Source: Leptolyngbya sp. BL0902
GTDB taxonomy: Bacteria; Cyanobacteriota; Cyanobacteriia; Phormidesmidales; Phormidesmidaceae
Direction: 5' to 3'
Length of the DNA stretch: 64,000 bases
Assembly (NCBI RefSeq): GCF_016403105.1
Contig: NZ_CP046155.1
Span: forward strand, 1,488,001 to 1,552,000
Positions within the stretch are counted from its first letter, which is position 1. Every line of letters begins with the position of its first letter. The position numbers and the translations under genes are program-made. Under the pieces are notes generated by a model. That model searched no databases and had not been told where the DNA came from. It saw only the letters and a program-made list of their open reading frames with translations. This document shows, piece by piece, positions 1 to 64,000 of this stretch.

Positions 1-1323
1 CTCGCAGTGGCGGTCGGTTGGGTACTGGGCGGCGAGGGCCTGGGCTTGGGCGGTCACATCCTGGGGCACAAATTCATCCAGGACGATCACCGTGTCGGCC
101 ACATCGAAATAGTCGCCGCTGCCCCCCATCACCAGCACCGTAGAAAGACCGTATTCGGTATAGATCTGGCGTACCTTGTCGATGAAGGGGGTGATCGGCT
201 CCCGGTCTTTGGCAATCAACGCCTGCATCCGGCGGTCGCGAATCATGAAGTTGGTGGCAGAGGTGTCCTCATCCACCAGCAGCACCCTGGCCCCAGCTTC
301 CACCGATTCAATGATGGTTGCCGCCTGGGAGGTGCTGCCGCTGGCGTTGGCGGTGGAAAACTGGCGGGTCGATTGGCCCTGGGGCAAGTGGTTTATAAAG
401 GGCGAAATATCCACCCCAGCAATGCTGCGGCCATCCTCGGCCCGCACCTTCACCGCTGCCCCATCGGTGACCACCTGGTGCCGCCCATCGTCAGGAATGT
501 GGTTGTAAACGCCCGCCTCGATGGCCCGCAGCAGGGTGGATTTTCCGTGGTAGCCGCCGCCCACAATCAGGGTAACGCCCTGGGGAATGCCCAGCCCCGT
601 CACTGCTCCAGCGTGGGGACAGGTCAGCGTCACCCGGAGGGATTCCGGCGACCGGAAGGGCACCGCCCCATCCACCCCAGGCCGCTCATCTACGCCACTC
701 CGTCGAGGCAAAATCGCCCCATCCGCCACAAAAGCCACCAGTGCCCGATCCACCAACTGGGATCGCAGGGCCTCAGCATCCTCGGCACAGGCCAGATGAC
801 GCTGAATCGCCGCCGCATCCAGGGCGTCATAGCGCAGGGTCATATTCACCAACTCTGGCAGCGCCCGACAGAGTAAGTCTGCCGCTTGCTTTCCCGCAAT
901 GCGTCGCCCAAAGGCCGGAAGCCCCACCGTCAGCCGCAGTTCCACCGCCTCTGCCGTCACCTGGGCTGCACTGCGCTCTAGAATCGCCTGACTGGGCCGG
1001 ACGACGCCGATCAACCCGCTCTTGCCCGACCCCGTCGGTTGCGCCCGCCGCTGGGTAGCTTGGTACGCCGCTCGAATCAGAAAATCCGCCAGCGCCACCG
1101 CCCGCCCTGGGGTTTGCCACAGAGTTGCCGGAAATCCTGCCACGGCCTGGGGCACCACCACCCGCACCCGACTAGGGGCCGCAAAGGGATCCCCCTGCAC
1201 ATGGTCGATGTGGAGGGTAAAGTCCGCCAATCGGTAGGCACCCTTGAGGGACTTGTAGGCCCCATAGCCCTGGCCATCCAGGCGATGCAGTTGGTCGTAG
1301 AGGGAATCGCCAGGGATGGACAT
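1..1323 (-). CDS. ABC-class predicted ATPase (ABC_ATPase family), 3' end outside window
   Basis: Reading the minus strand from the ATG at 1323 gives 441 codons that stay open to the window edge, so about the last fifth of the protein is missing if it has the usual length of roughly 560 residues. It has a glycine-rich Walker A-like loop, GGGYHGKST, near residue 255 and a Walker B-like stretch, VLLVDEDTSATNF, near residue 346. Both are typical of the ABC_ATPase (PF09818) family, an uncharacterised soluble ATPase group not fused to a transporter. The function is unknown. It lies 37 bases after the glutathione S-transferase gene on the same strand, so the two may be cotranscribed. Long open frames on the opposite strand here are codon shadows. 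Confidence 0.85.
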   Translation of the reverse strand, partial: MSIPGDSLYDQLHRLDGQGYGAYKSLKGAYRLADFTLHIDHVQGDPFAAPSRVRVVVPQAVAGFPATLWQTPGRAVALADFLIRAAYQATQRRAQPTGSGKSGLIGVVRPSQAILERSAAQVTAEAVELRLTVGLPAFGRRIAGKQAADLLCRALPELVNMTLRYDALDAAAIQRHLACAEDAEALRSQLVDRALVAFVADGAILPRRSGVDERPGVDGAVPFRSPESLRVTLTCPHAGAVTGLGIPQGVTLIVGGGYHGKSTLLRAIEAGVYNHIPDDGRHQVVTDGAAVKVRAEDGRSIAGVDISPFINHLPQGQSTRQFSTANASGSTSQAATIIESVEAGARVLLVDEDTSATNFMIRDRRMQALIAKDREPITPFIDKVRQIYTEYGLSTVLVMGGSGDYFDVADTVIVLDEFVPQDVTAQAQALAAQYPTDRHCE

Positions 1324-1360
1324 GGCCGTTGAAAAGCCCCTTGGGAACTTGGGCGAAGAA

Positions 1361-2563
1361 CTAGGCGGCAAAGGCCAAAGGATTTTGATCGCGGCGGTGG
1401 TTCACGGGGATGGGATCCGGCTGGCCCTCCCCGGCAAGGGCGGCGGTGGCTTCCAGGGCTTGCCGCAGGTGCTTGGCCGCATAGATGGACATATCCCTAG
1501 GGACGCTGATGCGGTCGCGCAGGTAGCGCAGGGCCACGTCACTGCCGGCTGGGGGCTGGCAGCTTTCCCCAGTCATCAGGGTGGTAAGGGCGCAGCGCAG
1601 GGCTTCGTCCATCAGGGTATCGGCGGCGGGGTTGACGCGAATGATGTTAGCCCGATGTTTAAGAACTCGGTGCAGGGCCTCCTGGCGGGAATTATCTGCC
1701 TCGGCATAGCCCACATCGGGCAGGCCAAACCAGGGGCCACGATCCACCCGCTGCTGATTTTGACGAGTTTGGGGCAAATCGTTGCTGTAGCAGCCGCCCA
1801 TTTGGGGGGGCAGGTCGTGGACGTGGGTGTGGAAGTCGCTCTGGGTACCGCGATAGGTGGGGCGGGTTTCCATGGCGTCGCACCAGGCCGCAAAGCGCGG
1901 GTTCACCTCCCGCATGGAGTAGCCCTTGTAGTAGAACAGGCTGGCGTTCATGCGCTCTACATAGGGCGTAAAGACCAAATCCACAGTGCCAAAGTCGTCT
2001 AAAAAGTAGGGGCCGGAGGTACTGGCCAGGGCCGCTTCCACCCGATCCATCACCCCCTGAAACTGCTGCCCCGACCGCTGATCCTCCTGGGCCGACCGGG
2101 ACGGATAGCACAGCCACGCACACCAGGCCCGAAACAGCAGCCGTTCAAGCTGGCGCAGGGGCACCACCGCCCGATCCGTCATGCTGTGAACCAGTGGCCC
2201 AAAGGTGCGCTCTAGGGCCATCAAAATGTCATCGCTCTCGGTAATCATCCGCCCGTCTAGTTCTAGGGCAGGCAGCATCCCAGAGGGCACCTTGCGCTTA
2301 TACCAGGCTTCCTTCTCGCCGTAGCAAAACATGGTGATTTTTTCGACCCGGTAGGGAATTTGCTTTTCCTCGAGCCACAGCCATACCTTTTGGCAATAGG
2401 GACACCAGGCATGGTTATCGCGGTAGAGCGTGACCCGCACCGCCGATTCGGGCTGGCCAAACAGCCGCAGCCGCGATTGGGCATTGGTGGGGCCATGCAC
2501 CGGGTCGATGGCGAAATCCGTCAGCGCCGCGAGGGCGTCCCAACTTAGGGGTTCAACAGCCAT
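1361..2563 (-). CDS. Glutathione S-transferase family protein
   Basis: This 400-residue soluble protein has a thioredoxin-fold N-terminal domain (about residues 45-120) with a glutaredoxin-like CPYC motif at 54-57, followed by a helical GST C-terminal region. The typical SNAIL/TRAIL-type segment appears as [12 protein letters not shown]. At 400 residues it is much longer than the usual 200-230 residue GST, with an N-terminal lead of about 40 residues and a long C-terminal extension. Such long GSTs occur in cyanobacteria and plants. The CPYC pair suggests thiol transfer (omega/glutaredoxin-like) rather than classical serine or tyrosine GST catalysis; that is inference. The start ATG at 2563 is followed directly by conserved-looking sequence. 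Confidence 0.85.
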
Positions 2564-2713
2564 GGGGATTTAGAAAAAAGCGACAACATCGAAGCCGTAA
2601 CATCCCGATTGGGTAGGGGACTTAGTGATGCAGGACGCAACTGTACAGGGTGCAACGATGCAGGACACACAACGCTCAGTTGGGGCTTCGTCCACGTAAA
2701 GCCGTACACCCAG

Positions 2714-3205
2714 CTAGCGATAGTTCGTAAATTGCAGCGCCACGGGCCACTCTTCCTGCTTCACTAACTGCATAGCCTGTTGTAGGTCGTCCTTGGATTT
2801 GCCGGATACGCGCACCGCATCGCCCTGGATGGAGGCCGTGACTTTCTTCAGGTTGTCGCGAATCAGCTTGGAGACTTGCTTGGCAATGTCTTGGCTCATG
2901 CCCTTTTTGAGGGTAATTTGCTGACGCACCCGGTTGCCGCTGGCGGATTCCACCACGCCATAGTCAAAAATTTTCAGGGACAGATCCCGCTTCGCCGCCT
3001 TTTGATGCATCAGTTCCTTCACCGAATCCAGGCTCATTTGGCTGGCGGTTTCGATGGTGATGGTGTCGTTGCTGAGTTCGATGCTGGTTTTGCTGTCTTT
3101 CAGGTCGTAGCGGCTGGTGACATCGCGACGGGTTTGGTCAAGGGCGTTGACCAGTTCTTGGCGATCAAAATCGCTGACGATGTCAAAGGAAAACGTAGAG
3201 GCCAT
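2714..3205 (-). CDS. yajQ: YajQ family nucleotide-binding protein
   Basis: The protein is 163 residues, the normal length for YajQ. It opens with [18 protein letters not shown] and continues with the family's ...RYDLKDSKT... segment; the C-terminus is ...[11 protein letters not shown]. YajQ proteins have two ferredoxin-like (RRM-type) subdomains. Some members bind cyclic di-GMP and act with transcription regulators, while others bind RNA; which applies here is not visible. The gene stands alone between GST and MAPEG genes. With a diguanylate cyclase at 11.7 kb and a ComFB-like gene at 42.3 kb, it is one of several possible c-di-GMP-related genes in the window. Confidence 0.93.
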
Positions 3206-3340
3206 CGTGGAAGGTCTCCCAAATACACACAGGTTGGATGAAGGGCGTAGGTCAACCGGGCCGATGATTCCGGTCTACGAGACTACTCTATGAGTCCGGT
3301 ACATCAACCCAGGGCATGAATTACGCAAGTCATCACCAGC

Positions 3341-3745
3341 CTACAGGAAGGCGGCGCGACAACTCAAGACGTAGAGGGTGATGGTGCCCAGGTTGGCTAA
3401 GCCAAACATGAGGGAACGCAGGGCCGGGATATTGGCGATGTAGAACATAGGATACAGCGCCCTGGCCACCAGATACACCACTACCGCCCCCAAGGCCACC
3501 GTAGACTCTTGCTGGGTGATGTAGGCCATCAGCGCCGCCGGGGCAAAGAGAATCATGGATTCAAAGGCATTTTCGTGGGCCCAGGTGGCTCGTTGGGCAT
3601 AGGGAGGCAGTTTGGCCAACATGGCGCGGGGGGCCGACTGGTCGTAGCCCACCTTGAGCCGAGCATAGCCCACGGCCAAAAACGGCACATAGACCAAAGC
3701 GGCGGCGAGGGGGATGCTGAGCAGGAGAAAACCGGGCATTGCCAT
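3341..3745 (-). CDS. MAPEG domain membrane protein
   Basis: A 134-residue integral membrane protein with about four hydrophobic segments. The MAPEG family signature is recognisable in the middle (RATWAHENAFESMILFAPA, residues ~50-70), followed by ARALYPMFYIANIP. MAPEG proteins are small trimeric membrane enzymes of glutathione and eicosanoid metabolism; bacterial members are mostly uncharacterised, and some have glutathione transferase or peroxidase activity. The size matches bacterial MAPEG proteins (about 130 residues). It is a single gene on the minus strand, 95 bases upstream of nothing obviously related. Confidence 0.9.
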   Translation of the reverse strand: MAMPGFLLLSIPLAAALVYVPFLAVGYARLKVGYDQSAPRAMLAKLPPYAQRATWAHENAFESMILFAPAALMAYITQQESTVALGAVVVYLVARALYPMFYIANIPALRSLMFGLANLGTITLYVLSCRAAFL

Positions 3746-3824
3746 GACTATTCCCTAATCTCTAATCGACGTAAGACAGCATGATGAAGGGGGCCGTGCC
3801 CACCCTACCGAGCTTTCCGGTTTC

Positions 3825-4328
3825 CTAATCGAAGTAAAACAGCGTCACAATTTTGCGCTGATCTTCGGCGTCTTGGCAGGTGCGCAGCAGGGTGTGGCTG
3901 TCGTGGAAGGCGAAGCAAATCAACTGCTGGCAGCGGGAAATAATTTCCTGGTTGCAGATGGAGCTAGCTTCCCCAAGAGAGAGCACATCGTTGGAGGGGT
4001 TCTCCACCAGGTGCATCACGTCTTCGAGTTGCTCCCGAGACTCGCGGGGCTGGCGCTCCAGGCTTTGGGGCAAAATCACCGTCAGCAGGTTGGGGTCGGC
4101 CTTCATTGCCCCCCGAATGGCCGCTGAGTTGGTGCCCGTTGCGCCGGAGGTAATCACCCGGTTGCCGCCTAGCACCAGGGCGTAGGTCATCAGCTCGATG
4201 AGTTGCTGGTGGGTAATGGGCACATGGCGAGATCCCAGGATGGCCACTCGCTTAGAACCAGACTGTTGAATAGCGGCCAGTTCCTGGAGGAATGTATCGA
4301 CTTTGGAGGCTTCGATGGACTGACTCAA
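3825..4328 (-). CDS. DprA/Smf-like Rossmann-fold protein
   Basis: This 167-residue protein has a nucleotide-binding Rossmann-like core: KRVAILGSRHVP near residue 26, GGNRVITSGATGTNSAAIRGA near 54-75, and a C-terminal CFAFHDSHTLLRTCQDA segment. It looks like the short cyanobacterial proteins annotated as DNA recombination-mediator protein A (DprA/Smf superfamily, related to the lysine-decarboxylase/LOG fold). It lacks the SAM and winged-helix domains of full-length DprA (about 370 residues), so a true DprA role in RecA loading during transformation is not assured. It ends in FYFD at 3825. Confidence 0.75.
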   Translation of the reverse strand: MSQSIEASKVDTFLQELAAIQQSGSKRVAILGSRHVPITHQQLIELMTYALVLGGNRVITSGATGTNSAAIRGAMKADPNLLTVILPQSLERQPRESREQLEDVMHLVENPSNDVLSLGEASSICNQEIISRCQQLICFAFHDSHTLLRTCQDAEDQRKIVTLFYFD

Positions 4329-4507
4329 CGACTACACCAATTAGGAGAAGACGGGCTTCATTGTATCAGACCCCCGTTCTCCCTGGGCAGGCCCAAGGGG
4401 AGTTCCGCAGGGTAAACGCATACTCATGCTGTAGGGGCAGCTGGTGGAGGCCAGATGGTGGGCGCTAGAAGGCATTTCATCGGCCCCCTAGAAGAGGGAC
4501 AGAGAGC

Positions 4508-4705
4508 CTAGGGCTGATTGGCCTGGGCATCCTTCACCGCCGCATAGAACAACAGCCCCACCAAGGGCACACACAGCCCCAGAATGACCGTCGTTGGCCC
4601 CTGGCCCCAGTCGGGGCTACCGGAGGATAGCTCAAAGACCGAGCCCACCGCCGCAATTGCTGCAATACAGGAACCTGCCAAAAACAAACCGCTCTTTGGG
4701 GTCAC
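4508..4705 (-). CDS. Small conserved membrane protein, GTG start
   Basis: I place the start at a GTG (4705) because an AGGAG Shine-Dalgarno sits seven bases upstream. The longer reading back to 4777 adds a Cys/Arg-rich lead that does not look like protein. The 65-residue product has two hydrophobic helices (GLFLAGSCIAAIAAVGSVFEL, split by SSGSPDWG, and TTVILGLCVPLVGLLFYAAV) and a short polar tail. It resembles small hypothetical two-helix proteins widespread in cyanobacteria. The function is unknown. It lies 92 bases downstream of the peptide deformylase gene. Confidence 0.7.
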   Translation of the reverse strand: MTPKSGLFLAGSCIAAIAAVGSVFELSSGSPDWGQGPTTVILGLCVPLVGLLFYAAVKDAQANQP

Positions 4706-4797
4706 AACCGCACTCCTCACAACAAAACTATTGAACCAGCACCGAAGGTCAGCCCCACAGGACGCAGCTTTCCTCACCGTTGCCCAAGCACCCGCCG

Positions 4798-5364
4798 CTA
4801 GGCCTTGACGGGCTGCACGTCCTTAGCAAAAAAGCCGTTTTTCTTCAGTTCTTGGTTTAGGGCTAGGGTGTTGTCCACCCGGTCTACAAACAGCACCCCC
4901 GTCAGGTGATCCATTTCGTGGAGGATGCAGCGGGCCAGCAGATCAGCGGCCTGGATTTTCTGGGGCCGACCGTTTTCGTCTTTAAAAGAGACCTCGATGG
5001 CGGCGGGGCGCACCACATCCAAAAACACGCCGGGAATGCTGAGACAGCCCTCTTGACCCACGGCCAGTTCCTTAGAAACGCGGACGATAGTAGGGTTGAC
5101 CAGCACCAGGGGCGGAGCAGCGACGTTTTCTGGATCCACATCTACCACAATGAGCTGCTTATTGACCGCTACCTGGGGAGCGGCCAGCCCAATACCATCG
5201 GCACTGTACATGGTTTGCAGCATTTCCTTGACCAGCAGACGGATGTCGTCGTCTACCTTAGCAACTCGCTTGGCGGGCTGGCGCAGCACTCGGTCGCCCA
5301 GGGTATGGATATCGAGGGGGGGCTGCTTAACTTTGGTTTTCTCAACGTGGATGGTGGCGGCCAT
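4798..5364 (-). CDS. def: Peptide deformylase
   Basis: Removes the formyl group from the N-terminal methionine of nascent proteins at the ribosome. All three catalytic motifs are present in this 188-residue protein: GIGLAAPQ at 57-64, EGCLS at 105-109 (metal ligand Cys107), and HEMDH at 149-153 (metal ligands His149 and His153, catalytic Glu150). The N-terminus has about 15 extra residues compared with E. coli Def, as is common in cyanobacterial type 1B enzymes. The ATG at 5364 is the only reasonable start. A two-helix small protein gene follows 92 bases downstream. Confidence 0.97.
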   Translation of the reverse strand: MAATIHVEKTKVKQPPLDIHTLGDRVLRQPAKRVAKVDDDIRLLVKEMLQTMYSADGIGLAAPQVAVNKQLIVVDVDPENVAAPPLVLVNPTIVRVSKELAVGQEGCLSIPGVFLDVVRPAAIEVSFKDENGRPQKIQAADLLARCILHEMDHLTGVLFVDRVDNTLALNQELKKNGFFAKDVQPVKA

Positions 5365-5448
5365 AGGTTAATTCGGGATTGATGTCCTAGGGGTAGGGTG
5401 TTGTTACCTATCCTAACAACTCAAACTGACGTCGAGATAGCCCCCAAC

Positions 5449-6417
5449 CTACTCTGTTTCCCGGCTGCCCTGCCAACTGGCCAGCATCGTGGTGCCCAAA
5501 ATCAAGCCGCCGCCCAATATCGTTCTCACGGTGGGGATTTCCCCTAGCAGCAGCGCGGCCAAGATAATGCCATAGACGGGCTCCAATCCGCTGATAACGC
5601 TGGCCACCTGGGTTCGCAGCACCGACAGGCTTTCGATAAAGAGCGTGTGGGCTATCGCCGTACACAACACCCCCAACACCAGCAACCACAGCCAGTCTGT
5701 TCTGGTGATCCCAAAGTTAGGCAAAGGATTAACCGCGATCCAGACCAACAGGCTGAGACAGGCAAATAGGTTTTGCTGAAAGGCAATGGTCAGGGCGGAA
5801 TAACGCTGCCGCTGCCCTCGGTTCAGCAGTTGCAGCAGCGCAAAGGACAATCCAGACAGCAGCCCCCACACCGCCCCCAGGGTGACGTCTGAACCGAGGC
5901 GATATTCCGGTACCACTAGCGCTACCCCAAGGACGACCAGAAGCGCCAAGATCCCATCTCGTCTGCGCCAGGGGGTGCCAAAAAACATCGGCTCTAGCAC
6001 CGTGACAAACACCGGAAAGCTGGAAAATGTCAGCAGCCCAATGGCCACCGTCGAAAGCTGAATGCTGCGAAAAAAGCTCACCCAATGGAAGGCCAGCAGC
6101 ACCCCCAGCAGCGCCAACCCTAGCCCATCGCGCTTCCTGTGTGACCAAAGCCGTTGCCGTTGCCAACCCAGACCTAAACCCAGCGCGGCGGCGGCTAACC
6201 CTGTTCGCCCCAAGACGATAGCCGTCGCAGGCCATGCCAATCCCTTGCCAAACAGCCCCGCCAAGCCAAACAAAAATACGGCCCAATGCACCTGCACCAA
6301 GGCTCGACGGCGAGACAATGAGCTGTCTAGACCGTCACACCTTGGACTCCCAGGTTCTCGATCTGCCGATGACTGTCCTTGCTGCGCCACAGCCCCTCCC
6401 TCACCCTTGGATATCAC
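5449..6417 (-). CDS. DMT superfamily (EamA) transporter
   Basis: A 322-residue polytopic inner-membrane protein with about ten hydrophobic helices arranged as two EamA repeats. The start of the first repeat is visible at VHWAVFLFGLAGLFGKG (residues ~42-60), and GLEPVYGIILAALLLGE near the C-terminus is the classic second-repeat motif. DMT/EamA proteins export or take up metabolites such as amino acids; the substrate cannot be read from sequence. An N-terminal cytoplasmic lead of about 40 residues is unusual and may mean translation starts at a later codon. The gene is on the same strand as the initiator tRNA but is separated from it by a hairpin terminator. Confidence 0.88.
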   Translation of the reverse strand: MISKGEGGAVAQQGQSSADREPGSPRCDGLDSSLSRRRALVQVHWAVFLFGLAGLFGKGLAWPATAIVLGRTGLAAAALGLGLGWQRQRLWSHRKRDGLGLALLGVLLAFHWVSFFRSIQLSTVAIGLLTFSSFPVFVTVLEPMFFGTPWRRRDGILALLVVLGVALVVPEYRLGSDVTLGAVWGLLSGLSFALLQLLNRGQRQRYSALTIAFQQNLFACLSLLVWIAVNPLPNFGITRTDWLWLLVLGVLCTAIAHTLFIESLSVLRTQVASVISGLEPVYGIILAALLLGEIPTVRTILGGGLILGTTMLASWQGSRETE

Positions 6418-6524
6418 AGCGCCAAGCTCAATGTAGAACAGCCCGATGGGCTAGGGCTAGGGTAGGCAGGCCGAGTGAACGGTCGCCGTGGGTTGGAAGA
6501 TAGACCTAAAAAATCCCATAGATC

Positions 6525-6560
6525 TAAAAAAGCCCTCAGATTTCTCTGAAGGCTTTTTTA
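6525..6560. terminator. Bidirectional intrinsic terminator downstream of tRNA-fMet
   Basis: AGCCCTCAGA and TCTGAAGGCT form a near-perfect stem with a very short loop, flanked by A-runs on the left and T-runs on the right. It can therefore act on either strand. On the minus strand it follows the tRNA gene directly, so it most likely ends the tRNA transcript. Confidence 0.8.
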
Positions 6561-6565
6561 CTATT

Positions 6566-6642
<77 letters not shown>

Positions 6643-6686
6643 TCGGCTTATTCAATATAGCAAGAAATGTTCGCGGTTGACCAGTT

Positions 6687-6706
6687 TTTTGAAAAATTTT
6701 TCAAAA
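6687..6706. repeat. Perfect 20-bp A/T palindrome upstream of the initiator tRNA
   Basis: TTTTGAAAAATTTTTCAAAA is a perfect inverted repeat without a loop. It lies between the stop of the TIGR02450 gene and the initiator tRNA, about 45 bases upstream of the tRNA start on the minus strand. A TATATT hexamer lies between it and the tRNA. It could be an upstream promoter element, a protein-binding site, or part of the 3' end of the preceding gene. Confidence 0.6.
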
Positions 6707-6717
6707 TAGCAGGTTCC

Positions 6718-6954
6718 TTAGGAGGATCGGGAGGCTAGGGGCTGCCATCCAGGCTGCCAGAGGTCGCGGTTTTTCAACTGTTTGGCGTTGATCCACAGCC
6801 GCACCGAGGGGTCGCAGGAGGCCACCAGTTCCGCAAACACCCAGCCCCCGTCTTCTTTACGGTTAGCCACTTGGAAATGCCGCCAGCCCTCGGTGGTGTG
6901 GCGGGCCGTCCATTTGGAGCCCAACAGGTGGGGAAATTTTTGCTTACGGGCCAT
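6718..6954 (-). CDS. TIGR02450-type small tryptophan-rich protein
   Basis: A 78-residue basic protein starting MARKQKFPHLLGSKWTA, with GWRHFQV, GGWVFAELVASCDP and LWINAKQLK further on. This pattern matches the small Trp-rich conserved hypothetical family TIGR02450 found in cyanobacteria and proteobacteria. The function is unknown. I choose the ATG at 6954 rather than the longer frame to 7209, because the extra 85 residues are Pro/Ser-rich and read through what looks like intergenic sequence. It sits downstream of pstB, about 180 bases away, and upstream of the initiator tRNA. Confidence 0.8.
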   Translation of the reverse strand: MARKQKFPHLLGSKWTARHTTEGWRHFQVANRKEDGGWVFAELVASCDPSVRLWINAKQLKNRDLWQPGWQPLASRSS

Positions 6955-7132
6955 CGGGAAAATTAAAAATTGAGCCGGGTTGGGTAGAAGCTGAGCTGGC
7001 GGTGGGTCGCTAAGGGAGAAACCGAGGGGCGGCGACCGACAAAAAAGCCCCTGCTGCCTAGTCGATCCTAAAGGAACGCGGCAACGGGGGCAACGGATTG
7101 TGTTGAAGGAGGAACAGGACAAGATTAGGCGT

Positions 7133-7954
7133 TTAACCAAATCGTCCTTGGACGTAGTCGCGGGTGGCGTCTTCGCGGGGGTTGGAGAAGATTTTTTCGG
7201 TGTCGGCATACTCCACCAGGTAGCCCACCTTGCCGCCCGATTCCGTGGCTTCAGCGTTGAAGAAGGCGGTTTTGTCGGAAATTCGCAGGGCTTGCTGCAT
7301 GTTGTGGGTAACGATGACGATGGTGTAGTACTTCTCCAGTTCCCGCATCAGTTCCTCAATTTTGAGGGTGGAGATGGGGTCGAGGGCAGAGCAGGGTTCG
7401 TCCATCAAAATCACTTCCGGCTCGATGGCGATGGCGCGGGCAATGCACAGGCGCTGCTGTTGGCCCCCGGAGAGGGAGAGGCCGCTTTCCTTGAGCTTGT
7501 CCTTCACTTCGTCCCAGAGGGCGGCAGATTTGAGGGAGCGTTCCACCAGGTCGTCGTAGTCGCCCCGATAGCCGTTAATACGGGCGGCAAAGGTGATGTT
7601 TTCGTAGATGGATTTGGGGAAGGGGTTGGGCTTTTGGAACACCATGCCAATGCGGCGGCGCACGTTCACCGGGTCAACGCCGGGGCCGTAGAGGTCGCTG
7701 CCGTGCATGGTGATTTTGCCCTCTACCCGCGCCCCTGGGATTAGATCGTTGGTGCGGTTGAAGCATCGCAGTAGGGTACTTTTACCGCAGCCAGAAGGGC
7801 CGATGAAGGCGGTGATTTCGTTTTTGAAGATATCCAGGCTGACATCCCGCACGGCCAGGGACGCCCCGTAGTAGACGTTGACGTTTTTGGCCCGCAGGGT
7901 GGCCTCCTCTAGGGAGGTCTCTAGCCCTGGCTGGCCTGTGGATTCTGACATCAT
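7133..7954 (-). CDS. pstB: Phosphate ABC transporter ATP-binding protein PstB
   Basis: The ATPase of the high-affinity phosphate importer, bound to the cytoplasmic face of PstC/PstA. It has Walker [10 protein letters not shown], the Q-loop region [16 protein letters not shown], signature LSGGQQQRL, Walker [14 protein letters not shown] and the switch histidine in IVTHNMQQA. The length of about 273 residues is normal for PstB. The listed start is the first ATG of an ATGATG pair; a TTG three codons earlier is also possible. It is the last gene of pstS-C-A-B and begins 64 bases after pstA. Confidence 0.97.
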
Positions 7955-8018
7955 GGCGACCAATTCTCTCAGGCGTCTTGGATGGTTAGAAGTTGGGGAT
8001 TCTCGCAGGGGAGGGGCC

Positions 8019-8951
8019 TTACTTTTGGAAGCGGTTTCGCAGGTAAATGGCGAGGGAATTCATCATTAGCAAAATCACCATTAGCACGATAATACCCCCT
8101 GCCGCGAGGGCGTGGAAGGCGGGCTGAGGACGCGACACCCAGTTGAAAATTTGGATGGGCAGCACCGTAAAGGGGCTTTGCAACCCGCGCAGGGAAAGCT
8201 CTGGCAGGAAGGGAATGTAGGTCAATGCGCCGATGGTGATCAGCGGTGCAGTTTCGCCAATGGCGCGAGACAGAGCCAAAATTACCCCGGTTAAAATGCC
8301 GGGAAAAGCGAGGGGCAAAATGTGGGCACGTACCACCTGCCAACGGGTAGCCCCTAGGGCATAGCCCGCCTGCCGCAAACTGTTGGGGATAGCCCGCAGG
8401 GATTCGCGGGTGGCGATGATCACAATGGGCAGCACCAGCAGAGACAAGGTGAGTGCACCGGATAGAACACTGCGCCCCTGGGTGATGGGGAACATAATTC
8501 GCACAAACACCTGGAGGCCGAGCAGACCATAGATAATAGATGGCACCCCTGCCAGATTGGAGATATTGATCTCAATTACCTTGGCAAACCAGCTATCGGA
8601 GACAAATTCTTCGAGGAAGATGCCCGCCCCAACCCCAATGGGGAAGGTAAACAGCGCCACCAGCACCATCACCCAAATGGTGCCTACCAGGGCCGACACC
8701 AGCCCTGCATCGGCGGGGCGTCGGGAGGGAAAACTGGTGAGGAAGCTCCAGCTAAGGACGGGGAGCCCATCGATCAGCACATCGATTAGCAAAATGGCTA
8801 ACACTGACAGGGAGAAGATCACCGCTCCCAGGGAGAGATACTTGATAATTTGGTCAATCAGCTTGCGGCGGCTCAGGGCGCTCAGGGCAGAAGCCTGGTC
8901 GATGTCCCAGCCCTTGTCCATCTTGCTGGGTTGAGGCGACAGTGAGGTCAT
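8019..8951 (-). CDS. pstA: Phosphate ABC transporter permease PstA
   Basis: A 310-residue inner-membrane permease with about six helices and the permease cytoplasmic loop, visible as [25 protein letters not shown] (split here: [10 protein letters not shown] then ALPFPG-like coupling region), which docks on PstB. Together with PstC it forms the phosphate channel. The N-terminus has a roughly 35-residue cytoplasmic lead before the first helix. Its ATG overlaps the stop codon of pstC by one base (TAATG), showing translational coupling of the two permease subunits. Confidence 0.96.
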
Positions 8952-9886
8952 TACTCGTAGGTCTCCCGAAACTTACGCACGTACCAGAAGCTGAAGATGT
9001 TGAAGACGAGGGTGACGAGGAACAGCGTCATCCCCACCGCAAAGATAGACTTATAGGCGATAGAACCAGCGGGGGTGTCGCCCAAGCTGACCTGCACAAT
9101 GTAGGCGGTCATGGTCATGATCGGCACGAAGGGGTTGAGGGTGAGGTTGGGGTTTTGCCCCGCCGCCAGGGAGACGATCATGGTTTCCCCCACCGCCCTT
9201 GAAATCGCTAGGATGACCGAGGCCACAATCCCGGAGAGGGCCGCTGGCAGCACCACCCCAAAGATGGTTTCCCGCTTCGTCAAACCCAGGGCGTAGGAAC
9301 CATTGCGCAGGGAGTCCGGCACAGCGTAGATGGCATCCTCACTGAGGGACGCCACCAGCGGCGTGATGGAAACGCCCAGCACAATCCCGGCACTGAGGCC
9401 GTTGAAGCCGGAAAGACCAGGGATAAAAAGCTGCAAAAACGGCGTCACCAACAGCAGGGCAAAGTAGCCAAACACCACCGAAGGCACCCCCGCCAATACC
9501 TCTAGGGCAGGCTTAAGGATGCGGCGTAGTTTCGGAGAAGCGTACTCACTCAGATAAATCGCCGACAGCAGCCCTAGGGGCAGCGCCACGACGATAGCAA
9601 TGATCGAGGTGAGAAAGGTGGCGCTCAGCAGTACAAACACGCCGAACTGAGGATTGGAGAACAGCGGCGTCCACTGGGTATCGGTCAAAAAGCGCCAGAG
9701 CGGCACCGCTCTAAAAAACTCCAGCGCCTCAAACAAAAGCGACAGCACAATGCCGATGGTGGTGGCCACCGAGAGCAGGGCAAAGAGGCCAAACAGCCCC
9801 ACAATAACCCGCTGGCTCCACTTACTCCAGGCTCGGTTGGGCTGCCACAGGTCGGGCTGGCCCGTGGGTGGAAGGTTGGTAGTCAT
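8951..9886 (-). CDS. pstC: Phosphate ABC transporter permease PstC
   Basis: A 311-residue permease with about six membrane helices. It has the PstC-type loop [20 protein letters not shown], the ABC-permease coupling region, and the family phrase [13 protein letters not shown]. It pairs with PstA to form the transmembrane part of the phosphate importer. It starts at 9886 and its stop overlaps the pstA start. A hairpin lies in the 146-base gap between pstS and pstC, which would allow more pstS than pstCAB message. Confidence 0.96.
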
Positions 9887-9936
9887 CGCATTATCTCTGA
9901 GCGATAGGGAACGGTTGGGATAGGCTCCTTGGTCAA

Positions 9937-9975
9937 GGAAAAGGGGTCAGCGTCATCGAACACTAACCCCTTTCC
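9937..9975 (-). terminator. Hairpin between pstS and pstC (possible partial terminator)
   Basis: On the minus strand GGAAAGGGGT pairs with ACCCCTTTTCC (one bulged A) around an 18-base loop. A short T-run lies inside the 3' arm, but no long U-tail follows. The position, between the abundant binding-protein gene and the permease genes, suits mRNA stabilisation or partial termination that keeps PstS in excess. Confidence 0.5.
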
Positions 9976-10032
9976 CACCTATTGAGCGCTAGCCGTTTAG
10001 GTTGATACTAGAGGTCGCCAGAAGGAACGCCC

Positions 10033-11055
10033 CTAGAGCAGATCTTCCAGGCTCTTGCCCACGGCAGACCCACCTTCAAACACCGAGCCCGTTTTGGTCG
10101 TTGCCAACCGCTCCAGCACCTTGGCATTCATGTCGGCGGGCAGACTGACGTAGCCCACTTCGTCGATCAGAGGGGCATTGGCCATATCAAGATAAAACTC
10201 CACAAAGGCCTTCACCGCCGGATTTTCCAGGGAGGTGGTCTTCACGTAGATGAACTCAGGCCGAGACAGGGGCTGGTAGCTGCCGTCGGCAATGGTTTCG
10301 GGACTGGGGGCCACGCAGCCCGTGCCGCCATCAACGGCCACCAGTTGCAGACGGTCGGCGTTTTCTACGTAGTAGGCAAAGCCAAAGAAACCCAGACCGC
10401 CATTGTCGGTAGACACACCCTGCACGATGACATTGTCATCTTCGCTAGCGGTGAAGTCACCCCGGCTTTCGCCATCGGCCCCAATGGCTTCCATAAAGAA
10501 GTCGTAGGTGCCGGAGTCGGTACCTGCGCCGTAGAGGCCCAGGGGTTGATCGGGGAAGTCAGCTCGGATTTGGTTCCAGTTCGTGATGGTGCCCTGGGCG
10601 GCGGGTTCCCACATGGTCTTCAGTTCGTCGGTGGTGAGGCACTGGGCAAACTCGTTGCTGGGGTTAACCACCACCGAGAGCCCGTCAAAGGCGATGGGCA
10701 ACTCAACAAACTCGATGCCAGCCTGGGCGCAGAGGTCAATTTCCTCTTGGCGAATGGGGCGAGAGGCACCGCTGATATCGGTTTCGCCCGCACAGAACTT
10801 TCTGAAGCCGCCGCCCGTGCCGGATACGCCCACGGTTACGGCCACGCCGGGGTTAGCCCGGCCAAACTCCTCGGCCATGGCTTCGGAAATGGGGAACACC
10901 GTGCTGGAACCATCCACCAGCACAGACCCGGTGAGGTCAGAACCACCAGCGGTGTCGCCACCGGCTTGGTTGCCACCACCACAGGCCACAAGCCCCAGCA
11001 CACTCGCTAACAGCAGACCAGAACGACCAACGGAAAATAAACGATTGGACAACAT
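10033..11055 (-). CDS. pstS: Phosphate-binding lipoprotein PstS
   Basis: The periplasmic, membrane-anchored phosphate receptor of the Pst importer. I start at the ATG at 11055, preceded by GAGGA seven bases upstream; this gives a lipoprotein signal peptide ending in a lipobox (GLVAC) with the acylated Cys near residue 25. The mature part has the phosphate-binding signatures LVDGSSTVFPISEAMAEEF, GVSGTGGGFRKFC, ISGASRPI and YGAGTDSGTYDFF. The length (340 residues) is normal. It is the first gene of the pst operon and is preceded by a long, AT-richer leader with a Pho-box array. Confidence 0.97.
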   Translation of the reverse strand: MLSNRLFSVGRSGLLLASVLGLVACGGGNQAGGDTAGGSDLTGSVLVDGSSTVFPISEAMAEEFGRANPGVAVTVGVSGTGGGFRKFCAGETDISGASRPIRQEEIDLCAQAGIEFVELPIAFDGLSVVVNPSNEFAQCLTTDELKTMWEPAAQGTITNWNQIRADFPDQPLGLYGAGTDSGTYDFFMEAIGADGESRGDFTASEDDNVIVQGVSTDNGGLGFFGFAYYVENADRLQLVAVDGGTGCVAPSPETIADGSYQPLSRPEFIYVKTTSLENPAVKAFVEFYLDMANAPLIDEVGYVSLPADMNAKVLERLATTKTGSVFEGGSAVGKSLEDLL

Positions 11056-11595
11056 AGCTTCCTCAGTTTCACCTAAAACACAGTTCAAACAAGCTAGGGC
11101 TGCTTTGAACAGCAAAAGCCGCGTCAGACTCCCTTAGAATCCATGGCCATCACAGCTGCGAATGACCCTTGTGACCCTGCCTTTGCTCAGCCAAATATAA
11201 CATTGATTGTCTTCTGACTTAAGCCAAACTCTAAATTTGAGGCATGAGAATACAAGTGATTGTTTGTCAAGTCAGTCGTCGAAATCTAGGGATTATTGCG
11301 CTTCAAGAAGCTGTAAAACACTAAAAAGCATAGCATTTCCAGCCTTGCAGTTTTTCTGGCCTCTAGTTCACAGAGCTAATCTGGCAGACTTTCGGGTTGA
11401 TCCAGAGTGAATTCTAGTCTTCCTTAAAATATGCTTAATTTGGACAAAAGAGAGGCTTTCAATATTTAGAAAAACACCCCGGCAAAAATCTCGACATACT
11501 CTCCAATCTACCCCAACCTGCAAAAGAATAAACCTAGCAAAATTAGGCTGTGGCTTTGACAAGTATCTCTGTCACGGGGTCATGCTAGCCCAGGC
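11056..11595 (-). other. Long non-coding leader upstream of pstS
   Basis: About 540 bases without a convincing gene. The stretch is visibly richer in A and T than its neighbours. A 64-codon open frame at 11368-11562 (minus) has no family resemblance and no Shine-Dalgarno, so I do not call it. The leader separates the Pho-box array from the pstS start, so either the 5' UTR is long or a second promoter lies nearer the gene. Confidence 0.5.
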
Positions 11596-11658
11596 GCATT
11601 AATAACTGTTTGCGCTCACATTAACGATATCTTGGCATTGCATTAACATCAGGTTAAA
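11596..11658 (-). promoter_or_regulatory. Tandem Pho-box-like array (SphR/PhoB sites) for pstS
   Basis: Read on the minus strand, six 8-base units follow one another with 3-base spacers: TTTAACCT, GTTAATGC, GCCAAGAT, GTTAATGT, CGCAAACA, ATTAATGC. Units 1, 2, 4 and 6 fit the cyanobacterial Pho-box pattern (PyTTAAPyPyT/A-like), and the 11-base period is that of SphR/PhoB direct repeats. The array points toward pstS, about 540 bases away, and lies just beyond the end of the diguanylate cyclase gene. Assignment to phosphate control is inference from pattern and position. Confidence 0.65.
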
Positions 11659-11694
11659 AAGCGGCTCAGGTCAGCAACCCAGATCGCCCTAAAC

Positions 11695-12666
11695 CTAGGG
11701 CAGAGGGCAGGCTCGATGAAGGCGCTTTTGCTGATACATGGCTCGGTCAGCCTCGGCCCAGGCGGCTTTTAGGCCCCGACTGGGATGGCGGGAGGCAACG
11801 CCTACGGAAGCCTGAACTTGGGCGTTGAGGAGAGCCCGCTGGAGCCGCTCCCCCAGCCACTGCCCCTGGGTGGCCGAGCATTCTGTGCAGAGCACCACAA
11901 ATTCATCGCCGCCAATCCGAGCGACTACGTCGTGTTTGCGAGTTTCCTGGCGCAGGATGTGTCCAGCGCGTTGAATGAGCCCATCCCCCGCACCGTGGCC
12001 GAAGCTATCGTTCACGATTTTGAGGTTGTCCAAGTCAATCACCACCACACAGGCCGGAAAGCCATAATTAGCGCAGCTTTCCTCCTCCTCCGCCAGCAGT
12101 TGATCCCAGCCTCGACGGTTATAGAGCCCTGTGAGGGCATCGGTGAAGGCTTCGTTTTGCAGGCGCTCGGCGCGACGGGCCTGCTCGGCAGCCGCCATAT
12201 CGGCATGGAGAATGGAGCTGAGCAGCTTGGCCAAGAGTGTGATCAAGGGAAGGTGTTCAGCGATGGAATCGGGCTGAGGGGAGGGATCAATGGCGCAGAG
12301 GGTGCCAAACAGGGTGCCGTCTTCAGTGGCTAGGGGCACACCCACATAGGCCCCAATTTTTACCTGGCTGGCAATGGGGGCTTCAACGTAGGCCGGAACA
12401 GCCTGGGAATCGGGGGCAATGCAGGGGCCTTGTCCGGCCACCATGCGAGAACAAAAGGAATCTGTCCAGCGAAACACATCTCCCTGCTTCACCCCATAGC
12501 TCTGATCCTGGGCGTGGAGCACGATCCAGTCTTCGCCCTCTGTGCGAGTCACCATCCACAGCCCAAAGCCTAAGGTCTGCTGGAGATAGTTCAAAACTGC
12601 CGTGGCAGCGGCATTAAAGTCAGGGAACAGGTCAGCCTCAGGACGCATCAGCACGGTTTTAGCCAC
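11695..12666 (-). CDS. GAF-GGDEF diguanylate cyclase
   Basis: A soluble 323-residue signalling enzyme that should make cyclic di-GMP from two GTP. An N-terminal GAF domain (about residues 15-155) carries IGAYVGVPLATEDGTLFGTLCAID-type sequence (the GTLCAID block is at 121-127). The GGDEF domain (about 170-320) has DALTGLYNRRG at 176-186, an intact GGDEF at 252-256, and an inhibitory RxxD site (RKHD, 243-246) five residues before it, so product feedback is likely. It starts with GTG at 12666; no good ribosome site is visible, and an ATG six codons later is an alternative. The GAF ligand is unknown. It is a single gene between folate and pst genes. Confidence 0.92.
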   Translation of the reverse strand: MAKTVLMRPEADLFPDFNAAATAVLNYLQQTLGFGLWMVTRTEGEDWIVLHAQDQSYGVKQGDVFRWTDSFCSRMVAGQGPCIAPDSQAVPAYVEAPIASQVKIGAYVGVPLATEDGTLFGTLCAIDPSPQPDSIAEHLPLITLLAKLLSSILHADMAAAEQARRAERLQNEAFTDALTGLYNRRGWDQLLAEEEESCANYGFPACVVVIDLDNLKIVNDSFGHGAGDGLIQRAGHILRQETRKHDVVARIGGDEFVVLCTECSATQGQWLGERLQRALLNAQVQASVGVASRHPSRGLKAAWAEADRAMYQQKRLHRACPLP

Positions 12667-12686
12667 TATGAGACATACTCTATTAG

Positions 12687-12702
12687 TTCCCTATTTAGGG
12701 AA
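12687..12702. promoter_or_regulatory. Dyad TTCCCTA-TT-TAGGGAA upstream of the diguanylate cyclase
   Basis: A perfect 7-base inverted repeat with a 2-base centre lies 20 bases upstream of the GGDEF gene start. The surrounding 130 bases are AT-rich. It has no U-tail in the direction of transcription, so it looks more like a protein-binding dyad or a 5' UTR hairpin than a terminator. Confidence 0.4.
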
Positions 12703-12801
12703 AAAATGCCAAACACAATACAAAATGAGACAAATACACGGGTGCCGGAGGTATTAATTAGAAACAAACTCTCCTTAAAAATACTGAGGCGCTGGCAACG
12801 G

Positions 12802-13383
12802 CTAGGCAAGGAAAAGGCCGCTCTCCGAGCATAGCCCCCGCATGGGCCGATCCCACACATCCCTGGGCAGATGAGGCAGCCGGGCATACTCAAAGACAAT
12901 GCCCACCGTGGGCACGTTGCGCCAAACCTGCTGGCTGAGCATCCGGTCGTAGTATCCAGCCCCGTAGCCCAGGCGATAGCCCTTGACATCGCAGGCCACC
13001 GCAGGCACAAGAATTAAATCGACCAGATCAGGATTGACTAGGGGCGAGTCTGGGTGGGGCTCCAAAATGCCGTAGGCTCCCCGTACCAAGGCTCCACCAT
13101 CCTGGGGCGTCCAGAGATGCCAAGCTAGGGTTTTGCCAACGCAGCGGGGCAGCCCCCAATACCCATGGTGCTGTGTCAGGGGGCTGAGGTCGGGCTCTTG
13201 GCGAAAGCTGGTGTAGGCCAAAATCACCCGGCAGCGGCGAAAATACTCCCAGCGGGAGAGGTGGTCACAGATCTGATCGCTTTTCTGACGCCACACTTGG
13301 GCTGGAATATTCTGCCGTGCCTTTAGCAGACGGCGGCGCAGATCGGTTTTGGCGGTGTGATTCCGTTCGGCAGGGGTGGACAC
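12802..13383 (-). CDS. 5-formyltetrahydrofolate cyclo-ligase
   Basis: Converts 5-formyl-THF to 5,10-methenyl-THF with ATP, returning a storage folate to one-carbon metabolism. The 193-residue protein has the family's N-terminal KTDLRRRLLKARQ, the substrate-pocket region AYTSFRQEPD, and the ATP/Mg motif YRLGYGAGYYDRML near residue 140. The length is normal for the bacterial enzyme. It stands as a single gene with spacers of about 135 and 147 bases. Confidence 0.93.
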   Translation of the reverse strand: MSTPAERNHTAKTDLRRRLLKARQNIPAQVWRQKSDQICDHLSRWEYFRRCRVILAYTSFRQEPDLSPLTQHHGYWGLPRCVGKTLAWHLWTPQDGGALVRGAYGILEPHPDSPLVNPDLVDLILVPAVACDVKGYRLGYGAGYYDRMLSQQVWRNVPTVGIVFEYARLPHLPRDVWDRPMRGLCSESGLFLA

Positions 13384-13530
13384 GGGAAGCAGGTCTGAAG
13401 GAGTAGAAAAACAGTGGGGGCGTTAGGGGCAGATTCGCTAGCGTTAGCCTAACGCATAGATGCCTCATCCCATCTCCTGGTAAGCCTGCCAAAATAACGT
13501 TGTAGCGTTCAAGGGCGATCAACGCGAACC

Positions 13531-14517
13531 TCATGGGTTGGCCACCATCGGGTGCCGCAACCGCTCAGACAGAGGCCGTCCGGTGCCGCCTCGGCGCACC
13601 ATAATCAGTTCGGCGGTGATGCTGACGGCGATTTCCTCCGGGGTGAGAGCTTCGATATCCAAGCCAATGGGGCCGTAGATATTCGCAAAGCTGGAGCGGG
13701 GTAGGCCCGACTGCTCCAGGGTTTGGTAGACCTGGCGCACCCGTTTCTCGCTGCCGATCATGCCGATGTAGGTGCAGGGGATGGGGCGGGACAACAGATG
13801 GGTTAGGGCTTCTAGGTCGTAGGTGTAACCCCGCGTTACCAAGGCGGCATAGAGGTTTTGGTGATCGGCGAGGGTTGCGAGGGCGGGTTCGATAGGTTGT
13901 GTCAGCCGATAGGTGGCCTGGGGATAGAGGCGTTCGTTAGCCCAGTCGGGGCGGTCGTCTTGGACGGCGATGGCAAACCCCGCGAGGTGGGCGACCTTAG
14001 CCAACTGCACCCCCACATGGCCTGCGCCCACGATTAGTAATAGGGGCGGCGGTTGCAGAGTGTCCACAAAGGCGATGGCAGGGTCGAGATCGGGGGGCAC
14101 TTCGCTGAGGTAGGGTGTGCCGTTCCCATCCAACGGCGTGACTAACGTGACAGATTGCCCCGCCTGAAGTCGTTGCACGATGGTTTGGGCCAGGGCGAGT
14201 GCGTCCTTCCCCTGCCAGCGCTCTAGCCACACCTGCATCAAGCCGCCACACACGCCTTGGGTTTGGCGATGGGGTGCGCCTGTCAGGTCAATTTCGACTA
14301 TCTGGGACTCGCCCGTTTGCAGCACGGTTTGGGCCTGGGCAATTACCTTGGCCTCCCCTGCCCCGCCGCCGATGGTGTTGAAGGCTTGGCCTTGGGCATC
14401 CACCACCAGCCGCGCCCCCACCTCACGGGGCACCGACCCGCGTATGCTGACGACCGTAGCCAAAACAGCAGGGCCATAGGTCAACGCCTGGGCTAATTGT
14501 TGAAAACAGGTGATCAT
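13531..14517 (-). CDS. XdhC family protein
   Basis: A 328-residue member of the XdhC/CoxI family, which delivers or sulfurates molybdenum cofactor for xanthine dehydrogenase-type enzymes in characterised cases. The N-terminal XdhC_CoxI domain shows VVSIRGSVPREVGARLVV, FNTIGGGAGEA and QGVCGGLMQVWLE. The C-terminal Rossmann domain begins LLIVGAGHVGVQLAKVA and ends with AEILM-like AELIMVRRGG. No molybdo-hydroxylase gene is present in this window, so its client is unknown. The neighbours are unrelated. Confidence 0.9.
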   Translation of the reverse strand: MITCFQQLAQALTYGPAVLATVVSIRGSVPREVGARLVVDAQGQAFNTIGGGAGEAKVIAQAQTVLQTGESQIVEIDLTGAPHRQTQGVCGGLMQVWLERWQGKDALALAQTIVQRLQAGQSVTLVTPLDGNGTPYLSEVPPDLDPAIAFVDTLQPPPLLLIVGAGHVGVQLAKVAHLAGFAIAVQDDRPDWANERLYPQATYRLTQPIEPALATLADHQNLYAALVTRGYTYDLEALTHLLSRPIPCTYIGMIGSEKRVRQVYQTLEQSGLPRSSFANIYGPIGLDIEALTPEEIAVSITAELIMVRRGGTGRPLSERLRHPMVANP

Positions 14518-14809
14518 TGCAGCAAGCGGCCAAATTTGCCCTTAACCTATCGTGTTCTAGCCAAAATCAACCGTTACATCGCCTACCGCTCACTGGCGAA
14601 GGGGGCAAAGTCCCCAGGCGGGCTGTCTCCGCCGCAGGCATCCCTTGAGAAAATCCATCGTTATTCCCCCATTGGCCCCCCAGGTTGCTACAGTCGTTAA
14701 GCGGTTTTTGGCGTGGGCGTGTCGCGTTCCTAGGGCATAGGGTGAACCCACCGCCACTTTCGCAAGCATTGATTTTTCCACAAGCACGGATTACGAGCAG
14801 GACAACGGC

Positions 14810-16177
14810 ATGGACGGGTGGCGACAGGGCGATACGTTGGATTTGACGATTACCGACCTCACCAGCAGCGGCGATGGGCTGGGGCGCTGGCAGGAGCGGG
14901 TGGTGTTTGTGCCCGACACGGTGCCGGGAGATGAGGTGCGGGTGCGGCTGGTGCAGGCCAAGCCCACTTTTGGCCGAGGGCAAGTGAAGCAGATGATTAG
15001 TCCTTCGCCGGATCGGGTGCGGGCGGCCTGCATTGTGGCGGATAAGTGCGGCGGCTGTCAGTGGCAGACCGTCAGCTACGAGGCCCAGCTTGCGGCCAAA
15101 CAGCAGCAGGTGACGGATGCCCTGGTTCGCATCGGCAAATTTGACGCGCCCAACGTGCTGCCGATTTTGGGCACCGAAGCGCCCCTCGGCTACCGCAACA
15201 AGGCCACCTATCCCCTAGCCCGTTCGCCGGAGGGCAACGTGAAGGCGGGCTATTTCCGCAAGGGCAGTCACAAACTGGTGAACCTCAACCAATGCCCGGT
15301 GCAGGATGAAAGGCTGAATCCCCTACTGGCGGAGGTGAAGCAGGACATCAAGGAACGGGGCTGGTCGATTTATAACGAAGATCGCCACCAGGGCCGCTTG
15401 CGTCACCTGGGTCTGCGGGTGGGGCGGCGCACGGGGCAGATGTTGCTCACCCTGGTCTCCACCGCGCCGAACTTGAAGGACATTGAACTCCAGGCCCAGG
15501 AATGGATGGAGCGCTACCCCGACCTGGTGGGCGTCTGCGTCAACCTCAACCCCGACAAAACCAACGCCATCTTTGGGGCCGAAACCCTGGTGATCGACGG
15601 GGTGCCCTACATCGAAGAAATCTTTGCCGATCTACGTTTTCGCATCCACGCCACCACCTTCTTCCAGGCCAACACCGAGCAGGCCGAAGGCATCCTCCAG
15701 GTGATTTTGGACGAACTGAAGCTGACCGGAACCGAAACCCTGATCGATGCCTACTGCGGCGTAGGTACCCTGACGCTCCCCCTCGCCAAGGTCGCCAAAC
15801 GCTGCGTGGGTCTAGAGGTTCAAACTGAGGCTGTAGAACAGGCTCTAGCCAATGCGGGCCTGAACGGCATCGACAATGTGGAATTTCGGGCCGGGGACGT
15901 GGGCGAAACCCTAATCACCGCCGCCGAAAATCTGGCTGACCCGCTGGACATTGTGGTGCTGGATCCTCCCCGCAAGGGCTGCGACCGGGCGGTACTGGAT
16001 GCCCTGATTGCCCTCAAGCCCCCCCGCATCGTCTATATGAGCTGCGACCCCGCCACCCTGGCCCGCGACCTCAAAATCCTGCGCGAAGAGGGCGGCTACA
16101 CCCTCACCAAAGCCCAACCCGCCGACTTCTTCCCCCAAACCCCCCACGTCGAATGCGTCGCCTTTCTGGTAGCGTAA
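14810..16177 (+). CDS. rlmD: 23S rRNA (uracil-5-)-methyltransferase RlmD
   Basis: A 455-residue SAM-dependent RNA m5U methyltransferase. Domains in order: TRAM RNA-binding domain (about 1-65), a [4Fe-4S] cysteine set C74, C80, C83 and C161 (pattern CIVADKCGGC...NQC), and the Rossmann methyltransferase with DAYCGVGTLTLPLA and DPPRKGCD. The catalytic cysteine lies in YMSCDPATLARDL near the C-terminus. The length matches RlmD/RumA. The family also contains RlmCD-type enzymes, so the exact uridine is not certain. lpxD follows 26 bases downstream on the same strand. Confidence 0.93.
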   Translation: MDGWRQGDTLDLTITDLTSSGDGLGRWQERVVFVPDTVPGDEVRVRLVQAKPTFGRGQVKQMISPSPDRVRAACIVADKCGGCQWQTVSYEAQLAAKQQQVTDALVRIGKFDAPNVLPILGTEAPLGYRNKATYPLARSPEGNVKAGYFRKGSHKLVNLNQCPVQDERLNPLLAEVKQDIKERGWSIYNEDRHQGRLRHLGLRVGRRTGQMLLTLVSTAPNLKDIELQAQEWMERYPDLVGVCVNLNPDKTNAIFGAETLVIDGVPYIEEIFADLRFRIHATTFFQANTEQAEGILQVILDELKLTGTETLIDAYCGVGTLTLPLAKVAKRCVGLEVQTEAVEQALANAGLNGIDNVEFRAGDVGETLITAAENLADPLDIVVLDPPRKGCDRAVLDALIALKPPRIVYMSCDPATLARDLKILREEGGYTLTKAQPADFFPQTPHVECVAFLVA

Positions 16178-16203
16178 AGACCAAATTCCCCTTCCTAATT
16201 CCT

Positions 16204-17265
16204 ATGAAGCTCAGCACCATCGCCGAACAAATTCGGATTGCCGCCGCCACCAGCCTGGAGGCTAACCCCAGCCACGACCCCGACATTACCGGGGTTGCCG
16301 CTGTGGATGAGGCCGTTGCCGGAACGCTGAGCTACATTGAAGGGGACAAATTTGCCCAGTTTGTGGCCACCACCGGGGCCAGCGCCCTGATTTTGCCCCA
16401 AAACGAAGCCCTCCAAGCCCAGGCCACCGAACGGGGCATCGCCTGGATTAGCACCGCCGATCCGCGTCTGGCCTTTGCCCGTGCCATCGCCCTGTTCTAT
16501 CAGCCCTACCGTCCCACTCCCGGCATCCATCCCACAGCGGTGATTGACCCGATGGCGACCTACGGCGAGAACGTATCCATCGGGGCCAACGTGGTGATTT
16601 CGGCAGGCGTTCACCTGGGGAATGACGTGTGCATCCATCCCAACGTAGTGATTTATCCCGGTGTGCGGGTGGGGGATCGCACCGTCCTCCATGCCAACTG
16701 CACCATCCAGGAACGCAGCCAAATTGGGGCCGACTGCACCCTCCACAGTGGTGCCGTGATTGGGGCCGAGGGCTTTGGCTTTGTGCCCACCGCCGAAGGC
16801 TGGGAAAAAATGGAGCAGTCCGGCTACGTGGTGATTGAAGACGGCGTGCGCGTCGGCGGCAACACCTGCATCGACCGTCCCGCCGTGGGCGTCACTCGCG
16901 TTGGACGCGGCACGAAGCTGGATAACCTGATCCAAATTGCCCATGGTTGCCAGGTGGGCGAGGCCACGGTGATGGCCTCCCAGGTGGGCATGGCCGGGGG
17001 CGTCAAGGTCGGCAATCGGGTGATTTTAGCCGGACAGGTGGGCATCGCCAACCAAGCCACCATCGGCGACGGGGCCATCGCCACCGCCAAGGCGGGCATC
17101 CACAACGACATCGCCCCAGGGGAAATCGTCACGGGCACCCCGGCCCTGCCCCACAAGGTATTCCTAAAAGCCTCGGCCATCTATCGCCGTCTGCCGGAAA
17201 TGCACAAGTCCCTGCAAAAGCTGCAACGGGCCTTGGACGCTATCAGCCCCAAAGAACCTCAGTAA
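16204..17265 (+). CDS. lpxD: UDP-3-O-acylglucosamine N-acyltransferase LpxD
   Basis: Third step of lipid A synthesis: transfers a hydroxyacyl chain from acyl-ACP to the 2-amino group of UDP-3-O-acyl-glucosamine in the cytoplasm. The 353-residue protein has the N-terminal LpxD uridine-binding domain and then a long left-handed beta-helix of hexapeptide repeats (GIHPTAVID... IGANVVI... IGADCTL... through IATAKAGIHND). The catalytic His region is seen in IQIAHGCQVGE. I use the ATG at 16204; the earlier in-frame start lies inside rlmD. It ends 18 bases from the convergent rsmG stop. Confidence 0.93.
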   Translation: MKLSTIAEQIRIAAATSLEANPSHDPDITGVAAVDEAVAGTLSYIEGDKFAQFVATTGASALILPQNEALQAQATERGIAWISTADPRLAFARAIALFYQPYRPTPGIHPTAVIDPMATYGENVSIGANVVISAGVHLGNDVCIHPNVVIYPGVRVGDRTVLHANCTIQERSQIGADCTLHSGAVIGAEGFGFVPTAEGWEKMEQSGYVVIEDGVRVGGNTCIDRPAVGVTRVGRGTKLDNLIQIAHGCQVGEATVMASQVGMAGGVKVGNRVILAGQVGIANQATIGDGAIATAKAGIHNDIAPGEIVTGTPALPHKVFLKASAIYRRLPEMHKSLQKLQRALDAISPKEPQ

Positions 17266-17283
17266 GCCCCAGTCAACCCCAAG

Positions 17284-18030
17284 CTAGACCAGGGGAGATT
17301 TGGCCGGAATGCCGGGAAGTCGGGGGAATTTGTCGGGGGTGCGGCTGGTTTTGTCGATGATGACGTTGTGGCGCACGCCTTGGGTGATGGGGGTGGTGAC
17401 GGCGCGTACCTCCCGCAGTTGGCCCCCTAGGCGCGGCAAAATGGCGATCAGGCTGTCTTCTTCCTGGGCCGACCACTGGCCTCGGTAGAGAATGGCCTGT
17501 CCGCCTAGACGGGTGAGGGGCAGGGCGTATTCAGCGCAGGTGTTGGTTGATCCCACCGCTCGCAGCAGGGCCAGATCAAAGGATTCGCGCAAAACAGGTT
17601 GGTGGCCGACCTGTTCTGCCCGCTCTGCCAAAAAGTGAACGTTGTCTAGGCTAAGCTGGGCGCTGACCTGCTGGAGGGCGGCAATTTTTTTGCGGGTGGC
17701 GTCCATCAGCGTCACCGTCCAGTGGGGGAAGGCCAGGGCTAGGGGCAACCCCGGAAAGCCACCCCCGGTGCCAATGTCCACCACGGTGAGGGGCTGGGTG
17801 GCGAGGGCCGGATCGCTGAGCCAGGGGGCTACTCCTTGGAGCGAGTCCCACAGGTGCTTTTCCCAAAAGTCTTCCGGGCTAGTGATGCGGGTGAGGTTGA
17901 GGGTTTGATTAATAGCGACGATGGCCCCATAGAGCTGCTCGAAGCGGGGCTGAAGGTTATCCGTGGGCTGCCATTGCAGGGTGGCTTGCCACAGGTCGGT
18001 GGGGTTGGGCAGGGTTGGGGTCGTGGTCAT
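17284..18030 (-). CDS. rsmG: 16S rRNA (guanine-N7)-methyltransferase RsmG
   Basis: Methylates G527 of 16S rRNA using SAM. The 248-residue protein has the RsmG fold with ITSPEDFWEKHLWDSL near residue 45, the SAM motif VVDIGTGGGFPGLPLAL, and a later VGSTNTCAEYALPL segment. The length is normal. Its ATG lies within the last codons of the upstream ABC ATPase gene (4-base overlap at 18027-18030), so the two are translationally coupled. Confidence 0.95.
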   Translation of the reverse strand: MTTTPTLPNPTDLWQATLQWQPTDNLQPRFEQLYGAIVAINQTLNLTRITSPEDFWEKHLWDSLQGVAPWLSDPALATQPLTVVDIGTGGGFPGLPLALAFPHWTVTLMDATRKKIAALQQVSAQLSLDNVHFLAERAEQVGHQPVLRESFDLALLRAVGSTNTCAEYALPLTRLGGQAILYRGQWSAQEEDSLIAILPRLGGQLREVRAVTTPITQGVRHNVIIDKTSRTPDKFPRLPGIPAKSPLV

Positions 18031-18698
18031 TCCCAGTTAGCCTCCGTGGCCATCGGTTGAGGATTTGTCTGTTTTTGCAAGGTGAGGTGTCCCTGGTTGA
18101 GGTGCCAGCAGCAGTCCGCCAAGTGGGCCAGTTCATCGGCATCGTGGGATACCACCAGCAGCGTCCAGTTTTGCTTGAGCTGTTGCAGCAGGCTGATAAT
18201 TTGCTGGCGCATCGACCAATCCAGCCCCGCTGTGGGTTCATCCAGCAGCAGCAGGTAGGGCTTGCGAATGAGCTGTACCGCCAGGGCTAAACGCCGCTGC
18301 TGGCCCCCGCTGAGGGAGTGAGGCAGGGTGGTGAGGTCGAGGTGATCGAGCCCCACTGACTGGAGCGCTTGGTCGATCTGAGCCCGGTCGAGTTCGGGGT
18401 GGCCGAGGCGCAGTTCTTCTAAAATGGTGTGGCCGCAGAAGTGCCGCTCTGGAAACTGAAACACCAGCCCCGCCAACTGACGCAGCGCCTCGGGTTCGAG
18501 GGTTTGATCGCGCCACCGAATTTGCCCGGTGCTGGGCGTGGCAAACCCGGCCATCAGCTCTAGGAGGGTGCTTTTGCCCGACCCGCTGGGGCCATAGATC
18601 ACTCCCAACTGCTGGGGGGCCAGTTCCAAAGACACCCCGCTCACAATGGCCGCTGGGGTCGCGGGGGGATGGTACGTAAGTTGTTCAAGTCGCAGCAT
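18027..18698 (-). CDS. ABC transporter ATP-binding protein, CbiO/EcfA-like
   Basis: A single-domain ATPase of 223 residues with Walker A GPSGSGKST (residue ~37), the Q-loop phrase GLVFQFPERHFCGHTI, signature LSGGQQRRL, Walker B LLLLDEPTAGLD and the H-loop VVSHDADEL. The FQFPERHF wording is typical of energy-coupling-factor (CbiO/EcfA) ATPases, which power cobalt, nickel or vitamin uptake. No T or S component is nearby, so the substrate is unknown and it may serve a shared module. It overlaps rsmG by four bases. Confidence 0.9.
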   Translation of the reverse strand: MLRLEQLTYHPPATPAAIVSGVSLELAPQQLGVIYGPSGSGKSTLLELMAGFATPSTGQIRWRDQTLEPEALRQLAGLVFQFPERHFCGHTILEELRLGHPELDRAQIDQALQSVGLDHLDLTTLPHSLSGGQQRRLALAVQLIRKPYLLLLDEPTAGLDWSMRQQIISLLQQLKQNWTLLVVSHDADELAHLADCCWHLNQGHLTLQKQTNPQPMATEANWE

Positions 18699-18937
18699 GG
18701 GTTCGTTCTGATGATCTCGCAGACCCTTCCAACCGATTCCGTCGATTCAGTTTTCCCCGTTATGGAGCCTGTCTAGGCAGGATAGTCCTGGGCGACGCAA
18801 TAGGCCAGTGTAGCATCTGTAACAGGGGGGCAGGCTATTCCTCAGGCCAGCGCACCAGAATAGAGGCAAGCGCAGTCTTGACCACAATTACGCCATTCAT
18901 CATCCCATCGTCCGTTTTAATGATAGCGAGTTGTCCT

Positions 18938-19870
18938 ATGGTGGTTCCTTCCTTGCAACACTCTCAGCCCCTTCGTCGCCACCGCTGGCGAGCATGGCTG
19001 GCGGGAGCCCTCACCACGGCGATGGTAGGGCTGAGCGGTCTACCTGCCCTGGCTGGCGATCCCTTCCGCCCCAACACCCCCCACGCCATTGGTGATGCCA
19101 CCGAGGCGGCCTTCAAGGCCCTGTTCTATGAAGGCAACTACACGGCGGCAAAACAGTTGGCAAACCAGGCCATCGCCTCGGAGCCCAACGAGCCGATGAA
19201 CTATGCCATTGCCGCAGCCCTAGATTACCTCGACCAAGACCTCAGTTCGCTGCTAGAAAAAGCCCAACAGACCCAATCCGCTGCCGCTGCCCTGAAGGAA
19301 ACCGACCCCCTGCGGGGCCACCTCTACACCGCCGTGGGGCTGTTTCTCGAAGGAGCCCATGTCATCCAAACCCAAGGGCTGACACGGGGCACTCCCACCG
19401 TCCTGCGGCTGTTACAGCGCGTCTTTGGCGAACTCAACGCCGCCGAAGCCATCAACCCCAACGACCCAGAACTGAGCTTGCTGAAGGGCTTTATGGACTT
19501 GCTGCTGGCGGTGAATTTGCCCTTCGCCAACCCCGATCAAGCCATTAGTCGGCTGCAACAGGGCTATCCCGCCTACCTCTCCCATCGCGGCATTGCCATC
19601 GGCCTGCGCGACCTCCAGCGCTACGACGAAGCCCTCGTGGAGGCGAATCGTGCCCTCACCGCCGCCCCTAGCAATCCCGATTTGATGTACCTCAAGGCCC
19701 AGATTCTTTTCCTTCAGCAGGATTTCCAGGGGAGTCTTCCCTACTACGCCGCCGCCCTGGCCCGCGCTGACCAACTGCCCGCCACCACGGTGCGGCAGAT
19801 TCGGTTCGAGGAATGTCGTGCCCAGGGCACCGATTCGAACACCTGCTCTACGCGGGCTGGCCTCAACTAG
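18938..19870 (+). CDS. Secreted TPR-repeat protein (Sec signal)
   Basis: A protein of about 310 residues with a basic N-terminus (RRHRWRAWLAG), a hydrophobic stretch and an ALAGD cleavage-like site, so export to the periplasm or thylakoid lumen is likely. The mature part is helical, with TPR-like units: NYTAAKQLANQAIASEPNEP, NAAEAINPNDPELSLLKG and YDEALVEANRALTAAPSNPD. A conserved-looking segment HLYTAVGLFLEGAHVI lies between them. Start codons at 18878 and 18920 are also possible; the chosen ATG gives the most regular signal peptide. The function is unknown. Confidence 0.75.
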   Translation: MVVPSLQHSQPLRRHRWRAWLAGALTTAMVGLSGLPALAGDPFRPNTPHAIGDATEAAFKALFYEGNYTAAKQLANQAIASEPNEPMNYAIAAALDYLDQDLSSLLEKAQQTQSAAAALKETDPLRGHLYTAVGLFLEGAHVIQTQGLTRGTPTVLRLLQRVFGELNAAEAINPNDPELSLLKGFMDLLLAVNLPFANPDQAISRLQQGYPAYLSHRGIAIGLRDLQRYDEALVEANRALTAAPSNPDLMYLKAQILFLQQDFQGSLPYYAAALARADQLPATTVRQIRFEECRAQGTDSNTCSTRAGLN

Positions 19871-20048
19871 ATTGGTCGCCCTAAAGCTGCCCTGCGCTGC
19901 CTTGAAGCTGGCCTTGAAGTCGGTCGCCCCCAGGCCCCTAGCCCTCGGGTTGATGGGGGCTGTTGTGCTGGGATTAGGGGAAACCAGGCGAGGCCCAGGC
20001 CAAAACTCATGGGAAGTCAGGACGCAGCCTAGGCTAAAATTGACAGCT

Positions 20049-20633
20049 ATGAATAGCGAACTTGACTACTCCCTTCCCCCCGCTGTCCGCCGCATTGCCA
20101 CGGCCTTCCGGCTTACAGGCTGGGTCAGCTTTTGGATCCAAGTCGTGTTGGCCGTGGTGTCTAGCCTGGTGCTGCTGTTTGCCCTGGTTAGCATTGGGGC
20201 GCGTACGGCAGCCGGAGGAGCCAATGCCGGAACGGGAGTTGGGGTGCTACTGGCCCTATCAGGCTTAGTCGCCGTCTATATCAGCATCTATTGGGCCTTT
20301 CGCTATGTGCTGTTGGGTCGCCGCCTCCGCAGCCGCGATGCCAGCAAACGCCCTAGCCCCAAGGATGCTATCCAAGCCCTGCGGATGGGCATTGTGATTA
20401 GCATGGTGGGGATGCTGCTCACGCTGTTTGGCGGGCAGGCATTGATTGGATCGCTGCTGGGCAAGGCGCTGCTGCAACCCCAGGGCAACACGGTATTTAT
20501 TCCTGGCAACATCAATCAATACGTCGAAGCCTTTGATATTTTCATTGTCCAGGCCAACACCAACACCCTGCTGGCCCATTTTGTTTCCCTGACGGCGACC
20601 CTGTGGCTGCTGCGGGTGGTGAATCGCGCCTAG
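20049..20633 (+). CDS. DUF3611 family membrane protein
   Basis: A 194-residue membrane protein with four hydrophobic helices: about 24-46, 60-80, 108-125 and the last 25 residues. The opening (LPPAVRRIATAFRLTGWVSFW) and the loop DASKRPSPKDAIQALRMG match the DUF3611 family of cyanobacteria and plant chloroplasts. The function is unknown. The ATG at 20049 follows the start pattern of the family; the upstream in-frame sequence overlaps the TPR gene and looks non-coding. The lycopene cyclase gene follows 87 bases later on the same strand. Confidence 0.88.
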   Translation: MNSELDYSLPPAVRRIATAFRLTGWVSFWIQVVLAVVSSLVLLFALVSIGARTAAGGANAGTGVGVLLALSGLVAVYISIYWAFRYVLLGRRLRSRDASKRPSPKDAIQALRMGIVISMVGMLLTLFGGQALIGSLLGKALLQPQGNTVFIPGNINQYVEAFDIFIVQANTNTLLAHFVSLTATLWLLRVVNRA

Positions 20634-20720
20634 CTCGCCCTGAAAGCCAAGGTGGGGAGGAATTGGAGGCCAGAACTCGGTAAGATTAAGGTCGCAGGTT
20701 GTGAGGACAGGGCCGCTGAA

Positions 20721-21953
20721 ATGGTGGATGTGTTGGTGCTTGGGGCTGGCCCCGCTGGGTTATCGCTGGCGGCAGAATTAGGGCAGCGTGGACTCTCGGT
20801 ACAGGGCCTATCCCTCACCGATCCGGCGGATCCGCTGCCTAATACCTATGGCATCTGGGTCGATGAACTGGAGGCCCTGGGGCACACCGATTGGCTGTCT
20901 CACCGCTGGACGAATTGCGTGGTGCAGGTGCGGGGCCGAACGCTGCCCCTGCAACGGGAATACGGCCTGATTGATCGTCAGCGGGTGCAAACCCACTGGC
21001 TGACCCAGGCGGAACGCCACGGCGTCACCTGGCTGAAGGGAGCCGTCGCCCAGTGCCACACCACGGCCCAAGGCGCAGAATTAACCACCCAGGCCGGGGA
21101 TATCCTCTCGGCCCGACTGGTGGTGGATGCGACGGGGCACCAGCCCGTTTTAGTGCAGCGCCAAGCCAAGGCAGACGTGGCCTACCAAGCCGCCTACGGC
21201 ATTGTGGGGCGTTTTTCCCAGCCGCCCATTGCATCCCAGCAGATGGTATTCATGGACTTTCGGGATGACCATCTTTCCCCCCAAGAGCAACAGCAAGGCC
21301 CCCCCACCTTTCTCTACGCCATGGATTTAGGGGACGGCTGCTATTTTGTAGAGGAAACCTCCTTGGCCCAGCACCCCGCTGTTGCCATGGATACCCTGAA
21401 GCAGCGGCTCCATCAGCGGTTGCGCCACCGGGGGGTGGAGGTCTCGGAGATCCACCACGAAGAACACTGTCTGTTTCCCATGAACTTGCCCCTACCCGAT
21501 CTCCGCCAGCCCGTGGTCGGATTTGGGGGAGCAGCCAGCATGGTGCATCCCGCCTCTGGGTATTTGTTTGGGGCCTTGCTGCGGCGGGGGCCAGCCCTGG
21601 CCCAGGCCATTGCCGACGCCCTCAATCAGCCCAGCCTGACCACGCCCCAGGCGGCTCAGCGGGCCTGGGAAGCCCTGTGGCCCCAAGATCGCCTACGCAA
21701 GCACTACCTCTATCTCTTTGGGCTAGAAAACCTGATGGACTTCAGCCCTACCCAGATCAATCATTTCTTTGAGTCTTTCTTCCAGCTTGAGACCCAGGAC
21801 TGGGCTGGGTTCCTGGCCGATGGTCTGGCTTTGCCCCAGGTGGTGCAGTCGATGATCGGGCTATTTGGCCGAGCTCCCAACGATGTGCGCTGGGGGTTGA
21901 TGACCTCCGTTACCCGCCACGGATCCCTGCTGCAACGAACGATCACCCTGTAG
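20721..21953 (+). CDS. crtL: Lycopene cyclase (CrtL type)
   Basis: A flavoprotein that closes the ends of lycopene to make cyclic carotenes. Starting at the ATG at 20721 (410 residues) it opens with the dinucleotide-binding motif VLVLGAGPAGLSLAAELG. Further CrtL signatures are NTYGIWVDELEALG, DRQRVQTHWL, VVDATGHQP, the catalytic-region FMDFRDDH, FLYAMDLGDGCYFVEETSL and the second FAD region GGAASMVHPASGYLFG. Beta versus epsilon ring specificity cannot be told by eye. The product would supply beta-carotene for photosystems. It converges on the SulP transporter gene. Confidence 0.93.
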   Translation: MVDVLVLGAGPAGLSLAAELGQRGLSVQGLSLTDPADPLPNTYGIWVDELEALGHTDWLSHRWTNCVVQVRGRTLPLQREYGLIDRQRVQTHWLTQAERHGVTWLKGAVAQCHTTAQGAELTTQAGDILSARLVVDATGHQPVLVQRQAKADVAYQAAYGIVGRFSQPPIASQQMVFMDFRDDHLSPQEQQQGPPTFLYAMDLGDGCYFVEETSLAQHPAVAMDTLKQRLHQRLRHRGVEVSEIHHEEHCLFPMNLPLPDLRQPVVGFGGAASMVHPASGYLFGALLRRGPALAQAIADALNQPSLTTPQAAQRAWEALWPQDRLRKHYLYLFGLENLMDFSPTQINHFFESFFQLETQDWAGFLADGLALPQVVQSMIGLFGRAPNDVRWGLMTSVTRHGSLLQRTITL

Positions 21954-22120
21954 GCTCCTGGGGGGCGGGGCTAGCCCCCTGCGTTGAGGTGCTTTTCGGC
22001 AGTTTTTAGGCTCGATGTAGCCTCGCTGGCCTGGGAATTTTGGCCCTAGTCGCGATGATGGGCTGCGGCCTGGGGCGGGGGCAGCGAGGGGCGACCTCAC
22101 TGCCCTGGGAACGGTGGGGG

Positions 22121-23821
22121 CTAAGGGCGCTGATGGAAGCCGTCAATGGCGGTGGGCAGCGTGAAGTAGATGTGGTCAACGCCGATGCGGTCTAGGAGTC
22201 CCGACAGCTTCAGTTGGGCGTAGAGATCCTGCTTCACCCGAGCCATGGCAAAGGTGATGCCCCGTTCCGCCAGTTCATCAAACAACTCGTTCAGCATATC
22301 GGCGGCGGTGATGTCGATTTCGGCGATGGCCTCGGCATTGAGAATAAACCACTCCACCGGGGCCTTTTCTGCCTCAATGGCGGCGAGGGCGCGGCGCTTA
22401 AAGTTATTGGCGTTGGCAAAAAACAACGGCGCATCATAGCGGTAGAGCACCAACCCTGGGATGGTGGTGGCCCCTGGCCAGTCGCTAATATCATGGAGGC
22501 CGGGAAGGTCGGGCACCTTGCCCATCACCGCATCGTAGGGACGGGCAATGCGGGCAAACAGTTCAATTACCGATAGCCCCACGGCAATGGCAACACCCAT
22601 CAGCAAATCCGTGGCTAACACCCCCAGGGTTGTCAAGACAGCGAGGGCATAGTCGCCGCGCCGGAATCGTTGTAGGCGGCTGAATTCTGGCAGGTCTACC
22701 AGGCGAGTGGCGGCATAGATCACCAGCGCTCCTAGGGCCGCCGTGGGAAACATCACCAGCAGCGGGCGCAAAAACAGCAGCACCAGCAGCACCACCCCAA
22801 AGGCAACCAGGGAAAAGACCTGGCTTTTGCTGCCTGTGGCGTTACCAATGGCGGCACGGCTTCCGCTACTGCTGACCGGAAAGCCCTGGAACAGCCCCAC
22901 CCCCAGGTTGGCAATGCCCAGGGCCAGCAGTTCTTGGTTGGGGTCAATGAGTTGAGAATAGTGGTTACGGGCGGCGAGGGCCCGGGCGGTCAGCACATTG
23001 TCGGAATAGCCCACAATGGCAATCCCCGCCGCCGCTGAGATCAGGGCAAGGGCTTCTGCCTGAGACACCATGGGCACCTGGAAACTGGGCAACCCAGCGG
23101 GAATGGTGCCCACCACCACGACTCCGTACTGATCGAGGTGGAAAAGGCTGACCGCTGCCGTGGCCAACAATACCGCCAGCAGCGGCCCCGGTGCCCGGGG
23201 GAACCGCGCCTGCACCCCAAAGAGCAGCACCAGCACAAACCCCGCCAGGATAAAGGTAGGCCAATGGATTTGGTCGAGATTGCCCAAAAAGTCGGCCACC
23301 TGTCCGGCAATGCTGGTGGCTTCAATGGGCACCCCGCTCACCTTGCTGAGCTGACCCATAATCATAATGACCGCCACCCCAGTCATGTAGCCAATCAAAA
23401 TCGGCTTGGAGAGCAGGTTGGCCAAAAAACCCAACCGGGCCACATAGCCCACCAAACACAGCACCCCCACCAACATTCCCAGGGCCGCTGCCAGGGTGGC
23501 ATGGCTGGTGCCATAGATCACCACCAGGGGCGCAACGGCGGCAGCGGTCATCATCGCTGTGGGAGATTCTGGCCCCACCGAAAGCTGCGGCGACGACCCC
23601 GTCATGGCATAGAGCACAATGGCAGGCAGCATAGCCCACAAGCCCTGCACCGGATTCACCCCCGCCAATTCGCCATAGGCCATACATTGAGGAATCAGGT
23701 AGGCGGCGACAGTAACCCCCGCCAACAGGTCGGAGCGAAACCAGGGAGAAGGATAGTGACGAAGACGCACCAGACCCGGAAATAGGGTCTTAAACAGAGA
23801 AGAAGCTGGCTTAGCGGTCAA
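22121..23821 (-). CDS. SulP family anion transporter with STAS domain
   Basis: A 566-residue inner-membrane transporter. The N-terminal half has the SulP signature (RSDLLAGVTVAAYLIPQCMAY, then GSSPQLSVGPESPTAMM) and 10-14 hydrophobic helices. The C-terminal STAS domain (about 440-555) includes WFILNAEAIAEIDITAADML. SulP proteins carry sulfate, bicarbonate or other anions. The N-terminal wording differs from the BicA bicarbonate carriers I know, so I do not assign a substrate. It is a single gene. Confidence 0.93.
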   Translation of the reverse strand: MTAKPASSLFKTLFPGLVRLRHYPSPWFRSDLLAGVTVAAYLIPQCMAYGELAGVNPVQGLWAMLPAIVLYAMTGSSPQLSVGPESPTAMMTAAAVAPLVVIYGTSHATLAAALGMLVGVLCLVGYVARLGFLANLLSKPILIGYMTGVAVIMIMGQLSKVSGVPIEATSIAGQVADFLGNLDQIHWPTFILAGFVLVLLFGVQARFPRAPGPLLAVLLATAAVSLFHLDQYGVVVVGTIPAGLPSFQVPMVSQAEALALISAAAGIAIVGYSDNVLTARALAARNHYSQLIDPNQELLALGIANLGVGLFQGFPVSSSGSRAAIGNATGSKSQVFSLVAFGVVLLVLLFLRPLLVMFPTAALGALVIYAATRLVDLPEFSRLQRFRRGDYALAVLTTLGVLATDLLMGVAIAVGLSVIELFARIARPYDAVMGKVPDLPGLHDISDWPGATTIPGLVLYRYDAPLFFANANNFKRRALAAIEAEKAPVEWFILNAEAIAEIDITAADMLNELFDELAERGITFAMARVKQDLYAQLKLSGLLDRIGVDHIYFTLPTAIDGFHQRP

Positions 23822-23980
23822 GGTTAACAGGTCTCAACGGAAAAGAACGGTGGACAGACCAAGCTTCACCTAGAACAGCCTAGCGTTGGCCTGAGAATCC
23901 CTGATTCTACGACGTTCTAGCGATAATGTGGGCTGAATGTAACCCTTTGCAACCAACTAAACCAGACCTAAAAACCGCGA

Positions 23981-24682
23981 TCAGACAAAGTGGTAGGGGG
24001 GCAGCGCCGAACTCAAATGGATCTGCCATTGGGGAGCCTGGGTTTGCCAATGGGCAAGGGTTTCTCGCAGGGCATCGGCCTGGGAGGGGGGGATGAGCAG
24101 GTAGACTTTGGTGTCGGCTGCAGATTCATCCACCACGGCCTCGGCGTAGGCGCTGGCGATAGCCGTAAGCAAACGCTGCCGTTCGTCCTGCTGCTGCTGC
24201 TGGGCGAGGGCGAGGTCTTGCAGGCGTTGTTTTTTGGCTAAAAAGTAATCTCGACCCTTCAATCCTTCAGGTAGCGGCGGCGGGTCAAGGTCAACGGGAA
24301 TCAGCTTGATCTGGTATTCGGCCTGATCTGCAAGGGCCAAAAGCTTCGACTGGTAGACGGCCTGCTCCTGGGTGAGGTAGGCGTGGAGCCGATCTAGGGA
24401 GGGAAACTGGGTGCCAAACCGCAGCGGCAACAGGGGCACCTGCTGAAACAAGTGACACAGCACCCGGTCATGGCTGAGCACTGCCGCTAATAGCTGAGTG
24501 CTTTCTCCCTGGAGAACCTCTAGGTCGATGTTGTCTTCCACCACCGCTGCCAGGGCATCTACGGTGATCAGCCTGACGGGCTCCGCGATGCCCGTGGGTA
24601 AGGTTAGATGCTGCCCACGGGCAAGGCACAGACCATAGACGTAGAGGGGGCCGCTGGGGCCAGATGCAGAAACCAAGACCAT
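23981..24682 (-). CDS. GvpL/GvpF family protein
   Basis: A 233-residue protein of the gas-vesicle GvpL/GvpF family: LYVYGLCLA near the start, LAAVVEDN, the conserved VLSHDRVLCHLFQQVPLLPLRFGTQF block in the first half, and a C-terminal VYLLIPPSQADALRE segment. GvpF/L bind GvpA and help to seed gas vesicles, but no gvpA, gvpC or gvpN gene is visible in this window. The start could also be a GTG at 24724, only 12 bases after the terB stop. It follows the TerB-like gene, so the pair is probably one operon. The role in the absence of gas-vesicle genes is unknown. Confidence 0.85.
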   Translation of the reverse strand: MVLVSASGPSGPLYVYGLCLARGQHLTLPTGIAEPVRLITVDALAAVVEDNIDLEVLQGESTQLLAAVLSHDRVLCHLFQQVPLLPLRFGTQFPSLDRLHAYLTQEQAVYQSKLLALADQAEYQIKLIPVDLDPPPLPEGLKGRDYFLAKKQRLQDLALAQQQQQDERQRLLTAIASAYAEAVVDESAADTKVYLLIPPSQADALRETLAHWQTQAPQWQIHLSSALPPYHFV

Positions 24683-24736
24683 AGATGAAGAAAAGTAGAC
24701 CGAGGACGTAGCAACCCGTAACACCCCCAGGGACGG

Positions 24737-25186
24737 CTACCCCCGGTTTTTGATGGTCATGACCTGCACGATTTGCAGGGCGGTGTCCCCTGGAATTTCT
24801 AGGATGCGGTAGAGATCATCGAGGAAAGCCTGCTCCTGGGGAGTCACCGTGCGGTCTGACAGCACCAGATCCGTGGCGATGGCAAAGGCCGTTTCGCGTA
24901 AATCCTGGCTGAGAGCCACCTTCGCTTGATCGACAAGGACGGCTGGCCCCTGTTGTTTAAGCCGGGTCAGCAGGTTATCAAACAGGCGATGGAGCATATC
25001 CTCGGGGTAGCTTTGGAAGAGGTGCATCCGCGACAGCATAATCGTCATGTCCTGCCCCTCTTGGTCGGACAAATAGCCGTCGGCAGCGATGGCCACCAAG
25101 GCAATGCTAGCAATCGCCTCGGCGGCTCCCATCAGTTGTGGACTTGTGGTTTCATCGGAGGTAAACATCTTGTCAAATAGCCCCAT
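24737..25186 (-). CDS. TerB-like (tellurite-resistance fold) protein
   Basis: A 149-residue soluble helical protein with the TerB/DjlA N-terminal fold: EAIASIALVAIAADGYLSDQE, a FDNLLTRLKQQG segment, then RETAFAIATDLVLSDRTVTPQEQAFLDDL, i.e. two acidic D-G/D-R-containing helical repeats. TerB-like proteins bind metal ions and occur in stress operons. I use the ATG at 25186 with GAGG seven bases upstream. It is the first gene of a two-gene unit with the GvpL/F protein. No other ter genes are nearby. Confidence 0.85.
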   Translation of the reverse strand: MGLFDKMFTSDETTSPQLMGAAEAIASIALVAIAADGYLSDQEGQDMTIMLSRMHLFQSYPEDMLHRLFDNLLTRLKQQGPAVLVDQAKVALSQDLRETAFAIATDLVLSDRTVTPQEQAFLDDLYRILEIPGDTALQIVQVMTIKNRG

Positions 25187-25356
25187 GTTGGCCTCGGTAG
25201 TAGTCCCTAGTTTCATCTTGCCTTAGATTGGAGGCTTCAGAACTGAGGCGTGAAGAGTTGTTACGCTCCATACCCTGGCCTTGGCCGCGCTGGTGTGATC
25301 AATCTCACTAACTCTCGTGACCCAGTGCCTAGGCATTTGTCCCACCACCCCAGATA

Positions 25357-25439
25357 CTGTAGAAGACTCATTTAGCCGAGTCATCTACAGGGAACACACA
25401 ACGAATCGGCACGCTCTTTGGGGGCTGTCGATTTTTTTT
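25357..25439 (+). ncRNA. Candidate small RNA: hairpin followed by an intrinsic terminator
   Basis: A 13-base arm CTGTAGAAGACTC pairs with GAGTCATCTACAG around an 8-base loop (one A-A mismatch). It is followed after 14 bases by ATCGGCA...TGTCGAT (one G-U pair, 14-base loop) running straight into eight Ts. Both structures are oriented on the plus strand, where no protein gene lies nearby: the flanking genes are both on the minus strand. This suggests the end of a small plus-strand transcript. No strong promoter is visible. Confidence 0.35.
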
Positions 25440-25479
25440 ACCTTGAGCCAGACTGTGGTGCCTGCCGTAGCATCGACGG

Positions 25480-26265
25480 CTAGGGAATCCAGCCCGCAAA
25501 GGGTTGGGCAAACTGCGCCAAGGTAAGTCGATGCATCCGCCTATTCGCTGCCGCCAAGGCCTGATCCGCCGCTGTGTTGTAGCCCCAGTCTGCCAAGAAA
25601 AGCTGGATCGTGTCTAGATCGGGTTGATCTTGCACCGCCTGTAGCGCCTTGATGCGATCTTCCACAAACCAGATTGGCGCGTCGGGGTGAGCCGCCTGGA
25701 GTTGTCCTAGCGTGGTGTACTTAGGCTGTTTAACTTCTTTCCCTAGGATGCGGTCTGCCGTTAGGGCTAGCCCCTGCTGGGCCAACAGGCGCTGAATAAA
25801 CCGCCCTTCCTTGGTGGAAATAATGATCAGATCCGTCCCCTGGGCTTGGGCCTGGTGCAGGCGCGGTAACACCCCTGGATAAAACCGATGCAGCCCTAGC
25901 CAGCCCTCCAGGTCAGCGGCCATCCACCGATCTCGCACGCCGTCTACCGCTGCCCCCAACTGAGCAGGCTCGACCCTTCCCTCGGCAATCAGCTGGGGAA
26001 TGAGACTTGGCCAATCGTCCCGAATGGCTTCATCCGCCACCCCAGACAGCAGCCCATAGAGCACCAGGGGCATTTCCCACCCGGTTTCCACCACTGGGCG
26101 CAGGGGATAAAACCGCTCGGCTAGGCCCAGGGGCGGCTCTGGCGTGGCAGGCTGAAAAACCTCGCAGTAGGCTTTCCAGGCCGTTTGAAAATATTCCAGC
26201 AGGCCGTCACAAATCACGCCATCAAAGTCTAGGGCGAGGAGGCGGGGGAGGGGGGAAGATGGCAT
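25480..26265 (-). CDS. HAD superfamily hydrolase
   Basis: A 261-residue haloacid-dehalogenase-fold phosphatase. Motif I is LALDFDGVICD (residues 10-20), motif II DLIIISTKEGRF, and the lysine/acidic motifs III-IV are LGKEVKQPKYTTL and IWFVEDRIKAL. An alpha-helical cap region lies between motifs I and II. The substrate is unknown; the closest general type is phosphoglycolate-phosphatase-like. It is a monocistronic gene whose start lies about 180 bases from a divergent GDSL gene. Confidence 0.88.
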   Translation of the reverse strand: MPSSPLPRLLALDFDGVICDGLLEYFQTAWKAYCEVFQPATPEPPLGLAERFYPLRPVVETGWEMPLVLYGLLSGVADEAIRDDWPSLIPQLIAEGRVEPAQLGAAVDGVRDRWMAADLEGWLGLHRFYPGVLPRLHQAQAQGTDLIIISTKEGRFIQRLLAQQGLALTADRILGKEVKQPKYTTLGQLQAAHPDAPIWFVEDRIKALQAVQDQPDLDTIQLFLADWGYNTAADQALAAANRRMHRLTLAQFAQPFAGWIP

Positions 26266-26443
26266 CGGGCAGACAAACGCGATGAAACGCGATTAAGCTT
26301 GTAAACTATTGAAACGTAATCTATCGAAACAATTACCTCTGACTAGGCTACTCAGGATCACCCTGATTGTCTAGCTCGGCTCCCCCGGCGGGCTGTATGG
26401 CGCTGGGCTGTCGTTGCTGTCCTCGGTCTAGGTCAAGTCTGCC

Positions 26444-27163
26444 ATGCTAGCAACTCCCTCCCCCGTTGTGCCGTCCCAACCGCATCCTACGCCTCCAGGG
26501 CGGCTGGCCCATCCCCAAAAAGTAGTGGTGGTGGGGGATAGCCTGGTCTATGGCTATGGCGACCCAGAGGGCGGCGGCTGGGTGGAACGGCTGCGGCGAC
26601 GGGCCATGGCACCGGGCTCAGAGGGAGCCGTATTCTATAACCTGGGGGTGCGAGGAGACCGGGCCAGCCAGGTACGGGAACGTTTGGCCCACGAGTTTCG
26701 CTATCGCGGCGAAATTCGCAATCGCCTCCCCGACCGCCTCGTGATTTCGGTGGGCACCAACGACTCGGCGCGGGTGGGTCGCCCCCTAGGCCGCAACTAC
26801 ACCGACTTTGACGAATTTGAGCAAACCCTCGCCGACCTCCTCGCCGAAGCCCGTCAGCTCTGCCCGGTGCTGTTTGTGGGCATGGTGCCCGTGAATGAAG
26901 CCGCCATGCCCTTTTCCGAAGTGCTCTACTACTCCCAGCGCGAACAGTGGCGCTACAAGGAGGCCACCCGCCTCACCTGCGAAAGCCACAACATCCCCTA
27001 CCTCGATGTGATGGATCTCTGGCTGCACCGAGGCCCCGATTGGTGGCAAGCTCGCCTGTCTGCCGACGGTCTTCATCCCAATGTGCTGGGCTATCAGTCT
27101 TTAGTACAAGATGTTGTGGCTTGGGATGCCTTCCAAGCTGCCGTGGAAGTTCCCACGGCCTAA
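26444..27163 (+). CDS. SGNH/GDSL-type esterase
   Basis: A 239-residue SGNH hydrolase. Block I is VVVVGDSLVYGYGDP with the nucleophile Ser, block II NLGVRGDRASQV, block III VISVGTNDSARV, and block V DGLHPNVLGYQ with the catalytic Asp-His pair. No signal peptide is obvious, so a cytoplasmic lipase/esterase or acyl-thioesterase is likely. The substrate is not predictable. It starts at the ATG at 26444 and converges on the LCP gene. Confidence 0.9.
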   Translation: MLATPSPVVPSQPHPTPPGRLAHPQKVVVVGDSLVYGYGDPEGGGWVERLRRRAMAPGSEGAVFYNLGVRGDRASQVRERLAHEFRYRGEIRNRLPDRLVISVGTNDSARVGRPLGRNYTDFDEFEQTLADLLAEARQLCPVLFVGMVPVNEAAMPFSEVLYYSQREQWRYKEATRLTCESHNIPYLDVMDLWLHRGPDWWQARLSADGLHPNVLGYQSLVQDVVAWDAFQAAVEVPTA

Positions 27164-27221
27164 CCTCAACCCTGGGCCAGCCGCAATGATCAGGCATCGC
27201 AACCGGGCATCCTTGCGGATT

Positions 27222-28832
27222 CTAGGGGCTAGCCTCCACCCACTGGGTAGCCCAATCTCGGCCCACGCGGATGGTGATGTCGGAGTCGAGGTCGCCCGTC
27301 GATTCGGACAGCACTCGCCCCTGTCCCAGCACCGAATGGACTAACTCAGCGCTGCCGCGATCTCCTCGTTGGGCCACCACTTCTGTTGTTCGACTCACGA
27401 TAGGCGCATCATTACTCACATAGACGTTACTAAAGCCGTTATCCCGCAGGTAGCGAGCCATGGCGGCCCCAGCCCCAGCGGTATCTGAGGCATTTTGCAC
27501 GGCAATGCGTAGATTGGATACATAGCGGGTTCTGCCATTGTCGGCGTAGACGCCCACCCCCTCGGTTTGAAAAAAGGTTTGCAGAATGTTGGCTGAGGCT
27601 TCCCAGTCGGGCAGCCAGTAGCTGGCCTCAAACTCTGAGGTGGTGCTAAATCGTCCCGGCAGCATCACCATCTGGAAGTCGTCGGCCTCAATTTCTAGGC
27701 CAAAATTGGCCAAGGCCAGCATTTCTTCGAGGGTGAGGTTGGTATCGACATAGCGCTGCACCACCCGAATGGCCTGGGGCAGACTGGGCACCACCAGCGG
27801 ACTGGTTAAGCGCTCCCGCAGGGCCTTTAGCAGGATTTGCTGGCGCTGCACCCGGCCAATGTCTCCGGCATCGCTGCGGAAGCGGGCAAATTGCTCGGCT
27901 TGGTCGCCGTTGAGGGTTTGCCAGCCGGGATAGAGGTCGATGTAGAGCCCTTGGGTTTGGTCGGTGTACTGCATTCGGTGCGGCACTTCAACCTCAATGC
28001 CGCCAACCAAATCGACAATTTCCCGAAAGGCGGTGGTGTTGACTCGCACATAGCGATCAACCTGGACATTACCGAGGTTATCGGCGATGGTTTGGGCCAC
28101 GAGGGTGGGGCCACCTTCCACATTGGCATGGTTAACCTTAGCCATGCCGTAACCCGGAATTTGAACCCGCGTATCTCGTGGGATGGACATCACGCGGAGC
28201 GTGTCGTCTTGGGGGTTAACGCGCACCAGCAGCAACGTATCGGTGCGGCCCCCAAACACAGCGTCCGATCCAGGGGGGCCGTCTAGGTTCTCATCGAGAC
28301 CCATCACCAGAATCGTAACGGGGCGCGTGACCTGGTAGCGAAAGCCTGCCTGCCACAGATCGCTCAAGCCAACTCCTTCTGCGCTGGTCTCAGGCAGACC
28401 GGGCAACGGCAGAAAGAGCGCTGCCCCGGCACCAACCAAGGCCGACGTGGCAGCGGTGCCGACAAAAATACCGCTCCACAGTAGGCCACTGATGGCTCGC
28501 CCTAACCATCCCCGCTTCGGTGGGGCGGGCGGAGCAACGTAGCGGTAGGCGGAAAGGGGGTCGGGGTCGGCTGTGTCCGTGGAGTTATTGACCCCAGAGT
28601 TGGGACTAGGGGAGTTGGGCTTATCTAAGTTGGGCTCGTCTAAGTTGGGCTCGTCTAAGTTTGAAGCGTTCAGATCTGGGGCATCTGAGCTTGAATCCCT
28701 CAGGCTTGGCTCGTCCACCCCTGGCTCGTCCACCCTTGGATCATCTAAAACAGCCGTGGGGTGAGCCTCACTGGAGGAAGCGGGGGCTGGGATCGCTACG
28801 CCAGACTCTTCAGATTGCTTTGACGATGCCAT
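27222..28832 (-). CDS. LytR-CpsA-Psr (LCP) family protein with LytR_C domain
   Basis: A 536-residue membrane-anchored enzyme. LCP proteins transfer polyprenyl-linked polymers onto peptidoglycan. Order: a low-complexity cytoplasmic N-terminus (about 1-130) with Asp/Asn-rich LDEPN repeats, one membrane helix (SGIFVGTAATSALVGAGAAL), the LCP domain with FGGRTDTLLLVRVN, MSIPRDTRVQIPG and FARFRSDAGDIGRVQRQQ, and a C-terminal LytR_C domain (LRIAVQNASDTAGAG...). I use the ATG at 28832, the second in frame. It faces a sugar-nucleotide gene across a 430-base intergenic region. Confidence 0.92.
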   Translation of the reverse strand: MASSKQSEESGVAIPAPASSSEAHPTAVLDDPRVDEPGVDEPSLRDSSSDAPDLNASNLDEPNLDEPNLDKPNSPSPNSGVNNSTDTADPDPLSAYRYVAPPAPPKRGWLGRAISGLLWSGIFVGTAATSALVGAGAALFLPLPGLPETSAEGVGLSDLWQAGFRYQVTRPVTILVMGLDENLDGPPGSDAVFGGRTDTLLLVRVNPQDDTLRVMSIPRDTRVQIPGYGMAKVNHANVEGGPTLVAQTIADNLGNVQVDRYVRVNTTAFREIVDLVGGIEVEVPHRMQYTDQTQGLYIDLYPGWQTLNGDQAEQFARFRSDAGDIGRVQRQQILLKALRERLTSPLVVPSLPQAIRVVQRYVDTNLTLEEMLALANFGLEIEADDFQMVMLPGRFSTTSEFEASYWLPDWEASANILQTFFQTEGVGVYADNGRTRYVSNLRIAVQNASDTAGAGAAMARYLRDNGFSNVYVSNDAPIVSRTTEVVAQRGDRGSAELVHSVLGQGRVLSESTGDLDSDITIRVGRDWATQWVEASP

Positions 28833-29265
28833 GAATACCTGCCTCACTAACGTCACACCTCATACCCTGAGCCCTGGATCTCGAGGTTCCCGATGCCCCC
28901 AGCATCCCAAGGACGCTCCCTCAGACCGTCGCTCTACCCCAACCTACTGCGGATTATCTACCCATAGCTTAAAACCTCAGACACCTGGGGATCTGGCACT
29001 TTTAGGGTAGCGTTCTCCCAGGTTGAACGGGGATGCTTCGGATAAGCTTGGGGGAAGCCCTCTGGGGATTAACCTAAGCCATCGTGGACGGGCCATGGGT
29101 ATCGATATCTACCCTTATCCTCTTTGCCATTTCAACCTAGCTTTGCTAAATCGTAATGTGTTAATCAATATTAAGCTTTTTTCGCAAGGGACTGATCCCC
29201 CTAGGGATAGGATTAGAGCACAGATTTCCCAACGGTCTATAGATAAGTCTTAAGGATTAATACCT
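28833..29265. other. Divergent intergenic region between LCP and mannose-1-P guanylyltransferase genes
   Basis: No gene is seen in these 433 bases. It must contain the promoters of both divergent envelope-sugar genes. The right half is AT-richer, with an AAGGA ribosome site eight bases before the ATG at 29266. I found no riboswitch-like or terminator-like structure. Confidence 0.5.
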
Positions 29266-30327
29266 ATGGCAACCTTCATTCCCGTAATTCTCGCTGGTGG
29301 CAAAGGGGAGCGGTTTTGGCCCGTCAGCCGCCTTGCCTGCCCTAAGCAGTTCCTTTGCCTGGATGGCAGTGACCGGAGTTTGCTCCAGGCCACGGCGGAT
29401 CGGCTGTGTCAGTTGTCAGGCTCCTGGGACAATTTATGGGTAATTACGGCGGGGCATTTGGCGGATCGGGTGCGGCAGCAGTTGCCTCACCTGCCCGAAG
29501 CTAACCTGCTGGTGGAGCCCATGGGCCGGGATACGGCTCCCGCTGTGGCCTGGGCCACCCTCGAAATTGCTAAGCGCTACGGCCCGGATGCGGTGGTGGG
29601 CTTTTTTCCGGCTGATCACTGGATTGCCGATGAAGCGGCGTTCTGCGACACCCTAAAAGCTGCTGCCCACCTCGCCGCTGCCCAAGGAGCCATCGCTACC
29701 CTAGGCATTACCCCCACCTATGCCGCCACGGGCTACGGCTATATTGAGCAGGGCGAAGCCGCCGGAACCTACGGCGATCTGCCCGCCTACCAGGTCAGCC
29801 GCTTCACCGAAAAACCCGACGCCGCCACCGCCCAAACCTTCATCGACAGTGGCCGCTTTAGCTGGAACAGCGGTATGTTTGTGTTTCCAGCCCAGGTGAT
29901 GCTGACGGAGTTGAACGCCCACGCCCCCCAACTGATGCAGCCCATCCAAGCGCAGGGGGTGGCGGCCTATCCCGGCCTCGAAAAACTCAGTATTGACTAT
30001 GCAGTGATGGAGCACACCGATCACGCCTATGTAATGCCTGTGGCCTTTGGTTGGGATGACCTAGGCGACTGGAACGCCGTGGAGCGCTTGCTGAAGAAAC
30101 CCGACGACAAAAATGTTGACCTGGCCACCCACATTGCCCTAGACACCGAGGGCAGCATTGTCTATGCCTCCAACTCGGACGAGGTCGTTGTCACCATTGG
30201 CCTCAGCGATGTGGTGATTGTGCGCGATGGCAACGCCACCCTCATCGTTCACAAAGACCGCACCCAGGATATTAAGCAGGCGGTCAAACAGTTGGGGGCT
30301 GAAGAACGGTTCCAGCACCTTCTGTAA
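29266..30327 (+). CDS. Mannose-1-phosphate guanylyltransferase
   Basis: Makes GDP-mannose from mannose-1-phosphate and GTP for exopolysaccharide and glycan synthesis. The 353-residue nucleotidyltransferase has the signature ILAGGKGERFWPVSR followed by PKQFLCLDG (residues 8-31), the middle phrase LVEPMGRDTAPAVAWA, FFPADHWI, and FTEKPDAATAQTFI. It lacks the C-terminal isomerase domain of bifunctional AlgA/ManC proteins, so it is the single-function type. The C-terminal part ending DIKQAVKQLGAEERFQHLL agrees with this. It sits divergent to the LCP gene, a plausible partner in wall glycopolymer assembly. Confidence 0.93.
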   Translation: MATFIPVILAGGKGERFWPVSRLACPKQFLCLDGSDRSLLQATADRLCQLSGSWDNLWVITAGHLADRVRQQLPHLPEANLLVEPMGRDTAPAVAWATLEIAKRYGPDAVVGFFPADHWIADEAAFCDTLKAAAHLAAAQGAIATLGITPTYAATGYGYIEQGEAAGTYGDLPAYQVSRFTEKPDAATAQTFIDSGRFSWNSGMFVFPAQVMLTELNAHAPQLMQPIQAQGVAAYPGLEKLSIDYAVMEHTDHAYVMPVAFGWDDLGDWNAVERLLKKPDDKNVDLATHIALDTEGSIVYASNSDEVVVTIGLSDVVIVRDGNATLIVHKDRTQDIKQAVKQLGAEERFQHLL

Positions 30328-30440
30328 AGAACAACCAACGGCTCTAACGTGAGGCGGGACGCGTTGGGAGCAACCCACTGGAAAACAACACACCCCATGA
30401 CCTCCTAACGTAGGCCTATCGGTGGCTATCCACGAAGGAT

Positions 30441-30626
30441 TTAGGCATTATTTCGCAGTCGATCCTTAGTACGGGAGCTGAGCTGTTGGTCAATGATGTC
30501 TTTATCCCGTGATCCCCAAACGCTCATGCGCCTCTGGGCCTGGTTGATCTGGTGATTGTCTGAGAGGCGGTTGATTAAGTCCGCTTCATAGGATCGCTGA
30601 CGGGAACTCATCCGAGATTTTCCCAT
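30441..30626 (-). CDS. Small hydrophilic hypothetical protein
   Basis: A 61-residue, highly charged protein (MGKSRMSSRQRSYEADLINR at the start) rich in Arg, Gln, Asp and Ser, with no membrane segment. I limit the gene to the ATG at 30626, with AGG about 11 bases upstream, because the longer open frame to 30773 has an unlikely composition. An ATG five codons later is also possible. I do not recognise a family. Confidence 0.45.
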   Translation of the reverse strand: MGKSRMSSRQRSYEADLINRLSDNHQINQAQRRMSVWGSRDKDIIDQQLSSRTKDRLRNNA

Positions 30627-30793
30627 GATGTCATCTACCTGTGGTGGTGGGGCCTGGTTCCACTGTAGGCGGCGATGATGGCTTCGGACGATTTCCCTAC
30701 ATAAGTTTGCACTGGCGAGAGTGCAAAGAATGGGGACAGACTGAAGGTTCCGTCCGGTGGAGGGCGACTCCATCTGTCCCCTAGGCCAGGATG

Positions 30794-32998
30794 CTAACCC
30801 AGCAGCGCCTTGGCACGGGCCACGAAGTTTTCGGCAGTGAGGCCATTGAGGGCCATGATTTGCCCTGCGGTGGCGGTGGTTTCGCCGCGCTTCCAGGCAA
30901 AGGTGTCGCGGGGGGCGGTGCTGCGCAGCATGATGGGTTCAAGCATGGCGCTGGAACCACCCGTTACACCAATCACCACATCGCCGCCAAACAGCCGCTC
31001 AAATCCGGCATCATCCAGGAAGGCGCTGTCCGGCTCGGAGCACATATCCCAGGCGACATCGGTAGGGCGATAGAGTTGGCGGGGGCTGACCACGGAAACA
31101 ATCCGGCTACCGATGCCTGCGCTGGCCAGTTGCTCGGCGGCCTCGAAGACGGGGATCAGGGTCATGTCGCCAATCACCGCAAACACTACGGTCTTTTCAC
31201 CGGGGGTAGAAGCGAGTTCCACCGCGCCCTCGGCCAGGGCTTGGCGGGTTTGCTCGAAGGTGGTGCGGATGGGCAGGGGCGACTTGCTGGCGGTGATGGT
31301 GACGCCCTTGTTGACGGTGCCCAAGGCCCAGTCGTAGCAGACCTGAATACCGTTGGCGTCGGTGGGAAAGAGGGGGAACACGTTGCCGTTCCGCATCATC
31401 CCGGCAAAGTAGTTTTCGATTTCCGGGCGCTGGTGGGTCCAGCCGTTGCGGCCCTGTTCCAGGGCTCCGGCGGTAAACAGGGTGATGGTGGAGGGGGTGG
31501 GGCGGCGCAGTTCGGCCATGGCCTGGGTGACGGTTTGCCAAATGGGCAGGCCGTTGATGGCGAAGGATTCGTAGGAACACCAGAGGGTGCGACCACCAAA
31601 CAACGCCTGGGCGGCGGCGAGTCCGGCACAGGCATCTTCGCTGAGGGGTTCGTAGACCTGGCCCTGGGGCTGCTGGAAATAGGTGGCGTCGGCGGTGGGG
31701 TGGATGATCTTGAGCGCCTGGTTGATGTTGTTGATGCCGGAAGCGGCGTTGCCGTCGGCGTTTGTCACCACAAAGGTGGGGTCTTGCTGACCCACATAGC
31801 CCACTAGGGCACCCATGGCCGTTGTGGCGACTTGCTTATCGCCGCCCACGGGGAACTCGTTGAGGGGCAGCGTTCCTAAGTCCGCCAGGGGCAGAGTTTT
31901 CTCGGTGACGGCCACCTTGGCCCCAGGGCCACCCGCCGCCCGTTCGTAGTTGGTACGCACCAGGTTCCAGGCGTCGGGATGCAGAGCGCGAGTCGTCAGG
32001 GCGCTAACGATGTAGTCCCGCTCTAGGGAATCGCCGGGGTAGAGGTTGTGGGATTGGGCACCGCGCTTATGGACGCCTGCGCCCTTGAGCTGCTTCACGA
32101 TCAGCACTGTCAACGTGCCGCCCAGGGCCAGTTTGGCGGCTTTGTCCGTGGCTTCGAGGACGGCCTGGGTAAAGGCGAACCGCTGGGGGAAACTGAAGGC
32201 GGTGCTATCGACGTAGTCTCCGGGCTGGTTGGCATCATCAAAGTCCTTGGCATCCACCAGGATTACCTCCTGGAAGCCGTTGCCGCGCCAGTAGTCGATC
32301 ATGGCCTGGTTGCTCTTGGTGGAGACCATGCTGTGGTGCTCTTGGCTGTAGCCGTTCCACACCAGGATGGGCAGGAAGTTGGTGGCGCTGGGGTAGGCGG
32401 TATTGAAGTGAGCGATGCTGCTCATGATGTAGGGTTCGCCCAGGCCGCCATCGCCGATGGTGACGGGGAACAGCACGCCGGGATGGAGTTTCGCCCCAGC
32501 CATGGCAAAGTGTTGACCCTGACCGAGGGGGCCAGCGGGGGCCAGCAGACCCGGAATTTGGCCCGACAGGTGGCCCAGCAAGCCGTGGGTTTCCCGGAAG
32601 CGGTCGCACAAATCTTGCACGGTGTTGATGCCCATGGCTTCGAGGGAGCCATCCAAAAACACGTTGCTATAGAAGCCCGGAGCGTGGTGGCCCACTTCCG
32701 TAACGATATTCTTGTGGCCCAGCATCACCAGGGAGGCGATGGCTTCGGCAATGCTGGCAAACCCGCCGGGGTGGCCCGACTCCTTGCTGGCAGTCATTTG
32801 TAGCGTCAGGTAGCGCAGGGCATCGGCGGCCAGCAGGGTTTGGTAGACGGCAGCGGGGTCGCTAGGGGAAGCAATGGCGGTTTGGCCGGGGGCAATGGCG
32901 GCCTCTTGGCCGTGAGCCGCGAAATCTGGGGGCAGTTCCCCAAAATGCTGAATCCCCTCCACAAAAGCCGGAACCGATTGGGTGGTAGCCGCCGTCAT
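30794..32998 (-). CDS. Thiamine-diphosphate enzyme, transketolase/phosphoketolase-like (Sll0529 type)
   Basis: A 734-residue TPP-dependent enzyme with an N-terminal pyrimidine/PP region (SKESGHPGGFASIAEAIASL, like transketolase), the diphosphate-binding phrase VTIGDGGLGEPYIMSS followed 28 residues on by LVWNGYSQEHHS, a transketolase-type central domain and C-terminal domain. The LPILVWNGY and NGWTHQRPEIENYF stretches recall phosphoketolases, which split xylulose-5-P or fructose-6-P with phosphate. I believe it is the group of Synechocystis Sll0529, the more divergent phosphoketolase-like protein; this is from memory and unproven. The start at 32998 has AAGGGG upstream. Confidence 0.7.
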   Translation of the reverse strand: MTAATTQSVPAFVEGIQHFGELPPDFAAHGQEAAIAPGQTAIASPSDPAAVYQTLLAADALRYLTLQMTASKESGHPGGFASIAEAIASLVMLGHKNIVTEVGHHAPGFYSNVFLDGSLEAMGINTVQDLCDRFRETHGLLGHLSGQIPGLLAPAGPLGQGQHFAMAGAKLHPGVLFPVTIGDGGLGEPYIMSSIAHFNTAYPSATNFLPILVWNGYSQEHHSMVSTKSNQAMIDYWRGNGFQEVILVDAKDFDDANQPGDYVDSTAFSFPQRFAFTQAVLEATDKAAKLALGGTLTVLIVKQLKGAGVHKRGAQSHNLYPGDSLERDYIVSALTTRALHPDAWNLVRTNYERAAGGPGAKVAVTEKTLPLADLGTLPLNEFPVGGDKQVATTAMGALVGYVGQQDPTFVVTNADGNAASGINNINQALKIIHPTADATYFQQPQGQVYEPLSEDACAGLAAAQALFGGRTLWCSYESFAINGLPIWQTVTQAMAELRRPTPSTITLFTAGALEQGRNGWTHQRPEIENYFAGMMRNGNVFPLFPTDANGIQVCYDWALGTVNKGVTITASKSPLPIRTTFEQTRQALAEGAVELASTPGEKTVVFAVIGDMTLIPVFEAAEQLASAGIGSRIVSVVSPRQLYRPTDVAWDMCSEPDSAFLDDAGFERLFGGDVVIGVTGGSSAMLEPIMLRSTAPRDTFAWKRGETTATAGQIMALNGLTAENFVARAKALLG

Positions 32999-33303
32999 AC
33001 TCAAACCCCTTAACAAGCGTCAAAATAGCAAAACATTCATTCCCAAGCTGATCCTGACCACAGAAGCCCAGCTTAAGCTCACAGGTCACTGTATACAATC
33101 AGCCAAGGTCTGCTTACCATCCTACACAGCGACGGGTAGCCCTTGATCGAAAGGCCCAGTTTCCCAAGATAGAAATCCCGTTGTTTAGGAATAGACAGGC
33201 CAACCCTACCCCTCGGCCAACGGCGATTTTGGCGATTTTGATGGCCACCAAGATGCCTACCCTGCGAGGACGCGGCTCAGCTCCAGATTGTGTGCCGCGA
33301 TCC

Positions 33304-33936
33304 TTACTTGGTGCCAAACAGCCGATCCCCCGCATCCCCCAAACCGGGCAGAATGTAGCCCCGCTCATCCAGCTTTTCGTCGATGGCGGCGGTGTAGAGG
33401 GGCACATCGGGGTGTTCCCGGCGAAAATGGGCGACGCCCTCCGGTGCCGCCAGCAAACACAAAAACCGCAGCGACCGAGGATTGGCCTGCTTGAGAGGAT
33501 ACAGCGCCGCAACGGCAGTATTGCCCGTGGCGATCATTGGATCCACCACCAACACATCCCGGTCGGCCAAATTTTCCGGCACTTTGTAGAAATACTCAAT
33601 CACCCGCAAGGTTTGGGGGTCGCGATACAGCCCAATGTGGCCCACCCGCGCCGAGGGAATCAGCTCTAAAATGCCATCCAAAATGCCCTGCCCCGCCCGC
33701 ATAATCGACACCACCACCAGCTTTTTCTCCGGGGCCAACACCGGAGCCTGCATCGTGGCCAGCGGCGTTTCGATGGTCTCCAACTTCAGCGGCAAATCCC
33801 GCGTTACCTCGTAGGCCATCAGCAAACTAATTTCCTTCAGCAGGGCACGAAACTTGGCCGTACTGGTCTCCGCCCGCCGCATCAGGGTGAGCTTGTGTTG
33901 AATCAGAGGATGGTCGATGAGATGGAGGTTGGTCAT
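33304..33936 (-). CDS. upp: Uracil phosphoribosyltransferase
   Basis: Salvages uracil with PRPP to give UMP in the cytoplasm. The 210-residue protein has the usual start ([17 protein letters not shown]), the flexible-loop region [18 protein letters not shown], the 13-residue PRPP motif [14 protein letters not shown] and the uracil-binding C-terminus [19 protein letters not shown]. The length and ending are exactly as in other bacterial Upp proteins. It is monocistronic. Confidence 0.96.
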
Positions 33937-33964
33937 AGGGCTTAAGCGCTAGGGAATCGGCTAA

Positions 33965-33982
33965 GACGCACTGCGGTGCGCC
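33965..33982. repeat. Short dispersed hairpin (CGCAC-TGCG-GTGCG type)
   Basis: GACGCACTGCGGTGCGCC folds with a CGCAC/GTGCG stem and is followed by CGTACCGG. In form it resembles two other hairpins in the window (36764 and 51737), which are followed by CCCCTACGG or close variants. I take all three as members of a dispersed palindromic intergenic element. Confidence 0.45.
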
Positions 33983-34145
33983 CGTACCGGGGATTGTGGC
34001 CTTGAGAATTCTGCCTTCTCAATGGCATTCCGTCTGCTCTATGGGGCACAAGTCGCGTTCCGCTAAAGGATAGGCCCCTGGTCAAGCACGGGAGTCGATT
34101 GAATTCCCCCTGAACCAAATCGTTCTCTGGCCAAAGGTCAAGGCG

Positions 34146-35957
34146 CTAGGCGGAAAGGGCCTGAACTATCCGATCCCGAATTAGATCAACCACGGCGTCT
34201 AGAGCGATTTCTTCTGCTTCTCCGGTGGCTCGATCCACAACTTCCACAAAGCCATCGGCCAGGGCGCGGCCAGTGACGATGCGGTAGGGAATACCGATTA
34301 GCTCGGAGTCTTTGAACTTGACTCCGGCCCGTTCGTCGCGGTCGTCGAGCAGGGTTTCTACACCAGCGGCATTGAGGGCCGTGTAAATTTGGGTGGCGGC
34401 TTCTACCTGACGGGCATCGCCGATGTTAGGAATCACCACAATGGCGTGGTAGGGGGCGATGGCCAGGGGCCAGATGATGCCGTTTTTGTCGTAGGACTGC
34501 TCTACAGCGGCTTGGGCTAGGCGAGAGACCCCAATGCCGTAGCAGCCCATCACCAGGGGTTGGTAGTCACCGCCTTCACTGGTGTAGGTAGCTCCCATGG
34601 CGTTGGAATATTTGGTGCCTAGCTGGAAGATATGGCCGATTTCAATGCCCCGTGCGGTTTGTAGTGGCTGGCTAGGGTCGTGGATAGCCCGATCTCCGGC
34701 CATCGCCTTCCGTACATCGACGATCAGCTTGGGCAGGGTAAATTCCTGGCCCCAGTTTGCGCCCACGACGTGGTAGCCAGATTCGTTAGATCCTGTGACA
34801 AAACCCTTCAGGTCAACCGCCGTGTGATCGACCAACCGCAGGAACTGGGGTTCTAGGTCTTTGACGCCAGACTGGATATGGTCATCGCTCAAGTCGGGGG
34901 CCATGTAGCCCAGGGGCAGGGGCTTGGTGGCCCATTTAGCTTGGGCTTCGGCATCGGGCACGGTCAGCGAGAGCACCGTGGTGCCGCCGTAGGTGGGGGC
35001 CAGTTTGGTGAGTTCGTTGATCAGCTTCACGTCGTTGACGTCCTGATCGCCGCGAATGCTGACGATTACCAGCAGGGTTTTGCCATGGTCAAACACCGCC
35101 TGATACAGCACGTTTTTGACGATCTGGGTGGGCGAACACTGAAGGAACGCGGCCAGGGATTCAATGGTGGGGGTGTTGGGCGTGTCGAGCTTCTCAAAGG
35201 TCGTGAATCGGGACGGTTCCGCTTCCACGGGCAGAGAAACGGCCTTTTCCACATTGGCGGCGTATTGGCCATCCTCGGTGTACAGAACCTCGTCCTCTCC
35301 GGCGTCGGCCAGCACCATGAACTCCGTCGATCCTGACCCGCCGATGGCTCCAGAGTCGGCATCCACCGCCCGAAACTTAAGCCCACAGCGGCGCAGAATG
35401 GTGCTGTAGGCGGCGTACATCTCGTTGTAGGTCTGCTTGAGGCTATCCTCATCGGCGTGGAAGGAGTAGCCGTCCTTCATAATGAACTCGCGCCCGCGCA
35501 TGAGGCCGAACCGGGGCCGGATTTCGTCGCGAAACTTGGTTTGAATTTGGTACAAATGCAGCGGCAACTGACGATAGGAGCGGATCATATCCCGCGCAAT
35601 GGACGTGATAATTTCCTCGTGGGTGGGGCCAAGGCCCATTTCCTGCTGGCGGCGATCCACCAGGGAGAACATGATCCCCTCGGCCTTGGTGTAGGTGTCC
35701 CAACGGCCCGACTCGCGCCACAGGTCGGCGGGCTGAAGCTGGGGCAGGAGGCATTCCTGGGCTCCGGTGGCGTTCATTTCCTCGCGCACAATGGCAGAAA
35801 TTTTGTTCAGTACCCGCCACAGCAGCGGCATGTAGGCATAGACCCCGCTGGCCACCCGACGAATGTAGCCCGCCCGCAGCAGCAGCTTGTGGCTGGGGAT
35901 TTCGGCCTCCGCCGGATTCTCCCGCAGGGTGACAAACAGCATTTGAGACAGGCGCAT
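34146..35957 (-). CDS. proS: Prolyl-tRNA synthetase
   Basis: Class II aminoacyl-tRNA synthetase of the bacterial (ProS1) type with the inserted editing domain. Order in the 603 residues: motif 1 region [24 protein letters not shown], motif 2 with [25 protein letters not shown], the INS editing domain (about 225-410, containing [17 protein letters not shown]), motif 3 [10 protein letters not shown], and the anticodon-binding domain with [14 protein letters not shown]. The ATG at 35957 has GGAG seven bases upstream and matches the family start. Single gene. Confidence 0.96.
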
Positions 35958-36126
35958 GGGACTCTCCAGATGGGCTAAATCAGGGCAACAAGAACGTCGA
36001 TTCAGCAACGTCCATTAAGCATAGTAGTCGATTCTGACTGAACACCCCCCTTTGGAATGAACAGCGCTATTTTCAGCGGCCTTTTGCTATAGAGTTATGG
36101 GCAAACGAAACAATCAGGACGTAGCG

Positions 36127-36747
36127 ATGACTCTGACCTGCAAGGATTTGGTGACTATCCATGCCGAGGCCTGGGAACGGGCCACCGTCCATCCCTTTCT
36201 GACGGGTTGCCAGCAGGGCACCATCACCGCCGCTCAGTTTAATACCTGGCTGGTGCAGGATTACCTCTTCGTGAAGGATTTTACCCGCATGGTAGGGAAA
36301 ATGCTGGCGGCGGCTCCCGATCATCACCTCGATGTGCTGCTGGCGGGGCTCGTGGCCCTCAAGGATGAACTGCTGTGGTTTCAGGCCAAGGCCGAGGAGC
36401 GGGGACTGTCCCTAGAGGCTCCTCGGCAATCGACCTGCACCCAGTATTGCGACTTTATGGCAGGGCTGGTGCTAGAGCCCTATCCCGTCCAAGCCACCGC
36501 CCTGTGGGCCATCGAAGCGGCCTACAACCAGGGCTGGCAGCGTCCCGGCCCCATGCCATCTCCCTACACCGAATTTGCCGACCGCTGGGGCAATACAGGC
36601 TTTACCACCTATGTTGATCAACTGGCGTCCCAGGCCGATCAAGTCCTAGCCCAGGCCAGCGACCACACCCAAGCCCTGGCTTCGACAACCTTTCTGCGGA
36701 TTGCCAACCTAGAAACGGCCTTTTGGCAGATGGCCTTTGTAGCTTAG
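36127..36747 (+). CDS. TenA family protein
   Basis: A 206-residue all-helical protein of the TenA/thiaminase II (haem-oxygenase-like) fold: HPFLTGCQQGTITAAQFNTWLVQDYLFV near residue 18, a LVALKDELLWFQ segment, and a C-terminal RIANLETAFWQMAF. TenA enzymes hydrolyse aminomethylpyrimidines or thiamine to salvage HMP for thiamine synthesis. A catalytic Cys expected near the middle of the fold is seen as TCTQYCDFMAG. No thiamine riboswitch is apparent upstream. The start at 36127 has GGACG upstream. Confidence 0.85.
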   Translation: MTLTCKDLVTIHAEAWERATVHPFLTGCQQGTITAAQFNTWLVQDYLFVKDFTRMVGKMLAAAPDHHLDVLLAGLVALKDELLWFQAKAEERGLSLEAPRQSTCTQYCDFMAGLVLEPYPVQATALWAIEAAYNQGWQRPGPMPSPYTEFADRWGNTGFTTYVDQLASQADQVLAQASDHTQALASTTFLRIANLETAFWQMAFVA

Positions 36748-36763
36748 TGAATAGGGGGTCAAC

Positions 36764-36786
36764 AGGGGCGAGGAGACCTCGCCCCT
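36764..36786. repeat. Dispersed hairpin AGGGGCGAGG-AGA-CCTCGCCCCT
   Basis: A perfect 10-base stem with an AGA loop, followed by ACGG, between the convergent tenA and hisB genes. A close variant occurs at 51737-51759, again followed by ACGG. It may serve as a bidirectional terminator here, but the recurrence points to a repeat family. Confidence 0.7.
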
Positions 36787-36827
36787 ACGGATGGTCGGGC
36801 GGGGTCTCGGGGGGCTAATTTACTAAT

Positions 36828-37463
36828 TTAGAGGACGCCCTTGGAACTGGGGATCAGGTGGGCGCGGCGGGGATCGACCTCTACGGCCATCCGCATGGCT
36901 CTGGCGAAGGCTTTGAAGGTGGCTTCGATGATGTGGTGGGAGTTGATGCCGTCGAGTTGGCGCAGGTGCAGAGTCATTTGGCTGTGGTTGACGATGGCGA
37001 CAAAGAACTCGCGCACCAGTTGGGTGTCGTAGGTGCCAACCCGCTCGGTGGGAATCGTCAGGCCATAGCTGAGGTGGGGCCGTCCTGAAAAGTCCAACGC
37101 TACCTGCACCAGAGATTCATCCAGGGGCGCGACAAAGTGACCAAAGCGGGTGATGCCCTTGCGGTCGCCCAGGGCTTGGTGCAGCGCCATGCCGAGGGTG
37201 ATGCCCACGTCTTCGTTGGTGTGGTGGTCGTCGATGTGGAGGTCGCCCTGGGCCTGCACGTCCAAATCAATCAACCCGTGGGAGGAAATTTGGTGCAGCA
37301 TATGATCCAAGAAGGGAATACCCGTGTTGGCGCTGCATTGGCCACTGCCGTCGAGGTTGAGGCTCACCCGCACGTCGGTTTCTCCGGTGGTGCGGCTGAC
37401 GCTAGCTTGCCGAGGGGAGAACGCCGCAGGGGCAACGGACGGAGGACGGTCTTGGATTTGCAT
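36828..37463 (-). CDS. hisB: Imidazoleglycerol-phosphate dehydratase HisB
   Basis: Sixth step of histidine synthesis. The 211-residue protein is the monofunctional type: metal-binding repeats HHTNEDVGI and [15 protein letters not shown] are both present, with [19 protein letters not shown] and SLNLDGSGQ near the start. The ending PSSKGVL is the normal C-terminus. The N-terminus has about 20 extra residues ([19 protein letters not shown]) before the core, so the true start may be internal. No other his genes are adjacent. Confidence 0.95.
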
Positions 37464-37602
37464 GGCACAGATTGAAACAAGGCTGGGTCTATCTTATCCC
37501 GTGGGCCTCTCCATCTGGGGAGGGAAGGCTGATTTTGTGCCGCCATGGTACGGCCCCTCGCCCTGCCCCCAGCACTACGCCGACGCAAGGCGACGGGGCG
37601 GG

Positions 37603-38424
37603 TCAACCCAGCAGATCCCGCAGTTGTTGGGGGTTAGGCCACTGACCGACAATGCGGCGCACGGGGGGGGGCGATACCCGAATCAGGGTGGGGGTGGCGG
37701 TAATCAGGTCGGCCTCAGCCTCGTCGGGATGGGTCAGCACATCGATGAGATGGAGGGTATAGGGTTCGGCTAGGGTCGCCTCCAGGGTGTGGCGCAGAAC
37801 CCGCAGCATTTGCTCGGTGGCCAGGGTGTCGGCCCCGCTGACAAACAGCTTAAACAGGTGCGTGCCCGACTCTGGAGGGTGGTCTGAGGGATTTGCCGCA
37901 AGCCCCTCAGCAGTTGTCGGATCCGGGGATATTTTTTCGTTCGATGCCCCCGCCCCCCGCGCCGCCAAGGATGTTCCTAGGGGGCTAACCCAGGTGGCCT
38001 CCACCCGCATCACCAGGTTGTGGCGCTCCCACAGTTGGGGAAAGGTGGTGCGATAGGATTCGATGACCCACACCGAACAATCTTCCTGGTGGCTATAGTT
38101 GGGTTGCCAAATCAGGTCATCGGTGTCAAACAGGATATTCAGCAGGGTTTGAAACCGCAGGGCACGAGGGTAAGCCTCCGCCACGGTGACAACCTCCCGG
38201 CTGCTGGGGTCTAACCAGCGATCTACCGTTGCCGTAAAGCAGGGCAGCAAAAAGTAGGGCGGCTCGGACAGGCCCAGCGCACTTTGCAGGGCCGTGCAGA
38301 GATCCAAATGCCAGTGGTTGTTCTTCCGCTGGTCGATGCAGTAGACGCAGTCGCCGCCAGGGGTAAAGAGGGCCAGCCCCTTAAAGCTGGCGGCGGTCGC
38401 GGTAGGGTTCGGTGATTTAGACAC
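37603..38424 (-). CDS. KaiB-domain protein with unknown N-terminal domain
   Basis: A 273-residue two-part protein. Residues 188-273 form a KaiB/thioredoxin-like domain: LFKLFVSGADT, LHLIDVLTHPDEAEAD and the hallmark ATPTLIRVSPPPVRRIVG, which match the clock protein KaiB closely. Residues 1-145 form a domain I cannot assign, with a CVYC pair (26-29), Cys43, and FTATVDRWLDP; a Gly/Pro/Ser-rich linker (150-187) joins the two. KaiB is normally about 100 residues and stands next to kaiC; here it is fused and its start overlaps the end of pilT by eight bases, so it is cotranslated with the pilus motor. A regulatory link between clock-type signalling and twitching is a guess. Confidence 0.8.
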   Translation of the reverse strand: MSKSPNPTATAASFKGLALFTPGGDCVYCIDQRKNNHWHLDLCTALQSALGLSEPPYFLLPCFTATVDRWLDPSSREVVTVAEAYPRALRFQTLLNILFDTDDLIWQPNYSHQEDCSVWVIESYRTTFPQLWERHNLVMRVEATWVSPLGTSLAARGAGASNEKISPDPTTAEGLAANPSDHPPESGTHLFKLFVSGADTLATEQMLRVLRHTLEATLAEPYTLHLIDVLTHPDEAEADLITATPTLIRVSPPPVRRIVGQWPNPQQLRDLLG

Positions 38425-39766
38425 GACCCCGCAGCATTTGCGCCATTTCGTTCTGCTTGGGTGCCATTTCTAGGGCCGTTTCCTCGGTAATGCGCCCAGA
38501 TTCATACAGGGCGTAGAGGGACTGGTTCATGGTACACATGCCGTCGAAGGTACATTTGGGAATCAGCGCTTCCACTTCGTCCAGCTTGCCTTGCAGGATG
38601 TAGTCCTTAATAGCATCGGTGTTGATGAGGATGTCGTGGAAGGCGGCGCGTTTGCCGTCGGTGGTGCGGCAAAGCCCCTGGGCAATCACCGCAATCAGCG
38701 ATTCTGCTAGGGATACCCGAATCGGAGCCTGCTGTTCGGGCTCGTAGAGGTTGAGAATCCGCTCCACCGTCTTCACGGCGCTGTTGGTGTGCAGGGTGCC
38801 CATCACCAAGTGTCCGGTTTGGGCGGCTTTGAGGGCGGTGTTCACCGTTTCCTTATCCCGCATTTCCCCCACCAGAATGATGTCCGGGTCTTCCCGCAGG
38901 GAGGCTTTCAGGGCGTTATCAAACTTGTGGGTGTGCATCCCCACTTCCCGCTGCTTCACCAGGGAACGCTTACTGGTGTGGACAAATTCCACCGGGTCTT
39001 CGATGGTGATGATGTGCTTCGGCATTTCGCTGTTGACGTAGTCAATCATCGCCGCCATGGTGGTAGATTTCCCGGAACCCGTTGGCCCCGTCACCAGGAT
39101 CAGGCCCTTGTGGTAGTGGCAGACATCTTTGAAAATGCCCGTAAAGCCCAGTTGCTCTAGGGTGAGAATTTTCACCGGAATCAACCGCAGCACCATGGCG
39201 GGGCCGCGCAACGAGTCAAAAATGTTGATCCGAATCCGGGTGAAGTCGTACTGGGCGGCACCGTCAAAATCGAGGGTTTGGCGAAATTCTTGAATTTGGT
39301 CGGGCCGGAGAATTTCCGACAGCCAGTTATAGAAGGTGGCCTCGTCGGTGACGGGGTATTCCGTTGGGGTAATTTCCCCCCGTTCCCGATAGCGGGGCAC
39401 TTCGCCAACGCCGAGGTGAATGTCAGAAAAACCCTTATCAAAGGCTTCCCGCACGATATGTTCCAGGGTGGGACTGCCGCCCACCTTAATGCTTTCCGCC
39501 GCTGTGGGCATGGGGGGCGGGCTCGCAGGCCGATGCCCAGCCGGAGCGGGGGGGCTCTGCTGGCCCGGTTGGCCCTGGGGGGCGGGGGGACGCTGGCCCG
39601 GTTGGCCCTGGGGGGCAGGAGGACGCTGGCCCTGGGGCGGGGGCGGCGCGGGGGGGCGCTGGCCCTGGGGCGGGGGTGGGGCGGGGGGACGCTGGCCCTG
39701 GGGCGGTGGCGGCGCGGGCCGAGGGGGCATATTGGGGGTGGCCGGAACGTTGGATGACTCAGCCAT
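38417..39766 (-). CDS. pilT: Type IV pilus retraction ATPase PilT
   Basis: A cytoplasmic hexameric ATPase that depolymerises type IV pili for twitching and phototaxis. The core shows Walker A GPTGSGKST, the Asp box IITIEDPVEF, Walker B DIILVGEMRD, the His box TGHLVMGTLHTNSA, and the PilT tail ending GRITEETALEMA. The 449-residue protein is about 85 longer than typical PilT because of an N-terminal Pro/Gln-rich tract (about residues 12-95) made of 11-residue repeats. I start at the ATG at 39766. It is the first gene of an operon with the KaiB-domain protein. Confidence 0.95.
   Translation of the reverse strand: MAESSNVPATPNMPPRPAPPPPQGQRPPAPPPPQGQRPPAPPPPQGQRPPAPQGQPGQRPPAPQGQPGQQSPPAPAGHRPASPPPMPTAAESIKVGGSPTLEHIVREAFDKGFSDIHLGVGEVPRYRERGEITPTEYPVTDEATFYNWLSEILRPDQIQEFRQTLDFDGAAQYDFTRIRINIFDSLRGPAMVLRLIPVKILTLEQLGFTGIFKDVCHYHKGLILVTGPTGSGKSTTMAAMIDYVNSEMPKHIITIEDPVEFVHTSKRSLVKQREVGMHTHKFDNALKASLREDPDIILVGEMRDKETVNTALKAAQTGHLVMGTLHTNSAVKTVERILNLYEPEQQAPIRVSLAESLIAVIAQGLCRTTDGKRAAFHDILINTDAIKDYILQGKLDEVEALIPKCTFDGMCTMNQSLYALYESGRITEETALEMAPKQNEMAQMLRGRV
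39558..39722 (-). repeat. Five 33-bp tandem repeats in the pilT 5' region
   Basis: The word CGCTGGCCC (or close variant) recurs at 39591, 39624, 39657 and 39690, exactly 33 bases apart, with a first degenerate copy from about 39558. Each unit encodes an 11-residue Pro/Gln/Arg block. The plus strand is extremely G-rich here, with many runs of four or more G. Confidence 0.85.
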
Positions 39767-40002
39767 GGAACCAGTTCTCCGTGATGAAAACACAAACCGG
39801 GGGATGGTGGGTGGCTCAAGCACCTCCCAGGCGACCGCTTCCCGGACTATTGCTTAGGTTGCCCAAGGACGGGCCAAAAATTGTCGTCGGGTCGGCAGGA
39901 ACTTTCGTATGGCCGCCCCTGGCTGACAAGTCCTCAAGCTTATACAAACTATACGGGATGGTTCTGGTTTGGGAGGATAGATATTCAAACACTTCATTCA
40001 GC

Positions 40003-41169
40003 CTAACAATACTCAACGGTGACTTCCTTCTGGAAGCGGCGCAGGATCGCCACCAGGTCTTCAATCAGGCTGCGGCGGATGGAAATATTCTTGGGCAGCA
40101 GCGGGTTTTGGTAAAACTCGTTGATGCTTTGCCCTACGAGGAAATGGATGGAGTCGGCCTGGAGGATCTCGCGGGCCAACAGGTAGGCCCCATTGTTATC
40201 GAAGCGCAGACGGCCCAGGTCGCAGTGGCACTGGCGGATATACTCCGTGGCCTTGGAGAGGGTCAAAATCCCCTCCGTTACCAAATCGACGCCGCTCAGG
40301 GTGCCAATGGGGGGCAGTTCCCGCCGCATGGTCGAGAGATCCATCTCCACCATTTCCCCTAGATAACTGGCCACAATGTTGCCCGTGGTGCCGCCACAGA
40401 CCACCTTGCGCCCCTCAAACTCCAGCAGCCGATTCACAAAGGTTTCGTCCTGGCCCTCCTCCAGCGGTGGCCCGGTAAAAATCATCAGCGGGTGGCGCTG
40501 GCGCATATACAGCCCCACCATGGTGGCATCGTCGCCCACCTGGCCCTGGTAGAGCTCAAAGGTGTGGTCAACCACTCGCTTCACGATGGAACGGGCGGTG
40601 TGGGCCTGACTGCCAATCACCCCTTCCACGTACTGGGCGATGTTGTCCCAGCCCCAGCCAAAGTTCATGGTCATGCCCATGCCCGCATAGAGCACGCCGT
40701 CGCTGATGGCCCCCAAAAAATCCCCCCGGTCAAGCTGGCCTTCGGCGGATTGCAGCTTGCGGCCCAGAATTTCCTGGGTTTCCATGGCGAGGGGCTGCAC
40801 CCGACCGCGATGGCAAAATACCGGGGCCGGGTTGTCGAAATTAATCACCTTAAAATGATTGGTGTGGCCGTCTACCCAAAGAATCGTAAACGTGGAGTAG
40901 GCAATCTTCCGCACCCGACAGATGGGCAGGGTGCCAATCACCGTTTTCAGCACCTCCTCTAGGGGTACATCGGCGTTCAGCATGGTGATCAAAATTTCGG
41001 TGGTCAGGGTGGCCAAAATGTTGGCCTTTACCCCGCTGCCCAAACCGTCGGACAGCACCACCGTGGTTTTGGTGCCCGTCTTGAGGTACTTCACCTTGTC
41101 GCCACACAGTTCCTCGCCCCGCTTGTTGAGGCTGGCGCTGTGGATGTCAATGAAAGTATCCAGGGTCAT
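40003..41169 (-). CDS. SpoIIE-type serine phosphatase
   Basis: A 388-residue soluble PP2C-like phosphatase. Metal-binding motifs: VVLSDGLGSGVKANILA near residue 37, AISDGVLYAGMG near 155, and VGDDATMVGLYM near 222. The remaining 160 residues form a C-terminal domain I do not recognise, with GRKVVCGGTTGNIVASYLG. Such phosphatases usually dephosphorylate an anti-sigma-factor antagonist, but no such partner is nearby. It starts three bases after the PAS gene, the third gene of the [2Fe-2S]-PAS-SpoIIE unit. The C-terminal region probably senses or binds a target. Confidence 0.85.
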   Translation of the reverse strand: MTLDTFIDIHSASLNKRGEELCGDKVKYLKTGTKTTVVLSDGLGSGVKANILATLTTEILITMLNADVPLEEVLKTVIGTLPICRVRKIAYSTFTILWVDGHTNHFKVINFDNPAPVFCHRGRVQPLAMETQEILGRKLQSAEGQLDRGDFLGAISDGVLYAGMGMTMNFGWGWDNIAQYVEGVIGSQAHTARSIVKRVVDHTFELYQGQVGDDATMVGLYMRQRHPLMIFTGPPLEEGQDETFVNRLLEFEGRKVVCGGTTGNIVASYLGEMVEMDLSTMRRELPPIGTLSGVDLVTEGILTLSKATEYIRQCHCDLGRLRFDNNGAYLLAREILQADSIHFLVGQSINEFYQNPLLPKNISIRRSLIEDLVAILRRFQKEVTVEYC

Positions 41170-41172
41170 CGG

Positions 41173-41811
41173 CTAGTGGCCCTCCTGCCCTCGATCCTCA
41201 ATGGTCGAGCGGGTAGGGCTCCAGTCTTGAGGCCGTACCGCCACGGGATCCACCGCCTCATGCTGGAGCATCTGCACAATTTTTAGCAAACTTACCTTAG
41301 TTTGGGCGGTTGTTTCTCCTAATAGTCCGGCAATTTCCTGTACCACCTTCATCTGGTTGTCTACGACTTGGTTGACCTGCTGAATGGTGGTTTCTTTAAT
41401 AGCAATGAGCTCCCGTCGTTCCGCAAGCTGATGGCTATAGTCGGCCATGATGCAGGCAATGATACCCTCATCAAGAATGGGAAAAATGACCTGATTTACG
41501 AGTAGATCGTACTGGATAAACTCCCTCGGCTTGCCTCGATAGACTTCCCCTGTTTCCCATACTCGTCGAAGGTCGCTGACGTCGTCTAAAATGGTGGCAG
41601 CGGGCTGGCCCAGCACATCGTTGGGCTGCACTTTAAACATTCGACAAAAGGCCGGATTGACCAGCTTAATGTAGAGGTCTGCATCCACAACTAACAGTCC
41701 ATTGGGGTCATATTCCCACAGCAGTTGCCAGAGATGCTGGTGATCTTGGTGGTTTTCACTATCCCCACCCTTAGATCGAGCGGCGTTGTGAGAAAAACTA
41801 GACTCTGCCAT
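41173..41811 (-). CDS. PAS-domain protein with helical C-terminus
   Basis: A 212-residue protein. The PAS domain spans about residues 28-130 (WEYDPNGLLVVDADLYIKLVN ... FCRMFKVQPNDVLGQPAATIL). The C-terminal helix contains IQQVNQVVDNQMKVVQEIAGL followed by LGETTAQTKVSLLKI, which recalls the tail of the PAS proteins encoded beside [FeFe]-hydrogenase operons in Firmicutes. There is no kinase domain, so it is a sensor or adaptor rather than a kinase. Few cysteines are present, so it does not itself look like an iron-sulfur sensor. It follows the [2Fe-2S] gene by 21 bases and precedes the phosphatase by three. Confidence 0.8.
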   Translation of the reverse strand: MAESSFSHNAARSKGGDSENHQDHQHLWQLLWEYDPNGLLVVDADLYIKLVNPAFCRMFKVQPNDVLGQPAATILDDVSDLRRVWETGEVYRGKPREFIQYDLLVNQVIFPILDEGIIACIMADYSHQLAERRELIAIKETTIQQVNQVVDNQMKVVQEIAGLLGETTAQTKVSLLKIVQMLQHEAVDPVAVRPQDWSPTRSTIEDRGQEGH

Positions 41812-41832
41812 GGTGATAATTCAGGGAGTTCT

Positions 41833-42108
41833 CTACGGGACGTGGGCCAAGGCAGCCTCAATCATCGGTAGAATGCGCTCAGTAAAAATGGCGTCTACAT
41901 TTTGGGGACTGATGCCCAAAAAGCGATGATCTTGAAACTTCATGACAATCCCCTGACTGCATGTTTCCAAGCAAAAGGATCCCTTTAGTTCAATCACGCC
42001 ATCGAGGCCATGGGCTTGGATGAGCGCCTGAAGTTTTGGCAGCACATCGTAGACCCCCATTTGGTGGCAGGCCGAACCCATACAGAGAAACAGGTTTTCT
42101 TTTGCCAT
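41833..42108 (-). CDS. Thioredoxin-like [2Fe-2S] ferredoxin
   Basis: A 91-residue protein with the four-cysteine pattern of thioredoxin-like [2Fe-2S] domains (NuoE/HoxE C-terminal type): C9 and C14 (LFLCMGSACHQ), C46 and C50 (SFCLETCSQG). The fold ends with a helix after IFTERILPMIE. It is a stand-alone ferredoxin domain, not a subunit of a larger complex in this window. It starts the three-gene unit and is likely the redox input to the PAS and phosphatase proteins. Confidence 0.85.
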   Translation of the reverse strand: MAKENLFLCMGSACHQMGVYDVLPKLQALIQAHGLDGVIELKGSFCLETCSQGIVMKFQDHRFLGISPQNVDAIFTERILPMIEAALAHVP

Positions 42109-42293
42109 GGCGCTAGGAAATGGGAGAAGGGATAGGGATAGACGAACCTTGTCCAGCCGATACCCCTTTAGTCTAAACAGGCCACCCCCAGGACAGAGGG
42201 CCTAGAAGCCAAGGATTTTATTAAGAAATTCCTCCCTTTCCCTGGGGCTTTGGGCCTAGACGGCATCATCCTAGGGCCAACGATGCGGCCCCT

Positions 42294-42683
42294 TTAGCCG
42301 AACCAGTGGGAGGCGGTCATCATATCCTGGGCCAGGCGAGGATTGGCGCAGGAGACCACCACATCTTCGGAGTGACCAGGGGTGTCGGTGTAGATCGGCT
42401 CGTAATTCAGCAGCGCCTGAATTCCCTGCTGAATCAAGCGATCAATATGGCGGTGCTGTTCGTAGGAATAACACTCGGAGGGGGTGCCTGTCCGCCGAAT
42501 CGTGTCTTGATCGAGGGTGACGTAGATGACGGGCAGCCGCCGCAGGACATAGGCGGTGAGTCGTTGTCGGAAGTCAGGCACATCCAGCGCTTCCCAGTGG
42601 CTAGGGGCCTCCGGATCGCGCAGCACGGTCTCAACTTTGGCAACAACAATGGGGAGCGTTAAATTGACAATGATGTGAGACAT
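42294..42683 (-). CDS. ComFB-like protein
   Basis: A 129-residue soluble protein. The segment FRQRLTAYVLRRLPVIYVTLDQD resembles the core of late-competence ComFB domains (xxxALNRLPxxYVT), which in cyanobacteria include c-di-GMP receptors of the CdgR type. No CxxC zinc motif of Bacillus ComFB is seen. A second conserved-looking part is EQHRHIDRLIQQGIQALLNYE. It lies 185 bases upstream of the [2Fe-2S] gene on the same strand. Assignment is tentative. Confidence 0.55.
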   Translation of the reverse strand: MSHIIVNLTLPIVVAKVETVLRDPEAPSHWEALDVPDFRQRLTAYVLRRLPVIYVTLDQDTIRRTGTPSECYSYEQHRHIDRLIQQGIQALLNYEPIYTDTPGHSEDVVVSCANPRLAQDMMTASHWFG

Positions 42684-43157
42684 GGGAGTGACTCCATGGA
42701 GTGTCTACAAGTTGGCAATTGGGGGCGAAATTCCCTGGCACAATGGAATCAATCCAACCCAGGAGAGGTCGGTTAGCGGTTAGGACGCTAGGGGAGAGAT
42801 CGCGAGGTCAACGATTGCCTCAGCCAGGTGATGGCGATCCTAACTAAATGCACCCAGGAAGGGAGGAAACCATCAGGGATCAAGTTATTTTGCGGGGCTG
42901 GGGGTATCTCTATGATGACGGGTTTTAGGCAACGACCTACCTACGTTTTAAAGAAAAAATATTTTCTTCCTAAAAAAACAGTAAAGTTGATCAAAAACGA
43001 CTAAATTCTCAATCTTTTTTAACCTATGGTGAGTCGTCGCTTCCCCATGGGTTACGCAAAATTCTTAGCGACCCTAGGCGGGTGCTGTCGGAATCTAGGG
43101 CCGTGGGGGCGGAACGCAACCCAAGCTGGCATAATACCCCCGTAAAGGGAGGAGAGG
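42684..43157. other. Intergenic region between the ComFB-like and alpha/beta-hydrolase-like genes
   Basis: No gene is seen in 474 bases. It holds a 12-base palindrome ACTCCATGGAGT (42691-42702) just upstream of the ComFB-like gene, and an AT-rich tract at about 42945-43020 with the near-palindrome AAGAAAA-AATA-TTTTCTT (42951-42968). A CATAAT box at 43130 and a strong GGGAGGAGAGG ribosome site precede the plus-strand gene. Confidence 0.5.
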
Positions 43158-43796
43158 ATGGCTCAGGTTTGGCTAGGAATTTGCGGCGGCTTCCATGGGC
43201 CGGAGGCCAACGACGGCATACAAGCCCTGTGGGCAGCAGAACCCGCAATTTGTACCCTGCCCACTGTGGTGCTGGGGGGTGGGGTGCCCTGGGCTCCGCT
43301 TTCGGCCCATGCCCTGCGCCAGTCCCTAGATTGCGCCCTAGCGGCTTCCCCCTCGGGGCATCAAGGGCGAGACCAGGGCCAGGATTTAATCCTGTGGGCT
43401 TTTAGCGCAGGCGGGGTGGGGGCTGTCTCCTTGGCGCAGCACTGGCAGCGCTATCGGGGGCGGGTGCGGGCAATATTTTTGCTAGACGGCTGGGGGATTC
43501 CCTGGGTGGGGAGTGCTCCCCTGCATCGCCTGAGCCACGATGCCTTTACCCACCGCAGTAGCCGGGTTTTGGGGGCGGGCCGCGCCGATTTTTTTGCCCA
43601 GCCAGCGGTGCCCCATCTACAATTGTGGCAACGGCCCCAGGCGGTGGTCGGTCAGGGGTGTTTGCCCGATTCTCAGGGGCAGGTGGGGCCAGTGCAGACG
43701 GTGAGTGCGGCCCATTTTTTAACCCAGTGGACGGTATTCTATGCGAAGGAGGGGCGGGTTACAGCGATTTCGCCGGACGCTCACTCCAAGGATTAG
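43158..43796 (+). CDS. Alpha/beta-hydrolase-like hypothetical protein
   Basis: A 212-residue protein starting at ATG directly after GGGAGGAGAGG. The phrase LILWAFSAGGVGAVSLA (about 77-93) has a serine in a small-x-Ser-x-Gly setting (AFSAGG), as in the nucleophile elbow of alpha/beta hydrolases, with AIFLLDGWGIPW later and a C-terminal His (SAAHFL). The elbow lacks the first glycine of GxSxG. I do not recognise a characterised family; I believe similar hypothetical proteins exist in cyanobacteria. Confidence 0.65.
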   Translation: MAQVWLGICGGFHGPEANDGIQALWAAEPAICTLPTVVLGGGVPWAPLSAHALRQSLDCALAASPSGHQGRDQGQDLILWAFSAGGVGAVSLAQHWQRYRGRVRAIFLLDGWGIPWVGSAPLHRLSHDAFTHRSSRVLGAGRADFFAQPAVPHLQLWQRPQAVVGQGCLPDSQGQVGPVQTVSAAHFLTQWTVFYAKEGRVTAISPDAHSKD

Positions 43797-43988
43797 TCGG
43801 ATTGGTCTATCGCTAGATCTGCCACGCTTTTCCGGGCCTATATCTAGTACTCTATAGATTCAGAAATTGGCTCCCCTCGGCCTGTTGTCCCGGCTATCTG
43901 CCCTTAACCCTTGGAGATCCAAGCATTGGGATAGGTATCTAGGGCAATGGGTTGCCATGGAGCGCATCGCACCGTCACGAGGTATGCC

Positions 43989-45437
43989 GTGGATCAGGCC
44001 CTAAATCGGCTGTGGGAACAAGTGCTAGAGCGGCTTCAACAGCAGCTTAGCCCTCCCACCTACGAAACCTGGATTAAACCTGCTCAGGCCCAGTCGCTGA
44101 GTGAGGGTACCTTGGTGATTTCTACCCCCAACCCCTTTGCGCGGAATTGGGTGCAAAAGCACTATCTACCCAGCATTGCCCAGGTGGTGGAGGATCTAGC
44201 GGGGCAACCGCTGATGATTCAGGTGGTGGTGCAGGAGGATGGATCGGGGACGGCCAGCGCTCCGTCCTCCGGTGGCCCATCGGCGGCATCCTCCGGGGGT
44301 TCACCCCTTGCGGCATCCGTTGGGCAATCGGCCCCCGGTTCCTCCTGGCTGACCCCCATGGCCCCCCCTCGGTCTGGAGAGCTAGAAGCCTCTAATCAAA
44401 ACCGCGCTGCCTACAACGATCTCAACCCCAAGGCGGTGTTTGACCGCTTTGTGGTGGGGGCTAATAACCGCATGGCTCACGCCGCTGCCCTGGCGGTAGC
44501 GGAGGCTCCGGGCCGAGAGTTTAACCCGCTGTTTCTCTGCGGTCGGGTCGGGCTGGGCAAAACGCACCTGATGCAGGCCATTGGCCACTACCGCCAGGAT
44601 ATTTCCCCCCACGCCAAAATTGCCTACGTCTCGACAGAGCAGTTTACCAACGACCTGATTGCCGCCATCCGCAAGGACAGCATGCAGCACTTCCGATCCC
44701 ACTACCGGGATGTGGATATTCTCCTAGTGGATGATATTCAGTTCATTGAGGGGAAGGAATACACCCAAGAGGAGTTTTTCCACACCTTCAATACCCTGCA
44801 CGAGGCGGGGAAGCAGATTGTGCTGGCGGCGGATCGGCCTCCCCACCAAATTGTGCGGCTGCAAGAGCGGTTGATTTCCCGCTTTTCCATGGGTCTGATT
44901 GCCGATATTCAGCCCCCCGACTTTGAAACGCGGGTCGCCATCCTCCAAAAAAAGGCCGAATATGAACAGGTGAACCTGCCCCGCGAGGCCATCGAGTACA
45001 TTGCCTCCAGCTACACCTCCAACATTCGCGAACTGGAAGGGGCGCTGATTCGGGCCATCGCCTACACCTCCATCTCAGGCTTGCCGATGACCGTCGAGCA
45101 CCTGACGGCGGTGCTCAATCCGCCTACAGAACAGATGGAAGCCTCGCCCCAGGTGGTGCTGTCCACCGTGGCCGAACATTTTCAGGTGTCGGTCGATGAG
45201 CTCAAGGGTACGTCTCGTCGGCGTGAAATTAGCCAAGCCCGCCAGATGGGGATGTATTTGATGCGTCAACATACCGATCTCAGCTTGCCCAAAATTGGCG
45301 ATGAGTTTGGCGGCAAAGACCACACAACCGTGCTCTATAGCTGCACCAAGGTCGAAAGCCAGATCAAGCGCGATCTCGACCTTGCCCAAACCGTGCGGCA
45401 ACTGAGCGACCGCATCCATATGGCGGGGCGGGGCTAG
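43989..45437 (+). CDS. dnaA: Chromosomal replication initiator DnaA
   Basis: Binds DnaA boxes and opens the replication origin. The 482-residue protein has domain I ([23 protein letters not shown]), a Ser/Gly-rich domain II, AAA+ domain III with Walker [10 protein letters not shown] and Walker [15 protein letters not shown], and domain IV with the DNA-binding signature [17 protein letters not shown] choose the GTG at 43989 (GAGG upstream); an ATG at 43947 would add 14 residues that do not resemble DnaA. I saw no TTATCCACA boxes or dnaN gene nearby, so the origin is probably elsewhere. Confidence 0.96.
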
Positions 45438-45588
45438 GGTTGCCCACGATGCCCGATCAAAGGACCCCAGGGATCGGGGGATCGCCTGGGGCTGAGCGGG
45501 GTTTCACCGCAGATGGAGGTTGGCTAAGGGGGCTGGCGGTCCCACGGAGGGGCAACGGCAGGGCTAGATAACCCCCATGGGGACGGCC

Positions 45589-46116
45589 CTAGGCTTCTCC
45601 AGACACCTGGAGGTCGTGGAAGTAGAGCTTCAGCAGCAGACCACAGCCCAGCAGTTTCAGCCCTTCTAGGCCAAAGTACAGCAGGTGTAATTGGTTCATG
45701 CCGGAGGGCAGGGTCGCAGGCTCAAAGGCATTGAGGGATACCCCCAGGGCACCCATGGCCGGAGTGAGGGCATAGGTGAACGCCAGCACAATGGCCAGCA
45801 GCCCCAGCGCCAGTTCAATAGCCCAACGACTGCGGATACCGCTATCCATAACGGTATGGTCGGTGCGGGCTTGGTGAGTGACCAGCAGCCCGGTCAAAAC
45901 CAGGGCCACACACACCAGTTCTAGGCGATTAAACACCCAAAATAGGGAATAGCCAGCGGTACTAAAGTCGGGTTGGCTCATCATGCCCGTGACAAAGAGA
46001 CCGGGCATAATCACAAAATCCATCAGTAAGCTGGCGCTAAACCAAAACATGAGGAAAAACAGAATGACCCCAAACCAATTCATAGATTTTAGGCTGGGGC
46101 TGGAGAGCGTACGCAT
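45589..46116 (-). CDS. Four-helix conserved membrane protein
   Basis: A 175-residue integral membrane protein with four hydrophobic helices: FGVILFFLMFWFSASLLM, LELVCVALVLTGLLV, LALGLLAIVLAFTYALTP and LLYFGLEGLKLLGCGLLLK. The topology and the LH...L..GLE motif before the last helix recall DUF4149-like proteins, but I am not sure. A later start at 46083 is possible. The function is unknown. Confidence 0.7.
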   Translation of the reverse strand: MRTLSSPSLKSMNWFGVILFFLMFWFSASLLMDFVIMPGLFVTGMMSQPDFSTAGYSLFWVFNRLELVCVALVLTGLLVTHQARTDHTVMDSGIRSRWAIELALGLLAIVLAFTYALTPAMGALGVSLNAFEPATLPSGMNQLHLLYFGLEGLKLLGCGLLLKLYFHDLQVSGEA

Positions 46117-46433
46117 GGCGGTTTGACCTATAACGGCGATGGAGAGAAATACCCAAGGCGTAGCGTTTTGGGTAGGGGTATCAATGACTTCAGCCTATCG
46201 AATTTTGCCGACCCAAACTATAAACTATTCTTGCGAGAGTGTTGTTCCTAGGGGCTTTGACCGTTGCCCCAGGGCGTGAAAATAACCGCCAGATAAGGAT
46301 TTCGCCCTCCTAGATCAAGGCTTCTATCGTTTGGGGGCGTTGATAAAAATTCAAGTTTTGTGATTAACCGATACCTAGGCCAACTAGCGATACAGTGGGA
46401 CTGTGAAGCGCAAACAGGAACCATCGGTCGTCT
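46117..46433. other. Divergent intergenic region with a hairpin
   Basis: About 317 bases between a minus-strand membrane protein gene and a plus-strand HAD gene. It contains TACCCAA...TTGGGTA (46150-46174, 11-base loop) close to the membrane-protein start. No gene, tRNA or clear promoter hexamers are seen otherwise. Confidence 0.4.
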
Positions 46434-47024
46434 ATGATTACGCACGTTTTGCTGGATATGGGTGGGGTGCTAGTAGAATTGCAGTGGCGAGAGCGCATGG
46501 AGAGATTGCTCAACCGCCCCCTGCCCATGGCAGAGCTGCATCACCTGTGGGTGACGGCCTCTAGCACCACAGATTTTGAGTCGGGCCGGACGGATTTTGA
46601 TCAGTTTGCAGCGGCCTTCCAGCAAGAGTTTGGCCTATCGACGGAGACCGCCACGATTCAGCATGAGTTTTTAGAATTGGTGCAGGCTCCTTTACCCCAT
46701 TGTCAACAGGTATTAACGGATCTTAAGGCCCGATTCCATCTCTCGCTTCTGTCGAACACTAATCCTGCCCACCACAAAAAACTCAGCCATCAATACGACT
46801 TCTTTCATCATTTTGATCAGCTCTTTTTGTCTTACCAAATGGGCTGTATGAAGCCGAGTAGCCAAATCTTTGAACGGGTGATTTCCCATCTCAAGGTGCC
46901 TGCCGATACCATTGCCTTCTTCGATGACGGAGCCCGAAATGTAGAAGCGGCCCAGGCGTTGGGCATCCGTGCCTTTCGGGTAGACTCCCCCGATCAGGTT
47001 TGGGATATTGCCCAAAAATTTTAG
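46434..47024 (+). CDS. HAD-IA family hydrolase
   Basis: A 196-residue HAD phosphatase. Motif I is VLLDMGGVLVEL (residues 5-16; Asp8 as nucleophile, but Asp+2 is Gly rather than Asp), motif II LSLLSNTNPAHHKKL, motif III the Lys in GCMKPSSQIFERV, and motif IV FFDDGARNVEAAQALG. Loss of the second Asp of DxD is seen in some epoxide-hydrolase N-terminal-type HADs, so catalysis may differ. The substrate is unknown. It converges on the UbiB gene. Confidence 0.88.
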   Translation: MITHVLLDMGGVLVELQWRERMERLLNRPLPMAELHHLWVTASSTTDFESGRTDFDQFAAAFQQEFGLSTETATIQHEFLELVQAPLPHCQQVLTDLKARFHLSLLSNTNPAHHKKLSHQYDFFHHFDQLFLSYQMGCMKPSSQIFERVISHLKVPADTIAFFDDGARNVEAAQALGIRAFRVDSPDQVWDIAQKF

Positions 47025-47063
47025 ACCCGGTGACATCCTACACTCGGACTTTGGCATCATCAA

Positions 47064-48698
47064 TTAGCGCAATCGCCCGGAGCGCCAAATGCTGTAGACC
47101 AGCCACAGGCCCAGCAAGCTGGCGGCGATGAACAGGGCGATGGTGAGCAGTTGCCCCTGGGAAGATTGCCGTCCGGTGGAGACAATGGCGGCTCCGATGA
47201 TGAGGGCAGCGACCACGGTGCTGAAGGATCGGCGATTGGCGGCGTCGTCGATGCTGCGGCGCAGGTCATCGAGACCCTGGATTTTTAGGTTCCACTGAAG
47301 TTGTTCGGAACTGAGCCGATCTAGCAAAAAGCCGAACTGGCGCGGCGAACTGAGGGATAGGTTGCGGAACTCCAGTCCGGTACGCAGGAGGGCTTGCAGC
47401 GGGTCGTCCCCGACCAACTGATGCCGGAACAAGTCCACCATGAGGGGCCGCACTTCGTCGATCAGGTTTACCCCAGGGTTGAACTGCCGCGCCGCACCCT
47501 CTAGGTTGGCCAGGGATTTGGTGAACAGGCCCACGTTGGCGGGCCAGCGCAAGTGGTTGCTAATGCCTGCCTCCAAAATTTCGCCAAACACCACGGCGGT
47601 GCTGAATTGCTCCAAGCTCAGGCCGTAGTAGCGCCCTAGCAGGCGGGTGTAGTCGCTTTCTAGGCGGGCCAGGTTGACGGGTTGCAGGGGTTCCGCCAGT
47701 TGGAGGGTGAGCTGGGCGCAGCGTTGGGCGTCGCAACTGGCAATGGCCAGCACCATTTCGGTGAGGGTGGCGCGGGTGCGGGGGTCGAGGTGGCCCATCA
47801 TGCCGCAGTCGAGCAGGGCCATGCGGCCATCGGCGAGGTAGAACATATTGCCGGGGTGGGGGTCGGCATGGAAGAAGCCATCGACAAAATACTGCTTAAA
47901 GAAGGTGCGAAACAGCAGCGTCGTCACCTGGCCTCGATGCTCTAAGGGCAAATCGGCCTTGAGTAGGGGCACTCCCTCCAGCCACGTCATCACCATTAGC
48001 CGCGAGTTGGTCAGTTCCCACACGATATCCGGCACCACCAGTTGTTTGGGGTTGTACCAGCCGCTTTGGCTGAGGTTGCGGCGCAGTTGGTCGGTGTAGT
48101 GGGCCTCGGTGAGGAAATCTAGCTCGGCGTTGAGGGCATCGGCAAACTCGTCGGCCAAGCCCACCACGTTATAGCGCTGGCCAAACTGGGTGGCCGACAT
48201 CAGCCGCGCCACGTCGCGAATTAGGGCCATGTCTTGCTCTACCTGGCGTTCGATGCCGGGACGCTGCACCTTGAGGGCAACGGTGCGGCCATCCTTAAGC
48301 TGGGCACGGTGGGTTTGGGCGATGGATCCGGCGGCGATGGCGCGGTAGTTAATTTCGGCAAAAAGCTCCTCTGGTGGGTGGGGTAGGGCGGCGCGGATCT
48401 GGCGTTCGGCCTCCTGGGCGCTAACAGCGGGGACGGTGCTCTGCAAACTGCTGAGGGCTTCGATATAGCTGGGGGGGAGCAAATCGGGGCGGGTGCTGAG
48501 CAACTGGCCCAGCTTCACATACACTGGCCCTAGGGCCGTCAGAATGTTGACTAAGACCTCCGGGGGCGGGATGTCAGGCTCGTCGGTTTTGCCCCCCATC
48601 AACAGCCGCCGCATATAGTCCCAGCCGTGGCCGAGCACAATTTCCACAATTTCCCGCTGTCGGGCCAACCGAGACGCAGACACCAGAGGGACTTGCAT
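47064..48698 (-). CDS. ABC1/UbiB (AarF) family atypical kinase
   Basis: A 544-residue protein-kinase-like ATPase of the ABC1/ADCK/UbiB family, which supports quinone or prenyl-lipid metabolism in bacteria, plastids and mitochondria. Signatures: KxGQ-type GPVYVKLGQLLSTRPDLLP, nucleotide-binding VALKVQRPGI, catalytic FHADPHPGNMFYL and LLDCGMMGHLD. The last 40 residues form one or two membrane helices (VVAALIIGAAIV, TIALFIAASLLGLWLVY), anchoring it in the membrane. The length is normal for cyanobacterial members. Confidence 0.94.
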   Translation of the reverse strand: MQVPLVSASRLARQREIVEIVLGHGWDYMRRLLMGGKTDEPDIPPPEVLVNILTALGPVYVKLGQLLSTRPDLLPPSYIEALSSLQSTVPAVSAQEAERQIRAALPHPPEELFAEINYRAIAAGSIAQTHRAQLKDGRTVALKVQRPGIERQVEQDMALIRDVARLMSATQFGQRYNVVGLADEFADALNAELDFLTEAHYTDQLRRNLSQSGWYNPKQLVVPDIVWELTNSRLMVMTWLEGVPLLKADLPLEHRGQVTTLLFRTFFKQYFVDGFFHADPHPGNMFYLADGRMALLDCGMMGHLDPRTRATLTEMVLAIASCDAQRCAQLTLQLAEPLQPVNLARLESDYTRLLGRYYGLSLEQFSTAVVFGEILEAGISNHLRWPANVGLFTKSLANLEGAARQFNPGVNLIDEVRPLMVDLFRHQLVGDDPLQALLRTGLEFRNLSLSSPRQFGFLLDRLSSEQLQWNLKIQGLDDLRRSIDDAANRRSFSTVVAALIIGAAIVSTGRQSSQGQLLTIALFIAASLLGLWLVYSIWRSGRLR

Positions 48699-48902
48699 AG
48701 ACCTTCACTACCCGTTTCCGCCATACCACGCCCCTATCTTACGACCTGTGACCTAAGGCTACAGATAGGGATATACGCCCTACTCCATCTGCTAGATTAG
48801 GCTGGGCCATCGGTGGTAACGCGCTCGGAACTCTGGGGCAAGGCTTAGGGTCAAGGCGATAGCAAGCATCTAGAACCGCAAACATCTTGAGGAACACAGG
48901 GC

Positions 48903-49610
48903 ATGATGATCAAGGCAAAGGTTGGACAAAAGCTAGGTCGGGTAACGCGAATCTCCCTGGTGGGGCTGATGATGATGCTAGGGACTGCCCTCGTCGCTGA
49001 AGCCCGCCCCCAACGATCTGCAACGACCCCAGCAATGGCCATGGGCCACGGTGGCGAAAACCATGATGCCGCCGATCACAATGCCGCCGATTACGGTGGC
49101 GAAGGCCAGGAAGCCATGGGTGACTCGGAGGAACCGATGCCAATTTCCACGGGGGCCACGGTGTCGCTCATCCCAGCGAGCCACGGCGATCACTTCGCGA
49201 TGGGCTTTCCAGAGGGTTGGGTTGTCTCCCACGGAGCCACGGCCCCCCACCTGACGGCCCGCACCCCAGAGGGAGCGCCGATGATGGTCACGGAAGTAGC
49301 TTGGCAGGCCGAAGCTCCAACCCAGATCGTTCCTGCCCTGTTGAACGAGATTCGGGAAAAGGGCTACACCATGGCCCGCTACGATGCCATCGTCGTAGAT
49401 GGCACCACCACCCTAAGACTGTGGCTGGCGGATTTGCCGGAGTCGGATCTGCCCTACGCCTTTATTAGCGTGGTGGGCTACAGCGATGCCACCGCCATCC
49501 TCACCAGCCGCTACGGCACCCGCAGCCCCGACCTCGATAACCTGCTGAGCCAAATCCATCAATCCTTTCGGCGCAGCACGCCGAGCACAGCGGAGCCCCA
49601 CCACCCCTAA
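48903..49610 (+). CDS. Exported protein with His/Met-rich segment, possibly PsbP-like
   Basis: A 235-residue protein with an N-terminal signal peptide (RVTRISLVGLMMMLGTALVAEA), an about 50-residue His/Asp/Met/Gly-rich linker (GHGGENHDAADHNAADYGG), and a folded C-terminal domain of about 140 residues. The latter (HFAMGFPEGWVVSH ... VSVVGYSDATAIL-like strands) loosely resembles PsbP/DUF1795 domains, which begin with a small 'F..P..W' strand. The His-rich tract could bind metal. The ribosome site GAGGAA lies before the ATG. I do not know the function. Confidence 0.7.
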   Translation: MMIKAKVGQKLGRVTRISLVGLMMMLGTALVAEARPQRSATTPAMAMGHGGENHDAADHNAADYGGEGQEAMGDSEEPMPISTGATVSLIPASHGDHFAMGFPEGWVVSHGATAPHLTARTPEGAPMMVTEVAWQAEAPTQIVPALLNEIREKGYTMARYDAIVVDGTTTLRLWLADLPESDLPYAFISVVGYSDATAILTSRYGTRSPDLDNLLSQIHQSFRRSTPSTAEPHHP

Positions 49611-49657
49611 TTCATGGGGGATACCCATCGCCCTGACCGTCTATTCCAGCAGCCCAC

Positions 49658-51535
49658 CTAGGGATTGCGCCAAATGTAGCCGTCGTCGTCAATGGTGAGG
49701 GGGGTATCGGGGAAATCGCGGCGGGTGAGGCTGCGGACGAGCGTTACCCCTTTGAAGTGGTCATCGAGATAGGGCACACCGTTGCGGTCTAGGGCAACGG
49801 GGACAATGCGGCCATTGAGGAAATTGCCGCTGCCGTCGAGGTTGGCGGTGAGGATGAGGGAGGTGCCCAGGTGCCCAGCGGTGGAGAGGGTGCGGTAGCC
49901 CAGAAAATTGCCCAGGGAGTAGGCGATCAGTTTGCCGTTATGGAGTTCTAGGGCGCGGGGAACGTGGGGGCCATGGCCAAGGACAAGGTCGGCCCCATGG
50001 TCTACGACGGTGCGGGAAAAGCGGACGACGTTACCGCGATTTTCCGAGAAGAAATACTCCGTTTGGTCGCGGGTGGCGGTAGCGTCGCTGCCTTCTTTTC
50101 CGGCATGGAAGGAGACCACCACAATATCGGCGTTTTGCTCGGCCTCTTGCACCAGGGCGGCGGCGGCATCCAGGTCGTGGACGGTGTTGTGCTGGCTCAG
50201 GTGGCTAAAGCCGATGAAGGCCAGTTTGAGCCCCTTGGCCTCGGTGTAGACGATTTCCCCTTTGCGGCCCACGGCTTTGATGCCCTCCTGCTCCAGGTTG
50301 GCCAGGGTGTCGATAAAGCCCTGCTCCCCAAAATCGAAGGAATGGTTGTTGGCCACGCTCATCACATTAAAGCCCGCCACCTTTAGTACGCTGGCATACC
50401 AGGGCGGGGTGCGAAAGGCAAACACGTTGGGTCGTCCTGTGGCCTTGGGGCTGCTGCGAACTTCAGTGAGGGTGCTTTCAAAGTTGCCAAAGACAATATC
50501 GGCCTGCTGAAGCTGGTACTGAATGCCGCCAAATAGGTATTGCCAGTCTTGGGGAAGGCGATAGGTTTGATAGTTGGTGCCGGGAATGACATCCCCCACG
50601 GCATTGATAGTAAGGGTGGTGGGAGCTTGCAGGGCGTTGGTATTGAGGGCTGCAAGGCGGCGAGGATCGAAAATTGGGGTGATCTGAGGCGGTGCTGGGT
50701 TGGCCTCAGCCGCTACAGATTCCTCGGATCGTTCGGCCTCTGGTTCGCCAATGCCATCAATATAAATGCCGGGTTCTGGGGCGGCGACTGGATCTGCTCC
50801 TGGGGGGCTGGCCTGGAAATTGGTATCTGGGGCTGGGCTATCGAACGAGAAGCCATCGGGTGGTGCGGAACCGGGAGCCTCTTCCTGGGCGCTGACCTCT
50901 GAGGACAGGGGCGCAAGGGAATCAGACTGGCCATAGCGCCACTGGGCCACCGCCGCCCCTAGGCCCAAACCCAGGGCAATCAGGGCTGCTAGCCCCAAAC
51001 TACTTTTAATCCGTTTGGAGCGAGCCAGGGACTGTACGAGGTCGGCGGCGCGTTCCCCTAAAGCTGGGGGCGGGGGCGGTGCGACCAAGGCCGTATCGGC
51101 AGGGATGGGGGCGGGGGTGGGAATGGCCTTGGTAGGCTGAAGAAACTCCGGCAGTTGGGGGGATTGCCGTTCTGTCTCGATGCTTGGGCCATGGGGGAGG
51201 GGTGGGGAATCCGTCCAAGTCTCTGGCAGGTAAAAGGGTTGCCGCCAGCGATCCACCTGGGGGCGATTCGTGCCATCGATCACCTCCAACCGATCCAACC
51301 CCTGAAGCGCCAGATCCGCCACCACCGCATACACCGCCGAGGCATGATCGGCAGGATGCCCCTCCCCTAGCACCGTCAGAAACACGTAAAGGGTAGTGCC
51401 TCTACGGGCCACCTCAAACCGCAGATGGGAATCCCCAAAGGACTGAGCCAGCAGCGTTTCGATGGCGCGAACATCCCCCGTTTGAGCCTGGGATTTGAGA
51501 CTTTGGGAAGCGGCGGGAGGGTTAGGAGTTGGCAC
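49658..51535 (-). CDS. CapA family metallophosphatase-like protein
   Basis: A 625-residue protein. Order: an N-terminal domain of about 110 residues with a LRFEVARRGTTLYVFLT strand, a Pro-rich linker, one membrane helix near residue 190 (LGLAALIALGLGLGAAV), a long acidic/Pro-rich stretch (220-300), and a C-terminal CapA domain (about 310-600). CapA residues visible: VGDVIPGTNY, IVFGNFESTLTE, SVANNHSFDFGEQGF, VVVSFHAGKEG and DLVLGHGPHVPR. CapA/PgsA proteins take part in poly-gamma-glutamate synthesis or related envelope polymer work. The membrane helix puts the catalytic domain outside the cytoplasm. Confidence 0.92.
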   Translation of the reverse strand: MPTPNPPAASQSLKSQAQTGDVRAIETLLAQSFGDSHLRFEVARRGTTLYVFLTVLGEGHPADHASAVYAVVADLALQGLDRLEVIDGTNRPQVDRWRQPFYLPETWTDSPPLPHGPSIETERQSPQLPEFLQPTKAIPTPAPIPADTALVAPPPPPALGERAADLVQSLARSKRIKSSLGLAALIALGLGLGAAVAQWRYGQSDSLAPLSSEVSAQEEAPGSAPPDGFSFDSPAPDTNFQASPPGADPVAAPEPGIYIDGIGEPEAERSEESVAAEANPAPPQITPIFDPRRLAALNTNALQAPTTLTINAVGDVIPGTNYQTYRLPQDWQYLFGGIQYQLQQADIVFGNFESTLTEVRSSPKATGRPNVFAFRTPPWYASVLKVAGFNVMSVANNHSFDFGEQGFIDTLANLEQEGIKAVGRKGEIVYTEAKGLKLAFIGFSHLSQHNTVHDLDAAAALVQEAEQNADIVVVSFHAGKEGSDATATRDQTEYFFSENRGNVVRFSRTVVDHGADLVLGHGPHVPRALELHNGKLIAYSLGNFLGYRTLSTAGHLGTSLILTANLDGSGNFLNGRIVPVALDRNGVPYLDDHFKGVTLVRSLTRRDFPDTPLTIDDDGYIWRNP

Positions 51536-51736
51536 GGATGCAGGACAAGGCAGCTACGCCCAAATCATATCGGCTGATTTTGGGTTGAGAACACAATTTT
51601 TCAGGCCCATCAGCGGAACCAACCATCCTGGTTTCAACCGCTACAAAACGTCATAATTTAGGGGAACCCATTTCGAGAGAACCCTCTAGAGAAAACGCCC
51701 CTTACACCAAGTCTGGCTGACTTACCCTCGGTAGTT

Positions 51737-51759
51737 ATGGGTGAGGAGACCTCACCCCT
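51737..51759. repeat. Dispersed hairpin, second copy (GGGTGAGG-AGA-CCTCACCC)
   Basis: Nearly identical in form to the hairpin at 36764, with G-C to A-T covariation in the stem (GTGAGG/CCTCAC here against GCGAGG/CCTCGC there) and the same AGA loop and ACGG tail. Compensating changes support a conserved structure. Confidence 0.65.
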
Positions 51760-51764
51760 ACGGT

Positions 51765-51824
51765 CTCCCTGTCCCCCAATCCCCCCGTCTCCCGCTCTCC
51801 CAATCCCCCTGTCCCTCTCCCCCT
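51765..51824 (+). repeat. Pyrimidine-only low-complexity tract before the CPA2 antiporter
   Basis: About 60 bases built of CTCCC, CCCAATCCCCC and TGTCCC words, almost entirely C and T on the plus strand, running to the base before the ATG at 51825. CCAATCCCCC occurs twice. Such short C/T repeats are frequent in cyanobacterial intergenic DNA. Confidence 0.75.
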
Positions 51825-53576
51825 ATGACCGCTGAACCGAATTTTGTCTTAGATCTCACCCTGGCCCTGGGCACTTCGGCCATGGGGGGCTATATCGCCC
51901 ATCGCCTCAAGCAACCTGCGCTGTTGGGCTACTTGCTGACGGGGTTGATCATCGGCCCCTTTGGCTTTGGCTTGCAAACCGATGTGGAGCAAATTCAAGC
52001 CCTGGCCGAAGTGGGCATCGCCTTTCTGTTGTTTGCCCTGGGGGTAGAGTTTTCCCTGACGGAACTGAAGCGGGTGCGGGCCATTGCCCTTCAGGGGAGT
52101 GTGCTGCAAATTGGGTTAACGACGCTGCTGGTGGCCTCGGTGTCGCTGCTGTCGGGGTCGGCCCAAACTCCTTTGCAGGGGATTTTTCTAGGACTGGTAC
52201 TGTCCCTGTCCTCCACCGCCGTGGTGCTCAAAACCCTGACGGAGCGGGGCGAAACCAGCACCGTCCACGGTCAAGTCATGCTGGGGCTGCTGATTGCCCA
52301 GGATTTGGCCCTGGGGCTGATGCTGGCCCTGCTGCCCGTGCTGAATCAACCCGATGCGGTGGGTTTGGCCCTGGGTTTGGCCCTGCTGAAAATTCTGGGC
52401 TTCCTGGCCGGAGCCATTGCCCTAGGCCGCTGGGTGGTGCCCCGGCTGATTCAGCACATCGCCGCCACCGAAAGCAGCGAACTGTTTTTGTTAACCGTGG
52501 TGGCCCTCTGTTTGGGGGTGGCCTGGGTGACATCCAAGCTGGGCCTCTCCATCGCCATGGGGGCCTTTGTGGCGGGGCTGATGATCTCCGAAATCGACTA
52601 CGCCGACCAAGCCCTCGGCAAAATTCTGCCCCTGCGCGACACCTTCGCCTGTCTGTTTTTCGCCTCCATTGGCATGTTGATCGACCCCACCCTCATCCTC
52701 AACAACCTCAGCACCATCTTGGAACTGGTGGCGCTGATTATGGTGGGTAAGGCGCTAGTCATTTTGCCCATCGTCCTAGGCTTTGGCTACTCCCTCAACA
52801 CCGCCGTCAAAACCAGCTTTGGGCTGAACCAAATTGGGGAATTTTCCTTCGTCCTCGCCCTCGGTGGCCTAGAAATGGGGCTAATTACCGAGCAGCGCTA
52901 CACCCTGCTGCTGGGCACCATCGCTATTTCCCTGATGCTGACGCCCCTATGGATCGCCCTCGCCCCCCGTGTCGTAGACGGTCTTCACCGCTTGCCCATG
53001 CTGAAGGACATCCTCAACCGAGCCGAAGAACCCAAACTGCTGTCGGTGCCCTCCGACCTCAGCGACCATGTGATTGTGGCGGGCTATGGCCGAGTGGGGG
53101 AAGTGCTGGTCAACGTGCTGCTGAGCCGGGGCTACTCGGTGCTGGTGGTAGACAACAGCGAAACCGCCGTGCAGCGCCTCCGCAACCGCCATGTGCCCCT
53201 GGTGCCGATCCCCTTCGTCTATGGCGACGCCGACAACGAACTGGTGCTGGAAAAAACCCGCCTCGAAACCGCCAAAGCCCTGGCCATCACCCTGCCCGAC
53301 CCCGCCACCACCCGCCTGGTGCTGCAACGCGCCCTCGCCAAGGCCCCCCACCTCGACATCATCGCCCGCTCCCACACCAACGAGGAAATCGATGTGCTGA
53401 CCCAACTCGGAGCGCGGGAAGTGGTACAGCCGGAATTTGAAGCCGCCCTAGAACTCGGTTCCCACCTGCTGAATACCCTCGGCGAACCCCCCTTCGACAT
53501 CCAGGCCGTCCTCACCCGCATCCGCGACGACCGCTACCGCACCATCCGCCCCGTTGCCCAAGTCGGAGAAGCCTAG
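51825..53576 (+). CDS. CPA2 (KefB-type) cation/proton antiporter with TrkA-N domain
   Basis: A 583-residue membrane protein: about 12 helices in residues 5-385 (Na_H_Exchanger; GYIAHRLKQPALLGYLLTGLIIGP near the start, VGIAFLLFALGVEFS, SSTAVVLKTL), then a Rossmann TrkA-N domain opening HVIVAGYGRVGEVLVNVLLSRG (about 430-550), which binds NAD(H) to gate transport. It probably exchanges K+ or Na+ for H+. The TrkA-C domain is missing. No purine-rich ribosome site precedes the ATG because the upstream 60 bases are pyrimidine; the ATG at 51825 fits the family start. Confidence 0.92.
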   Translation: MTAEPNFVLDLTLALGTSAMGGYIAHRLKQPALLGYLLTGLIIGPFGFGLQTDVEQIQALAEVGIAFLLFALGVEFSLTELKRVRAIALQGSVLQIGLTTLLVASVSLLSGSAQTPLQGIFLGLVLSLSSTAVVLKTLTERGETSTVHGQVMLGLLIAQDLALGLMLALLPVLNQPDAVGLALGLALLKILGFLAGAIALGRWVVPRLIQHIAATESSELFLLTVVALCLGVAWVTSKLGLSIAMGAFVAGLMISEIDYADQALGKILPLRDTFACLFFASIGMLIDPTLILNNLSTILELVALIMVGKALVILPIVLGFGYSLNTAVKTSFGLNQIGEFSFVLALGGLEMGLITEQRYTLLLGTIAISLMLTPLWIALAPRVVDGLHRLPMLKDILNRAEEPKLLSVPSDLSDHVIVAGYGRVGEVLVNVLLSRGYSVLVVDNSETAVQRLRNRHVPLVPIPFVYGDADNELVLEKTRLETAKALAITLPDPATTRLVLQRALAKAPHLDIIARSHTNEEIDVLTQLGAREVVQPEFEAALELGSHLLNTLGEPPFDIQAVLTRIRDDRYRTIRPVAQVGEA

Positions 53577-53680
53577 CCCCGCCTCCAGCAGCTCCCAGAA
53601 TTTGGGGATTTCCGAGGGGTTGAGGTCGCCGACAGGGGGGGTGGATTTGGTATGATTCAATCCCCGCCGAGGGAGAGCCC

Positions 53681-54187
53681 ATGGTGCAGAATGCCGCCCC
53701 AAGTCCCCAAAATCGCTATCTAGCCGACCACGTTGATCGGCTGCGCTACAGCTTTCGCCGTCTGCTGGGAGAAGACCTGATCGACCCGACCCTCTCCGAT
53801 GTAGCCGCTGCCCAGGCGTTGTACGAAGCGCCCTTTGTGGTGGTCTCCCACGGCACCGAGGCCGACCCCATCTTCAACTACGCCAACCGCATGGCCCAGC
53901 AGCTCTTCGAGTTGTCCTGGGAAGACTTTACCGCGCTGCCCTCCCGGCTTTCGGCAGAATTGCCCAACCGGGCCGAACGCGCCCAACTCCTCGCCACCGT
54001 TGCCCAGCAGGGCTTTATCCGCGACTATGCCGGGGTTCGCATAGCCAAGTCGGGGCGGCGATTTACCATTCAAAACGCCATCGTTTGGAATGTCAGCGAT
54101 GGGGCGGGCACCCCCTGCGGCCAAGCTGCTCTGTTTCACCAGTGGCAATCCCTAGAGGACGACGATGAACCTGGTAGGATGCGATAG
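53681..54187 (+). CDS. MEKHLA domain protein
   Basis: A 168-residue soluble protein of the MEKHLA family (PF08670), a PAS-related domain also at the C-terminus of plant class III HD-Zip factors. Signatures: HVDRLRYSFRRLLGEDL, LYEAPFVVVSHGTEADPIFNY, MAQQLFELSWEDFTALPSRLSAE and a final IQNAIVWNV. The function is unknown; ligand binding is possible. The start has GAGGGAGAG upstream. The arsR gene follows 82 bases downstream on the same strand but the two are probably unrelated. Confidence 0.9.
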   Translation: MVQNAAPSPQNRYLADHVDRLRYSFRRLLGEDLIDPTLSDVAAAQALYEAPFVVVSHGTEADPIFNYANRMAQQLFELSWEDFTALPSRLSAELPNRAERAQLLATVAQQGFIRDYAGVRIAKSGRRFTIQNAIVWNVSDGAGTPCGQAALFHQWQSLEDDDEPGRMR

Positions 54188-54269
54188 CTACAGCGTAGCG
54201 TGCCACCTGAAGGTGATGTTTTCGCCGCCTGTCTACCCACCATAACGGCGCAGCCCCAAGGGGAATTCG

Positions 54270-54599
54270 ATGCCACAATCCTCAAATCCATCAACTTTAG
54301 TTGTTCTAGGATTCAAGGCTCTCGCCGATCCTCTACGGTTAGACATTGTGGATCGCCTGCGTAGCCAAGAGCTATGCGTCTGCGATCTGGGCGATCAGTT
54401 GGGGGTCGCTCAGTCGAAGCTATCCTTCCATCTCAAGGCCCTAAAAACGGCGGAATTAGTGCGTTCTCGCCAGGAGGGACGCTGGATTTACTACAGCCTC
54501 AACCTACCTCAACTGGTTGCCCTAGAGCAGTACTTGGCAGACTTCCGCCGCCTCAGCCCCATGCTGCCCGCCCGCACCTGCCCACCAGAGAAGGGTTGA
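54270..54599 (+). CDS. arsR: ArsR family arsenic-responsive repressor
   Basis: A 109-residue winged-helix repressor that leaves DNA on binding As(III) or Sb(III). The metal site ELCVCDL carries Cys36 and Cys38, with Cys104 near the C-terminus as a possible third ligand. The recognition helix region is AQSKLSFHLKALKTAELVRSRQEGRWIYYSLN. It starts with ATG after AAGGGG. A promoter with an operator-like dyad overlaps its stop codon and faces acr3. It likely represses acr3-arsC and may have its own promoter. Confidence 0.93.
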   Translation: MPQSSNPSTLVVLGFKALADPLRLDIVDRLRSQELCVCDLGDQLGVAQSKLSFHLKALKTAELVRSRQEGRWIYYSLNLPQLVALEQYLADFRRLSPMLPARTCPPEKG

Positions 54600-54623
54600 C
54601 AAATCAAGAAAACTTGAAATGAT
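54596..54623 (+). promoter_or_regulatory. ArsR-type promoter/operator of acr3-arsC
   Basis: TTGACA (54596-54601) overlaps the arsR stop. A 16-base spacer follows, of which 14 bases are the dyad TCAAGAAAACTTGA (54604-54617), then AATGAT (54618-54623, four of six -10 matches). A dyad filling the spacer between -35 and -10 is where an ArsR dimer would block RNA polymerase. Assignment to ArsR is inference from position and symmetry. Confidence 0.65.
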
Positions 54624-54766
54624 GAAAAGGTCGAAGCCAGAATTTTGGGAGAGATCCCAGGATTCTGTTTGGCGTATTGGCTCAGATCACGGGCTTCTCC
54701 TAGGCGGCTTTCTAGGAACTGGCGGATCTGGTTGTGGCCAATGCTGTTGTTTCAGGTGTGACTGGC

Positions 54767-55924
54767 ATGGATTCCCAATCCGACATCAACCCCAAAGCGG
54801 TGCAGGCCGGGGGGCAGCTCAACCGCTTTGAGCGATACCTGACCCTGTGGGTCTTTCTCTGCATTGTGGCGGGCATTGTGCTGGGCCGATTGTTTCCTGG
54901 GGTGGCGGTGGCGTTAGACGCCATGAGCCTTTACCAGGTATCAATTCCCATTGCGATTTGCCTCTTTTTCATGATGTATCCCATCATGGTAAAGATTGAT
55001 TTTTCCCAGGCCAAAAAAGCCGCTCGAACACCCCGCCCTGTGGTGTTAACCCTGGTTATTAACTGGCTGATTAAACCTTTTACCATGGTGCTCTTTGCCC
55101 AGGTTTTTCTAGGGGGATTCTTCCGTCCTTGGCTGGCAGAAACAGAAATCATTCGGGGCGCAGAAATTGCCCTGGCGGATTCCTATATTGCAGGCTGCAT
55201 TTTACTTGGCATTGCCCCCTGCACTGCCATGGTGTTGATGTGGGGTTATCTGTCCTTCAGTAACCAGGGCCATACCTTGGTGATGGTGGCCGTTAATTCC
55301 TTAGCCATGTTGTTTCTCTATGCGCCCTTGGGGCGGTGGCTGCTGGCGGCAAATAGTCTCACGGTGCCCTGGGAAACCATTGTGCTGTCGGTGCTGATTT
55401 ATGTGGGCCTGCCGCTGCTGGCCGGGGCAATTTCCCGCACCTGGATTTTGCGCCACAAGGGTCGAGACTATTTTGAAAACGTGTTTTTGAAGTATCTCAG
55501 TCCGATTTCGGTGATTGCTCTGCTAACGACGTTGGTGCTGTTGTTTGCCTTTAAGGGCGATTTAATTGTTCGCAATCCGCTGCATATTGCGCTGATTGCG
55601 GTGCCGTTATTTCTGCAAACCAATGTGATTTTTGGCCTCACCTATGTGGCGGCTCAAAAACTAGGCATGGTCTACGAAGATGCTGCCCCCGCTGCCCTGA
55701 TTGGGGCCAGTAATCACTTTGAAGTCGCCATTGCCACCGCCGTAACACTATTTGGGCTAAATTCTGGTGCCGCCCTCGCCACCGTGGTGGGTGTGCTGAT
55801 TGAAGTGCCCGTGATGCTGATGCTGGTGGAATTTTGCAAAAAAACCGCCTTTTGGTTTCCTCGCGAACCTGAGAAAGCGAGTCTCCGCGATCCCCGTTGT
55901 CTTCCCCCAGGAGTTAATGTATGA
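54767..55924 (+). CDS. acr3: Arsenite efflux permease, ACR3 family
   Basis: A 385-residue inner-membrane carrier that exports As(III) with a membrane-potential drive. It has ten hydrophobic helices and the ACR3 signature phrases [15 protein letters not shown]-like ([14 protein letters not shown]), [16 protein letters not shown] with the conserved Cys, and [17 protein letters not shown]. The size is typical (350-400). I use the ATG at 54767; an upstream in-frame start at 54734 would add 11 residues. Its TGA stop overlaps the arsC start (ATGA). Confidence 0.95.
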
Positions 55925-56325
55925 AGCGTGTGATGTTTGTGTGTAAGAAAAATTCTGCCCGATCCCAAATGGCCGAAGGCTTTGCCAAAACCCTGGGAGC
56001 CGGAAAAATTGAGGTGGTTAGCTCTGGGCTAGAGGCCAGTTCTGTCCGACCAGAGGCCATTGCTGCCATGGCTGAGGTGGGCATTGACATTAGTGAACAC
56101 ACCTCCAACGCCCTGGCTGAATTTAGCCCAGAGGACTTTGATGCGGTGATTTCCCTCTGCGGCTGCGGGGTAAACTTGCCCCCCGATTGGCTGATGCGCG
56201 AGTATTTCGATGATTGGCAGCTCGATGACCCCGCTGAGCAACCGGAGATTTTTCCCCGCGTGCGCGACGACATTCAAGAACGGGTCACGACCCTGTTGGC
56301 TAAGCTGGCCCCTGACCCGGCATGA
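55921..56325 (+). CDS. arsC: Arsenate reductase, LMW phosphatase-fold (Synechocystis type)
   Basis: Reduces As(V) to As(III) for export by Acr3. The 134-residue protein has the P-loop [13 protein letters not shown] with nucleophile Cys8, and the redox pair in [10 protein letters not shown] at Cys80 and Cys82. These positions are those of Synechocystis ArsC, which uses glutathione/glutaredoxin. It starts inside acr3 (4-base overlap) and its own stop overlaps the next small frame by four bases (ATGA). Confidence 0.95.
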
Positions 56326-56438
56326 TTGGGTCTGACCGGAACAGGTCGTCATGGCTGTGGCTCTTTATGGTGGTGATCTTCATTACGGCGACTATTTATC
56401 GCTGCGATCAGGGACATCTCTGGCCCCCAAACTTGTAA
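56322..56438 (+). CDS. Putative 38-residue membrane peptide, coupled to arsC
   Basis: An ATG inside the arsC stop (ATGA) opens a 38-codon frame ending with TAA. The peptide has a basic N-terminus ([11 protein letters not shown]), one strongly hydrophobic stretch of about 16 residues (LWLFMVVIFITATIYR) and a short Cys/His-containing tail (CDQGHLWPPNL). The predicted form is a single membrane helix with positive residues inside. The coupling repeats the ATGA overlap seen between acr3 and arsC. It is short, so chance cannot be excluded, but position and composition support a gene. I know no homolog. Confidence 0.55.
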   Translation: MIGSDRNRSSWLWLFMVVIFITATIYRCDQGHLWPPNL

Positions 56439-56583
56439 AGCCAGTCTAAAGGTTGACGAGGATCGGGGCCGGGGATCCCTACCATGGAGACAGGCGCTAG
56501 GGAAGGGCCATGGCGGCCCTGGGTGCGAAGGCCGCTGACCGCCCCTACCTAGACGCCGCCTGCGACCTACCTAAGGAATATCC

Positions 56584-57645
56584 ATGACGGACATGACGGA
56601 CTATCAACCCACCGACGCTACTTTTGCGGTGGATCGTGACTGCAAAACCCTGTCGCGCCACGTCCTCGAACAGTTGCAAAGCTTTAGCCCCGATGCCCAG
56701 GACTTGAGCGCCCTGATGAACCGTATCGCCCTAGCCGGGAAGCTGATTGCTCGCCACCTCAGCCGAGCTGGGTTGATGGAGTCAGTACTGGGCTTTACGG
56801 GGGAAACCAACGTCCAGGGCGAGGCCGTCAAAAAGATGGATGTCTACGCCAACAACGTCTTTATCTCGGTCTTCAAACAAAGCGGTTTGGTTTGTCGGCT
56901 GGCGTCGGAGGAAATGGAGCACCCCTACTATATTCCCGAAAACTGCCCCATTGGCCGCTATACCCTGCTCTACGACCCCATTGACGGATCCTCGAATATC
57001 GATATTGATCTCAACATTGGGTCGATTTTTTCTATCCGTCGCCAAACCGGAGACGACCTCGATCAATCGGCTCAGGACTTGTTGCAGGATGGCCACCAAC
57101 AACTGGCGGCGGGCTACATTCTCTACGGCCCCAGCACCGTGCTGGTATATACCCTCGGCCAGGGTGTCCATGCCTTCACCCTAGATCCCAGCCTGGGGGA
57201 GTTTATCCTCGCTGCCGAAAATATTCAGGTGCCCAACCACGGCCCTACCTACAGCGTCAATGAGGGCAACTTTTGGCAGTGGGACGACGCCATCCGCGAC
57301 TTCACCCGCTACGTCCATCGCCATGAGGGCTATTCTGCCCGCTATAGTGGGGCGCTGGTGGCCGATTTTCACCGGATTTTGCTCCAGGGCGGCGTGTTCC
57401 TCTACCCTGGATCTACCAAAAGCCCGGAGGGAAAACTACGGCTACTCTACGAAAGTGCGCCCCTGGCCATGCTGATCGAGCAGGCCGGAGGCAAGGCTAG
57501 CACAGGCACTGAGCGCATCCTGGATGTTGTTCCTACAGAACTCCACCAGCGCACCCCCCTCATCATCGGCAGTACCGAAGATGTGGTGCTGGTCGAGTCC
57601 TTCATCCACGACCACAGCCGTCGCCAAAGCCGCGACCAAGCCTAG
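56584..57645 (+). CDS. fbp: Fructose-1,6-bisphosphatase, class 1
   Basis: Hydrolyses fructose-1,6-bisphosphate in gluconeogenesis and the Calvin cycle. The 353-residue protein has the class 1 signatures [31 protein letters not shown], metal site [22 protein letters not shown] (split: [10 protein letters not shown]), and the substrate region [27 protein letters not shown] lies before the ATG. Cyanobacteria usually also carry the bifunctional F/SBPase; this is the separate class 1 enzyme. Normal length. Confidence 0.96.
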
Positions 57646-57671
57646 ACCAAACCCTATTGACCTAGGGCCAC

Positions 57672-57694
57672 CTAGGGCCAGCGGGTGGCCCTAG
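57672..57694. terminator. Hairpin between convergent fbp and CPP1-like genes
   Basis: CTAGGGCCA-GCGGG-TGGCCCTAG is a perfect 9-base stem with a 5-base loop. The left arm is preceded by a direct repeat, CCTAGGGCCA twice in a row. There is no T-run, so termination would rely on the stem. It overlaps the stop of the CPP1-like gene by four bases. Confidence 0.5.
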
Positions 57695-58299
57695 CGCAGG
57701 AAACTGCTGACTACCCAGAGGGCTAAACAACTGATGGCGGCAGCGATGGCGTCGGGGCTAGCCCAGGCGGCTTGCAGCCCTTGGGGAATCAGTAATTGGC
57801 CCACCGTGAGGCCCAGACCCAAGCCCACGGCCAAGCCCACAATGGTCAGCAGAAAGGAGCGCCAGAATTTGTTTTCCTTGCGGTTGAGGAAATAGACCGA
57901 CGCGCCTAGGGCCACCGCCAGGGATAGAGACGGTGCGGCAAAGCCTAGCAGGGCCAGTCCGGCAAAGGTAACGGCGGGCCAGAGAATATCGTCTCGGCTG
58001 GGGGTATCTACCAGGCTAGAGAGCCAGTCGGGGCGGGGTAAGGAGGGAGGGGACTTGGCGGCGGGGGCGGGCTCTGGATTATTTTCTGCAAATCGGATGC
58101 GGTCGGGGACTTTAATTTTGCCTTCCTGGCGCAGCCGCAGCCGCTCCATTAGAATGGCGTCGTAGGCGGCTTCGATGTTGGCCTTTTGCTGAGGCTCATC
58201 ACCACAGGACTCGATCAGACGATCCCTCGCCGCCTGAATTTCCTCGAAGGTAGACGCTTCGGTTAGTCCTAGTAGTTCGTAGGAATTTTGATCACTCAT
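57691..58299 (-). CDS. CPP1-like membrane co-chaperone (DUF3353)
   Basis: A 202-residue protein with a degenerate J-like N-terminal domain (SYELLGLTEASTFEEIQAARDRLI, about 4-60) lacking the HPD motif, a linker with Pro, and three hydrophobic helices (GLALLGFAAPSLSLAVALG, SFLLTIVGLAVGLGLGLTVG, AIAAAISCLALWVV). This is the CPP1/DUF3353 family; the plant member protects protochlorophyllide oxidoreductase and chlorophyll synthesis in plastids. I start at the ATG at 58299. It converges on fbp. Confidence 0.88.
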   Translation of the reverse strand: MSDQNSYELLGLTEASTFEEIQAARDRLIESCGDEPQQKANIEAAYDAILMERLRLRQEGKIKVPDRIRFAENNPEPAPAAKSPPSLPRPDWLSSLVDTPSRDDILWPAVTFAGLALLGFAAPSLSLAVALGASVYFLNRKENKFWRSFLLTIVGLAVGLGLGLTVGQLLIPQGLQAAWASPDAIAAAISCLALWVVSSFLR

Positions 58300-58659
58300 C
58301 GGCATCACTCCGAGATCCCCAGGGGAGGTCGTACGTTTGGCTCAGCAGAATGGCTTTACTTTACCAAGTTGACAGGCACTTTCATTTCCAGTGTACATAC
58401 CGATCTCAAAAATTAAAAAGATGGCGGGGGCCTTGTCTGTCCGGGGGGCTCCATAACAGCGGGGCCGAGGAGGCCATGAACCGATGCGGGGATGGCGAGA
58501 AGCGTTCTAAGTGCCTAAAGCCCTGCTATGCTGAAGCCCGGATAGATGGACTCGGGCCAAAACCCACTGGCTAAAGACCGCGTTGATCAGCAAAATGGGT
58601 AGGTGCGTTGGGGCAGGCAGCGGGTCGCTGGGTTGACGATGTGTGATGGATGCTAAGGG
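58300..58659. other. Intergenic region upstream of dacB
   Basis: 360 bases without a gene. A perfect TTGACA (58369-58374) with a weak TGTACA 17 bases later could be a plus-strand promoter, about 260 bases before dacB. The middle is A-rich around 58405. No terminator or known RNA motif was recognised. Confidence 0.4.
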
Positions 58660-60006
58660 ATGGTTGTACGCCTAAATCGCCTGTTTTCCATGGTTCCCCT
58701 GGTAGCTTCTCCCCTGGGGCTGCTGGCTGTGCTGCTCGGATCGGGGGAATCCCAGCCCCTCCAGCCCACGGGGTTGCAGAACCAAACCCTCGTGGCAGAA
58801 TGGCGTTCCCCCTGGATCGTCGGGCTTACCCCCGACCCGGCCATTGACCAAATCCTCGCCCAATACCTGGCAGGGCTAGAGCGGCAGGGGTGGTCTCGGC
58901 CCCATCAGGGCATCTGGATTCAGGCCCAGGACAGCGCCATTGCCCAGCACCAGGGCCAAGTGCCCATGCCAGCGGCCTCCCTCACTAAGCTAGCCACCAC
59001 CCTAGCGGCGCTGAAGTATTGGCCCCTCGACCATCGCTTTGACACCCTGGTGGGGATGCACGGCACCCTGGAAAACGGCGTCCTGACGGGCGACTTGGTG
59101 GTGCAGGGCAGCGGCGATCCGCTGTTTGTGTGGGAGGAGGGCATTGTTCTGGCCAACCACCTTCAGGCCCTGGGGGTGCAGCGGGTGACGGGGGACTTGG
59201 TGATTGTCGATGCCTTCACCATGAATTTTTCGGAGGATCCCAATGCCTCGGCGGAGCAGCTTAAGCAGGTAATGCACACCAACAGTTGGAACGGTGCCAT
59301 TCGTGCCGCCCACGGCAACCTAGAAGCCAACACCGCCCAGCCCAGCCTGACGATTCAAGGCCGAGTTCGCCGCATTCCCGCCACTGCCCTGCCGCCGGAC
59401 ACCACCTGGCTGGTGCGTCACCAGTCCTTGCCCCTGGTAGCCATCCTCAAGGCCATGAACATCTACAGCAATAACGTCATGTCTGACCAGGTCGCGGCCC
59501 TGGTGGGCGGAGCACGGGTGGTGAAGGAAACCGCCTCCACCATGGCTGATCTGCCCGTCGGAGAACTAAGCCTGATCAATGGTTCGGGCCTGGGAGTTGA
59601 CAACAAAATGTCGGCCCGCGCTGCCGTGGCCCTCACCGTGGCCCTCCAGCGGGAGATGGAACGCCAGGGCTATTCGGTGGCTGATGTTCTGCCCGTGGCT
59701 GGGGAAGATGCAGGTACCCTAATCGGTCGCCGCATCCCGGCCACCGCCGCCGTAAAAACGGGCACCCTAGCGGAGGTCAGCGCCCTCGCTGGCATGGTGC
59801 CTACCGCCGACAAAGGCCCGGTGTGGTTTGCCATCATTAACCGGGGCTGGGCCATTTCCGACCTTCGCGTGCAGCAAGATCAGCTCATCCAAGCCATTCA
59901 GGCCCACTGGGGTGCCGCTACCGTCCCCGATGCCATGATCACCAAGGTCAGGATGCAGACCGAAAACTACCGCTACGGCGACCCCCGCCGCAACGTAGCT
60001 CCCTAA
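58660..60006 (+). CDS. dacB: D-alanyl-D-alanine carboxypeptidase/endopeptidase DacB (PBP4, S13)
   Basis: A periplasmic peptidoglycan enzyme that trims or cleaves cross-linked stem peptides. The 448-residue protein has an N-terminal signal-like segment (LFSMVPLVASPLGLLAVLLG), the catalytic SLTK (Ser107, Lys110), the SxN motif in NIYSNNVMSDQ, and the KTG triad VKTGTLAEVSALAG. The S13 region INGSGLGVDNKMSARA is clear. A later start at 58690 would also give a signal peptide. It may belong with the L,D-transpeptidase and lysozyme genes as a wall-remodelling group. Confidence 0.93.
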   Translation: MVVRLNRLFSMVPLVASPLGLLAVLLGSGESQPLQPTGLQNQTLVAEWRSPWIVGLTPDPAIDQILAQYLAGLERQGWSRPHQGIWIQAQDSAIAQHQGQVPMPAASLTKLATTLAALKYWPLDHRFDTLVGMHGTLENGVLTGDLVVQGSGDPLFVWEEGIVLANHLQALGVQRVTGDLVIVDAFTMNFSEDPNASAEQLKQVMHTNSWNGAIRAAHGNLEANTAQPSLTIQGRVRRIPATALPPDTTWLVRHQSLPLVAILKAMNIYSNNVMSDQVAALVGGARVVKETASTMADLPVGELSLINGSGLGVDNKMSARAAVALTVALQREMERQGYSVADVLPVAGEDAGTLIGRRIPATAAVKTGTLAEVSALAGMVPTADKGPVWFAIINRGWAISDLRVQQDQLIQAIQAHWGAATVPDAMITKVRMQTENYRYGDPRRNVAP

Positions 60007-60052
60007 GGTGGCTCCCTAGGGGGCGTAATTGGCGGCTGACGTCACCCAAGGG

Positions 60053-60727
60053 TTAGGAGGCTAGGTGAAACGCTGATTGGTCAGCTTGCCAGAGCCGAAA
60101 GCCCCCCAGGAAGGCGTTGCTATTTTGCCCTGCCCGACAGCCGGAAGGGAGTTGCTTCAGTTCCTTAACTTGACCACCACCCAGTACCACATCATCTAAT
60201 TGCAGGGCGGCGATAAAGTAGCCCACACAAATTTCGACCTGCCGCCGCCATTTCTTTTTGCCGAGGCGGGCCAGCCCCCGTTTGCCCAGGTAGTCTTCGT
60301 AGGTGCCTTTCTTGTAGGGGAGGTGGGCGAGTTCTAGGGGCAGCACGACATTTTCAACCACCAAAGCAGAGCCAAGGCCAGTGCCCAGGCCCAAAAACAA
60401 CATGGTGCCGCCCTCATAGCCGCCCAGGGCTTGCATGGCGGCATCGTTCAACAGCCGCACAGGTTTGCTAAAGGCGGCTTCAAAGTCAAACCCCACCCAG
60501 CCCGGTGCCAGGTTACGCGGCTCCTGGATAATGGCCCCATGGCGCACCACACCGGGATACCCCAGGGTGATGACATCGTAGGGCCAGTCCGCCGCTAGTT
60601 CCTTCACTCCCGCCACCATCAATTCGGGGGTGAGGCTGGTGCCCGATGGAAATTTTCGAGATTGATCCTGCCCCGTGGCCAAGATTTTGACGTTGCTGCC
60701 ACCGACATCAATCACCAATACTTTCAT
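60053..60727 (-). CDS. Polyphosphate glucokinase (ROK family)
   Basis: Phosphorylates glucose, probably using polyphosphate and/or ATP. The 224-residue protein has the ROK ATP/phosphate motif VLVIDVGGSNVKILATG at the start, the catalytic Asp region VRLLNDAAMQALGGYEGG, and LFLGLGTGLGSALVVE. The short size (no ROK zinc-binding Cys cluster) and the LPYKKGTYEDYLGKRGL segment point to the polyphosphate-dependent branch. The last 40 residues are poor in recognisable motifs. Confidence 0.88.
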   Translation of the reverse strand: MKVLVIDVGGSNVKILATGQDQSRKFPSGTSLTPELMVAGVKELAADWPYDVITLGYPGVVRHGAIIQEPRNLAPGWVGFDFEAAFSKPVRLLNDAAMQALGGYEGGTMLFLGLGTGLGSALVVENVVLPLELAHLPYKKGTYEDYLGKRGLARLGKKKWRRQVEICVGYFIAALQLDDVVLGGGQVKELKQLPSGCRAGQNSNAFLGGFRLWQADQSAFHLAS

Positions 60728-60885
60728 CGTTTGCCACCAGAGAGAGTAAGTCCGAACAAAGCCTCGGCTCTCCCAGCCTGTAAGGGAGCCCCGGCCTAGA
60801 TTAAGTCTACCCGGCCCATGCAGTCTACTTCGCTAGATCCGGCTCTCCAGGAAGACCTTCTCTTCTAATGTTGCTGAGGGGCGGG

Positions 60886-62241
60886 CTATAACCCAAGACG
60901 AGCACGGGTTTGTGCCCCCACAATGCCATCGGCCACCAGGCGGCGGCTGGTTTGAAATTGCCGCACCGCCCGTTCGGTGCCGGGGCCAAAAATGCCGTCA
61001 GCGGCCACTGCAAATCCAGACCGGGTGAGCGCCTGCTGTAAGGCCCGAACGTCTGGCCCGGTGGTGAAGGGATGGGTGAGCCGTAGGGTGCGCCCGCCGC
61101 TGGTGGGAGGTGGGGGCGTGGCTGCTCCCTGGAGCATGGCCCAGGTGCGGGGGCCAACCACGCCGTCGGGGGCAAGCCCTCGGCTGGACTGAAACAGCCT
61201 GACCGCCCGCTCGGTGCCGGGGCCAAAGACGCCATCCACCGCCAAGGCCACCCCCGACCGAGCCAGGGCCTGCTGCAACTCGCGCACATTTGGCCCGGTG
61301 GTGAAGGGCTGAGTTAGGCGCAGGGTGCGGCGGCTAGGGGGGCTGGGAGGCGGGGCTATCGGTGGGGGGCTGGGGGGCGGTACTGATGGCGCTGTGGGCT
61401 GGCGCTGCAAGGCGGCCCAGGTTTGAGAGCCAACCACGCCATCGGCGGTCAAACCCTGGTTGCGCTGAAACTGCTCTACGGCCCGTTGGGTGGCGGGGCC
61501 AAAGACGCCATCGGGCACCAGGTTAAAGCCCCATCGCCCCAGGGCCGTCTGCACCTGCTGCACATCTGGCCCTTGTAGGGGGGGCGTAGCCAGACGCAGA
61601 AGGCGAGACCCGGGGGCAGCAGGTAGCGGGCTGCTTGGAGTCGCTCCACTGGTGATGCGGGGACGGTTGGCCAGGTAGGCCTGGGCTTCGCGGCTGAGAT
61701 GGGAGTTGGGGTCGGCGGTGCGCCCTCCGGCTAGGTAGCGCTGACCTGCCGCACTGAGCGATACCCCCGGCGTCCCGGCCAGGAAGACATTGGCCTCCGA
61801 CAGCCGCCGTCGCAGCAGCCCCTCCTCCACCCGACTGCCCGGATTGCGGTACAAAATCAGGGCAGCTTCGATATTGTTCCACTCCTGGTTTCGCAGCACC
61901 CGCGACAGGGTTTCAAAGCCGTTGGCTCCATAGAAATGGGCACCCAGGTTATAGGCAAAGCTGAGAATGGCCCCCCGCTGGTTGTCGTTCATGCGATCCC
62001 AGGCGGGAATGCGCGATTGGGGCGGCAGGTAGGAGCGAATAATTTGATCCATCAGCAGGGCATCGGCCTCTTGCTGGGTGATGCGGTCGCCTAACTTAAA
62101 GGGGCGGCCCTGGCGGTCTCGGGTAGAACCCCAGCCAATGGTGATAGGCTCGCCCCCGGTTTTAGGGTCAGGATAGGCTTCGAGGCGAGATCCCTCAAAG
62201 ATTTTGATTAAATCGACCCCCGGCATCGGTATCCCAACCAT
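60886..62241 (-). CDS. GH24 lysozyme with three peptidoglycan-binding repeats
   Basis: A 451-residue protein. The N-terminal GH24 (phage T4-type) lysozyme domain (about 5-155) has catalytic Glu16 (IFEGSRLEAYPD), Asp25 and Thr34 (ITIGWG). Three PG_binding_1 repeats follow at about 215-275, 305-365 and 385-451, each with VDGVFGPGTERAVR-like cores and VVG..TWA endings; Pro-rich linkers with PPPSPPP separate them. No signal peptide is visible, so it may be cytoplasmic until released or exported by an unusual route. A later start (MPGVD) would still lack a signal. Phage-derived origin is possible. Confidence 0.92.
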   Translation of the reverse strand: MVGIPMPGVDLIKIFEGSRLEAYPDPKTGGEPITIGWGSTRDRQGRPFKLGDRITQQEADALLMDQIIRSYLPPQSRIPAWDRMNDNQRGAILSFAYNLGAHFYGANGFETLSRVLRNQEWNNIEAALILYRNPGSRVEEGLLRRRLSEANVFLAGTPGVSLSAAGQRYLAGGRTADPNSHLSREAQAYLANRPRITSGATPSSPLPAAPGSRLLRLATPPLQGPDVQQVQTALGRWGFNLVPDGVFGPATQRAVEQFQRNQGLTADGVVGSQTWAALQRQPTAPSVPPPSPPPIAPPPSPPSRRTLRLTQPFTTGPNVRELQQALARSGVALAVDGVFGPGTERAVRLFQSSRGLAPDGVVGPRTWAMLQGAATPPPPTSGGRTLRLTHPFTTGPDVRALQQALTRSGFAVAADGIFGPGTERAVRQFQTSRRLVADGIVGAQTRARLGL

Positions 62242-62637
62242 GGCCCCATATCCCCAGCAACCCGTTTACCCTCGCCAGTGTAGCCTGCTTCCCCCAGGCT
62301 GAATCATCGCCGTGATATCCTCCCAGCACCAGTGGACGCAATTCTCAACGCTCCCAGCGATAACACTCCCTGAGAACCTTATGTTTTGGTTTTATGAACT
62401 TTTCGCAACCGTTGAATTGCGGATTTGAGTAGCCCCTATAGTGAAAGTAGAGTACCTCGCTACCTCCGCACCCTGGCTGGAATCAATCCTGATATTTCGC
62501 ATCCAGGCACGGCCAGAGCAGCATCTTCAGGCGCAGCATCTACTGAGGGACGTCATCGCTATCCTACGGTACCCCTAAGCAGGCTTTGAGGCCCCAGGGC
62601 GGGGGGATGGCGACCATAGCTTTATTATTACTGTTCC
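62242..62637. other. Divergent intergenic region between lysozyme and pentapeptide genes
   Basis: About 400 bases with no gene. A TTGAAT (near 62413) and TATAGT 19 bases later, on the plus strand, form a weak promoter candidate for the pentapeptide gene. No terminator or structured RNA was recognised. Confidence 0.35.
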
Positions 62638-63204
62638 ATGCCTATGTTGCGGTTCCATCGATTGTCCTTAACCGATCTCACCCAGCGCTACAACCAGGGC
62701 CAAATCCGATTTGAGCGTCAGGATCTGACCCATCTGTCCCTAAAGGATGTCCGGTTTCCCTTCCTGGAACTGGTGGAATGCAATCTGCAAGGGGTCAATC
62801 TGTCGCGGGCTTTTCTGCCGGGGGCAGTATTTGACCAAACTAGGCTGCATCGGGCCAATTTAAACCGGATCAACCTGATTGGGGCCGACCTCGTCCGGGT
62901 AGACTGCTCGGCAGCTAGCCTGCACCACGCCATGCTGTCGGGGGCCTGCCTCACCGGGGCCAATTTTAGCGAGGCTAACCTGATGGAAGCCTCCCTCAGC
63001 GGCTGCGATTTACGCGGAGCCAACCTCAAACGGGCCAACCTGCGCGGAGCCACCCTTTGCCATGCCAATTTGCAGGGGGCCGATCTGCGGCGGGCCGACC
63101 TAACGGGCACCGACCTCACTGGAGCCAACCTCCTAGGCACCCTGATGCCCGATTCGACCTACATCGACTACCGCCAGGAACTCCTGGTGGCGGGTTCTGA
63201 CTAG
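62638..63204 (+). CDS. Pentapeptide repeat protein
   Basis: A 188-residue protein whose residues about 30-175 are A(D/N)LxX pentapeptide repeats (e.g. LHRANLNRINLIGADL, GANFSEANLMEASLSG, GANLKRANLRGATL), which form a right-handed quadrilateral beta-helix. The last 20 residues (PDSTYIDYRQELLVAGSD) leave the repeat. No membrane or signal segment. Such proteins are abundant in cyanobacteria, function mostly unknown; some mimic DNA or bind gyrase. Confidence 0.93.
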   Translation: MPMLRFHRLSLTDLTQRYNQGQIRFERQDLTHLSLKDVRFPFLELVECNLQGVNLSRAFLPGAVFDQTRLHRANLNRINLIGADLVRVDCSAASLHHAMLSGACLTGANFSEANLMEASLSGCDLRGANLKRANLRGATLCHANLQGADLRRADLTGTDLTGANLLGTLMPDSTYIDYRQELLVAGSD

Positions 63205-63207
63205 GGG

Positions 63208-63843
63208 TTAGGGCTCTACAAGGACGGGCGTACCCACCTGCACACGGTCGAAAAATTCGGCAATATCGGCATTACGCATCCGCACACAGCCGTGGGACAC
63301 CGCCTGCCCGATCAGATCCTCCTGGGGCGTACCGTGGAAGCCAATGACGTTGTTGCCATCGCTCCAAAAGCCTACCCAGTGGCGACCGAGGGGGTTCTCT
63401 GGGCCGGGGGGCACCAGTTCCCCCGTAAAGGGGTGCCGCCAGGTGGGATCCGCCTGTTTTCGCTGCACCACAAACTGCCCGGTGGGGGTGGCCCAGCCCT
63501 GCCGACCCACCGCCACCGGATAGCTGGCCCAGGCCCAGTCTCCGTCGTATAGATATACCCGCCGCTCTGAGATCCGCAGCACCACATGGGTGGCCTGGAT
63601 CGGCGCGATCCTCGGCGGTAGATGATCCGCCGCTTCCCCCAGGGGCAGCAGGGGCCAGGGATCGATGTCTACGGCTGTCACTGCCTGCGCGTCTGGGGCT
63701 AGGGGCAGGGGGCGGTTGGGAGAATACCCCCAACTCGGCCCGCTGATCATCATTCCTGTGCTCCAGAGGGCTAGACCACCACCCCAAGCCAGTCCCATCC
63801 GCCTAGCCCATCCTCTGGGTGTCCTCCGGGTGTTTTTCACCAT
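63208..63843 (-). CDS. L,D-transpeptidase (YkuD), secreted
   Basis: Cross-links peptidoglycan by L,D-bonds outside the cytoplasm. The 211-residue protein starts at the ATG at 63843 with AAAGGA just upstream, which gives a basic/hydrophobic signal-like N-terminus (MGLAWGGGLALWSTGMM). The YkuD catalytic motif is IGFHGTPQ followed by SHGCVRMRNADI, with the Cys nucleophile. The longer frame to 63927 adds 28 residues before the signal and is unlikely. It converges on the pentapeptide gene, leaving three bases between the stop codons. Confidence 0.9.
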   Translation of the reverse strand: MVKNTRRTPRGWARRMGLAWGGGLALWSTGMMISGPSWGYSPNRPLPLAPDAQAVTAVDIDPWPLLPLGEAADHLPPRIAPIQATHVVLRISERRVYLYDGDWAWASYPVAVGRQGWATPTGQFVVQRKQADPTWRHPFTGELVPPGPENPLGRHWVGFWSDGNNVIGFHGTPQEDLIGQAVSHGCVRMRNADIAEFFDRVQVGTPVLVEP

Positions 63844-63901
63844 GTTCCTTTCCCGTGGGTTTGCGATTTCGGCCCCTGCGGTCTTGATCTTAGACCACAG
63901 A

Positions 63902-64000
63902 CTAAAACTGGTAGCCCACCTCTGCAAAATTGGCGATTAGGGCAAGATTGGCGTGCTCTAAGCTGGTGACAAGCCAGGGCACCTCTCCGCACAACCGCCG
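63902..64000 (-). CDS. 3' end of an unidentified gene running in from the right edge
   Basis: The minus strand from the window edge reads 32 codons without a stop and then TAG. The peptide ends ...WLVTSLEHANLALIANFAE...GYQF. Codon choice looks coding, and the spacing (58 bases) to the L,D-transpeptidase start would suit an operon. Too short to name a family. Confidence 0.5.
   Translation of the reverse strand, partial: RRLCGEVPWLVTSLEHANLALIANFAEVGYQF

Follow-up and report, generated by a model that had tools for sequence, protein, structure and literature searches.

The HoxJ protein of the regulatory [NiFe] hydrogenase is a histidine kinase. This hydrogenase and its HoxJ are mentioned in the excerpted sections of PMC5707799 and PMC8163306. 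In the Hfs system of Thermoanaerobacterium, the excerpts of PMC5707799 report that the deletion of hfsA or hfsB (HydS homologue) increased adhE transcripts and ethanol, whereas the deletion of hfsC, hfsD or the whole operon led to no such rise. The excerpted text of PMC11837493 presents HfsC as a homologue of serine phosphatases; there, a whole-operon deletion of T. thermosaccharolyticum into which hfsD alone had been reintroduced showed the high-ethanol phenotype without hfsC, so that this phenotype did not require the phosphatase. For R. albus, a Ser/Thr kinase was proposed as the receiver (Zheng et al., as quoted in an excerpt of PMC5707799). The effect of the hfsA and hfsB deletions is a parallel in favor of the interpretation that we present below. 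In view of the hfsD and R. albus results, the output pathway of HydS is itself unproven, and this counts against that interpretation. How cyanobacteria control their bidirectional hydrogenase physiologically is likewise unsettled, a question that bears on dark fermentation and biohydrogen work.

We analyzed three genes of a 64-kb cyanobacterial window (the window being the whole stretch of DNA that was analyzed), which code for a thioredoxin-like [2Fe-2S] protein, a PAS protein and a SpoIIE-type PP2C phosphatase (Table 1). With a probability of roughly 60%, this trio represents a detached accessory or control module of HoxEFUYH, homologous to the output arm of HydS without its H2-binding [FeFe] domain. 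A previous sequence-only reading had presented the trio as a tightly packed unit of the minus strand, and the coordinates of the open reading frames confirm this arrangement, with gaps of 21 and 3 bases. Pfam searches of the three genes revealed neither a kinase nor a STAS gene among them, as that reading had said of the kinase. No sigma-70 promoter-like match was found on the minus strand of the intergenic region 5' of the trio, and the scan for promoters and terminators at the trio remained at chance level.

Table 1. Features of the trio locus and of its surroundings in the 64-kb window
Feature	Position	Strand	Description
[2Fe-2S] protein gene	41833-42108	minus	91 aa; first gene of the trio
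PAS protein gene	41173-41811	minus	212 aa
SpoIIE-type PP2C phosphatase gene	40003-41169	minus	388 aa
Intergenic region 5' of the trio	42109-42293	minus	185 bases up to the next gene
pilT-like ATPase	38417-39823	minus	downstream neighbor; outside the unit
KaiB-domain gene	37603-38424	minus	outside the unit

The [2Fe-2S] protein possesses the four cysteines C9, C14, C46 and C50 that had been read from its sequence, and this motif is kept in all 21 cyanobacterial copies retained by the ORF caller. Its score against the 2Fe-2S_thioredx profile (PF01257) is 21.4 bits, which is under the cut-off of 24.8 and weighs against a module attached to Hox. The best match of this protein in the PDB is a stretch of the Fe-hydrogenase alpha subunit (7p5h, residues 570-619; E = 2.9e-7). 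The PAS protein consists of a PAS core (PAS_9; 32.1 bits, cut-off 27) and a C-terminal helix, QMKVVQEIAGLLGETTA.

The phosphatase matches the SpoIIE profile (PF07228) with 61.5 bits for a cut-off of 25. Its metal-site motifs D24, D41-G42, D157 and D213/D214 align with those of the SpoIIE structures 5mqh, 3t91 and 5ucg, and the four motifs are invariant in an alignment of 32 rows (the protein of the window and 31 Clostridia-type rows). The full set of metal motifs announced by the sequence-only reading is present, and the protein is a predicted PP2C phosphatase with intact catalytic motifs. All the metal aspartates lie in the catalytic domain (residues ~1-223), which is followed by a family-specific C-terminal domain (~224-388). 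The latter has no match in Pfam and, when submitted alone to Foldseek, none at E ≤ 0.001. The best Z-score obtained with VIA-align was 9.5 (rmsd 3.4, 115 aligned) with chain B of 6s6y (FhcABCD complex), and scores of 9.2 and 7.7 were obtained with a chain of the formylmethanofuran dehydrogenase complex 7bkb and with formate dehydrogenase H, respectively. The C-terminal domain appears to be Rossmann-like in the model, but the scores are so near ordinary background values that they point to no particular ligand. In the fold search conducted with the whole protein, nearly all the matches listed were PP2C-type phosphatases, and SpoIIE, RsbU and RsbX were among the closest solved folds.

The phosphatase of the trio is homologous over its full length to a phosphatase whose gene directly follows that of HydS, a "sensory" [FeFe] hydrogenase of group C. 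Identity reaches 36-42% over nearly the full length for the closer homologues and falls to 27% among the most distant full-length ones. This pairing was observed in Clostridia as well as in further classes of that phylum. A HydS-matching sequence stands just upstream of the phosphatase in 79 of the 80 named loci that were kept, with the H-cluster part in 78; one locus is cut at a contig edge after the H-cluster part and another starts inside the phosphatase. HydS was found upstream in 39 of 40 Clostridia-class loci (picked from 86 matches) and in the eight loci examined from the other classes, among 133 genomes with a phosphatase match. Genes similar to HydA2 or to HoxE/F/U were present in 27 of the 40 Clostridia-class loci. 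Using a single reference, an APH-like kinase was detected among the neighbors of HydS clusters in R. albus itself and in 1 of the 40 loci.

The PAS protein is homologous to the C-terminal PAS domain and helix of HydS only (BLASTP against HydS of R. albus, E = 2e-21), such that the HydS-type PAS domain is free-standing in cyanobacteria. Mean identity to 36 HydS proteins is 46% over the 42 residues of the helix versus 24% in the PAS core. The likeness of the helix to proteins found beside Firmicutes hydrogenases, as proposed from the sequence alone, therefore holds in alignment and is specific; the low identity of the core counts against the interpretation that we favor. The H-cluster motifs were found in none of 22 cyanobacterial PAS proteins and in 33 of the 36 HydS. 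The sequence-only reading had also described an equivalent trio accompanying hydrogenases in Firmicutes: the link to hydrogenases is real, but the PAS is the C-terminal domain of HydS and not a separate protein in the loci examined. The cyanobacterial trio thus contains the [2Fe-2S] protein, the PAS with its conserved C-terminal helix and, next to them, a SpoIIE phosphatase bearing the family-specific C-terminal domain, but it lacks the H-cluster domain Fe_hyd_lg_C (PF02906) that is joined to the PAS in HydS. That domain was matched in none of the 26 genomes carrying the trio, three of which (G014, G337 and G381) have a completeness of only 73-84%, and we rejected a separate [FeFe] sensor elsewhere in these genomes. 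The same search matched T. maritima among 14 controls, and HydS of R. albus scores 167.5 bits against PF02906. The cyanobacterial phosphatases form a single clade (support of 98/94 with 26 rows and 100/99 with 12 rows); both trees are midpoint-rooted and came with long-branch warnings, so that they do not set the donor lineage or the direction of transfer. By parsimony, which is not proof, the linkage to HydS would be ancestral and the PAS-only form derived.

We further analyzed the distribution of the trio in cyanobacteria. Strong matches to the phosphatase (61-100% identity) were found in 26 of 388 sampled Cyanobacteriia genomes; three weak matches of 24-27% identity (G150, G318 and G321) were dropped, and a draft genome with the phosphatase and PAS genes in pieces (G024) is outside the 388 and uncounted. 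All 26 genomes possess hoxH of the bidirectional [NiFe] hydrogenase (3.7e-14, hypergeometric, not corrected for kinship). The count of HoxH leaves out 13 genomes with matches below 340 bits, among which G069 and G275 look like true HoxH fragments. The three genes of the trio are kept in all 26 genomes, are contiguous in 22 and adjoin hoxH in 17; the entire trio is detached from hoxH in five genomes and the genes are scattered in four. Among the 17 linked genomes, 13 carry the trio between hoxH and the maturation protease gene hoxW, which directly follows the phosphatase. Other genes of fermentation are found nearby: in one of the 17 linked genomes adhE separates hoxH from the trio, in a second genome it comes directly after hoxH, and three genomes carry a pyruvate:ferredoxin oxidoreductase gene after hoxW. 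These results support the trio as a conserved unit, and its conservation as neighbors in other cyanobacteria, on which the sequence-only reading had staked its case, is upheld.

In the genome of the window, the NiFe large-subunit family was found in one place only, outside the window, and hoxEFUYH is present ~720 kb from the trio. The earlier statement that no hydrogenase lies near is true, and the operon argument for a link to hox is gone in this genome. The view of the trio as a stand-alone unit, forming a signaling system independent of hydrogenase, does not withstand the presence of hoxEFUYH in the same genome or the constant co-occurrence and frequent adjacency of hoxH in the others. The phosphatase is nevertheless absent from 101 of the 127 genomes with hoxH and present in about a fifth (26/127), which indicates that the hydrogenase has no general need for it. 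The trio is also limited to one half of the HoxH sequences (26 of 63 genomes at ≥816.6 bits, 0 of 64 below), so vertical co-inheritance accounts for part of the co-occurrence. Excerpts of the hox maps and surveys PMC3858816, PMC5186783 and PMC2674450 name no PAS or SpoIIE gene, and the word "phosphatase" is in none of these texts. Our literature search, with subscription journals mostly outside its scope, yielded no excerpt describing the trio in hox clusters, nor any paper in which hoxH, SpoIIE and cyanobacter occur together. The excerpted parts of two reviews, on cyanobacterial redox signaling (PMC13421787) and on [FeFe] complexes (PMC6288185), do not mention the trio, and SpoIIE occurs in neither.

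The window itself, where pilT and the KaiB-domain gene are the neighbors and no hydrogenase is near, would suggest a redox-sensing unit that is unconnected with hydrogenase and perhaps linked to these two genes. The two genes do stand beside the trio as the sequence-only reading had claimed, but this neighborhood is not conserved: among the 26 further loci that we examined in cyanobacteria, only that of G002 shows it again, and we rejected a link of the trio to pilT or KaiB on this ground. The neighborhood says nothing about the function of the trio and, given the hoxEFUYH genes of this genome and the 26/26 co-occurrence with hoxH, an independent unit is highly improbable. It is even less credible that the trio is a relic, in which an output arm that lacks its sensor has been decaying since it became detached. 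The absence of the H-cluster domain and the fragmented genes of G024 would fit such a relic, but all three genes are kept in all 26 genomes with conserved catalytic motifs. Moreover, dN/dS between the window's genome (G000) and its congener G002, in both of which the trio is detached, is 0.033 for the phosphatase, 0.093 for the PAS protein and 0.053 for the [2Fe-2S] protein. The trio genes are under purifying selection after detachment, and we rejected decay on these values (0.03-0.09).

The trio could instead act directly on Hox, by helping the enzyme to mature, by reactivating it or by dephosphorylating one of its subunits, and the [2Fe-2S] protein would then serve as an additional subunit for electron transfer. 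Its position between hoxH and hoxW, the match of the [2Fe-2S] protein to the Fe-hydrogenase alpha subunit and the restriction of detached copies to genomes with hoxH all argue for such a role. However, the majority of Hox enzymes do without the trio, and the phosphatase follows the [FeFe] HydS in Clostridia, with other hydrogenase genes near in 27 of 40 loci, which makes a Hox-specific assembly role unlikely to be ancestral; we consider direct action unlikely. One version of the favored interpretation is redox partner-switching, in which the target of the phosphatase would be an anti-anti-sigma protein of the STAS type, and an RsbW-like kinase encoded at another locus would counteract the phosphatase. 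SpoIIE, RsbU and RsbX among the closest folds are consistent with this version, and HATPase_c_2 domains were found in all 17 genomes searched, with 11 matches in the window's genome. Their counts do not separate genomes with and without the trio, however (5-19 in 13 trio genomes and 5-20 in four hox genomes lacking it), and the unit has no STAS or kinase gene, such that partner-switching is a possibility that we hold only tentatively. CyAbrB1/2, hox regulators that also control the pyruvate:ferredoxin oxidoreductase gene nifJ and are reported to be phosphorylated (excerpts of PMC13421787), constitute another candidate target.

Under the favored interpretation of a Hox-linked output arm, the [2Fe-2S] protein would accept electrons or pass them on, directly at or close to either the Hox complex or the pool of ferredoxin, and the PAS protein would sense its redox state or docking. 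The C-terminal helix, the most conserved part of the PAS protein, may then contact and toggle the phosphatase. By dephosphorylating a Ser/Thr-phosphorylated regulator, the phosphatase would, under dark anoxic conditions, tune either the expression of the hox and fermentation genes or enzyme activity. More speculatively, and with considerable doubt on our part, an H2-sensing hydrogenase system may have been turned inside out: with the sensor enzyme gone, the housekeeping Hox would itself be the sensor, read in trans by the PAS-phosphatase arm through the [2Fe-2S] carrier, and the enzyme would report its own workload to fermentation control. If so, any genomic location would suit the module, provided that the genome has Hox. 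If our interpretation is true, a dedicated three-gene regulator in 26 of 127 sampled hox-bearing cyanobacteria would offer a direct handle on hydrogenase control. The trio also connects phototrophs with the HydS signaling of gut fermenters and thermophilic fermenters, which is poorly understood, and a version working without the H2-binding domain would reveal the signal-bearing part of HydS and the target of the phosphatase.

Compared with known systems, the trio resembles the regulatory [NiFe] hydrogenase in that a PAS protein is tied to a hydrogenase-based signal, but its output is a predicted phosphatase whereas HoxJ is a histidine kinase. It has the PP2C fold and metal motifs in common with the partner-switching phosphatases RsbU and SpoIIE, but its phosphatase carries an extra C-terminal domain unmatched in Pfam and no kinase or STAS gene alongside. 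The HfsABCD proteins of Thermoanaerobacterium are similar by description, HfsB being a PAS-bearing [FeFe] hydrogenase and HfsC a phosphatase homologue, and their mutants indicate a regulatory tie to adhE and fermentation (excerpts of PMC5707799 and PMC11837493); they differ by their host, a fermentative Firmicutes, and by their [FeFe] sensor, this comparison being one of descriptions rather than sequences. Among cyanobacteria, the hoxEFUYH/hoxW cluster houses the trio in the 13 genomes where it is inserted between hoxH and hoxW. Finally, the [2Fe-2S]-HydS-phosphatase-HydA2 genes of R. albus present the same order of [2Fe-2S] protein, PAS with the LLGETTA helix and SpoIIE phosphatase, with hydrogenase genes near. 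The cyanobacterial trio differs from that module by the absence of the H-cluster and [4Fe-4S] domains and by its associated hydrogenase, the [NiFe] Hox enzyme, which in this genome is encoded far from the trio.

We searched 388 genomes of Cyanobacteriia with the SpoIIE-type phosphatase and obtained 29 matches, of which three were weak (24–27% identity) and were dropped. The 26 strong matches (61–100% identity over almost the full length) are spread over 17 genera. In 22 of these genomes the three genes adjoin each other in the order [2Fe-2S]-PAS-phosphatase, whereas in the other four, all members of one family, the phosphatase stands separately and the PAS and [2Fe-2S] genes are found elsewhere, in one case still after hoxH. 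All three genes are thus present in 26/26 genomes, and the trio holds as a conserved unit of neighbors in other cyanobacteria; it was also found contiguous in three additional cyanobacterial genomes. Among four hox-bearing control genomes without the phosphatase, none presented a PAS match, and the [2Fe-2S] query gave at most 22–24% matches within long ORFs. In one draft genome (G024), both the PAS gene and the phosphatase gene are broken into overlapping frames, and the start of the adjoining hoxH appears frame-shifted as well, which makes sequencing error as likely as decay.

The sequence-only reading was struck by the lack of a nearby hydrogenase. This surprise dissolves at the scale of the genome, since hoxE-F-U-Y-H, encoding the bidirectional [NiFe] hydrogenase Hox, is present in the same genome and hoxH co-occurs with the trio in 26/26 genomes. 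HoxH (at least 340 bits) was detected in 127 of the 388 genomes, including all those with the trio (hypergeometric P = 3.7e-14, uncorrected for kinship). Every one of the 26 belongs to the 63 genomes whose HoxH scores at least 816.6 bits and none to the 64 lower-scoring ones, which ties the trio to one part of HoxH diversity. hoxH is located upstream of the trio on the same strand in 17/26 genomes, and the maturation protease gene hoxW directly follows the phosphatase in 13 of these 17. The gap between hoxH and the trio was measured in 17 loci (including G024, which is outside the 26, and omitting one of the 26 that the search motif missed): it spans 9–260 bases in 16 loci and 3.5 kb in the last, where adhE lies in between.

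The entire trio is found away from the hox locus in five genomes (the window's own genome G000, as well as G001, G002, G014 and G071). G000 and G002 share one site, beside pilT, and G001 and G014 share another; strong purifying selection persists on the detached copies. The 1053-aa protein 3' of hoxH in G000 matches an antiphage family weakly, and the insertion of a defense-type island may have displaced the trio, a scenario in which "PIN" and the names of the G002 ORFs were assigned by reading the sequence alone. The ComFB-like protein encoded upstream of the trio (20.7 bits, below the Pfam cut-off of 25) has no match in the 26 other loci compared.

Coordinates of the trio and of related features (G, sampled cyanobacterial genomes; L, loci cut out for inspection; C1, contig of G000)
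Feature	Location	Strand	Remark
[2Fe-2S] protein	window 41833-42108	-	
PAS protein	window 41173-41811	-	
SpoIIE-type phosphatase	window 40003-41169	-	
Phosphatase C-terminal domain	window 40003-40500	-	GPP, CGGT, DLVTEG motifs; common to Clostridia and cyanobacteria
ComFB-like protein	window 42294-42683	-	
Trio, G000	C1:1528003-1530108		about 720 kb from hoxE
hoxE-F-U-Y-H, G000	C1:798140 to about 804810		
hoxW match, G000	C1:285378-285818		
PIN-type gene and 1053-aa protein, G000	L061 6061-10019		3' of hoxH, where relatives carry the trio
Similar PIN-type gene; ATPase-, nucleotidyltransferase/HEPN- and methyltransferase-like ORFs, G002	L219 6682-11626		equivalent region
adhE (bifunctional acetaldehyde-CoA/alcohol dehydrogenase), G165	L046 2931-5747		between hoxH and trio
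adhE, G071	L224 4234-6906		immediately 3' of hoxH
PIG3-type quinone oxidoreductase, G000	L061 13294-14319		between hoxF and hoxU; below model cut-off
Similar ORF, G002	L219 2120-3187		same hoxF-hoxU position
Similar ORF, G014	L221 2396-3421		same hoxF-hoxU position
Broken PAS and phosphatase genes, G024	L037 2795-6536		
[2Fe-2S]-phosphatase, Clostridia	L211 6832-8284		adjoins HydABC-like genes
Phosphatase, Acetoanaerobium	L062 8983-10164		

The positions and the gaps of 21 and 3 bases between the three genes agree with the initial reading. Pfam assigned the 388-aa protein to SpoIIE, with 61.5 bits against a cut-off of 25, and the 212-aa protein to a PAS family; the 91-aa protein scored 21.4 bits against the thioredoxin-like [2Fe-2S] family, below the cut-off of 24.8. 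Its cysteines 9, 14, 46 and 50 are present as described, and the four-cysteine motif is intact in the 21/21 cyanobacterial copies retained by the ORF caller. The metal motifs recognized in the phosphatase can be aligned with SpoIIE structures and are invariant across 32 aligned sequences (31 of Clostridia type). The C-terminal domain of the phosphatase matches no Pfam family. Modeled separately (mean pLDDT 81, pTM 0.80; a fair model), it is predicted to adopt a Rossmann-like fold without identified relative; its top VIA-align matches, which lie within formylmethanofuran dehydrogenase and formate dehydrogenase complexes, are unconvincing.

A tblastn search of plasmids yielded three Clostridia records with 36–40% identity across 98–99% of the phosphatase. 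In R. albus, the phosphatase gene directly follows an [FeFe] hydrogenase that combines Fe_hyd_lg_C, FeS and PAS domains, known in the literature as HydS (group C, "sensory"), and two [2Fe-2S] genes with 31–35% identity to ours lie immediately 5' of it. The PAS protein had been likened to Firmicutes proteins encoded beside hydrogenases, and this resemblance withstood alignment: it is 33% identical to residues 409–558 of R. albus HydS (E = 2e-21), and across 36 HydS proteins mean identity reaches 46% in the C-terminal helix, the best-kept part, versus 24% in the PAS core. This suggests that the helix could serve as a contact or switch for the phosphatase.

A wider search of named genomes gave at least 569 confirmed stretches, of which 80 were kept (mostly Clostridia by title). 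HydS-matching sequence, in some cases cut or frameshifted, lies just 5' of the phosphatase in 79/80, and the H-cluster part is visible in 78/80; one contig starts after this part and one inside the phosphatase. The phosphatase is present in 86/291 Clostridia genomes, and 39 of 40 loci picked from these have HydS directly upstream. The exception, L211, has only the [2Fe-2S] gene there, and the Acetoanaerobium phosphatase has no HydS, PAS or [2Fe-2S] match within its 19 kb; both loci are possible evolutionary intermediates. Of 386 sampled genomes of the same phylum, 133 that lie outside Cyanobacteriia encode the phosphatase (30–35% identity), and the 8/8 loci inspected have HydS upstream, including the H-cluster part, and a HydA2-like gene downstream. 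Judging by their family and size, most of these genomes probably belong to gut Vampirovibrionia.

H-cluster motifs were found in 0/22 cyanobacterial PAS proteins and Fe_hyd_lg_C matches in 0/26 trio genomes. The cyanobacterial phosphatases form one clade in two trees (support 98/94 and 100/99), and HydS-linked relatives are placed to either side of the midpoint root. The simplest history would therefore be that cyanobacteria lost the H-cluster domain, with rooting and long branches leaving alternatives.

Alongside the observed homology, linkage, catalytic motifs and selection, we propose that the [2Fe-2S] protein senses or relays the redox state at Hox or ferredoxin, that the PAS protein would transmit this signal via its C-terminal helix, and that the phosphatase would act on a phosphoprotein, with control of hox and fermentation as the putative output. 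Candidate targets are the hox regulators CyAbrB1 and CyAbrB2, both found phosphorylated in Synechocystis (accessible text of PMC13421787). The fermentation output is proposed because adhE (G165, G071) or a pyruvate:ferredoxin oxidoreductase gene (G035, G039, G059) adjoins the hox/trio cluster in five genomes, because adhE occurs in 5/40 Clostridia loci, and because of the genetics of hfs in Firmicutes. In the available portion of PMC5707799, loss of hfsA or hfsB increases ethanol and the expression of adhE, an effect that depends on wild-type hfsC and hfsD. HfsC is described as a serine-phosphatase homolog in the part of PMC11837493 at hand, where hfsD alone, reintroduced into a whole-operon deletion of T. 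thermosaccharolyticum, gives the high-ethanol phenotype; the phosphatase is thus not needed there, which counts against a fermentation output. The pyruvate:ferredoxin oxidoreductase genes of the three genomes (L044, L045, L047) lie 3' of hoxW, together with a dihydroorotate-dehydrogenase-like gene.

The trio is unnamed in the accessible text of a survey of hydrogenases across the cyanobacterial phylum (PMC5186783) and of Lyngbya hox maps (PMC3858816, PMC2674450), and our literature search found no paper naming it in hox clusters. The HydS and Hfs systems are already known, with a putative output. A cluster of R. albus that contains the group C hydrogenase and a putative Ser/Thr phosphatase varies markedly with H2 conditions (PMC6776011, text available in part), and the adhE genes near hox and the trio in G165 and G071 resemble the adhE-HydS cluster of that species. 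What replaces the initial surprise is an H2-sensing system without its sensor, which phototrophs have retained alongside another class of hydrogenase.
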